This document shows, piece by piece, positions 1 to 36,190 of a DNA stretch of 36,190 nt. The stretch is taken from NCBI GenBank assembly GCA_017424105.1, contig JAFPBK010000124.1:1-36190 (forward strand), read 5' to 3'. The notes under the pieces are model-generated. The model saw only the letters and a list, made by a program, of their open reading frames with translations, did no database searches and was not told the origin of the DNA. The translations under genes and the position numbers were made by a program. This stretch comes from Kiritimatiellia bacterium (GTDB lineage Bacteria > Verrucomicrobiota > Kiritimatiellia > RFP12 > UBA3636). Positions within the stretch are counted from its first letter, which is position 1, and each line of letters begins with the position of its first letter.

Positions 1-77
1 CATACATCGATAATGTGGCATTGACAGAAGCAAAAGGATACTCAATGGTATCTATTGAAAAAGTAAAATTTGGTTAA
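1..77 (+). CDS. C-terminal fragment of an unidentified gene
   Basis: An open frame (third frame, first whole codon at base 3) enters from the left edge and ends in TAA at 75-77, giving 24 visible residues that read YIDNVALTEAKGYSMVSIEK followed by VKFG. The phrase IDNVAL is common near the ends of carbohydrate-binding or LamG-like beta-sandwich domains, so an exported protein like those at the right end of this window is possible. That is only a suggestion, because too little is visible for a family call. Confidence 0.5.
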   Translation, partial: YIDNVALTEAKGYSMVSIEKVKFG

Positions 78-167
78 CTATTTTAAATATTTGATGATGT
101 TTTGTAAATACAAAAACTTAACTTACAGCTCTAAAACTAACAAAATCATACTTTCTGACTACAAAAA

Positions 168-212
168 GGTGCATTTAGTTGCGCAATGGTGCGTTTACTT
201 TTGCAATCTACA
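168..212 (+). repeat. Tandem copy of a dispersed intergenic repeat
   Basis: Two 20-bp units lie back to back: GGTGCATTTAGTTGCGCAAT (168-187) and GGTGCGTTTACTTTTGCAAT (188-207), differing at four positions. The second continues with CTACA to 212. Bases 188-212 match the reverse complement of 32611-32635 at 24 of 25 positions, so this is a family rather than chance. A run of eight T follows shortly after. The rest of the 310-base gap between 77 and 388 shows no gene; it also holds the pdxK promoter. Confidence 0.7.
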
Positions 213-315
213 ATAATTTTTTTTGGTTTTCATTCATTTGGTTGCTAAACCTATATTTTAAGTGTTGAATTGTTGGAGGTTATAATTTTTATTTTAAGAA
301 AAATAAATTCTTATA

Positions 316-344
316 TTTACATTTGCGTACAGCAGTTGTATAAT
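316..344 (+). promoter_or_regulatory. Sigma-70-type promoter of pdxK
   Basis: TTTACA at 316-321 and TATAAT at 339-344 are separated by 17 bases, close to the housekeeping consensus. Transcription would start about 35 bases before the pdxK start codon. Confidence 0.7.
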
Positions 345-387
345 TTACACCTATTAAATCATTTTTGAAAACTTAGGGAGGTAAATT

Positions 388-1200
388 ATGAATATTCCAT
401 TTAAAGCAATGACAATTGCTGGCTCTGATGTTAGTGGTGGAGCTGGTTTGGAGGCTGATTTAAAAACATTCCAAGAGCATGGCGTTTATGGTATGGTTGC
501 TCTTACTTGCATTGTAGCTCAAAATCCAACAGCAGAATGGCGTCACGATGTTTATCCTGTTGAGCTAAATGTAATTGAAGCACAGCTTGCAACTATTCTT
601 GATGGTATTGGGGTTAATGCAGCTAAGACAGGTATGCTAGCAACTCAAGAGCTAATTAAACTTGTTGTAAAAACAATTAAAGAGCATAACACACCTAATT
701 TGGTTGTTGATCCTGTTATGGCTTGTAAGGGTGCTTCAACACCTCTAAATCCAGAGGTTGCTACTGCATTGCGTGATGATTTGATGCCACTTTCAACTGT
801 GATTACTCCAAATCTATATGAGGCAGCAATTATGTCTGGTCTTGGTGAGATTAATTCTGTTGAGGGAATGGAAAAGGCTGCTAAGGAGCTTTGCAAGGCA
901 GGTGCTCGCACTGTTCTTATCAAGGGCGGCAGCAAACTTCCTAATGCAACAAAGGCTATCGATGTTGTTTGTTCAGGTGGCGAGATAACACGCCTTGAAA
1001 CAGAGTTAATTCCTAATGCTTATACGCATGGTGCTGGTTGCACAATTTCAGCTGCAATTTGTGCAAATCTTGCAATGGGTATGCCTGTTACTGAAGCAAT
1101 TATGAAGGCAAAGGAATTTGAGCAAAAGGCTCTACAGGGATCATTCCCATTGAATCGTTGGGTAGGTCCATTACGTCATGCTGCATGGCGTGGTCTTTAG
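388..1200 (+). CDS. pdxK: Pyridoxine/pyridoxal kinase of the ThiD-like type
   Basis: A ribokinase-fold kinase of 270 aa. It carries the start AGSDVSGGAGLEADLKTF, then VVDPVM, TPNLYEA, and near the C-terminus NAYTHGAGCTISAAI with the glycine-rich anion hole and the cysteine. This fold covers HMP-phosphate kinase ThiD and the ThiD-like vitamin B6 kinases of Gram-positive bacteria. MVALT, SGLGEINSVE, the GAGCT form of the loop and the ending VGPLRHAAWR resemble the B6 kinases as I remember them, so I prefer PdxK (ATP-dependent phosphorylation of pyridoxine, pyridoxal and pyridoxamine in the cytoplasm). ThiD activity cannot be excluded, and no other thiamine gene is nearby. The start has an excellent ribosome binding site, AGGGAGG at about 375-381. 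The regulator gene begins 18 bases after the stop, so the two are probably co-transcribed. Confidence 0.85.
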   Translation: MNIPFKAMTIAGSDVSGGAGLEADLKTFQEHGVYGMVALTCIVAQNPTAEWRHDVYPVELNVIEAQLATILDGIGVNAAKTGMLATQELIKLVVKTIKEHNTPNLVVDPVMACKGASTPLNPEVATALRDDLMPLSTVITPNLYEAAIMSGLGEINSVEGMEKAAKELCKAGARTVLIKGGSKLPNATKAIDVVCSGGEITRLETELIPNAYTHGAGCTISAAICANLAMGMPVTEAIMKAKEFEQKALQGSFPLNRWVGPLRHAAWRGL

Positions 1201-1218
1201 TCTGTAACGGAATAGATT

Positions 1219-1743
1219 ATGCGAAAAGCTGGTGTAACTAAAAATCAGGGGAAGCCTACGCTTCGTGATGTTGCTGAGGCTGCAGATTGTTCTGTTGCAC
1301 TAGCTTCGCATATTTTAAATAAATCCTACGGAAATATTTCCTGCACCGAGGAGTTGCGTCAAAAAATTGAGCGCGTAGCTGAAGAGTTAGGCTACGCCTC
1401 AATGCGCAGCAAATATTTACCTATAGCTTCACGATCTTACAATATTGGGGTAAATATAGCAGGGATTGAGCATAATGATGCTCAGATTAAGTTGCTGGCT
1501 GAAATAGAAAAGCTGGCAAGCTCTATAGGTTATACATTAGTTGTTTTTGGTTACGCTGCCACAATTAAAGAATCAACAGATTTCTTTAAGAAAAAGATTA
1601 AGCAATCACAAATAGATTTAGTTGTTGATATTGCTGGAACTATAGAGCAAGAATTGTCTTTGCTTACAACAAATCTTGTCCATTCAGGCGATGATATTAT
1701 CTCTCGCTGTACGCATATGCTTTCCACATTTGCAAATGCCTAA
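1219..1743 (+). CDS. Half-length LacI-family transcriptional regulator
   Basis: 174 aa, about half the usual 330. Residues 14-60 form a LacI-type helix-turn-helix with hinge region (TLRDVAEAADCSVALASHIL, then EELRQKIERVAEELGY). Residues about 74-140 match the first part of the periplasmic-binding-protein-like core (NIGVNIAGIEHND, then IDLVVDIAG). The protein then ends, so the second lobe and most of the effector pocket are absent. There is no room for the missing part: the convergent rny gene ends 41 bases downstream. It could be a truncated relic or a working repressor that no longer responds to a sugar. The gene follows pdxK by 18 bases with only a weak ribosome binding site, suggesting translational coupling. 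Confidence 0.75.
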   Translation: MRKAGVTKNQGKPTLRDVAEAADCSVALASHILNKSYGNISCTEELRQKIERVAEELGYASMRSKYLPIASRSYNIGVNIAGIEHNDAQIKLLAEIEKLASSIGYTLVVFGYAATIKESTDFFKKKIKQSQIDLVVDIAGTIEQELSLLTTNLVHSGDDIISRCTHMLSTFANA

Positions 1744-1772
1744 TTTGGCAATTTGATATGTATGTGCTCAGA

Positions 1773-1794
1773 ACGCAAAATAATTATTTTGCGT
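1773..1794. terminator. Perfect 22-bp palindrome between convergent genes
   Basis: Bases 1773-1794 read the same on both strands: the arms are ACGCAAAATAA and its complement. The palindrome covers the stop codon of rny (minus strand) and lies 30 bases past the stop of the LacI-like gene (plus strand). The inner A/T tracts could give a bidirectional intrinsic terminator, although there is no long separate T-run. Confidence 0.5.
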
Positions 1795-3361
1795 ATTCTA
1801 TGCAACGGTTTTCGCGGATGACAACAACTTTAATCTGACCAGGATATTTAACTTCAAGCTGAATGCGTCGTGCAATTTCTTTTGCAAGATTCATTGCTTG
1901 GCTGTCGCTTGTTTCAACTGGGTCAACAATTACATTAATTTCGCGACCTGCCTGAACAGCATAACAATTCTTTGTTTGCTTAAAGGAGGTTGCTATCTTT
2001 TCCATTTTTTCTACACGCTCTAGGTATAGAGATGTGGTTTCACAGCGAGCACCAGGGCGAGAAGATGAAATTGCATCAGCAATTGATGCAATGATTGCAT
2101 AGCGAGTAACATTTGTTACTTCACCATGGTGACCTGCCACGCCAGCAACAATTTCTTCTGGCTGATTTAGCTTGCGTAGGAAATCTGCACCAATCGCTGC
2201 ATGAGGACCCTGAATCTCGTGATCAAGGGCTTTACCGATATCATGCAGTAAACCTATCTTACGAGCGATTGTAGCGTCTAAATGAAGCTCTGTGGCAATC
2301 ATACCAGCAAGATTTGCAACCTCGATGCTATGTTGCAAAACATTTTGTGTGAAGCTTGTACGAAAATATAGGCGACCAAGTTTATTGAGGATTTGTTTGT
2401 CATTCTCAATGATGTTGGCCTTTGCGCATGCTTTTGCACCAATATCGTTGAGATATTTATCAAAATTCTCAGAAACTTCGCGTACCATTTCTTCAATTTT
2501 TTGTACTGTAATGGTGCCACCGGCAATTAGCTTCTCAAGAACAATACCTGCAAGTTCGCGACGCTCAGGAGAGAGTGATGAAACAGTTACGGAGTTTGGC
2601 GCATCTTCGATAATAATATTTACACCAGTAGCAGCTTCAAGTGCGCGGATATTTCTGCCTTCGCGGCCAATAATCTTGCCTTTAACAGTTGGATCATCAA
2701 AAGTAACCGTGCGAAGCATCAGGTCTGTAATGTGTGAGGCAGAGTAGCGCTGCATTGCTGGGATAAGAATCTCGCGAGCCATTTCCTCTGAGGTTTCTTT
2801 GAGGTTTTCTTTCTCACGCTTAATAAGTGTGGAAATGTCCTCTTCAAGTTCCTTCTTAGCTTCATCAAATAGCTCTTTCTTAGCTTCATCGCGAGTGAAG
2901 CGTGCAAGTTTTTGCAGCTTTTCTGTAGCTTCTTTTGCGAGGGCATCAGCTTTTGCTTCGCGCTCTTTGATAGAGGCATTATATTTCTCATTTTCCTCTT
3001 GGCGTTTATCGAGGATAGCTTCTTTTTTATTTATAAAATCGGCTTTGCTATTAAGATTTTGTTCACGGGAAAGAAGTATCTCTTCGCGCTTATTGATTGC
3101 TTCCTGTTCTTTGGAGAGCTGTTTCTTCTGATCGCGAGTAGTTGCTTCGAAAGCTTCGCGTGCTTTGATTGCAGCTGTTTTTGCTTGAATTTCTGCTGTT
3201 CGAATAATATTAGCAGCCTCACGCTCTGCATCAAGCTTTGCTGTTTTAGAATTTTTTTGTAACGAAGAGATTGTGTTTTTAATTAGAATAGAGCGTAGTT
3301 GATAGCCTACGAAGATGCCGATTATTAAACCGGAGAAAGCTGCTACTAATACTTGAACCAT
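1784..3361 (-). CDS. rny: Ribonuclease Y
   Basis: Membrane-anchored endoribonuclease that starts mRNA decay in bacteria without RNase E. At 525 aa it has the normal family length. It has an N-terminal membrane segment (about 3-20), a long charged coiled coil (about 30-205), a KH RNA-binding domain (GKIIGREGRNIRALEAATGV) and an HD phosphohydrolase domain with LLHDIGKALDHE and GHHGEV. The start has AAAGG about 11 bases upstream. It is the last gene of the long minus-strand run, 27 bases after the GldG-like gene. Together with the membrane-anchored RRM protein in the same run, it suggests that RNA handling is partly organised at the membrane; that link is an inference. Confidence 0.97.
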   Translation of the reverse strand: MVQVLVAAFSGLIIGIFVGYQLRSILIKNTISSLQKNSKTAKLDAEREAANIIRTAEIQAKTAAIKAREAFEATTRDQKKQLSKEQEAINKREEILLSREQNLNSKADFINKKEAILDKRQEENEKYNASIKEREAKADALAKEATEKLQKLARFTRDEAKKELFDEAKKELEEDISTLIKREKENLKETSEEMAREILIPAMQRYSASHITDLMLRTVTFDDPTVKGKIIGREGRNIRALEAATGVNIIIEDAPNSVTVSSLSPERRELAGIVLEKLIAGGTITVQKIEEMVREVSENFDKYLNDIGAKACAKANIIENDKQILNKLGRLYFRTSFTQNVLQHSIEVANLAGMIATELHLDATIARKIGLLHDIGKALDHEIQGPHAAIGADFLRKLNQPEEIVAGVAGHHGEVTNVTRYAIIASIADAISSSRPGARCETTSLYLERVEKMEKIATSFKQTKNCYAVQAGREINVIVDPVETSDSQAMNLAKEIARRIQLEVKYPGQIKVVVIRENRCIEYAK

Positions 3362-3388
3362 AATTATAGCCTTTAAAGTTAAAATATA

Positions 3389-4852
3389 TTATATACGTTT
3401 TAGAATAGGGGATACAATAATTAACCCAATAAGAAGAATTGCTAGAGGAAGGTAGACTGCTAATCTAATTGCCAGATCTGACCATCCATCGGCAGGAATT
3501 CCTGAACTTAGCATAGTTGCTTCAGCAGGAATCATTTTGTCTGTAAAATCATTTCCTTTTAACCATTCAATAGCAGAAAAGATAAATAACTTATTACCTG
3601 AGATGCCTTGACCTATCATTGCATTAGAGATAATCGAATCATCTCCGCAAACAACTATACGTGTATTTTGTTTTTTGCCCAAATCATCTGGTTTGCCAAG
3701 TTGCACTGCGGCTGCAATTGTTTTTGGAGATTCAGGTTGTTGTGTAGAAGGATCTGTGAGAATCAAAGGGAAGAATTGAGGTTTATCAGCTAATTCTTTT
3801 GTTGTGAGATACATCTCTGAAACAGGAGAAAGGAAGCAAGGTGCAGAGAATGTTGTTGCAATATTTGTAAGCGGTTCTGTTATCTCATGCTGGTTGTAAA
3901 TTGTTGTGGTTGTAGGTTTAATTCCATATGACTTACCACTAGCAGGAGGTGAGAGTTGGATATTCCATAAATTAAGAAGAGGACCTAAACCATTTGCATG
4001 GTATGACCCAAGTAGAAATAATGCCTTACCACCATTATTTAGATATGTTGAGATTGCATTTATTTCTGTTTCAGAGAAGATAGTTGTTGGACCTGCAATG
4101 ACAAGAATATCACAATCATTAGGAATTTTATTCTCACTACCTAATTGTAGAAGTTCAATGTCATTGTCATAAAGTTCCAGAAGGTGTGCGATATTTGAAG
4201 CACCAGTATGTTTATCCGCACTTGTTGGATTATATTCGCCGTGACCGCTCAAAAAATAAATTTTAGATGAATTTGAATGAAGAAGTTTATGGATTGCAAG
4301 AGTACAAACAGATTCACCTATAAAATTTGACGCAAGATTTGTATTTGTTTTTTGCGTGTTTGGAGAAAAACCGGACAATTCTGCTTCAGAGATACTACGG
4401 AATTCAAGACCACGAGTTATGATAATTGAATTAACTTCAACATCATATTTTTTTAGTATTGCAGCTGTTTCGGTAATATCAAGATTTGCATCAATAATTT
4501 GCGTTTCAATATTTAGTTGGGAGAATTGTTTTGATATTTCTTGATATTCCTTCAAGAGACGGCGAGCAGGTTTTCTAAAAGGGTGTGAACGCTCAAATAT
4601 AGAAATGATTTTAAGCTCGCCTTTTGTTTCGCGTAGGATATCAATAGATTGTTTACTTAAACCATTTGGAACGAGAGAATCATAGTGATATCGAACATAG
4701 ATACGCGAAGCACAAAGATTAGTTAAAAAGAGAAGAATAGAAGCGAAGAGAATAGAAAGAAACACATTAAGCTTAAAAAAGCCAATGGTTCTTTTTATGT
4801 TTTTTTTATCGCTTCTATTCTTTTTCATTTTAATTACTCGTTCCAAAGCCAT
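3389..4852 (-). CDS. GldG-like ABC-transport auxiliary membrane protein
   Basis: 487 aa with one membrane segment near the N-terminus (about 29-50), a large extracytoplasmic region and a second segment at the C-terminus (about 462-484, rich in L and I, ending SPILKRI). The middle contains the features of the GldG / ABC-type auxiliary family: DSLVPNGLSKQSIDILRETK at the start of the soluble part, IYFLSGHGEYNP, and DILVIAGPTTIFSETEINAI. Such proteins normally sit beside an ABC ATPase and a permease (gldA, gldF). Neither is present here, so this copy is an orphan within the window. An alternative start at codon 9 (base 4828) is possible. A small perfect hairpin (4853-4869) lies immediately upstream. 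Confidence 0.75.
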   Translation of the reverse strand: MALERVIKMKKNRSDKKNIKRTIGFFKLNVFLSILFASILLFLTNLCASRIYVRYHYDSLVPNGLSKQSIDILRETKGELKIISIFERSHPFRKPARRLLKEYQEISKQFSQLNIETQIIDANLDITETAAILKKYDVEVNSIIITRGLEFRSISEAELSGFSPNTQKTNTNLASNFIGESVCTLAIHKLLHSNSSKIYFLSGHGEYNPTSADKHTGASNIAHLLELYDNDIELLQLGSENKIPNDCDILVIAGPTTIFSETEINAISTYLNNGGKALFLLGSYHANGLGPLLNLWNIQLSPPASGKSYGIKPTTTTIYNQHEITEPLTNIATTFSAPCFLSPVSEMYLTTKELADKPQFFPLILTDPSTQQPESPKTIAAAVQLGKPDDLGKKQNTRIVVCGDDSIISNAMIGQGISGNKLFIFSAIEWLKGNDFTDKMIPAEATMLSSGIPADGWSDLAIRLAVYLPLAILLIGLIIVSPILKRI

Positions 4853-4869
4853 AATGAGAATATCTCATT
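4853..4869. repeat. Short inverted repeat before the GldG-like gene
   Basis: AATGAGA-ATA-TCTCATT forms a perfect 7-bp stem with a 3-base loop in the 29-base gap between the SGNH gene and the GldG-like gene. It touches the first ATG and could affect its use, or it could be a weak attenuator. No T-run follows. Confidence 0.35.
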
Positions 4870-4881
4870 TATATGGCTATG

Positions 4882-5511
4882 TTAGAATTTTGATGCAAAG
4901 CATTGTGCTAGTTTATCGCCGCCTGCTTCAGTTAGGTGAAGACCATCAGTGTTTAGCAGGCCTTCACCATTGCCAAATGCACTGCGTACATTAACTAGAG
5001 TAACACCTTCTTCTTTTACCACTTGGATAATAGCATTTGAGATGCGCTCACCAGCTGAGTTGAAAATTTCGTGTTCGCCAACCATTATAGGAATTGTAGC
5101 TACAATAGGGATAGAATTGTTTTCTTTACATAAGCGAATCATTGTACGAACGTTTTCCGCAACTTCATTAGCATCATAACCAAATATTGCATCATTGCTT
5201 CCAAACATGATACAAACATATGCAGGCTTTGCTGAGAGAGCAGATTTTACAAGTGAGATGCCTTCGCCAGATTTTTTGCCACCAACACCATAGTTTGCAA
5301 CATTCTTTGAAATCATACCTGCAAGTCTTGATGGGTAAGGAGCTCCATCACAAGCATAGCCTTCTGTTAGACTGTCACCTACACAAGCAACAAGATTTGG
5401 ATTATTGTCGCCAATATCACCAGAAACGCCACCGTCATCGCTCTCACATCCTGTAATAAACAGGAAGGATGCAATTATAGATGTTGCAATAAGTTTTAGA
5501 TTTAGTTTCAT
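4882..5511 (-). CDS. SGNH/GDSL-family hydrolase, lipoprotein
   Basis: 209 aa with a lipoprotein signal (hydrophobic 7-19, lipobox ITGC, lipidated Cys22), followed by a short Asp/Gly-rich linker and one SGNH domain. The four blocks are visible: GDSLTEG with nucleophile Ser47, NYGVGGKKSGEG with the oxyanion Gly, GSND with Asn106, and DGLHLTEAG with Asp189 and His192. Members are esterases or deacetylases acting on lipids, acylated sugars or cell-wall glycans. The lipid anchor places it in the periplasm or outer membrane, but its substrate cannot be read from the sequence. GGAG lies just upstream of the start. Confidence 0.88.
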   Translation of the reverse strand: MKLNLKLIATSIIASFLFITGCESDDGGVSGDIGDNNPNLVACVGDSLTEGYACDGAPYPSRLAGMISKNVANYGVGGKKSGEGISLVKSALSAKPAYVCIMFGSNDAIFGYDANEVAENVRTMIRLCKENNSIPIVATIPIMVGEHEIFNSAGERISNAIIQVVKEEGVTLVNVRSAFGNGEGLLNTDGLHLTEAGGDKLAQCFASKF

Positions 5512-5545
5512 TTTTTCTCCACAATTATTTTAATTAAAAAAATCT

Positions 5546-6277
5546 TTATTGACCTCTTTCAATTCGAGCAGCGAGGCGTTCTGGAAGTCCTGCCGCACGA
5601 ATCCTTGTCTGAGCTGCAGCAATATCATAAGCAACTCGCCTAAAGAATACTTCCTTGCTTTCTGGACAGAAAATGCAATAAGAAGCCATAGGATTTCCAT
5701 CACGTGGCTGTCCTACACTTCCTGTGTTGATAAAGTATTTTTTACCAATCTCTATGCGAATATTTTGAGCTGGCATTTGTTCTACCATCATGCCTTGTTT
5801 TTTAAAAATCGTAGGGACATGCGTATGGCCATGGAAGCAGATTTGTGTGCTTTGGTAATTTAAGTGAGATTCAGCTTCGATTGAATCAAAGACATAACCC
5901 CAACGCTCTGGCATATCAAGTGTGCTATGAACAAGAGTTATATTTTTATTTACGACACTATAAGGAAGCTTTTTAAGCCACTCGACATTTTCAGATGTCA
6001 GTTCGCGACGTGTCCATTCAACAACATTAGCAGCCACAGGATGAAAATCATCAAGAGACTCATTGAAGGCACAATAATGATCATGGTTACCACAAACAGT
6101 TAGAGAGGCATGTTTTTTTATTATTTCCATACATTCATTTGGAGCGGCATTGTAACCGACAACATCACCCACGCAGAGGATGTCTGTAACATTTTCTGTT
6201 GCAGCATCCTCAAGCACGGCATTGAGTGCATCAATATTAGCGTGGATATCTCCAAGTATGGCGATTTTCTTTTCCAT
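5546..6277 (-). CDS. Calcineurin-like metallophosphoesterase
   Basis: 243 aa, cytoplasmic. The metal-binding motifs appear in order: GDIHAN (D-x-H), GDVVGYN (GD), CGNHDH (GNHD) and HGHTHVP (GHTH). INTGSVGQPRDGNP follows, as in the YfcE/MJ0936-like predicted phosphodiesterases. These dimetal enzymes hydrolyse phosphodiesters or phosphomonoesters, and the specific substrate is unknown. The gene begins 8 bases after the ispD stop without a clear ribosome binding site at the right distance, so translation is probably coupled to ispD. Confidence 0.88.
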   Translation of the reverse strand: MEKKIAILGDIHANIDALNAVLEDAATENVTDILCVGDVVGYNAAPNECMEIIKKHASLTVCGNHDHYCAFNESLDDFHPVAANVVEWTRRELTSENVEWLKKLPYSVVNKNITLVHSTLDMPERWGYVFDSIEAESHLNYQSTQICFHGHTHVPTIFKKQGMMVEQMPAQNIRIEIGKKYFINTGSVGQPRDGNPMASYCIFCPESKEVFFRRVAYDIAAAQTRIRAAGLPERLAARIERGQ

Positions 6278-6285
6278 ATAAAAAA

Positions 6286-6969
6286 TTATGCTTGCATTCC
6301 TAGTAAGAGGGCTGCGATGTGTAGATCCTCTGGAACTGTGATTTTAATATTAGGGAATCGACTAGGAATTAAGTGAACTTTTTCGCCAAGCTTTTCAACT
6401 GCGCTTGCTTCATCAGTAATTGTTTCGTCATTGATATCAGCAGCATCAAAAGCGCGAGCTAGCAGATCATATTTAAATGTTTGTGGAGTTTGAACTGTCC
6501 AAATCTTGCTACGATCTAATGTGCTTGAAACAGTTTGTCCTTTTTCTACTAGCTTTACTGTATCGGTCATATGCTGAGCTGCGATACCAGAGCCATTACG
6601 CTTAGCGGATTTGATTGTTTCTGAAATTAGAGCAGGAGTAATGCAAGGGCGTGCAGCATCATGTACTGATACAATTGTTGTATCAGGGTCACATTCCTTC
6701 ATGCCATTACGAACAGATGCCTGGCGGCAAGAGCCACCAGGAACAACTGCTTGAACTTTGCGGCAACCAAACATGCGAGCGACGCCCTGAGTTGCAATTA
6801 CTTGATCCTTACGAACTACAACAATTATTGCATCAATATCAGCGCATGCTTCAAATGCCATCAATGAATATGCCAACACAGGCTTCGGTCCTAGGCTTAA
6901 AAAGGCCTTGTCTACCTTGCCACCCATTCTTTCACTTTTTCCTGCTGCAACAATAATTGCTGTATTCAT
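6286..6969 (-). CDS. ispD: 2-C-methyl-D-erythritol 4-phosphate cytidylyltransferase
   Basis: Third step of the non-mevalonate (MEP) isoprenoid pathway: CTP plus MEP gives CDP-methylerythritol. It is 227 aa, the usual size of the single-domain enzyme. Visible are the nucleotide-binding start AAGKSERMGGKVDKAFL, VSVHDAARP, TVQTPQTF, TDEASAVE and the end NIKITVPEDL. It is not fused to IspF. AAAGGAAA lies at good spacing before the ATG. It sits between secDF and the phosphoesterase in the minus-strand run. Confidence 0.95.
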   Translation of the reverse strand: MNTAIIVAAGKSERMGGKVDKAFLSLGPKPVLAYSLMAFEACADIDAIIVVVRKDQVIATQGVARMFGCRKVQAVVPGGSCRQASVRNGMKECDPDTTIVSVHDAARPCITPALISETIKSAKRNGSGIAAQHMTDTVKLVEKGQTVSSTLDRSKIWTVQTPQTFKYDLLARAFDAADINDETITDEASAVEKLGEKVHLIPSRFPNIKITVPEDLHIAALLLGMQA

Positions 6970-7013
6970 AAGAATTTCCTTTCTAATATAGAAATGTATA
7001 TTTTAGTTAGATT

Positions 7014-9545
7014 TTATTTCTTTGCAAAATTTGGACGCTTATTCTTGTACCAAGCTAGCATTACAGGAGTTGCAATGTAGATGGTTGAGAATGTACTTAC
7101 AATAATACCGATAAGCATGCATGTTGCGAAGCCAAAGATATCGCCAGATGAGAATATCAATAGAGCAACAACAGTGATTAGGGTAGTGATTGAAGTTAGA
7201 AGAGTTCTGCTCAATGTAACATTGATACACTTATTTGCAAGCTCAGGGAATGAAAGCTTGTTGTTAAGCTTTAGCTCTTCACGTACGCGGTCAAATAGAA
7301 CGATTGTATCGTTTACACCGTAACCAACAATTGTTAGCATAGCAGCAACGATTGTTAGGTTGAACTGCATACCTAGTGCTGTGAAGATACCAATTGTGAT
7401 TAGAACGTCGTGAATTAGAGCAACGATTGCACCTAGAGCGAAACCGAACTCAAAGCGTAGTGTGATGTATAGAAGCATTGCAATTGCTGAAAGAGTAATT
7501 GCGATATATGCTGTTCTCTTCATTTCAGAACCGATTTGAGAACCAACTGAGTCAACATCGATAAACTTGAAGCCAGCCTCAGGAAGCTTACCCTTTAGAG
7601 CTGTATCCATAACGCTAGAAATTTCTGTGCCATTTAGCTCTGTGTGAACAGTTGAAACCTCAAGGAAGTTGATCTCTTTCTTTACACCATCAACTTCTTC
7701 TGTTGTGTTCTGGTACTGTGGCTTTGCATCAACAACGCCAGCACCTTCTAGTGCTGCACGAACATTCTCTAGAGGAGCCTTATCCTTGTCTGCTACTTCG
7801 AAAGTAACCTTAGCACCACCTGTGAAGTCAACAGCGAAGATGCTTGCAGGATTGCTTAGGCCACGGATAATTGCAACTGCATCAAGAACAACAATTAAGA
7901 TAACTGCTGCCATAATGAATGCCTTTGTGCGCTTTAGGAAGTCAATCTTGATGTTAGGAGAAACAAGCTCCATCATCTTAATCTTCTTAGTTGTATCAGG
8001 CTTGATTGTTGCCTGGAAGATTAGCTTTGTTACAACAAGTGCTGTGAACATAGAAGCCATGATACCTGCAACAAGTGTTACAGAGAAGCCACGGATTAGA
8101 CCTGTACCAAAGATGAATAGGATGATAGCTGTGATAACAGTTGTTAGGTTACCATCAAAGATTGCTAGGAATGCACGCTGATAACCAGCCATGATAGAAG
8201 CAAATGCTGGGCGACCTGCTGCAAGTTCTTCACGTGTACGCTCGAAGATAAGAACGTTTGCGTCAACTGCCATACCGATTGTTAGAAGGATACCAGCGAT
8301 ACCAGGAAGTGTTAGAACTGGTAGCTTTGTAATTGATGAGCTTGCTGTAGCATCCTGAGCAAATGCGCTCAATACGCCAGAAGCAATCACTGCAAATACT
8401 GGAAGCAATACGATATTTAGAGCAAGAGCAATTGCTGCTACAATACCAATTGCGCGATAGTAAATAACTAGGAATACGAAAATGCCAATGCAGCCAACGA
8501 TGATTGCTAGCTTTGAATTTGCGATTGCATCCTCACCAAGTGTTGGAGAAACGAAGCGCTTACCCATGAACTTTAGAGGAGCTGGTAGAGAACCTGCATT
8601 TAGAACATTCTGTAACTGACGTGCCTCTTCTACAGAGAAGCGGCCTGTGATAATCGCATCGCCATCAATGCGAGATTGGATAGCTGGTGCAGAATATACA
8701 ACATCGTCAAGGATGATTGCTAGCTGCTTACCAATGTTTTTGCCTGTAACTGCAGCAAACTTTCTTCTACCCTCAGAGTCAAATGTTAGGCTGACAATGC
8801 GCTCGCCTGTCTGTGGGTTTGAATCTGCTTTAGCACGTGATAGGTTTTCACCTGTTAGTTCAACTGTGCGCTTTACGAAGATAGGGTAGTAGTAATCAAT
8901 TTTATCTTGAGACTGCTTTTCTAGCATGAAGTTTGTTCCAGGATTTGGATTGCCAAACTTACGTAGGTAAAGAGCATACTCTGAAGATGTATAATCAACA
9001 TTCTGAGAAAGGTCTTTAACATAGCAAGGATTGCCATTGTTGTCTTCTGACATCTTGTAGCCACGTGGAGCTTTGCTGTCGGCTAGTAGCTTAGCAACCT
9101 TCTGAGCTGAGCTTTCAGATACTAGGCTGAACTTTAGGAATGCAACACTGCGAACTAGCTCCTCTGCCTGCTGGCGCTTCTCTTCTGTTGCGCCTGGCAT
9201 CTGTACATAGATACGGCCATTGCTACCGCGTGAGATAACTGGCTCTTCTGTGCCAAGAGCATCGATACGAGCACGAACAACTTCAACTGCTGTTTCGTTA
9301 GCATTGCTCATTGCCTTGTCCATCTTAACAGCAATCTCTTCCTCTGTAAGAGTTTTGCCTTCAGACTCAGCGCGTTCAATAATTGTCTGCTTTAGGGCAT
9401 CCTGATCTATTTCAAGAGTAAAGCTGTATCCGCCCTGAAGATCAAGACCTAGACGAATGTTTTCACCCTTTTTACCAATTAGAATAAATGAAAATGCTAG
9501 TAATACAACTAGAACAATCCATTTCCATAATGCTTCTGTTTTCAT
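7014..9545 (-). CDS. secDF: Protein translocase subunit SecDF (fused)
   Basis: 843 aa, a fusion of SecD and SecF that uses the proton gradient to pull proteins through SecYEG. The SecD half starts with a membrane segment and LGLDLQGGYSFTLEID, then the large periplasmic region ending near GRFSVEEARQLQNVLNAGSL. A membrane block follows with LPGIAGILLTIGMAVDANVL and IFERTREEL. The SecF half begins about residue 540 with another membrane segment, DFTGGAKVTFEV and a closing membrane block with IVGYGVNDTIVLFDRVREEL. Both halves carry the typical Asp-containing motifs of the fourth membrane segment. The order tgt-yajC-secDF is widely conserved in bacteria. Confidence 0.97.
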   Translation of the reverse strand: MKTEALWKWIVLVVLLAFSFILIGKKGENIRLGLDLQGGYSFTLEIDQDALKQTIIERAESEGKTLTEEEIAVKMDKAMSNANETAVEVVRARIDALGTEEPVISRGSNGRIYVQMPGATEEKRQQAEELVRSVAFLKFSLVSESSAQKVAKLLADSKAPRGYKMSEDNNGNPCYVKDLSQNVDYTSSEYALYLRKFGNPNPGTNFMLEKQSQDKIDYYYPIFVKRTVELTGENLSRAKADSNPQTGERIVSLTFDSEGRRKFAAVTGKNIGKQLAIILDDVVYSAPAIQSRIDGDAIITGRFSVEEARQLQNVLNAGSLPAPLKFMGKRFVSPTLGEDAIANSKLAIIVGCIGIFVFLVIYYRAIGIVAAIALALNIVLLPVFAVIASGVLSAFAQDATASSSITKLPVLTLPGIAGILLTIGMAVDANVLIFERTREELAAGRPAFASIMAGYQRAFLAIFDGNLTTVITAIILFIFGTGLIRGFSVTLVAGIMASMFTALVVTKLIFQATIKPDTTKKIKMMELVSPNIKIDFLKRTKAFIMAAVILIVVLDAVAIIRGLSNPASIFAVDFTGGAKVTFEVADKDKAPLENVRAALEGAGVVDAKPQYQNTTEEVDGVKKEINFLEVSTVHTELNGTEISSVMDTALKGKLPEAGFKFIDVDSVGSQIGSEMKRTAYIAITLSAIAMLLYITLRFEFGFALGAIVALIHDVLITIGIFTALGMQFNLTIVAAMLTIVGYGVNDTIVLFDRVREELKLNNKLSFPELANKCINVTLSRTLLTSITTLITVVALLIFSSGDIFGFATCMLIGIIVSTFSTIYIATPVMLAWYKNKRPNFAKK

Positions 9546-9585
9546 TTTATTATACCTTAGTTTAATATTATGTTTGTTATATTAT

Positions 9586-9930
9586 TTAGCGTGCCTCAAC
9601 GGAAGGAGTTTCGCCATCCTTGATAGTGCGTAGTACAGCACCACGAGCAATCTCAATAACTGTGTTTGGAGCAATCTGTACCATAAAGGTAGATTCCTTA
9701 ACCTCTGCAATTGTGCCAATTAGGCCACCTGCAAATAGAATCTTTGCGCCAGCACGTAGCTCATTGATTTGCTGCTTACGTTCTTTTTCCTTTCGCTGCT
9801 GTGGACGAATAAGAATAAAATAGAAAATTGCAAATATAATGATGATAGGCAAGAATGAAGCAAAGCCTCCAGCGGATTGTGCTGGCGGTTGAGCTGCTGC
9901 ATTAGCCATAATTGTTGTTAATGTATTCAT
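9586..9930 (-). CDS. yajC: Sec translocase accessory subunit YajC
   Basis: 114 aa single-span protein that associates with SecDF and SecYEG. One membrane segment (about 24-42) is followed by the family signature IRPQQRKEKER and a small domain with GAKILFAGGLIGTIAEV. It lies 40 bases upstream of secDF and 35 bases downstream of tgt in the same run. A second possible start at codon 8 (MANAAAQ) lacks a ribosome binding site, so the first is kept. Confidence 0.95.
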   Translation of the reverse strand: MNTLTTIMANAAAQPPAQSAGGFASFLPIIIIFAIFYFILIRPQQRKEKERKQQINELRAGAKILFAGGLIGTIAEVKESTFMVQIAPNTVIEIARGAVLRTIKDGETPSVEAR

Positions 9931-9965
9931 TTTTATTGTATCTCTCTTTTTTGTTTGTTTTTAAA

Positions 9966-11096
9966 TTAATCTCTACTGCTACGTAGCTCTTCATGAGCAA
10001 TACGTCTAAATTCCTCAAAGGTACCATTATCTAGTGAGGCTCTTAGCTCGCGCATAAATTCCATATAGCAATGAATGTTATGAAGAGTTAACAAGCGAAT
10101 TCCTAATACTTCTCCTGCATTTAGCAAATGGCGGATGTAGGCACGTGTAAAGTTTTGGCAGCAAACACACTTACAACCTTCTTCTACAGGGCGTAAATCT
10201 TGCTTGTATCTGCCAGCTTTGATTTGCACTGAGCCATGGCGAGTAAAGGCAGATCCATTGCGTGCATGGCGTGTAGGTATTACGCAGTCAAACATATCAA
10301 TGCCACGTGCAACCGCTTCTACCATCTGCAATCTGTCTCCAACACCCATCAAATAGCGAGGCTTATCCTCAGGAAGATATGGTGTGCTATCCTCAACTCC
10401 CTTAATAAGAACATCCTCTGGCTCACCAACACTTACTCCACCTACAGCATAGCCATCAAAGCCAATATCTACTAATCCTTCTGCACAGCGTTTGCGTAGC
10501 TCTGGATAAATGCCTCCTTGAACAATGCCAAAGAGCTTTTGTCCATCTGCAAGCTCCTGCTCAGCACAAACCTTTGCCCAAGCCAATGTCTTGGAAATAG
10601 ATTTTTGTGCATATTCAGGTGTGCATGGATATGGGATGCATTCGTCAAAGCACATTGCCACATCAGAGCCAATAGCTTTTTGCATTGCAATTGACTCCTT
10701 TGGACCTAGGAAAAAGCGCTTTCCGTCTATGTGGGAGTTAAACTCAACACCATCTTGACGAATCTTGCGAAGCTTTCCAAGAGAAAATACTTGGAAGCCT
10801 CCACTATCCGTCAAGATTGGTCCATCATATTGCATGAAGCTATGGAGACCACCAACAGCCTCCATAATTTCCTTGCCAGGACGAAGCATCAAGTGATAAG
10901 TGTTAGACAAAATCATTCCTACGCCTAGCTCCTTTAGGTCTCTAGGCTCTAAGGTCTTTACAGTACCTTGTGTGCCAACAGGCATAAAGCAAGGAGTCTC
11001 TACAACCCCATGCTTAGTCATAAGCTGGGAGCGGCGAGCCTCAAAGCCTCCATTTAGCACCTTTGCTGTCTTTAAAACCTTGAATTGTTCTGTCAT
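9966..11096 (-). CDS. tgt: tRNA-guanine transglycosylase
   Basis: Exchanges guanine for preQ1 at wobble position 34 of tRNAs with GUN anticodons. It is 376 aa, the normal bacterial size. TDSGGFQVFSL contains the general acid Asp97, GIVQGG and GYAVGG form the substrate pocket, MFDCVIPTRHARNG contains the nucleophile Asp270, and CKCVCC with the following HN gives the zinc ligands Cys308, Cys310, Cys313 and His339. The later queuosine step, queH, lies about 10 kb away in this window. AAAGAAG precedes the start. Confidence 0.97.
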   Translation of the reverse strand: MTEQFKVLKTAKVLNGGFEARRSQLMTKHGVVETPCFMPVGTQGTVKTLEPRDLKELGVGMILSNTYHLMLRPGKEIMEAVGGLHSFMQYDGPILTDSGGFQVFSLGKLRKIRQDGVEFNSHIDGKRFFLGPKESIAMQKAIGSDVAMCFDECIPYPCTPEYAQKSISKTLAWAKVCAEQELADGQKLFGIVQGGIYPELRKRCAEGLVDIGFDGYAVGGVSVGEPEDVLIKGVEDSTPYLPEDKPRYLMGVGDRLQMVEAVARGIDMFDCVIPTRHARNGSAFTRHGSVQIKAGRYKQDLRPVEEGCKCVCCQNFTRAYIRHLLNAGEVLGIRLLTLHNIHCYMEFMRELRASLDNGTFEEFRRIAHEELRSSRD

Positions 11097-11143
11097 TTTA
11101 CTTCTTTACTATATAATATATATTAGAAACTATAGCTTGATAA

Positions 11144-12499
11144 CTATTTTGCACTCTGCTGGCGAATAACTTCATAAAATGCTAACGCTCCAGCAACACC
11201 AGCATTTAGTGAACCTACCTTACCAAACATAGGTAGACGTGCCAGGTTGTCACAGCGCTCGCGAACTAGGCGACCAAGACCCTGTCCTTCACTGCCAATT
11301 ACGATACAAACCTTGCCTTTAAAGTCAATGTCTGTATAATTCTTGGATTCAGGAAGAGCCTCAAGACCTGTTGTCCATACATTGTATTTCTTTAGTCTGT
11401 CAATTACTTCAGAGATATTTGGAACAAGAGCAATGCGAATATGCTCTGCTGCACCAGCTGATGCACGAACTGCTGCAGGAGTTACACCAACTGCTCTGTC
11501 AGCAGGAAGTACAACACCCTTAACACCTGCGCACTCACAGGAACGAATGATAGAACCTAAATTCTGTGGGTCAACTACATGGTCAATGATAACAAAAAGC
11601 TGATTCTCTTCATCCTCTTTTTCTGCCTCTGCATATAGCTCATCGATATCTACATAAGGATAGTCAGCACAAACAGCAACAACACCCTGATGATTTGCAG
11701 AATTCATCCATGCATCTAGTGTCTCACGCTTATGCTTAAGAATACGAATACCACGCTCTTCACATGTCTTCTTAATCTCATCTACTTCATCGCTATCCTT
11801 TACACCATCAGCTAGAACCATATCTAGTACCTGACGGCGATTTGCTCTTAGCATCTCGATTACTGGCTGGCGACCAAATAGTAGCTCACCTTCTGGGCGT
11901 GAAGGAACAGACTCAAGCTTCTTTGCTGGTGCTACATCCTCAGCAGCATCAAAGCTCTTGCGCTTAAAGCCATTGTCTCTCTTCTCATCACGGTCAAAGC
12001 TACGCTTTTCATCGCGCTCCCATGGCTTCTTAAATCCGCCATCACGCTTGCCACCGCCGAAGCCGCCACGATCGCGCTTCTCACCGCGACCAAACCCGCG
12101 ATCTTCGTCACGCTCCCATGGCTTCTTAAATCCGCCATCGCGCTTGCCACCGCCGAAGCCACCACGCTCGCGCTTCTCACCGCGGCCAAAGCCACGATCT
12201 TCGTCACGCTCCCATGGCTTCTTAAAACCGCCATCGCGCTTGCCACCGCCGAAGCCGCCACGATCACGCTTCTCGCCGCGACCAAAGCCACGATCTTCAT
12301 CGCGCTCCCATGGCTTCTTAAATCCGCCATCACGCTTGCCACCGCCGAAGCCACCACGCTCACGCTTCTCACCACGGCCAAAACCGCGATCTTCGTCACG
12401 CTCCCATGGCTTCTTAAAGTTACCACCATCGCGCTTTGATGAACCTGCATCATTATCGCGCTCCCATGGCTTTTTGAAAAATGCTGTAAATTTACTCAT
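11144..12499 (-). CDS. rlmB: RlmB-like SpoU-family rRNA 2'-O-methyltransferase with repeat-rich N-terminus
   Basis: The last 246 residues (206-451) are a complete RlmB-type enzyme, which methylates the 2'-OH of G2251 in 23S rRNA with S-adenosylmethionine. They show LLFGRQPVIEML (substrate-binding domain), IIDHVVDPQNLGSIIRSCEC, then IVIGSEGQGLGRLVRERCD and RLPMFGKVGSLNAGVAGALA of the knotted SPOUT fold. The first 205 residues are an unusual addition: six copies of KPWERD, four of them inside nearly identical 32-residue units (30-157) rich in Arg, Gly, Lys and Asp. This region is surely disordered and is likely to bind RNA. The exact rRNA target is inferred from the family. The gene follows the RRM gene by 26 bases. 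Confidence 0.9.
   Translation of the reverse strand: MSKFTAFFKKPWERDNDAGSSKRDGGNFKKPWERDEDRGFGRGEKRERGGFGGGKRDGGFKKPWERDEDRGFGRGEKRDRGGFGGGKRDGGFKKPWERDEDRGFGRGEKRERGGFGGGKRDGGFKKPWERDEDRGFGRGEKRDRGGFGGGKRDGGFKKPWERDEKRSFDRDEKRDNGFKRKSFDAAEDVAPAKKLESVPSRPEGELLFGRQPVIEMLRANRRQVLDMVLADGVKDSDEVDEIKKTCEERGIRILKHKRETLDAWMNSANHQGVVAVCADYPYVDIDELYAEAEKEDEENQLFVIIDHVVDPQNLGSIIRSCECAGVKGVVLPADRAVGVTPAAVRASAGAAEHIRIALVPNISEVIDRLKKYNVWTTGLEALPESKNYTDIDFKGKVCIVIGSEGQGLGRLVRERCDNLARLPMFGKVGSLNAGVAGALAFYEVIRQQSAK
12029..12412 (-). repeat. Four tandem 96-bp in-frame repeats
   Basis: Four 96-bp units encode residues 30-157 of the methyltransferase, each KPWERDEDRGFGRGEKR then E or D, followed by RGGFGGGKRDGGFK. 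The variable residue alternates E, D, E, D, and the bases around it alternate too (GCCACCACGCTC against GCCGCCACGATC on the plus strand), which suggests that a two-unit block of 192 bp was duplicated. Other scattered differences do not follow this alternation. Partial units flank the array on both sides. It is visibly richer in G+C than the surrounding sequence. Confidence 0.95.
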
Positions 12500-12525
12500 T
12501 GTGTGTTTTCTAACTATATTTGATT

Positions 12526-13143
12526 TTAGCGATTAGTTTGGCGTGTATTTGTACGTGCCTCGTTAACATGAATCTTGCGGCCCTTAATCTCTTTGTTGTT
12601 TAATGCTCGGATTGCTTCCTCAGCTTCTGTGCGATGAGGCATCTCAACAAAGCCATAACCCTTTGATTTACGGCTATTGTGCTGTGTGATGATGCGAGCA
12701 GATGTAACAATACCAAACTTCTCAAATTCCTTGCGTAGCTCGGAATTACCCATTTCGTAGCTTAGATTACCAACGTAAATCTCTACTGCATTTGGGTTAG
12801 ATTTAAAGGACTTTTTCTTGCCCTTGTTATTAGCTGCCTTTTTCTTTGATTTAATAATTGATGCAATTACAAATAGAATAATTACTACAACTAGAATAAT
12901 TACTACAACGATAGCAATCCCACCATAAATAGGAGCAGAATTGCATTCCTCGTCTGCACAAGCTTCTTGTGCTGGTTGCTCTGTTGTTGTTATTACTTGT
13001 CCTGCATCTTCTACTGGTACAATATCTTCTGTAGCAGGAGTCTCTGCCTGTTCGTTTGCTACAGTAGTATCAACTACTTCATTTGTCTTTTCTTCAACAG
13101 CTTCTGAAACTGCCGCTATTGAATTGTTGGATATATCTTCCAT
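12526..13143 (-). CDS. Membrane-anchored RRM RNA-binding protein
   Basis: 205 aa from the ATG at 13143. The open frame extends 16 codons further to a GTG at 13191, but only the ATG has a plausible ribosome binding site (GAGAAAG). Residues 1-70 are acidic and Thr/Glu-rich, 74-97 form a strongly hydrophobic membrane segment, and 98-113 are Lys-rich. Residues 121-196 are a canonical RRM with RNP2 IYVGNL (122-127) and RNP1 KGYGFVEM (161-168). The positive charge after the membrane segment predicts that the RRM faces the cytoplasm. Small bacterial RRM proteins are usually soluble, so the membrane anchor is the unusual part. It lies between rpoD and rlmB. Its RNA targets are unknown. Confidence 0.85.
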   Translation of the reverse strand: MEDISNNSIAAVSEAVEEKTNEVVDTTVANEQAETPATEDIVPVEDAGQVITTTEQPAQEACADEECNSAPIYGGIAIVVVIILVVVIILFVIASIIKSKKKAANNKGKKKSFKSNPNAVEIYVGNLSYEMGNSELRKEFEKFGIVTSARIITQHNSRKSKGYGFVEMPHRTEAEEAIRALNNKEIKGRKIHVNEARTNTRQTNR

Positions 13144-13313
13144 TTTGTTTCTTTCTCGGTTTCTTCCGTGGATTTTTTTATTGCGCTCCACATACGCTGG
13201 TTCTAGTTAGGCACGAGAGGATTTCGGATACATAAACTTTTTTGCACAAATAAATCCCGTCGCACTCATCGTCTTCTCATACTAGGAAGCCTTCCAGCCT
13301 CCAAAATTGTTTA

Positions 13314-15806
13314 TTAATTTCCGTCAATAAATCCTTGTAAACGCTTTAAGCGGGTTGGGTGGCGTAGTTTCTTAAGAGCCTTAGCTTCAATTTGGCGAAT
13401 ACGCTCACGTGTAACATTGTACTCCTTACCAACCTCTTCAAGTGTCTTAGCATAGCCAGTGCTTAGACCAAAGCGAGCCACAATAACTTGTTTCTCACGC
13501 TCGCTAAGAGTATCTAATACCTCAGAGATTCTTTCCTTCAACATTGCATATGAAGCTTGATCTGCTGGATTTTCTGCGCCTTGATCAGCAATAAAATCAC
13601 CAAAGTGTGCATCTTCGCTGTCACCTACTGGGCTTTGCAAAGAAATTGGTTGCTGTGACATTTTAATCACCTGACGAACTCTGTCCAAAGGAAGATTCAT
13701 TTTCTCAGAAATCTCCTCAGGAGTTGGCTCGCGGCCCTTTTCTTGAACAAGTGTCTTTTGTACGCGAAGCAGACGATTGATTGTCTCAATCATATGCACT
13801 GGAATACGAATTGTTCTTGCCTGATCTGCAATCGCACGAGTAGCTGCCTGACGAATCCACCAAGTTGCATAAGTGGAGAACTTGTAACCACGGCGATATT
13901 CAAACTTCTCAACAGCCTTCATTAAGCCTGTGTTACCTTCTTGAATCAAATCAAGGAAGGATAGACCACGATTCATATAGCGCTTAACAATAGAAATTAC
14001 AAGACGTAGGTTTGCTTCAACCATCTCTGTTCGTGCCTTTGCACCTTCCGCCAGAGCAGTGCGAAGCTTATCAAAGTCATGTAGGAATTCCTCTGGTTCC
14101 ATTAAGAATTCGCTAGCAATTTCTTCTTGTTTTGCTGTAATTTCTTCTAGCTTCTGTTGGCGAGCCTTTGTCTTGCGCTCTTTTTCTACTTGCTCTTTCT
14201 CTACAATCAAATTCTTGTAAACTTTGTAGATTTCTTCCTCTGCACGCTGAGCAAGATTTTCAAGAGTCTTCTGCTTGAAACTTAGATTTTCATAGTTAGC
14301 AAGAAAGTCTGTGTGCTTTGCATTTAGCTTTGCTTGCTTCTCTGCAATAATTGATTCGCGACGCTTTACAGAAAGATTTGCATTGTTATTCTTTGCTTTT
14401 GATACAGCATCATAAGCCTTGAATAAATCTTCCTTTAGGGAATTTAGATCCTTACGGAATGTTTCAATCTTAGCTGTGTATGCATCACGATTATCTGCAA
14501 GTTTATCCATAACGATGCGATCAAAGCGATCTTCTTTTTGCTCAATCTGATCAAGCAAATCAAGATACATTCTAGTTGCAAAGCCGTAACGATTGAATTT
14601 TTCTTTGATAATCTTTTCGTTTTCTTCAATGCGGATGCAAATATCACGCTCCTGTTCGCGAGTTAGTAGCTGTACTTGACCCATTTGGTGAAGATACATA
14701 CGAATAGGATCGTCATAGAAATCTGGGCGAGGTTGTGCTGTAGCACCTGCTTCTTGAGCCTGATTCTGTTTGTTATTAAGATACTCATCAACGTTTGATG
14801 ATGTAATAACATCAATTTGAAGTCTGTTTAATTCAGAGATGTAAAGATCAATATCGTCAGCCTCAACTGTGTGCTCAGGTAGGATATCGTGAATATCTTC
14901 GTAGGTTAAGAAACCACCCTTTGATTCTGCTGTCTTAACAAGTTCTTGAAGCTTTTCAAATTCAAAGTTTGAGTGACGAGAACCCATAGTAAAGGATTCC
15001 ATATCTTCTTCTGATTCGCCAGGGATAGCAAATCCCTTTGAATTGATGTAGCGGTCACTATCGTCATCAGGAGCAGAAAGGAAATCATCGTCGTCATCGC
15101 TAGCTGCAACAGGTCCAATTTCCTCATCATCTTCATCGCCATCGTTATGAACAGAATTACCACTATTTTCTGTTTTGATGATTTCGTTGATAATCTTCTC
15201 GTCAAATTCTAGGACCTCTTCATCTAGCTCTGCAAGCTCATCGTCTGAAGGAGCGATTTCTTTGTTATCGTCAAAATCTCCATCAAAGAAATCATCATGT
15301 TCAAACTCCGAGTTTGGATTGTAATCATCAAAATCATCAAACATATCTAGGTCACTATGGCGATTGCTGCGACGAGCAGGCTTGTCAAATGCTGGATCGT
15401 CATAGCTGTCAAAACCAATATCAGAGTCTAAATCATCGTCATCATCGTCAAAGTCATCAATACGAGGAGCTGATTTCTTAGGCTTTTCGTTCTTCACTTT
15501 TTCTGGGATAGCCTTTGAAGTCTTTACTGTTTTAGAGGAGCTTTTCTTGCTGTCCTTTGAAGTTTTTGTTTCTACAACGTCTTTCTCTTCTGCTTGTTTC
15601 TTTGTGTTATCTGCTTTTTTCTCTTTTGAAGCTTTTGTTGATTTTGTGAAAGTATCAACCTTTTCATTTTTCTTTGCTTCAGCAGCTTTAACTTTTTTCT
15701 CTTCCTTTGCAGCAGTGTCATTCTTAACTACTTCTTTTTTCTCAGCAGTAGTAGATGATTTCTTTGTTTCGGTAGATTTTTTTGTGGTTGTTGTAGTTTT
15801 TTTCAT
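13314..15806 (-). CDS. rpoD: Primary RNA polymerase sigma factor (sigma-70)
   Basis: 830 aa. The conserved parts are region 1.1 (about 285-345), region 1.2 ([20 protein letters not shown]), a long non-conserved stretch with coiled-coil character, region 2 ([20 protein letters not shown], then [20 protein letters not shown] and [14 protein letters not shown]), region 3 ([17 protein letters not shown]) and region 4 ([20 protein letters not shown]). It therefore recognises -10 and -35 elements like those listed here. Before region 1.1 lie about 110 residues made almost wholly of Lys, Thr, Glu, Ser and Ala, and then about 150 very acidic residues including [13 protein letters not shown]. This makes it far longer than the roughly 600 aa of E. 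coli RpoD. A hairpin is present in its leader (15833-15859). Confidence 0.96.
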
Positions 15807-15832
15807 TATAAGCTTCTATTTTGTGTGTTCTA

Positions 15833-15859
15833 ATAAAGCAAACAAGTTTTCTGCTTTAT
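15833..15859 (-). promoter_or_regulatory. Hairpin in the rpoD leader
   Basis: ATAAAGCA (15833-15840) and TGCTTTAT (15852-15859) form a perfect 8-bp stem with an 11-base loop, 27 bases before the rpoD start and about 40 bases after the stop of the pseudopilin-like gene. ATAAAGCA occurs again on the minus strand near 15890. It could be a processing site or weak terminator that separates the two genes. Confidence 0.35.
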
Positions 15860-15895
15860 CAACATTGTTGTTATGATTGTTGTTGTATTGCTTTA

Positions 15896-16912
15896 TTATT
15901 TTATTCCCTCGCCTAAAGCATTTGTATTTTTAGGATCTATGCCTCGGATTAGGAACCAAAGAGTATTTTGTGGTATTGTACCAATATTGAATGTTGATTG
16001 TAGTTGCTCGATGTGACCATCAACAAAAACAGTGTAAGCAAATCCAAAATCAGTTACACCCGTATCGTTTAAATTGCCTTGTTTTCTGCGCTGGTGAACA
16101 GGTAAAAGTGTATCAAACTTATCGTCTTTAGAGCTTTCTCTGTTCCATGCAACCAATACGCTGTCACCTTGGCGGCAAATATCCTTACGTGGAAGATTAA
16201 ACTTGCCTTTGTCTGAATCGTTGCTTGGAACAATAATTTCAGCAAACATTAAAAGCTTGGAAGCTTCAGGAGTGAATGTTTTTTTGTTTTCACCGTCGCC
16301 GTAAGCAAATGATTCATCTGTGCCAATACGTGTTATTGTTCTGTTGTGCCATGCAGAAGGATAGTGCTGTCCATAGAAAAATTCGTTCATAGCATATGTG
16401 CGATAAACTTTAGATTTGTCTTGATTAACACTTTTCTCTGTATATGAAATTTTTGCGGAAGCAGGGCAAACATAATGTTCAAGAGATTCGCTCATGTATT
16501 CAAAGATTACACCATTCTGAACACCGAATAGAGCATCATCACCATGTCCTCTGTCATGCTTGAGGCTGGAGGATTGGCTCTTTTCACCTTCTTTGCCAGC
16601 CCATTTTGAGTTTAGTGTGTCAATGTCATGATCGGAAGGAGTCCATGCGGTCCATCCGCGGCGCTCCTCATAACGTCTGCTACGGGTATTGAAAATTTCA
16701 AAAGATTGAGCGTAAGGGAAACTGCCACCATGCTCGTTTGCATAGCTTACGCATGCAGTATGCAATTGCTTAAGATTGGTTCTGCACTTTTCATCCTGAG
16801 CTTTAGATATACCCTTTGTGATGGCTGGGTATGTCATAGCAGCAAGAATGCCAATAATAGCTAGAACTATGAGAAGTTCTACAAGTGTAAAGCCATGCAA
16901 TCTTTTGTTCAT
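15896..16912 (-). CDS. Prepilin-type N-terminal methylation-domain protein (pseudopilin-like)
   Basis: 338 aa. The N-terminus is a classical type IV prepilin/pseudopilin signal: a short basic leader, the cleavage motif G-FTLVEL, then a hydrophobic helix (LLIVLAIIGILAAMTYPAIT). The rest resembles the DUF1559-like proteins that are multiplied in Planctomycetes, Verrucomicrobia and Lentisphaerae, including a late FVDGHIEQL of the 'DG' motif type. After peptidase cleavage the protein would stay anchored by its helix and join a type II secretion or pilus-like assembly. No other such genes are present in the window. AAAGGGA precedes the start, and two good promoters lie upstream. It is the first gene of the minus-strand run that continues with rpoD. 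Confidence 0.85.
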   Translation of the reverse strand: MNKRLHGFTLVELLIVLAIIGILAAMTYPAITKGISKAQDEKCRTNLKQLHTACVSYANEHGGSFPYAQSFEIFNTRSRRYEERRGWTAWTPSDHDIDTLNSKWAGKEGEKSQSSSLKHDRGHGDDALFGVQNGVIFEYMSESLEHYVCPASAKISYTEKSVNQDKSKVYRTYAMNEFFYGQHYPSAWHNRTITRIGTDESFAYGDGENKKTFTPEASKLLMFAEIIVPSNDSDKGKFNLPRKDICRQGDSVLVAWNRESSKDDKFDTLLPVHQRRKQGNLNDTGVTDFGFAYTVFVDGHIEQLQSTFNIGTIPQNTLWFLIRGIDPKNTNALGEGIK

Positions 16913-16953
16913 TTATGTCCCTTTTTATCGATAATTTTGAAAAACAAATTTTG

Positions 16954-16982
16954 ATATTATTCAGTTCGTATTTTGGTGTCAA
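16954..16982 (-). promoter_or_regulatory. Promoter P2 of the pseudopilin-like gene
   Basis: On the minus strand, TTGACA (16977-16982) and TAATAT (16954-16959) are separated by 17 bases. The -35 box is a perfect consensus. Confidence 0.6.
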
Positions 16983-16996
16983 ATTCAATAGTTAAG

Positions 16997-17025
16997 ATTA
17001 TACCAAATATATATAAAGCAATCAA
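16997..17025 (-). promoter_or_regulatory. Promoter P1 of the pseudopilin-like gene
   Basis: On the minus strand, TTGATT (17020-17025) and TATAAT (16997-17002) are separated by 17 bases, with TG just before the -10 (TTTGGTATAAT). This is the stronger -10 of the tandem pair. Confidence 0.65.
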
Positions 17026-17205
17026 CCTAAAATTGATAAAATTTTAGTGTGCTTTTTCTTGAAATTTTATGTGGTAATTGGAGATTGATTTGAAGTGTTT
17101 TTTATAATGTGTGAACGTGGTATATTATAACACATAGAAAAAATAACGTATATGTTTTATTTTTAGTGTTTTTCTGATGATTTAAACGAATTTTAGTGTA
17201 AATGT

Positions 17206-17235
17206 TTGATTTATGATGCTAGTATGTGGTATTAT
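17206..17235 (+). promoter_or_regulatory. Promoter candidate of the GH43 gene
   Basis: TTGATT (17206-17211), an 18-base spacer and TATTAT (17230-17235) preceded by TGG, an extended -10 arrangement. The same string ATGTGGTATTATT occurs before the 870-aa protein gene. Confidence 0.45.
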
Positions 17236-17290
17236 TGTGTTAATAGATTGGGAATGTTACATTAATTTTTCTTGAAAGGACCCTTGCAAT

Positions 17291-18787
17291 ATGGAAAAAC
17301 AAGTCTTTAATCCGTTTACGCCACTTGATGACTATATCCCTGATGGAGAACCACATGTATTTGGTGATCGTGTGTATGTTTATGGCTCACACGATAAAGA
17401 AAATGGCGAGTTCTTTTGCATGCTTGACTATGTGACATATTCTGCTCCAATTGATAATCTCAAGGATTGGCGTTATGAGGGTGTAATCTATAAAGCCAGC
17501 CAAGATCCTCTTTATCCAAAGTACAAGTATATGTATGCCCCAGATGTAGTTCAAGGTAATGACGGAAGATTTTACTTGTTCTATTCAATCGCAGATAATA
17601 AAAATGGTTGTAGCAATATTTTAAGTGTGGCAGTGTGTGATACGCCTTATGGCGAATTTCAGTTCCATGGCTTTGTTAGAAATCCTGATGGCACACCAAT
17701 GCAAAAGTTTGGTATTTTTGACCCTGGCGTGATAAATGATGATGGTGTGATTCGACTTTATTATGGTGTTTGGCATAATTGGTACGAAGATCCTAAATTT
17801 ACTGTAGAGGATTGTATCTTCCATCAAATGAGAATCTTAGGTAAAACTCGTGAGCAGGTTTTGCAGGAACAAAATGAGGAGGGAGGCTGCTTCGGACCCG
17901 TCACTGTAGAGCTTGAGGATGATATGCTCACAATTAAACATACACCAGTTCATATCCTTCCAAATCTAGTTAAAGGAACAGAATGGGAAGATCATCCATT
18001 TTTTGAAGCAAGTTCGATCCGTAAGGTAGGTTCAAAGTATTATTTCATTTATTCTTCATACAAAGGACATGAGCTTATCTATGCAACAAGCGATTACCCA
18101 GACAGAGACTTTAAGTTTGGTGGAGCAATTATCTCAAATGGTGATGTCGGACTAAATGGACGCCTTCCAGAGAATCGCGTAACTCGCACAGGAAATAATC
18201 ACGGAAGTATTGAGTTTATCAATGGCGAATGGTATGTATTTTATCACCGTCAAACCACCAAGTGGGAGTATTCACGTCAGGCATGTGCAGAGAAAATTAA
18301 GATTTTACCAGATGGCACAATTCCACAAGTTGAAGTTACCTCATGCGGCCTCAATAACGGGCCTCTGATTGCAGAGGGAGTATATCCTGCTATAATTAGT
18401 TGCAATTTAACTAATTACAATATGCCACATGGTAAGTGTCCAGAGAGAAGATTGCCTCATATTATTTGTAAAAAAGGAGAACGCATTATTGCGGAAATTG
18501 ACAATAATACACATATCGGATTTAAATATTTCCGCTTTAATGGACCAACAAAAGTTGGTGTAAATTATCGTGCTGGTGAGCTCCCTCCAAGTGGTGAAAT
18601 TTTGATTAAGTTAGAGGAATATGGTGAGCCTGTTGCACGCATCTCTCTTTCTGCTCCAGAGGCGTGGGAAAAGGCATTTACAATACTTGATATTCAAGCA
18701 GGAACAGTATCACCAATTTTCTTTGTTTACAAGGGAGAGGGTGAGATTGAACTAAAGGAAATTGAGTTTTCCAATTTGGATGATTAG
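17291..18787 (+). CDS. Glycoside hydrolase family 43 protein
   Basis: 498 aa without a signal peptide, so it is predicted to be cytoplasmic. Residues 1 to about 335 form a five-bladed propeller of the GH43 beta-xylosidase / alpha-L-arabinofuranosidase type. The likely catalytic set is Asp18 (IPDGEPHVF, base), Asp144 (FGIFDPGVINDDG, pKa modulator) and Glu239 (HPFFEASSIRK, acid). The last 140 residues look like a beta-sandwich carbohydrate-binding module, perhaps CBM6-like; that part is less certain. A cytoplasmic enzyme would act on imported oligosaccharides. AAAGGA precedes the ATG. The sugar oxidoreductase gene follows 139 bases later. Which sugar linkage is cut cannot be decided here. Confidence 0.88.
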   Translation: MEKQVFNPFTPLDDYIPDGEPHVFGDRVYVYGSHDKENGEFFCMLDYVTYSAPIDNLKDWRYEGVIYKASQDPLYPKYKYMYAPDVVQGNDGRFYLFYSIADNKNGCSNILSVAVCDTPYGEFQFHGFVRNPDGTPMQKFGIFDPGVINDDGVIRLYYGVWHNWYEDPKFTVEDCIFHQMRILGKTREQVLQEQNEEGGCFGPVTVELEDDMLTIKHTPVHILPNLVKGTEWEDHPFFEASSIRKVGSKYYFIYSSYKGHELIYATSDYPDRDFKFGGAIISNGDVGLNGRLPENRVTRTGNNHGSIEFINGEWYVFYHRQTTKWEYSRQACAEKIKILPDGTIPQVEVTSCGLNNGPLIAEGVYPAIISCNLTNYNMPHGKCPERRLPHIICKKGERIIAEIDNNTHIGFKYFRFNGPTKVGVNYRAGELPPSGEILIKLEEYGEPVARISLSAPEAWEKAFTILDIQAGTVSPIFFVYKGEGEIELKEIEFSNLDD

Positions 18788-18926
18788 GTAGAAATTGTAA
18801 AAAATGGTTTTATTTGTCTATTTATTATGTAATAATGCTTGAATTGATATCTGAAAGTAGAGTAAAATATCAATAAAAATTGAGCATTCAATATATGTCT
18901 TGCTATAAAAATAGGAGAATTTAGGT

Positions 18927-19973
18927 ATGGAAAGACAATTCAATCTTGCTATTGTTGGTCTTGGCGGTATGGGTAATTGGCACAGAGAGACAATTGCTGA
19001 GATAGATAATCTAACAGTATGTGGTGCTTTTGATTTAAAGGAAGAACGCCAGCAATTTGCACGTGATAATGGACTTTATGCATATGGCAGTTTTGAGGAA
19101 GTGCTAGCAGACCCAAAGGTTGATATTGTGCTTTGCGCAACTCCTAACGATCAGCACCATGACATTGTTGTTCGTGCATTACGTGCAGGTAAGAATGTTG
19201 TTTGTGAAAAGCCAGTGGCAATGTCTTCTGTTGAACTCGCAGATATGATGGCAGTAGCAAAGGAGACTGGTAAGGTTTTTGTTGTTCATCAGAATCGTCG
19301 CTGGGACGAGGATTTCCTAACAGTAAAGAAGATTTTTGAAGAGAAGATGCTCGGTGAGACATTTAGAATTGAGTCTCGTGTACATGGTTCTCGTGGTATT
19401 CCAGGTGATTGGCGTCAGGAGAAAGAGCATGGCGGTGGCATGGTGCTTGATTGGGGTGTACATCTTTTGGACCAAATTCTATTGATGATCCCAGGTAAAC
19501 TAAAGAAGGTTTATGCTTCTATGTCTCATGTTACAAATGAGATAGTTGATGATGGCTTTACTTCAGAACTTGAGTTTGAGAATGGAATTCGTGTTTTGGT
19601 AGAGGTTGGAACAAGCAATTTCATCAATCTACCACGTTGGTATGTACTTGGTCGTGACGGTACAGCAATTGTTGAGTGGGGTTGCAAGGGTAAGATGGTT
19701 CGCATTACTGATTGGAGTAATAATGATGCGGTGCCAATTCGTACAGCTGCTGGATTGACAAAGACAATGGCTCCACGCACAGAAGATACAATTCATGAGG
19801 ATCCTCTTCAGCCAGTAAATGGAGATATCCATGATTTTTATAAGAATGTGATGGCTGTAATAGAGGGTAAGGCGGAGCAGATTGTTAAGCTTGATCAAGT
19901 AATGCGTGTATTCAAGCTTATGGAAGCAATCTTTGAGTCTGCAGAGAAGCATCAAGTTGTTGACTTTGAGTAA
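18927..19973 (+). CDS. Gfo/Idh/MocA-family NAD(P)-dependent oxidoreductase
   Basis: 348 aa, cytoplasmic. The N-terminal Rossmann fold has AIVGLGGMGNWH (GxGxxG from residue 11), VDIVLCATPNDQHHDIVVRA and the family motif CEKPVAMS with the conserved Lys. The C-terminal domain carries GGGMVLDWGVHLLDQI, with the His typical of the active site. Relatives oxidise or reduce sugars, inositols or sugar-nucleotide derivatives. The close position after the GH43 gene suggests a role in processing the released sugar, but the substrate is unknown. AGGAG lies 10 bases upstream of the start. Confidence 0.9.
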   Translation: MERQFNLAIVGLGGMGNWHRETIAEIDNLTVCGAFDLKEERQQFARDNGLYAYGSFEEVLADPKVDIVLCATPNDQHHDIVVRALRAGKNVVCEKPVAMSSVELADMMAVAKETGKVFVVHQNRRWDEDFLTVKKIFEEKMLGETFRIESRVHGSRGIPGDWRQEKEHGGGMVLDWGVHLLDQILLMIPGKLKKVYASMSHVTNEIVDDGFTSELEFENGIRVLVEVGTSNFINLPRWYVLGRDGTAIVEWGCKGKMVRITDWSNNDAVPIRTAAGLTKTMAPRTEDTIHEDPLQPVNGDIHDFYKNVMAVIEGKAEQIVKLDQVMRVFKLMEAIFESAEKHQVVDFE

Positions 19974-19995
19974 AACCTATTCCCTTAACTTAATT

Positions 19996-20064
19996 GGAGC
20001 GGAGGGCCTTTTCTTAAATTTGCTTTCACCTTAAAAACATCGGAGCGGAGGGCTTTAGCCCTCC
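19996..20064. repeat. Two copies of a GGAGCGGAGGGC motif, one forming a hairpin
   Basis: GGAGCGGAGGGC occurs at 19996-20007 and again at 20042-20053. The second copy continues into GGAGGGC-TTTA-GCCCTCC (20047-20064), a 7-bp GC-rich stem that stands out in this AT-rich gap. It resembles the short palindromic REP-type repeats found between genes in many genomes. Confidence 0.55.
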
Positions 20065-20073
20065 TCAAAAATA

Positions 20074-20110
20074 AAAAGAGCAAATTTCCTCAATTTGCCC
20101 TTTTTTATTT
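20074..20110. terminator. Bidirectional intrinsic terminator
   Basis: The stem GAGCAAATT / AATTTGCCC (one mismatch) with loop TCCTC is flanked by an A-rich tract on the left and TTTTTTATTTT on the right. It can therefore stop transcripts from the oxidoreductase (plus) and from the lipoprotein gene (minus), which converge here. Confidence 0.8.
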
Positions 20111-20145
20111 TATTGTCTTATATTTAAATCAATTTAAATATTCTT

Positions 20146-20730
20146 TTAGAAAGCCCATGTTGTTGTAATAACATTTGAACGGCGCTTGCAATCTTTATTT
20201 AGGATAAGCATTGCAACCTGTGTTGGACTTGTAGAATTGCTTACTGTCCAACCATGGTACTTATTTGGATTTATATTGTGGAAATTACGTGATGAACGGC
20301 TAGATGAAATCCAGTCTAGTTTACCACCGCGCCATACACCATCTTTCTCCTTAATAAAGAAGCAGAAATAACCACCTAATTCTTCGTATGAGCAACCCCA
20401 TGCGCTCATATCAGTATCGTATTTCCAAGCAACATTACCGCTTGCATCAGCAGGACCACTGCAACTCATGCCAGAAATATTTACACCAGAATGAGATGCT
20501 CCAGAACCATTGATGCCACCATACGACCATTGTAGAGATGAAAAAGGAACTTGATCTGATGCAGAAGCACTACCCGAATCTGGTGTGGTTGTTGAAGGTG
20601 ATGAACTTGTAGAAGAAGATGATGAACTAGAATTCCAACCGATTGCGCTATTTTCTGACTTTTCACAACCAGTAGCTATAATTATTGCTGAAATTGCAAG
20701 AGATAGTAAAGATATAGTTTTTTTTGTCAT
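20146..20730 (-). CDS. Lipoprotein of unknown function
   Basis: 194 aa. Residues 1-22 are a lipoprotein signal with lipobox IATGC. A Ser/Thr-rich linker follows (about 33-58, including seven consecutive Ser), then a compact domain of about 130 residues that I do not recognise. The domain has four cysteines (in GMSCSG, WGCSYEE, YFCFF and NKDCKRR) and many Trp, Gly and Ser, consistent with a small disulphide-bonded, exported beta-rich fold. It has its own strong promoter with a palindrome at the expected transcription start. It is not obviously part of the queH operon upstream. TAAGG-like ACAAGG precedes the ATG. Confidence 0.8.
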   Translation of the reverse strand: MTKKTISLLSLAISAIIIATGCEKSENSAIGWNSSSSSSSTSSSPSTTTPDSGSASASDQVPFSSLQWSYGGINGSGASHSGVNISGMSCSGPADASGNVAWKYDTDMSAWGCSYEELGGYFCFFIKEKDGVWRGGKLDWISSSRSSRNFHNINPNKYHGWTVSNSTSPTQVAMLILNKDCKRRSNVITTTWAF

Positions 20731-20768
20731 AATTACCTTGTTAGTTATTTTGTTATGATTATTTCATT

Positions 20769-20780
20769 CTTATGCATAAG
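20769..20780. promoter_or_regulatory. Operator-like palindrome at the lipoprotein promoter
   Basis: CTTATGCATAAG is a perfect 12-bp palindrome directly downstream of the -10 box (20781-20786 on the minus strand), so it covers the predicted transcription start. This is a common place for a repressor site. Confidence 0.4.
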
Positions 20781-20809
20781 AGTATACTAAAAATATCCTT
20801 TTAAAACAA
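20781..20809 (-). promoter_or_regulatory. Promoter of the lipoprotein gene
   Basis: On the minus strand, TTGTTT (20804-20809) and TATACT (20781-20786) are separated by 17 bases, followed by a leader of about 45 bases. Confidence 0.6.
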
Positions 20810-20833
20810 GCGTAAATAAAGGTTTACGAAAAA

Positions 20834-20869
20834 TTTGTTTAATTTGCAATCTACAAAGTTTGTTTAATT
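20834..20869. repeat. Direct repeat with a partial copy of the dispersed element
   Basis: TTTGTTTAATT occurs at 20834-20844 and 20859-20869. Between them is TTGCAATCTACA (20844-20855), the end of the element found at 188-212 and 32611-32635. The match is only about 13 bases, so the relation is tentative. It overlaps the 3' end of queH. Confidence 0.35.
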
Positions 20870-21415
20870 CGAATAACAGCACCCACAATAATTCTGTCTA
20901 TATAAACCATATTCTTTGGCTAATTTGACAGAGTTAAAAAAACCATTTTGTTTTTTGAAATTGTAGTGCTCAAAAACGAGAGGGGAGCCTTGCTCAGAAG
21001 CAACCTCAGCAAGCATATCGCCCACACCAAAAATTTGTTCGCTATTTTTGTGTGGGCTGACTGTAAGTGTTGTCGTAAATGAGGTAAATCCATTTTTTAT
21101 AGCATATCGGGCTGCTCTGGATAAATTATATGTAAAGCACATCGTGCATCGCTTGCCACCTTCAGGTTCGTTCTCGTAGCTCGCAATACTTGCGCGCCAT
21201 GCTTCGTTATCATATTTGTCTTCAACTAACTCTACGCCAACTCGCTCTGCAAGCATTCTTATTGCTTCTAAACGTTTGTCGTATTCTTCCTTTGGCATAA
21301 TATTGCTATTAGAGAAAAATAAAACAGGTTCAATTCCTTCATTTCGTAAAACCTCTATGCAATGAGTAGCACAAGGTCCGCAGCATGCATGCAGTAAAAT
21401 CTTTTTTGATTCCAT
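20864..21415 (-). CDS. queH: Epoxyqueuosine reductase QueH
   Basis: Last step of queuosine synthesis: reduction of epoxyqueuosine to queuosine in tRNA by the iron-sulphur enzyme QueH (DUF208), a non-homologous replacement of QueG. It is 183 aa. The metal-binding cysteines are visible as HACCGPC at residues 9-15, RCTMC in the middle and the ending RQNYCGCCYSN. The motif TTTLTVSPHKN is also typical. AAAGG precedes the ATG. It is the last gene of the six-gene minus-strand run, starting 10 bases after the helical-repeat protein's stop. Tgt, the enzyme that inserts preQ1, is encoded elsewhere in the window. Confidence 0.94.
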   Translation of the reverse strand: MESKKILLHACCGPCATHCIEVLRNEGIEPVLFFSNSNIMPKEEYDKRLEAIRMLAERVGVELVEDKYDNEAWRASIASYENEPEGGKRCTMCFTYNLSRAARYAIKNGFTSFTTTLTVSPHKNSEQIFGVGDMLAEVASEQGSPLVFEHYNFKKQNGFFNSVKLAKEYGLYRQNYCGCCYSN

Positions 21416-21425
21416 TACAATACCT

Positions 21426-22466
21426 TTAGTTTGCTAAATTTGTTAATGTAATTAACGCTAGGGAGGTTGCTTCTAAAGCTTTATATGAGGAGCGTGCTTC
21501 GTCCTTCCCTGCATTTTCTTTCCAATATGGGGCTCCCGTTTCGGAGCAGTAAATTTGAGCAGCAATTATTCGATTTGCTAAATGATTTCGCCAATCGTAT
21601 GGGAAAAGAGTTGTATCTAAGGCAAGCTGTCGATTAGTAAAGCTTGATGCAAAAATAGTTGTCAAAAAAGCAAGCTGAGGAGAGAGTACTTCGTTATTAG
21701 GAGATGGATTATGATAGCCGAGTTGCAGCTTGCTTGAGAGAAATCTTAGGTATGCTTTTGCATCATTTGTTGGGATATCTGTTTTTGCACGCATTAATCT
21801 TGAGATGCCAATAATGCTAATTGGAAGAAGATCGTTCTTGTCCACAGAAGCTTGCTCGCGAATAATTGTATCAAAGCTTGTAAGTGTGAGCTCGTTGAGT
21901 TGGGCTAATGCAATAATCAAAAAATATTTTCCAATAGGATCAAGCTGGTGTAATGTAGCAGGAGAAATATTTTTAAGGTGATCAATTGCAGCTGGTGGTA
22001 CAGTGTCTGTTTGCTTAGATAGTGCTAATAAATTTATGGTAATAGCGGCTTCTTTTGTTTGCTTTATTGACCATGGTTTATTAGCATTTACTTTTAACCA
22101 ATCCTGTGCAGCAGATATTGCTCGTTCCAATTTATTGCTATAAAATGGAGATGGAGTATAACCATCAAATAAAGCAAGAGCAGGGAGAATAGTCTCGTCT
22201 CCATAATTAGTTTTCCACATGCCATTTGCAGATTGCAGTTCAACCAATGCATCGCGAGCTCTATCTATTGTGGCATACGCTTCTCGATTTATAGATTCAG
22301 GAAGCTCAGATGTATTGCTTCTGATAATTGAAATTTTTGTTCCAATATAATTTGGTGTAAGAGCAAATTCAATTGGAAATGCTTGCTCCAACTCTACCGC
22401 GTGGCAGAGTGTGCAAAGCATAGAGAAAAGAATTAAGCTCCATGCACCAAATCGATTAAGAAGCAT
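21426..22466 (-). CDS. Exported helical-repeat protein (prenyltransferase/squalene-cyclase-like)
   Basis: 346 aa with a signal peptide (about 1-23, cleaved near CHAVE). The mature part is almost all alpha-helical. It contains one clear repeat of the squalene-oxidase/prenyltransferase toroid type, ALVELQSANGMWKTNYGDET followed by ILPALAL, and further weaker helical pairs such as ATSLALITLTNLAN at the end. I see no catalytic DxDD or zinc site, so it is more likely a binding or structural protein in the periplasm. It sits 14 bases after araD and 10 bases before queH, and is probably co-transcribed with both. Function unknown. Confidence 0.65.
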   Translation of the reverse strand: MLLNRFGAWSLILFSMLCTLCHAVELEQAFPIEFALTPNYIGTKISIIRSNTSELPESINREAYATIDRARDALVELQSANGMWKTNYGDETILPALALFDGYTPSPFYSNKLERAISAAQDWLKVNANKPWSIKQTKEAAITINLLALSKQTDTVPPAAIDHLKNISPATLHQLDPIGKYFLIIALAQLNELTLTSFDTIIREQASVDKNDLLPISIIGISRLMRAKTDIPTNDAKAYLRFLSSKLQLGYHNPSPNNEVLSPQLAFLTTIFASSFTNRQLALDTTLFPYDWRNHLANRIIAAQIYCSETGAPYWKENAGKDEARSSYKALEATSLALITLTNLAN

Positions 22467-22480
22467 AGTTTAATTACACC

Positions 22481-23230
22481 TTAGTTTTGACCATAGTAAG
22501 CATTTGCACCATGCTTACGGAAATAGTGTTTGTTTAACACATATTGTGGCACAGTCTCTGCCTTTGGATTTATTAGGCGAGTATTCATTGCCATTAGTGC
22601 AATCTGCTCAAGAGCAATTGCATTCTCGACAGCTTTCTTTGCTGATGGTCCCCATGTGAATGGAGCATGACCAGCAACAAGCACACCTGGAATTGCAACT
22701 GGATCTAATTCCGCTTCGCATTCAATAATTTTTCCGCTTAGCTCTTCTTGTGTAATTCCACCAGTGATTTTTTGGAAGCGCTCTATGATTACATTACCTG
22801 TGTTAAGCTCATATGCTTCCTCTACCTCTTCCTTTGTCAGGATGCGTGTGCAAGGAACTGAACCATGGAAATGATCTGCATGTGTTGTTCCAAAGCATGG
22901 AATAGGAACGCCTGCCTGAGCAAATGATGTTGCATTAGCTGAATGAGTATGTACCACACCGCCAATACAATCCCAAGCTTTGTAAAGGGCCAAGTGTGTT
23001 GGTAAATCAGAAGAAGGGCGAAGTTTGCCTTCTACAATGTTGCCATCTAAATCAACTAGAACAATATCCTCTGGTGTAAGCTTTGCATAATCAACACCAC
23101 TTGGTTTGATTGCAACAATTCCATCCTCGCGATCAATCCCAGAAACATTTCCCCATGTTAGAATAACAAGTCCATTCTTAACTAGTTCAATGTTTGCATC
23201 ATAAACTTTTTGTTTTAATTCTTCTTTCAT
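22481..23230 (-). CDS. araD: L-ribulose-5-phosphate 4-epimerase family (AraD/UlaF/SgbE)
   Basis: 249 aa, a class II aldolase-fold enzyme interconverting L-ribulose 5-phosphate and D-xylulose 5-phosphate. Zinc ligands are His94 and His96 (VVHTHSANA), with a third His in LVAGHAPFTWG. Asp75 (SSDLPTH) and Asp119 (TTHADHFHGSVPCTR) match conserved active-site positions. The phosphate site is TWGNVSG. The ending KHGANAYYGQN is typical of AraD. The paralogues UlaF and SgbE have the same reaction and similar sequence, so the feeding pathway (arabinose or ascorbate) is not decided. No araA or araB is present. AGGAG precedes the start. Confidence 0.92.
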   Translation of the reverse strand: MKEELKQKVYDANIELVKNGLVILTWGNVSGIDREDGIVAIKPSGVDYAKLTPEDIVLVDLDGNIVEGKLRPSSDLPTHLALYKAWDCIGGVVHTHSANATSFAQAGVPIPCFGTTHADHFHGSVPCTRILTKEEVEEAYELNTGNVIIERFQKITGGITQEELSGKIIECEAELDPVAIPGVLVAGHAPFTWGPSAKKAVENAIALEQIALMAMNTRLINPKAETVPQYVLNKHYFRKHGANAYYGQN

Positions 23231-23273
23231 ATAAAACTCCTAAAATATTTTTGCTTTGCTGCTCTTGTGAAAA

Positions 23274-24608
23274 TTATTCTTTTTGTTTAATAATTTTGCG
23301 ACCAGTAATTTTTGTTTTTTCAATTGCTGTTTTTACACCTGGACGAGTTTCCAAATAGATATATTCAGCATCATCATGTAAATACATTCCACGATATGTT
23401 TGTGTAGAAGTCTTTACTTCAAAATCAGGAATGAAGAGTCTCTTTAACTGAATTGTTCCGAGCTGTTCAACAGAATTTCTTGTAATAGTTTTTGTAATCT
23501 TAACTGCTGCATATCCAGCACGCGAAAATGTAATTTCATGCTCTCCTTCAGGAATCAGATTCACTAGAGTTTCTGCAGAAAGTTGGTCTGATTCATTTGC
23601 TGGTTTTGTCTTAGCATATTCCTTACCGTCAATTTTTATAGAAACGAGTGCAGGAGTTGTTATTACAGAAATTGCACCAGAATTTTGTTGAAGACGAAAT
23701 TCTTCAACGCGTTCTTCAGAAGGACGTAAATCAACATTTCTAGCTAAAATTTCGTAGCCTGCCAACTCTGCTCTGATTCGGTATGAGCCAGCATCGTATG
23801 GATTCAACTCAAGTGGAGTTTCTCCCTTATATTGATTGTTAATATAAATGCGAGCTTTATCAGGCATAGATATAATCTTTAGTGATGCAGGTAGTGCTTC
23901 CAGTGTTGCATTGATTGTGTGTTCCTGACCAGCAACAAGTGCAACTGTTTCAGAGAAGTCTTTATAACCATCAAGAGAAACGCTTATTTGAGCATTGCCT
24001 TCAGGGATGTTGCTAATTGTGCATGGGGTGATTCCAACATTAGAACCATTGATTAATACATTTGCACCAGATGGATTTGAAGAAATAATTGTGGTTGCGA
24101 ATGTGCTGACTAATTCTGCATTAAGCTTTTGTGGTTTGTCTGAATTTACCTTGAGCACATGTTTTTGAGTTTTATATCCATTGAGGGAGAGTTCAATATT
24201 GTATTCTCCATATCTTAAATCTGTAACAAGCAGAGGCGTAATGCCAATGTCAATGCCGTCCTTTGTTACAGTTGCTCCATCTGGTTCTGATGTAATTAGA
24301 GCAAGGCATGTGCTTGGTTGCATTGCATAGCTCATTGTTTCTATTGAACCAGGTTTTATAATTGCAGTTCTATATACTGGCTTATAACCTTCTTGTTGTA
24401 ACTCCACAACGTATTTTTGTACGTTTGGATTAGCCATAAAAGTCAAAGGTGTATTGCCCTTATATTTTCCATCAATATAAACCTTAACACCATCTGGATT
24501 TGTTTGAATCTCAAGGCTGCCATTTGCTATTGGCTCTGCAGCTTGGCAAATAGCTGTCAGACTTAGAATGAGAATTGCGAAATTAAAAATTTTAAATAAT
24601 GATTTCAT
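23274..24608 (-). CDS. Exported PEGA-domain repeat protein
   Basis: 444 aa with a signal peptide (about 1-23, ending CQAA). The mature protein is a string of about five PEGA beta-domains of 70 residues each. Their signature strands are GSLEIQTNPDGVKVYIDGKY, ALITSEPDGATVTKDG, TTIISSNPSGANVLINGSNV, ASLKIISMPDKARIYINNQY and a divergent fifth one (GAISVITTPALVSIKIDG); most continue into G-x-TP. A small C-terminal region (FEVKTSTQTYRGMYLHDDAE) may be a separate beta-domain. PEGA domains are thought to bind cell-surface components and often accompany kinase or FHA signalling proteins. The gene follows the FHA gene by 24 bases, in line with that pattern. Confidence 0.88.
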   Translation of the reverse strand: MKSLFKIFNFAILILSLTAICQAAEPIANGSLEIQTNPDGVKVYIDGKYKGNTPLTFMANPNVQKYVVELQQEGYKPVYRTAIIKPGSIETMSYAMQPSTCLALITSEPDGATVTKDGIDIGITPLLVTDLRYGEYNIELSLNGYKTQKHVLKVNSDKPQKLNAELVSTFATTIISSNPSGANVLINGSNVGITPCTISNIPEGNAQISVSLDGYKDFSETVALVAGQEHTINATLEALPASLKIISMPDKARIYINNQYKGETPLELNPYDAGSYRIRAELAGYEILARNVDLRPSEERVEEFRLQQNSGAISVITTPALVSIKIDGKEYAKTKPANESDQLSAETLVNLIPEGEHEITFSRAGYAAVKITKTITRNSVEQLGTIQLKRLFIPDFEVKTSTQTYRGMYLHDDAEYIYLETRPGVKTAIEKTKITGRKIIKQKE

Positions 24609-24632
24609 AAATTAGTGCTCCTATCCTAACGC

Positions 24633-26003
24633 TTAACGATTCTTGTTTAGGCGAGCCTCTACCTGAAGAAGCTGGCGATTATATTTAATGTGGCGTGCAT
24701 CATGTTTGTCTGGAATTATTGCGCAAAGCTCACGCAAATATTCTGCAGCAGTTTCCCAATCCTTAAGATTTGTTGCACGTTCAATTTCAAATTCCTTTTC
24801 CTCAAGTAGCTTTTTCATCAGCTCTTCTGTTTCGCGTTTTTTATCAAACGCAATATCATATGCATCAGGTTTTGGAGAGATGTTTTCTAGATAATCAATT
24901 GTTTTTGAATAGTTAAGAATTGCTTTGAAAAGATTGTCTGATGCAATCTCCATTTCAGCATAAAATTTGTCAGCTAGTTCAAGGGATTCTGCTGCCAATT
25001 GCTCTAACTTTTCTTTTGAGTAATTGATTGATTCAAGATTTAGCTCTGCCTCCGCAAAATCTTTTAGAACATCGCGTACGATTGCAAATGGATTTGGTGT
25101 TTGATTATTTAATACAGTAACAGTCTTTGCTTCCTTTGTATTAATAATTGTGATTGTTGATTCGTTCCATTCACCTTGCTTGTTGCTATCTTCATAGATT
25201 TCAGCGAGAGAAGAAAAACCAGATTGCTCAATATTTTTAAGAAGGTCTAGAATTAACCCTTTGTTGATAGGTGTATCTGTCTTTTTTTCAATGTGCCTGC
25301 TTTGAGATAAATCATCAATAACAGCAGTAAGAATACCATCAGACGCAAGCTTTAATTCATATCTAAAAATATTGCTGTCGGTTGCTTCAATTTCGCAATA
25401 ATGAAATTCGAGAGAGCGTTCCAATTTTTGAATTTTTGGAGTTTCCTTCTTTTCTTCTTTGTTCATAAAAGAATTGAAGCAGAACATGCCTATACCAACA
25501 ATAGCAATTGTTGCAATCGCGACAATTGATAAATTTTTGATAGATTGAATATTGTTCTTCTTTTGCTCAGCGGTATCCTCTGATGTAGAGGTTGCATTTA
25601 AACCAAGGTCGATTTTTTCGTTTATTATTGGTTTTGGAGCTTGCTCTTTAATTTCGGGAATTACAGAGGAATGATTATTCGTAGCAGGTGTAGCAATTGT
25701 TGCATTTTCATTTCCCGCAGTAAGCTTAATAATGGTGTCACCTAGCTGAATTTCATCGCCAAGATTTAATTGAACCTCATCTATGATTTTCCCATTAACG
25801 GCAGTTCCATTTGCAGATGCAAGGTCTGTTAGCCATAGCTCATCACCACGCATATCAATAGAGCAGTGATGACGCGAAAGCATTTCGTCTGGAATAGAAA
25901 AATCATTTTTTGAGGAACGACCCAAGGTTACAGGAAAAGATGTTAAAATTTGTGCTTTTCCAACGCTATTACCGCTTATTATAGTTAATCTATATTCCTT
26001 CAT
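24633..26003 (-). CDS. FHA-domain single-span membrane protein
   Basis: 456 aa from the ATG at 26003. A longer frame reaches 26093 and overlaps the exonuclease gene, but GGAG lies exactly before the inner ATG, so that start is chosen. The N-terminal FHA domain (about 3-97) has the phosphothreonine-binding residues in GRSSKNDFSI, LSRHHCSI and ANGTAVNG. A Pro/Thr-rich linker, a membrane segment (SIVAIATIAIVGIGMFCF) and an extracytoplasmic region with a helical, Glu/Lys-rich C-terminus follow. FHA domains read Ser/Thr phosphorylation, but no kinase or phosphatase is in the window. It is probably a membrane partner of the PEGA protein encoded next. Confidence 0.87.
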   Translation of the reverse strand: MKEYRLTIISGNSVGKAQILTSFPVTLGRSSKNDFSIPDEMLSRHHCSIDMRGDELWLTDLASANGTAVNGKIIDEVQLNLGDEIQLGDTIIKLTAGNENATIATPATNNHSSVIPEIKEQAPKPIINEKIDLGLNATSTSEDTAEQKKNNIQSIKNLSIVAIATIAIVGIGMFCFNSFMNKEEKKETPKIQKLERSLEFHYCEIEATDSNIFRYELKLASDGILTAVIDDLSQSRHIEKKTDTPINKGLILDLLKNIEQSGFSSLAEIYEDSNKQGEWNESTITIINTKEAKTVTVLNNQTPNPFAIVRDVLKDFAEAELNLESINYSKEKLEQLAAESLELADKFYAEMEIASDNLFKAILNYSKTIDYLENISPKPDAYDIAFDKKRETEELMKKLLEEKEFEIERATNLKDWETAAEYLRELCAIIPDKHDARHIKYNRQLLQVEARLNKNR

Positions 26004-26041
26004 TGCTGCTCCATTGTTAGTTGAGGTGAGCGAAAAATTAT

Positions 26042-26854
26042 TTAAAGTTTTACACTTTGAGATGATGGAGTATTTGGTGGAGGTGTTGGCCAAATACCTT
26101 CAAGTGCATTTTGAACAATAGCTTTTGTGTCATGAGCAAAATCACCACGTAGCATCCATTTTAGGAAGCTTGGCTCATCGAGAACAAGGTCACGTAGACG
26201 TGTGCCTTTTTTCTTGCCAAAGTTGATTGTGATTTCTCCATCAAGCCAGCGTAGACGACCATCTCTATCCAGTAAAAATGGGTCTCTGTCGTTTAGCAGA
26301 CGATCCAATTCATCTGGGTCTGTTGGCAAATCTTCATACTTTGCAAATTCTCCTTCTAAAACACGAAGGGTTGCCTCTGTATCTGCTTCTGCACCATGTG
26401 CATCTTCAAGTTCTACTCCGCAATAGAAGCGCATCGCTGCAGAAAGATCGCGAGGTTCTTTTCTGTGGAAAATGCGCTGGGCATCAAATTGACGGCGCTC
26501 ATTTGGATTGAACTTTAGTCCGCAACGTAGAAATTCTTCTTCAAGAAGAGGAATATCCAATCGACCCATTCCAAAACCACCTAAGTCGCAATCCTCAAAA
26601 TAGTCAAAGATTTCGTCTGCCACATCAGCAAATGTTGGGCAATCTTTAACCATATCATCATCAATACCATGTATTGCAATAGTCTCAATAGGAATAGGGA
26701 TTGAAGGGTTTAATAACCAGGTTTGTGATGAACGAGCACCATTAGTTTCAATTCTAATAACAGAAAGCTCAATAATTCTATCGGTACGTGCATTAAGTCC
26801 TGTTGCTTCTATATCAAAAATCGCAAGAGGTCTATCAAGTTTTATAAATCTCAT
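26042..26854 (-). CDS. DEDDh 3'-5' exonuclease with ExoX-like C-terminal domain
   Basis: 270 aa, cytoplasmic. The DnaQ-like exonuclease fold carries the full catalytic set: Asp14 and Glu16 (FDIEATGL), Asp100 (GRLDIPLLEEE), His153 and Asp158 (DAHGAEADTEAT). Residues about 200-240 (DGEITINFGKKKGTRLRDLV, then DEPSFLKWMLRGDF) match the small domain found at the end of exodeoxyribonuclease X-like proteins. It would degrade single-stranded DNA or RNA from the 3' end in repair or turnover. The preferred substrate is not clear. It is the promoter-proximal gene of the minus-strand run; the ribosome binding site is weak. Confidence 0.9.
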   Translation of the reverse strand: MRFIKLDRPLAIFDIEATGLNARTDRIIELSVIRIETNGARSSQTWLLNPSIPIPIETIAIHGIDDDMVKDCPTFADVADEIFDYFEDCDLGGFGMGRLDIPLLEEEFLRCGLKFNPNERRQFDAQRIFHRKEPRDLSAAMRFYCGVELEDAHGAEADTEATLRVLEGEFAKYEDLPTDPDELDRLLNDRDPFLLDRDGRLRWLDGEITINFGKKKGTRLRDLVLDEPSFLKWMLRGDFAHDTKAIVQNALEGIWPTPPPNTPSSQSVKL

Positions 26855-26894
26855 CTTTGTATAATATCCATATAATTTTTCTTAACTATATAAT

Positions 26895-26923
26895 AGTATA
26901 GCACAATCATACTGTGGGTGCAA
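26895..26923 (-). promoter_or_regulatory. Promoter of the exonuclease-to-queH operon
   Basis: On the minus strand, TTGCAC (26918-26923) and TATACT (26895-26900) are separated by 17 bases, with TGC directly before the -10, an extended form. Transcription would start about 30 bases before the exonuclease ATG. Confidence 0.65.
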
Positions 26924-27152
26924 ATACATATTAGAAAAAAGCACAATTTTTTATGAGCATTATTTGTCATAAAAAAGGCATATTTTAGGAATTGAATTTA
27001 CTTCTTAATGCAGAAATTAAGGTGAATTTTTTGAAGTCAAACCAAGAATTGATACTTGATTCGTGATTTTTAAGAAAAGTTCATATTTGAAATAAGTTTT
27101 GCATATATTATGTTTTTTTATTTAAAAAACGATAGAAATATGCTAAGCAATG

Positions 27153-27180
27153 TTGACACTTCTTGCATTTTGTATATAAT
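27153..27180 (+). promoter_or_regulatory. Near-perfect sigma-70 promoter of the 945-aa protein
   Basis: TTGACA (27153-27158) and TATAAT (27175-27180), both perfect consensus, are separated by 16 bases. The leader to the ATG is about 50 bases. Confidence 0.8.
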
Positions 27181-27237
27181 TAAGACTCACCAACAGAGGT
27201 TGTTATTCAACCAAGATTTATATTGGAGATATATTTT

Positions 27238-30075
27238 ATGAACAAAATCCATTCTATACTTAAATGTGTTATTGCTACTATGGCCACTATGCTTGTAGGT
27301 ATTTCTTCTGCTGAGGTTTTAGTATATGAAGGCTTTAGCTCTAATGACTATACGCTTTCAACAAGTATTAGAGATGCAAAATCTGTTAATGATTCAATAG
27401 GAATGGATAATACAAAAGGTTGGTTCTCTGCCACGGGTGTTTATTTTGCACAATCAAGTGGACTTACTTTACCTGAGGGTTGGGAAGAAAATGGTGTATA
27501 TGTTGGGGATGGTGATTTGCGTTGCGTCATAAAAAATAACGCATCAGCAACAACAGTAAGAAGTAATCGCGCTCAGCAACGTGGAATTAATTATGAGTGG
27601 CCAGAATCTGGGACTATTTATTTGCGCTTTGTAATGCGTGTCTCACAATCTCTTTTGAAAACAACATTTTTAGGTGTGAATAACTATTGGATGGCTGGTT
27701 TAGGTACTTCTGCAATTTCAAATCCTGCTAACGACTCTTGCAATATTACAAATGGTGTTTATATGGGTGTTCGCAATAATGCAGGCACTTTACGTTTCTC
27801 TGGATATGTTTATGACCCTGCCACAAGTTCTATTATGACAACAAATTTATTTACTATTGATACATCAAAGCAATTAGATTGTATTGCAGTAGCAAAGATT
27901 GATTATGATAGAACAGGTGAAAATACTATTTCTTTTTATGCTGCTCCAATAGATTCCTGGAATAATGATTTTGAATGGATTGGCTCATTCCCTGCAAAAG
28001 GATTAATTTCTAGAGAAAAAGCTTTTAACCATTTACAAATGATTGGTCAGTATCGCACTGCTGATCAGTGGGTTTCATTTGATGAATTTGTTGTTACAAC
28101 AACCCCAGAGGAAGCATTTTATCATACCCCTTATACTGCTCCAAAGATGGAGAATTCTTCTATAAGTAACCTAACTGACGATGGTTATACTATTACTTCA
28201 TCTCTTGTTCAGAGTGATGCGATTGTATCATATATTTTGTACGATGGAACAACTTCTATAACAAATTTGATTGGTTCATATAGCAATGGTGACGAGATTT
28301 CTTATACCTTTGAAGCACCTACAGATTCTAAGACTTATGAGGTGTTATTATATTCAGTAAGTGCAAGAGGAGAATCAACCACTATACCTGTAGGTACAAT
28401 CTATGGCGGTGAATTAGTAATTGAAAAGATTTCTGATGCTTCTGAGACTGGTCTGACAAAAGCTGTTGTTAAAATTAGTCGTCAAAATGCAGATCCTCTT
28501 CCATTAAATGTAAATTATTCATTTGTGGATGGTACAGCAAAGGCAGGTGTAAATTTTGTTGATAATGCAGGAAAAGCTGTTATTCAAGAGGGGGAAAGCT
28601 CAGTAACCATTGAAGTTACTCCAATTATTGACCCAGTTAGCAATTTAGACACAAGTCTGACGGTTGCGATTGCAAATGGAAATTATGTAGCACCTTCAGA
28701 AGGTGTTGAGGTTTCTGTTTTTAATTTTGTTACACCTGAAGGTTGCAACTATTGGCTTGCTGGTGAATATTCAGACGGACTGGCTTCAAATCCTTTAAAC
28801 TGGTCATTGGGTCGCACCCCTGTTCCAACAGATATTGTTGTATGGGATGGCGTGGTATCACAGAAGGAAATGATTTGGGATACAGCAAATAATGATTTAA
28901 CAGATACAGTTGCTGGCTGGAAACAAATAAATGCAGGAGTCAGCAATGCTATATTCTATACAACTTATGAAAGCAGAGGCTCGTTTACAACATTTAATAT
29001 AACAGGAGATGCTATTCTTGAAACAGGTATTTGGACTCATCCTGTTTCACGTTCCTTCAATAGTGGCAGTAAAGCAAATTCAGAAATTTGTGCTACAGGT
29101 GGTGTATATAAGTTGGACGTAACAATTGGAGGCAATCTAAAGGTTGGCACTGATGCAACAATTTCTTGCTATGCAAAGGGTGCATATCCAACAGGAATTG
29201 GCTCTGTGACAACAATGGGCTATGGTACTCATGCAGGAACACATCTGGGAGCATGGGAATCATATGGCAGTGTATTTAAACCTACCTCAATTGGTGGTAT
29301 TGGTACTCAAAAGGGAACTGATCAATATGCAAAATATGCTGCGGGCAGTGGTGCAATTCATCTAACTGTTGGTGGTGATTTTGAGCTGCTTGGAAAAATT
29401 AATGCTAACTCATATATAGGTGGCTACGGTGGTGGTGGCGCTGGTTCTATTTGGGTTGAGGTTGAAGGAGATTTGACAGGAACAGGCTCAATGCAAGCAA
29501 ATGGATTATCTGTTTCTGATGGACAAGGCTCAGGTGGTGGTCGTATTGCTATCTATGCAAATACAATTGCTTCAACAATTTCCAGCTCAGCAACTGCAAA
29601 CTATTTGCGTTCTGGTGGTTCTGGTGCCGGCACAGTTTATACACAGGACTCAACTTGTGTAGATAAGGGTGGTGTTATATTAATAAATGCAGGACGCACC
29701 TCTACTACCACTACAAATCAAATAACACCTATTGTTTCTCAACTTTCTGTTGGAGGAGACGCTATCACAGACTTTAGAAAGTCTACAGTTAAAGTTGGAG
29801 GTGGTGCTATTGCTTGGGCTACAGATATGACAGTAGAATCAGTAATTGTAGTATCAAATATTTCAAAGATAGATCTACGTGGTAGTACATTTAAGACATC
29901 AAAGCTGTCACTTGGAGGTAAGAGCATTCCTACAGGAACATATAGTGTAGATTCCACAGCAGTGGCAAATGATGGCACAAGTATCGCAATGAGCGATTAT
30001 TTTGTTGATACATCAAAAGATGCTGATGGAACCGTTGTTGTTTTAGGCAGCTCATTTATGTTAATTATTCGATAA
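27238..30075 (+). CDS. Large exported protein with LamG-like, Calx-beta and beta-helix-like parts
   Basis: 945 aa from the ATG at 27238. The frame also has an upstream TTG at 27223, but GGAG (27225-27228) is placed for the ATG. A signal peptide (about 1-24, ISSAEV) is followed by a region starting VLVYEGF, like the concanavalin-type domains of PVC and PEP-CTERM proteins. A Calx-beta-like domain comes next (DPLPLNVNYSFVDGTAKAGV, then EGESSVTIEVTPI), and then a Gly-rich stretch (GGYGGGGAGSIWVEVEGDLT) suggesting a beta-helix. The end, KLSLGGKSIPTGTYS through VVVLGSSFMLIIR, shares its pattern with the 870-aa protein. There is no autotransporter barrel. It is likely a surface or secreted adhesin or glycan-binding protein. 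Confidence 0.82.
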   Translation: MNKIHSILKCVIATMATMLVGISSAEVLVYEGFSSNDYTLSTSIRDAKSVNDSIGMDNTKGWFSATGVYFAQSSGLTLPEGWEENGVYVGDGDLRCVIKNNASATTVRSNRAQQRGINYEWPESGTIYLRFVMRVSQSLLKTTFLGVNNYWMAGLGTSAISNPANDSCNITNGVYMGVRNNAGTLRFSGYVYDPATSSIMTTNLFTIDTSKQLDCIAVAKIDYDRTGENTISFYAAPIDSWNNDFEWIGSFPAKGLISREKAFNHLQMIGQYRTADQWVSFDEFVVTTTPEEAFYHTPYTAPKMENSSISNLTDDGYTITSSLVQSDAIVSYILYDGTTSITNLIGSYSNGDEISYTFEAPTDSKTYEVLLYSVSARGESTTIPVGTIYGGELVIEKISDASETGLTKAVVKISRQNADPLPLNVNYSFVDGTAKAGVNFVDNAGKAVIQEGESSVTIEVTPIIDPVSNLDTSLTVAIANGNYVAPSEGVEVSVFNFVTPEGCNYWLAGEYSDGLASNPLNWSLGRTPVPTDIVVWDGVVSQKEMIWDTANNDLTDTVAGWKQINAGVSNAIFYTTYESRGSFTTFNITGDAILETGIWTHPVSRSFNSGSKANSEICATGGVYKLDVTIGGNLKVGTDATISCYAKGAYPTGIGSVTTMGYGTHAGTHLGAWESYGSVFKPTSIGGIGTQKGTDQYAKYAAGSGAIHLTVGGDFELLGKINANSYIGGYGGGGAGSIWVEVEGDLTGTGSMQANGLSVSDGQGSGGGRIAIYANTIASTISSSATANYLRSGGSGAGTVYTQDSTCVDKGGVILINAGRTSTTTTNQITPIVSQLSVGGDAITDFRKSTVKVGGGAIAWATDMTVESVIVVSNISKIDLRGSTFKTSKLSLGGKSIPTGTYSVDSTAVANDGTSIAMSDYFVDTSKDADGTVVVLGSSFMLIIR

Positions 30076-30112
30076 TTCTGTTAAGATACGGCAAAATTAT
30101 TTTATACGGTTG

Positions 30113-30177
30113 AAAGTGCGAAATGTGGAGCTTTTCTGTTCAAAAAAGCAGAAAAGTCAAAAACTTCGCACTTTTAT
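30113..30177 (+). terminator. Long hairpin terminator after the 945-aa protein gene
   Basis: Outer arms AAAGTGCGAA (30113-30122) and TTCGCACTTT (30165-30174) pair perfectly, as do inner arms CTTTTCTG (30131-30138) and CAGAAAAG (30149-30156). The T-run at the end is short, so it may stop transcription or protect the transcript's 3' end. Confidence 0.6.
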
Positions 30178-30246
30178 TGATTAAATTTGGATTCAACTGC
30201 CGTTTTTAAGCTATTTTTCAATAATTTCTTTTTTTTATAAAATGTC

Positions 30247-30276
30247 TTGTCTTTTTCAAATGATTTATTGTAAAAT
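30247..30276 (+). promoter_or_regulatory. Promoter candidate of the acyltransferase gene
   Basis: TTGTCT (30247-30252), an 18-base spacer and TAAAAT (30271-30276). The match is moderate. Confidence 0.3.
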
Positions 30277-30300
30277 GTTAATAAATTTGTAATCGTGCCT

Positions 30301-30320
30301 GTTACAGAATATCCTGTAAC
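30301..30320. promoter_or_regulatory. Inverted repeat upstream of the acyltransferase gene
   Basis: GTTACAG-AATATC-CTGTAAC: 7-bp perfect arms, and nine of ten pairs match if the centre is included. It could be an operator for a dimeric regulator or a small hairpin in the leader, 47 bases before the preferred start codon. Confidence 0.4.
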
Positions 30321-30367
30321 GTATGTTGTTAAAATAATTTGTATAAATTAGTATGTGTGTAGGTTTT

Positions 30368-32188
30368 ATGAAGAAAAAATATGATAAGGTATTTCACCTG
30401 AATCCAGAATCTTCTCCTCTTGGAATTCGTAATGTTTTTGTGCGAAGCTTTGTTGAACATCTGACAAGACTTGATAAGCTCAACAGAATTGTGTGTGAAG
30501 GCAGAGCTGTAGAGCAGCGCTCAGGTGAATGCTTTTCAGATAGAATTCTTGAGGGAATGAATGTTAAGGTAAACATTTCTGACGAGGATTTAGCTCGTAT
30601 TCCAAAAACAGGACCTGTTATAGTTGTTGCTAATCACCCATTTGGTGGTATTGAGGGTGTTGTGCTTATGAGTATCCTCAATAAGGTTCGTCCAGATTAT
30701 AAGGTGCTTGTAAATTATATTTTGGAAATGGTGCCAGAACTTCGTGAGAATTTCATTGGCGTAGATGTTTTTGGAACAGCTGCGGCAATGAAGAAAAATA
30801 TCCGACCACTCATGGAGACAATGAAGTGGGTGAAGGAAGGACATCTTTTAGGTGTGTTCCCATCAGGAGAGGTTTCAAGTATTGATTTGAAGAGCCGCCG
30901 TGTTCGTGATCCTAAGTGGCAAGAAACAATTGGTGGAGTAATTCGTAAAACAGGTGCAACTGTTATACCTATGTATTTCGCAGGAGCAAATCCAGCATTG
31001 TTCCAGATGGCTGGTCTTATTCATCCTCGTCTTCGCACAGTTATGCTTCCTTCTATGGTTGCAAATAAACGTAAGATGACTTTAGAGGTTGCAGTTGGTG
31101 CTCCAATTGTTCCTTCTGAGATTAAGAAGTATGAGAATGAAGAAGAGTTGATGAAGTATCTTCGTCTTCGTTCTTATGCTCTGGAAGGTCGTTTTACTGG
31201 TAAAAAGAAAAAGTTCTGCTTATTTAGAAAAAAGAGGAAGATAACAAAGGCAGATCATCAGCCAATTATTGATGAGACACCTGCAGAGGCAATAGAGGCA
31301 GAGATTAAAGCATTTGCTCCTGAGGCTCATCTATTTACTGGTGGAGATTTAGAAGTTTATATTTCTAAGCTAGGAACAGATTCTGCAATTATGCGCGAGC
31401 TTTCACGTTTGCGTGAGATAACTTTCCGCGCAGTAGGTGAGGGAACTGGATTACCTAAAGATACAGATGTTTATGATGCAGAATATTTGCATTTGTTCAT
31501 TTGGAATGCAAAGGCTAAGGAAATAGTTGGTGCATATCGTCTTGGATTAGCGGATGAAATTTGTGCAAAGTATGGTCCTCGAGGTCTTTATACACATACA
31601 TTGTTCAAGTTTAATGAGGAATTAACAAATAAAATTCTTCCAGGAATTGAGTTGGGGCGCTCATTTGTTCGCCCAGAATATCAAAAGGCATTCCAACCAC
31701 TATTATATTTGTGGAAGGGTATTGGTATCTTTATTTCTCGCAATCCTCAATATGTAAATCTATTTGGCCCTGTAAGTATCACTGCAGATTATAAGGATTC
31801 TTCAAGAAATATGCTATTGCGCTCTCTTGAGTTGTCTAATTTTGCTAATGATTTGGCTCATCTTGTAAAGCCACGTAATAAGCCAGCTCGTTACAAGAAA
31901 CGCGATGAATGGAAAAATCCTGATTTTGAGGAGATTATCGCTTCAGTAGATGATGTTTCAACTTTAATTCAGGATATTGAGGATGATCGTAAGAGCATTC
32001 CTGTTCTTATCAAGCAATATCTAAAGCTTGGCGGTAAAATCTTAGCTTTTAATTTGGATGAAGAGTTCTCTGATGTTGTTGATGGTCTAATTCTCATTGA
32101 CTTACGTAAGACAGATAAGCGTACACGCAGACGTTATATGGGTGATGAAGCAGATGATATTTTCTGCAAATATCACAAATTAGACTAA
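30368..32188 (+). CDS. Bifunctional acyltransferase fusion, OlsF-like (aminolipid synthesis)
   Basis: 606 aa from the ATG at 30368, preferred over the ATG at 30353 because AGG lies just before it. The N-terminal half (about 1-285) is a PlsC-like lysophospholipid acyltransferase with VVANHPFGGIEG (His90, Glu96) and GVFPSGEVSS. A basic linker follows (KKKKFCLFRKKRK). The C-terminal half is a GNAT-type N-acyltransferase of the OlsB/hemolysin family, with ELSRLREITFRAVGEGTGLP, VGAYRLG and ELGRSFVRPEYQ. This order matches OlsF, which makes ornithine lipid in two steps: N-acylation, then O-acylation with acyl-ACP donors. In Bacteroides related separate enzymes make glycine lipids, so the amino acid is not decided. 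It is probably peripheral to the inner membrane. Confidence 0.82.
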   Translation: MKKKYDKVFHLNPESSPLGIRNVFVRSFVEHLTRLDKLNRIVCEGRAVEQRSGECFSDRILEGMNVKVNISDEDLARIPKTGPVIVVANHPFGGIEGVVLMSILNKVRPDYKVLVNYILEMVPELRENFIGVDVFGTAAAMKKNIRPLMETMKWVKEGHLLGVFPSGEVSSIDLKSRRVRDPKWQETIGGVIRKTGATVIPMYFAGANPALFQMAGLIHPRLRTVMLPSMVANKRKMTLEVAVGAPIVPSEIKKYENEEELMKYLRLRSYALEGRFTGKKKKFCLFRKKRKITKADHQPIIDETPAEAIEAEIKAFAPEAHLFTGGDLEVYISKLGTDSAIMRELSRLREITFRAVGEGTGLPKDTDVYDAEYLHLFIWNAKAKEIVGAYRLGLADEICAKYGPRGLYTHTLFKFNEELTNKILPGIELGRSFVRPEYQKAFQPLLYLWKGIGIFISRNPQYVNLFGPVSITADYKDSSRNMLLRSLELSNFANDLAHLVKPRNKPARYKKRDEWKNPDFEEIIASVDDVSTLIQDIEDDRKSIPVLIKQYLKLGGKILAFNLDEEFSDVVDGLILIDLRKTDKRTRRRYMGDEADDIFCKYHKLD

Positions 32189-32198
32189 AGGTATATCG

Positions 32199-32561
32199 TT
32201 GAAAGAGTACGAGCTTCAATTTGAAGATAAAAAGTGGCAGTGTGATTATGCTGCCACTTTTTTTGAGCGTGGATGGGGCTTGCTAGGACGCAAGTCATAC
32301 CCAGCTAATCGCATTATGGTAATTCCCAAATGTGGCAGTGTGCATACTTGGTTTATGCGCTTTAACATAGATATTGTTTTTCTTGACAGATGTGGCAAGG
32401 TGTTGCGTGTTGAGTATAATGTTTCTCCATGGCGAATGCTCAGTGGTGGGCGTGGTGCTTGCACAACTTTAGAGGCAATGTCTTCAAGAGATGGTTCTGT
32501 ATCTGGTTTTTTCAATTTAAAGATTGGCGATTATGTCCATTTGATTGAAATGAAATCTTAA
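32199..32561 (+). CDS. DUF192 family protein (TTG start)
   Basis: 120 aa. The start is TTG at 32199, supported by AAAGG at 32187-32191 with 7 bases spacing; that site overlaps the stop of the acyltransferase gene, so the two are probably co-transcribed and coupled. The DUF192 signature is visible: GLLGRKSY, then HTWFMRFNIDIVFLD, then VEYNVSPWRML and a late KIGDYVHL. The family folds as a small beta-barrel and has no settled biochemical role. No signal peptide is present, although many relatives are exported. Confidence 0.85.
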   Translation: MKEYELQFEDKKWQCDYAATFFERGWGLLGRKSYPANRIMVIPKCGSVHTWFMRFNIDIVFLDRCGKVLRVEYNVSPWRMLSGGRGACTTLEAMSSRDGSVSGFFNLKIGDYVHLIEMKS

Positions 32562-32610
32562 ACCTCACCATTTATATCTTATAGCATTAGAATATTGAGA
32601 TTTAAAAATA

Positions 32611-32681
32611 TGTAGATTGCAAAAGTAAATGCACCAAAAGAGGTGCATTTACTTTTGCAAATTACACTTTTGCAAATTACA
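32611..32681. repeat. Inverted-repeat copy of the dispersed element
   Basis: A 25-base arm (32611-32635) is followed by a 6-base loop (AAAAGA) and a 25-base arm (32642-32666) that pairs with only two mismatches. Then CTTTTGCAAATTACA, which closes the second arm (32652-32666), is repeated exactly at 32667-32681. The left arm equals the reverse complement of 188-212 at 24 of 25 bases. It lies 50 bases after the DUF192 stop and could act as a transcript end, but there is no T-run. Confidence 0.75.
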
Positions 32682-32701
32682 GGATTTAAAAATATTTTAT
32701 G

Positions 32702-32731
32702 TTTACTAAAGAGGTTTATATGTGGTATTAT
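32702..32731 (+). promoter_or_regulatory. Promoter candidate of the 870-aa protein gene
   Basis: TTTACT (32702-32707), an 18-base spacer and TATTAT (32726-32731) preceded by TGG. The surrounding ATGTGGTATTATT is shared with the GH43 promoter region. Confidence 0.45.
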
Positions 32732-32778
32732 TTATAACCAATTATAAATATTTTTTAACAAAAATATGGGATTAAATT

Positions 32779-35391
32779 ATGAATAATAAGTTATTAAAAT
32801 ACTTAACAGTTTTTGCTATAGCAATCAGTTCTTTTGTACTAACTGCAGCAAATTATACAATTAGTACATCTGCAGATATTGCAAATCAATGCTATGCTGT
32901 TGGTGATACTGTAACCATTAGTGATAGCTCAGCCGATGCGGTTATGGGTGAAAAAATTGCAACCCTGAAGGAGCAAACTATTACTATGGTTGGCCCAGGC
33001 GGATTACTTCTTAAGGATAAATCAGGCGTAGAGCACATCTTCTATGTCTATGAAACACCAGCCAACAATGGTGAGGTATTCTTCTGTGAGCTAGTAAATA
33101 ACAATGTTAGTTGGGATACATTTGCTTGGACTAAGGTATATGGCTCATCAGATCGCACCTATCCAAATGCTCCTGATGATGTTGCTATTATAGTTAACCG
33201 CACATCAAATTATCGCTATATCGATGTTAGAGGTGATGGTATCACAATAGGTCAGCTTGTTGTATGCTTAGATAATCCTTTTACAATTAACCAAACAGGA
33301 GGGGCTACTAGATACTTAAAGTTTAGTAGAACAGATTCTAAAGCACCAATCATTTATCTTTCAACCACAAAAATTACTAATGAGAATAACAACACTACTC
33401 AATTCCGCATGGGTGAGCATGATAAAGAGGATGGGGGAAATGTTTTAGCCATATCCTTTGATGGTCCAGAAATGATAATTGATTGGACTGGTGACACAAT
33501 GTCTGTAGCCTCTTATTGTAGAACAAGAGCTATACAATTTGCTTTGGGTCGCACAAGCATTACAATAAATGAGGGTCAAACCTTAAAGCTTCAGAATGGT
33601 TCTTATGTTACACAAAGAAACTATGATGATTTTTATATTCGTGGTCGTTTGGGTTCTGGTGTGTTTGGTGAAGGAACAGTTGAAATCAAAGATGTTTGTC
33701 TTAATACTAAAGAAGCATCTCACCTTTTCGAACCAGGAAAGTTATGTGTAAATTCTGGCTTTGATTCTAATGGTGTTAATAATAATGTGTCTCGCTTCTC
33801 AACTAGTTTTACAACTATACCAGATTTTGATATAGAAGTTTTGTCTGGAACTTGTCCAACAAATCACAATTATTATAATCATCTTCGTAGTTCATGGAAA
33901 ACAGGAACACCAAATGCTGTATTGTCAAAATCAATATTCCTGTCAGGGACAGCATGGTGGTTAGATATAAATGGAGAATATGCTCCAACTGTAGAATATC
34001 TTCAATCTACAAATACAGCAGAAAAGGTTACAGTTAGAGGCCATGTTAAGTTTTATACCAACCCAGCATATAATCCTGATGGTGGTCACTTAACAGCAGA
34101 TGGACAACAAAGAGGTCGTGTAACGACAAATCTTCGTTTTAATAGTCTTCTACGAGATGATAAATGGACAACACTATCAATCAATGGTTTTAATTTCTGT
34201 CGAAATACTGCTAGTACAAATGAAATTAGAGGAACAGTAAAAATTGATAATTGGGCAGATTACATTGTTCGTCCAGAAGGTGTAAATCCAGAAAATTATA
34301 ATGAAAAGGAATATGCTATTATTCCATGGCTTACTGTTCATGCAAACGACAATAACCAAGATATTTTTGACTTAGATTGGGGTGGAGAGCATACCTTCCC
34401 TGCAATTAGAGAGAGTGACGGACTTGTCCAACTATATGTTAGTTTGAATAATAGAGGTACCTCAACCTTAAGCTCACGAGGGGAAAACGATAACTTCTAC
34501 TTTGCAGATAAGGGTGGATTCCAGCTTAATGGTGCAGATAGAAGAATTTTCTCTCTTGTTTATTCTATAGGTGAAGCAGTGTCTTACGCGGCTGGAGGTA
34601 ATTTCTATCTAGATACATCAAAGGGTGGTCATAAGCTCTACATTACCAGTGGAGCTATGGCTGTCATTCGAAATGCTAAGTGGCTTGGTCAGCCTATTGA
34701 TATGACACGTAATGGAAAAATAGTTCTTGAGGGTAATCCTTCTTATCTTCATTCTACTTCTGGTCATTCTAGAATAGTATCAAATAACGGTGGGTCTGAC
34801 TTTAATATGGTTTGGGTTCCATTAGTTGCAGAGAATGATCTTGTTATTGGTAATAATGGCGCAATTGGTATTGCAGGTGACCAAAGAGGAATTAAAGGGA
34901 CAATGGTGCTGAATGGTGGCCGTTTATTCTTAGGTTATCCTTCTTATGAAAAGACTGGCTATCTATACAGTGTAGGAAATCCTGAGAAAGGCTGGCCAAT
35001 GCATGGTGTAGCAATGGACTGCAGCTTCCGCGTACGTGGTGGTGCTGTACTAGCTATTGCATCCTCTGGCTATAATGGTGTTGACAGTGATGGTAATGAG
35101 GTAAATGAGCCTGTTATCGCATATGGTAAGGATAAGCGCAATACTATTACATTGGAGCGTAGCGGCTTGACTGTTGGTTCTGTTGAAATTCCAGAAGAGG
35201 AAACAGCAGTTTCAATTTATAAGTTGTATGTTCAGGATGAGAATGGAGAAGAGGTAACACTTGCTCGTGGTACTTGGGGTTCATCTTTAAGTGCTGCAGA
35301 ATTTGTAGACGATACATTATTTGCAGGTGAGGGTGTTATCAAAGTATTGTCAGATGACTTGCTACGTCCAACAACAATAATTATTAAATAA
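32779..35391 (+). CDS. Large exported beta-rich protein of unknown function
   Basis: 870 aa with a clear signal peptide (about 1-24, ending LTAAN). The mature part is Asn-, Thr-, Gly- and Asp-rich with many short predicted beta-strands. Stretches such as NNGAIGIAGDQRGIKGTMVL with NGGRLFLG resemble the autotransporter-associated beta-strand repeats, so a right-handed beta-helix is likely. No catalytic motif, barrel domain or PEP-CTERM signal is visible. The last 60 residues (KLYVQDENGEEVTLARGTWG, then GVIKVLSD and TIIIK) parallel the end of the 945-aa protein. GGGA lies before the ATG, and a strong terminator follows. It is probably a surface protein. Confidence 0.75.
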   Translation: MNNKLLKYLTVFAIAISSFVLTAANYTISTSADIANQCYAVGDTVTISDSSADAVMGEKIATLKEQTITMVGPGGLLLKDKSGVEHIFYVYETPANNGEVFFCELVNNNVSWDTFAWTKVYGSSDRTYPNAPDDVAIIVNRTSNYRYIDVRGDGITIGQLVVCLDNPFTINQTGGATRYLKFSRTDSKAPIIYLSTTKITNENNNTTQFRMGEHDKEDGGNVLAISFDGPEMIIDWTGDTMSVASYCRTRAIQFALGRTSITINEGQTLKLQNGSYVTQRNYDDFYIRGRLGSGVFGEGTVEIKDVCLNTKEASHLFEPGKLCVNSGFDSNGVNNNVSRFSTSFTTIPDFDIEVLSGTCPTNHNYYNHLRSSWKTGTPNAVLSKSIFLSGTAWWLDINGEYAPTVEYLQSTNTAEKVTVRGHVKFYTNPAYNPDGGHLTADGQQRGRVTTNLRFNSLLRDDKWTTLSINGFNFCRNTASTNEIRGTVKIDNWADYIVRPEGVNPENYNEKEYAIIPWLTVHANDNNQDIFDLDWGGEHTFPAIRESDGLVQLYVSLNNRGTSTLSSRGENDNFYFADKGGFQLNGADRRIFSLVYSIGEAVSYAAGGNFYLDTSKGGHKLYITSGAMAVIRNAKWLGQPIDMTRNGKIVLEGNPSYLHSTSGHSRIVSNNGGSDFNMVWVPLVAENDLVIGNNGAIGIAGDQRGIKGTMVLNGGRLFLGYPSYEKTGYLYSVGNPEKGWPMHGVAMDCSFRVRGGAVLAIASSGYNGVDSDGNEVNEPVIAYGKDKRNTITLERSGLTVGSVEIPEEETAVSIYKLYVQDENGEEVTLARGTWGSSLSAAEFVDDTLFAGEGVIKVLSDDLLRPTTIIIK

Positions 35392-35414
35392 TCTTATCTA
35401 ACATAAATTTTTGA

Positions 35415-35442
35415 GGGGCATCCGATTGGGTGCCCCTTTTTT
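35415..35442 (+). terminator. Intrinsic terminator after the 870-aa protein gene
   Basis: GGGGCATCC (35415-35423) pairs with GGGTGCCCC (35428-35436) through nine pairs including one G-T, with loop GATT, followed by TTTTTT. This is a textbook rho-independent terminator. Confidence 0.9.
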
Positions 35443-35599
35443 GTTTAGATGAAGCGATGTAAACATCATTCAAAATCTAGTCAATCCTGTCAAAGATTTC
35501 GCAAATTTAGGATTAAACATAAATATGTAAAACTAGACATCTGACCATGTTTTTTGATATCATACTAAATTGTATTTTTATCTTTATATGAGGTTTATT

Positions 35600-36190
35600 A
35601 TGAAAAAGTTTCTAACAGCAATATTTTTCGCTTTGTCTCTTCTTATTTCACCTGCTTTTGCAGAGAAAGTAGATTCTTCTAATTATTCTAAAATGATAGA
35701 ATTTACAATTAGTGGCTATAAAGGTTCTACAACACTTAATAATTTCCCTTTGCTTGTACGCTTTTCAGCAAATAATCCGGTTGGTTTCAATTATAAAGAC
35801 ATCGGATTAACAAAGGAAGATGTATATAAAAATCTTTGCTTTACAGATGGCGAAGATAATAGCCTCAATTATGAAATTGATACCTGGAATCCAGAAGGCG
35901 AATCTTTAATTTGGGTTTCTGTTCCTACTGTCCTAAGTGGAAAAGTTGTTATCATTAAAAGCTTTTACGGATTGAATGAGGGCAGTGTAAATACTGCTAA
36001 TACACCTGCGGCTGTTTGGTCTGCAGCAGATTATGTTGCTGTATGGCATATGAATGAGGTGTCAGATGATGGCGCATCTGTATTTGATGCTACAGGTAAT
36101 GGTTTTACCGCGACAGCAAAAACCTCATATGCAAATCCAACCCTTTCAACCGATGTGGCAATGTTTGGTAATGCTGTTAAAGGCACTACA
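35600..36190 (+). CDS. Exported DUF2341-domain protein, N-terminal part
   Basis: Open from ATG at 35600 to the window edge, 197 residues without a stop. A signal peptide (MKKFLTAIFFALSLLISPAFA) is followed by a DUF2341-type domain: LNNFPLLVRFSANNP, LCFTDGEDNSLNYEIDTWNP, ESLIWVSVPTVLSGKVVIIK and SFYGLNEGSVN. Then AVWHMNE and DATGNGFTATA mark the start of a LamG/concanavalin-like lectin domain. Such proteins are large, secreted and probably glycan-binding. GAGG lies 7 bases before the ATG. It is the third giant-type exported gene in this segment; its end is outside the window. Confidence 0.85.
   Translation, partial: MKKFLTAIFFALSLLISPAFAEKVDSSNYSKMIEFTISGYKGSTTLNNFPLLVRFSANNPVGFNYKDIGLTKEDVYKNLCFTDGEDNSLNYEIDTWNPEGESLIWVSVPTVLSGKVVIIKSFYGLNEGSVNTANTPAAVWSAADYVAVWHMNEVSDDGASVFDATGNGFTATAKTSYANPTLSTDVAMFGNAVKGTT

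Follow-up and report, generated by a model that had tools for sequence, protein, structure and literature searches.

The window analysed here, a stretch of 36,190 nucleotides from a Kiritimatiellia bacterium (contig JAFPBK010000124.1), encodes a 205-residue RRM protein between rpoD and rlmB. The genes and features of this region are listed below in coordinate order.

11144..12499, minus strand: rlmB, with a repeat-rich extension at the N-terminus, adjacent to the RRM gene only in the window's family (TIGR00186; synteny)
12526..13143, minus strand: putative membrane-anchored RRM protein, 205 residues (ORF; RRM_1 match; start and ribosome-binding region common to relative L033)
12568..12780, minus strand: RRM domain with RNP2 IYVGNL and RNP1 KGYGFVEM (PF00076 match; RNP residues invariant in 22 orthologs)
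12790..12831, minus strand: Lys-rich linker from helix to RRM, about residues 105-118 (translation; positive-inside statistics over relatives)
12832..12921, minus strand: predicted single transmembrane helix, about residues 75-104 (19-residue hydropathy; AlphaFold2 helix)
12868..12909, minus strand: 18-bp tandem repeat lengthening the helix in the window genome (TRF period 18, 2.3 copies)
12925..13143, minus strand: acidic low-complexity N-tail, residues 1-73, predicted to lie outside the cytoplasm (net charge; low pLDDT)
13144..13313, minus strand: leader between rpoD and the RRM gene, highly conserved within the genus and containing a hairpin of conserved arms (identity to L033; consensus fold)
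13314..15806, minus strand: rpoD, the housekeeping sigma factor and the only neighbour kept throughout the clade (Pfam/NCBIfam; neighbour clustering)

The ORF starts with the ATG at 13143, and the same start is found in the close relative L033. This ATG was taken as the start because L033 has an identical ribosome-binding stretch upstream (GAGAAAGAAACAAAATG) together with an upstream stop. A longer GTG start, which would yield 221 residues, was ruled out by the in-frame TGA just upstream in L033. Start codons in the comparison were picked by rule rather than proven.

The protein consists of four consecutive parts, a disordered N-tail, a hydrophobic helix, a Lys-rich linker and a C-terminal RRM. 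Residues 1-73 carry a net charge of -17, and the maximum 19-residue hydropathy reaches 3.94, starting from residue 76. RRM_1 (PF00076) is the sole Pfam domain, matched over residues 122-192 with an E-value of 2.9e-22 and 78.8 bits against a gathering cut-off of 20.7; no catalytic domain was recognised in the window protein with Pfam. The residues Y123, G162, G164 and F165 are invariant across 22 orthologs, and the aromatic positions of RNP1 and RNP2 are intact. The AlphaFold2 model, computed from the window protein aligned with that of L033, displays one confident helix (residues 75-104, with a mean pLDDT of 89 at residues 81-90), a disordered N-tail (pLDDT below 50 at residues 9-71) and an RRM core of β-α-β-β-α topology; the disordered tail pulls the overall mean pLDDT down to 61. 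Structural similarity search of the model using Foldseek returned RRMs, the top match coming from Acinetobacter baumannii. The original prediction of an acidic N-terminus, a hydrophobic helix, a Lys-rich stretch and an RRM, encoded between rpoD upstream and rlmB downstream in one strand run with yajC, secDF and the gene for RNase Y, is thus borne out by the profile matches and the structural model. As the 18-bp tandem repeat makes up part of the helix, the helix length is local to the window genome; relatives retain a hydrophobic segment built of other residues.

Comparison with known proteins placed the RRM close to the Rbp type, represented by Bacteroides RbpB and Porphyromonas gingivalis RbpPg1 (PDB 7JLY), with which it shares a single RRM of related sequence and fold. 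It matches the NCBIfam model Rbp_regulator (NF058537) along almost its whole length at 98.6 bits, just short of the cut-off of 100, which makes it a close relative rather than a formal member. In RbpPg1, as in the RRM-1 proteins that have been described, the RRM is N-terminal and a disordered C-tail comes after it (PMC12119571). By contrast, the window protein carries its RRM at the C-terminus (about residues 121-200), behind the predicted membrane helix, and its gene is fixed beside rpoD. Another likeness is found in Synechocystis Rbp2 and Rbp3 and Anabaena RbpG, RRM proteins implicated in the membrane location of mRNAs, with a conserved N-terminal region, a divergent C-terminus and photosynthetic mRNAs at thylakoids as targets (PMC11500504). 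Placement of mRNAs at a membrane by an RRM protein is proposed here by analogy with them; they are not described there with an anchor of their own, whereas the window protein is predicted to have one. A literature search, whose coverage left out most subscription papers, brought up no case of a transmembrane anchor in a bacterial RRM protein. Relative to the known single-RRM bacterial proteins, the combination of a C-terminal RRM with a predicted anchor of its own, in one clade and fixed beside rpoD, is new.

An RRM homolog was found in 58 of 59 relatives searched, and in nearly every examined genome of the order the best homolog is encoded immediately after rpoD, in the same orientation. A script gathered 73 rpoD-linked loci; as two of them (L033 and L035) sit on the same contig, the arrangement was recovered in 72 sampled genomes besides the window, from more than 20 families of the class Kiritimatiellia. 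The linked gene is also present in many other families, namely f8, f9, f18, f19, f24, f25, f27-f30, f32-f34, f36-f38, f41, f42, f44 and f47 of the class. Representatives of f7, f10, f12-f17, f20-f23, f26, f31, f35, f39, f43 and f45 showed no such gene downstream of rpoD, and neither did 16 loci of the phylum outside the class, one of which (L188) spans only 513 bases. No anchor of this kind is encoded by 19 RRM genes from other genomes of the phylum, outside the class, where hydropathy in the frame before the RRM peaks at 1.36. A pattern-based scan picked up only two relatives among genome contigs and none among viral contigs. In a maximum-likelihood tree of 91 RRM domains, computed from only 80 columns and containing several long branches, linked and unlinked proteins are split at a branch with 99/92 support. 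The lone exception, L106, is a protein of genus g9 nested among the linked g9 copies, and its short locus shows no rpoD. The rpoD-linked proteins are therefore a single orthologous clade.

Within this clade, a single hydrophobic segment, positively charged on its C-terminal flank, precedes the RRM in the window protein and in 61 of the 72 linked genomes. The sequence of the segment is hardly conserved, that of L084 reading MMLGAGAVAGLAAGFAAGFAIGR with a hydropathy of 1.81. Hydropathy is at least 1.6 in 57 of the 61 orthologs and lower in L056, L063, L141 and L143; the segments of L141, L063 and L056 are weak. In 58 of 59 scored proteins, the C-terminal flank of the segment carries a higher net charge than the N-terminal one; the mean is +4.6 over the 15 residues that follow the segment, against -0.3 on the preceding side. 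Under the positive-inside rule, such an asymmetry predicts an N-out/C-in topology with a cytoplasmic RRM. A cleaved signal peptide followed by a periplasmic RRM was rejected on the same charge asymmetry. The motif GxxxG is present in 39 of the 59 segments and may favour helix pairing.

The helix is absent in 11 linked genomes, all belonging to genus g9 of family f4. Relatives at the same position without the helix had been named by the original prediction as evidence against an anchor, and they do exist in this one genus; the loss is, on its placement in the tree, derived, because g9 is nested within the anchored clade. In the place of the helix, g9 proteins carry a short, hydrophobic, weakly amphipathic N-terminus resembling MSLFNSLLSFIGLGKK. 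Its 11-residue hydrophobic moment ranges from 0.48 to 0.76 and is reached by shuffled sequences in 0.3-27% of trials, and only some members exceed most of their shuffles; membrane binding of this N-terminus is only suggested.

These comparisons bear on whether the protein might be an ordinary chaperone of the soluble Rbp type, acting in cold or stress response, in which the hydrophobic segment serves oligomerisation or is incidental. The likeness of the RRM to bacterial Rbp proteins, the repeat expansion within the window's own helix, the helix-less g9 proteins and the frequent GxxxG motifs would all fit such a protein. However, high hydropathy and charge asymmetry are kept across families, and 13 unlinked paralogs from the same genomes show no anchor-like N-terminus of their own. 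The window protein also lacks the arrangement of an N-terminal RRM with a disordered C-tail and no membrane helix that marks the soluble Rbp proteins, and we regard a soluble chaperone as very unlikely.

Among the ORFs clustered around the linked genes, only rpoD (50 loci) and, with the ORF cut-off applied, the RRM gene (39 loci) are widely recurrent; a cluster of 32 loci on the opposite strand was taken as antisense ORFs of rpoD. Of the rpoD-RRM-rlmB order, whose conservation the original prediction had proposed as a check, the first half extends over a large part of the class, whereas the RRM-rlmB half is confined to the window's family (f1). The next commonest real gene, recurring in 14 loci, encodes a pseudopilin-like protein with an N_methyl motif, located upstream of rpoD (15896-16912 in the window). 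In one locus (L081, contig C2 of genome G021), a second sigma-70 gene lies in tandem close to rpoD, and this genome has three rpoD-like matches.

The gap between rpoD and the RRM gene is usually about 60-150 bp. On the coding strand of the window, neither an intrinsic terminator nor a sigma-70 promoter match was found between the two genes, and co-transcription is therefore likely. The 170-bp leader of the window is 84% identical over aligned positions to that of L033, another species of the genus, compared to 53% at rpoD third codon positions. It contains a putative hairpin of 13 pairs (GUGCGA.GGGAUUU with AAAUCCU.UCGUGC), in which the arms are kept and the loop is changed between the two sequences. 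This pairwise comparison is evidence that the leader is under constraint, with the hairpin as a candidate rather than a proven structure; its folding energy is not significant on its own (z -0.93). Outside the genus, no recognisable spacer match was found within the family, and Rfam gave no match in the window.

Since the gene follows a sigma factor gene directly, the protein might act on the sigma factor, either through feedback on rpoD by binding of the rpoD-RRM transcript or through membrane control of RpoD in the manner of an anti-sigma factor. Such a role would fit rpoD being the only widely conserved neighbour, as well as the leader with its conserved hairpin arms and diverged loop. The gene order indeed resembles that of sigma and membrane anti-sigma pairs, in which the gene of a single-pass membrane protein comes directly after the sigma gene. 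Membrane anti-sigma factors usually have a cytoplasmic sigma-binding domain N-terminal to the helix. In the window protein the domain order is the opposite, with an acidic N-tail predicted outside and an RRM at the C-terminus as the only domain, RNA-binding rather than sigma-binding, and the partner is the housekeeping sigma factor. Moreover, the intact RNP residues point to RNA, and the leader match is confined to the genus. Taken together, we consider a role tied to the sigma factor rather unlikely.

Further along the same strand run, the window encodes yajC, secDF and RNase Y, with rny about 8 kb downstream of the RRM gene. RNase Y is itself anchored in the membrane. The protein might thus tether RNA for decay, its RRM handing RNA to the membrane-bound RNase Y in the way of a degradosome scaffold, which is consistent with the membrane anchoring of RNase Y and with the string of genes through to rny that recurs in G006, the one further genome checked. 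The likeness to the RNase Y and RNase E machinery extends to an RNA-handling domain fixed to the inner membrane, as predicted for the window protein; those proteins are, however, nucleases, and the window protein has no recognised catalytic domain. Against such a tether, rlmB-tgt-yajC-secDF-ispD adjoin the RRM gene only in family f1, and in other genomes rny does not appear among the neighbours conserved with the RRM gene. Owing to this restriction, the RNase Y and YajC/SecDF genes to which the original prediction pointed are a weak functional cue, and an RNA-decay tether appears unlikely. Between localised translation and decay, both put forward in that prediction, the sequence does not decide.

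Two further features were seen in this part of the window. The ORF at 3389-4852, located between a GDSL lipase gene and the gene for RNase Y, gave a weak GldG match (47 bits against a cut-off of 390), and this order is kept in G006. The N-terminal extension of RlmB is encoded by 96-bp repeats (11981-12418; 4.6 copies; KPWERDEDRGFGRGEKR.RGGFGGGKRD). In L060 a KPWDR/RG-rich protein follows the RRM gene at the position of rlmB, so an RG-rich disordered tail may be a common trait of this rRNA methylase throughout the family.

The reading we favour, with moderate confidence, is that of a membrane-fixed RNA chaperone or regulator made from the rpoD transcription unit and co-expressed with the housekeeping sigma factor. 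It would be a bitopic inner-membrane protein with the N-tail outside and the RRM inside, the latter binding RNA and keeping it on the cytoplasmic side of that membrane. The targets would most likely be mRNAs for membrane and exported proteins, and the benefit may lie in local translation or protection rather than decay. That RNA is held at the inner membrane had also been proposed in the original prediction; the anatomy argues for it, namely the segment in most linked genomes, the positive-inside charge, the invariant RNP residues and the single clade, whereas RNase Y and the Sec genes add little. Linkage to rpoD is in itself silent on membrane mRNAs, and the helix loss in g9 and the families of the class without the gene at the rpoD position count against a membrane-fixed chaperone or regulator.

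A search of 40 genomes of the order, in which the controls worked, recovered no Hfq. RRM proteins serve as the main RNA chaperones in Bacteroidota (PMC12119571, PMC11697453), and this negative result leaves room for a comparable role here. We tentatively extend the favoured reading to a clade-wide device for RNA localisation, in which the self-anchored RRM protein, co-expressed with the housekeeping sigma factor, would bring mRNAs to the inner membrane, whether or not they are being translated, in bacteria that lack Hfq, with the leader RNA as an autoregulatory target and one lineage using a peripheral N-terminal helix instead; this fuller version is possible but doubtful. An RNA-binding domain and a predicted membrane anchor, combined in a single chain whose gene stays next to rpoD, bear directly on how bacteria place mRNAs at the membrane and on whether this can happen without translation. 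In Kiritimatiellia, a little-studied group from gut and environment, the protein probably keeps RNA at the inner side of the cell membrane, and it may be a main factor of post-transcriptional control across a large group whose searched genomes yielded no Hfq.

The window's genome also encodes a second RRM protein (L075; G000:C129:8157-8369), which comprises 80 residues without an anchor and sits on a long branch common to its genus.
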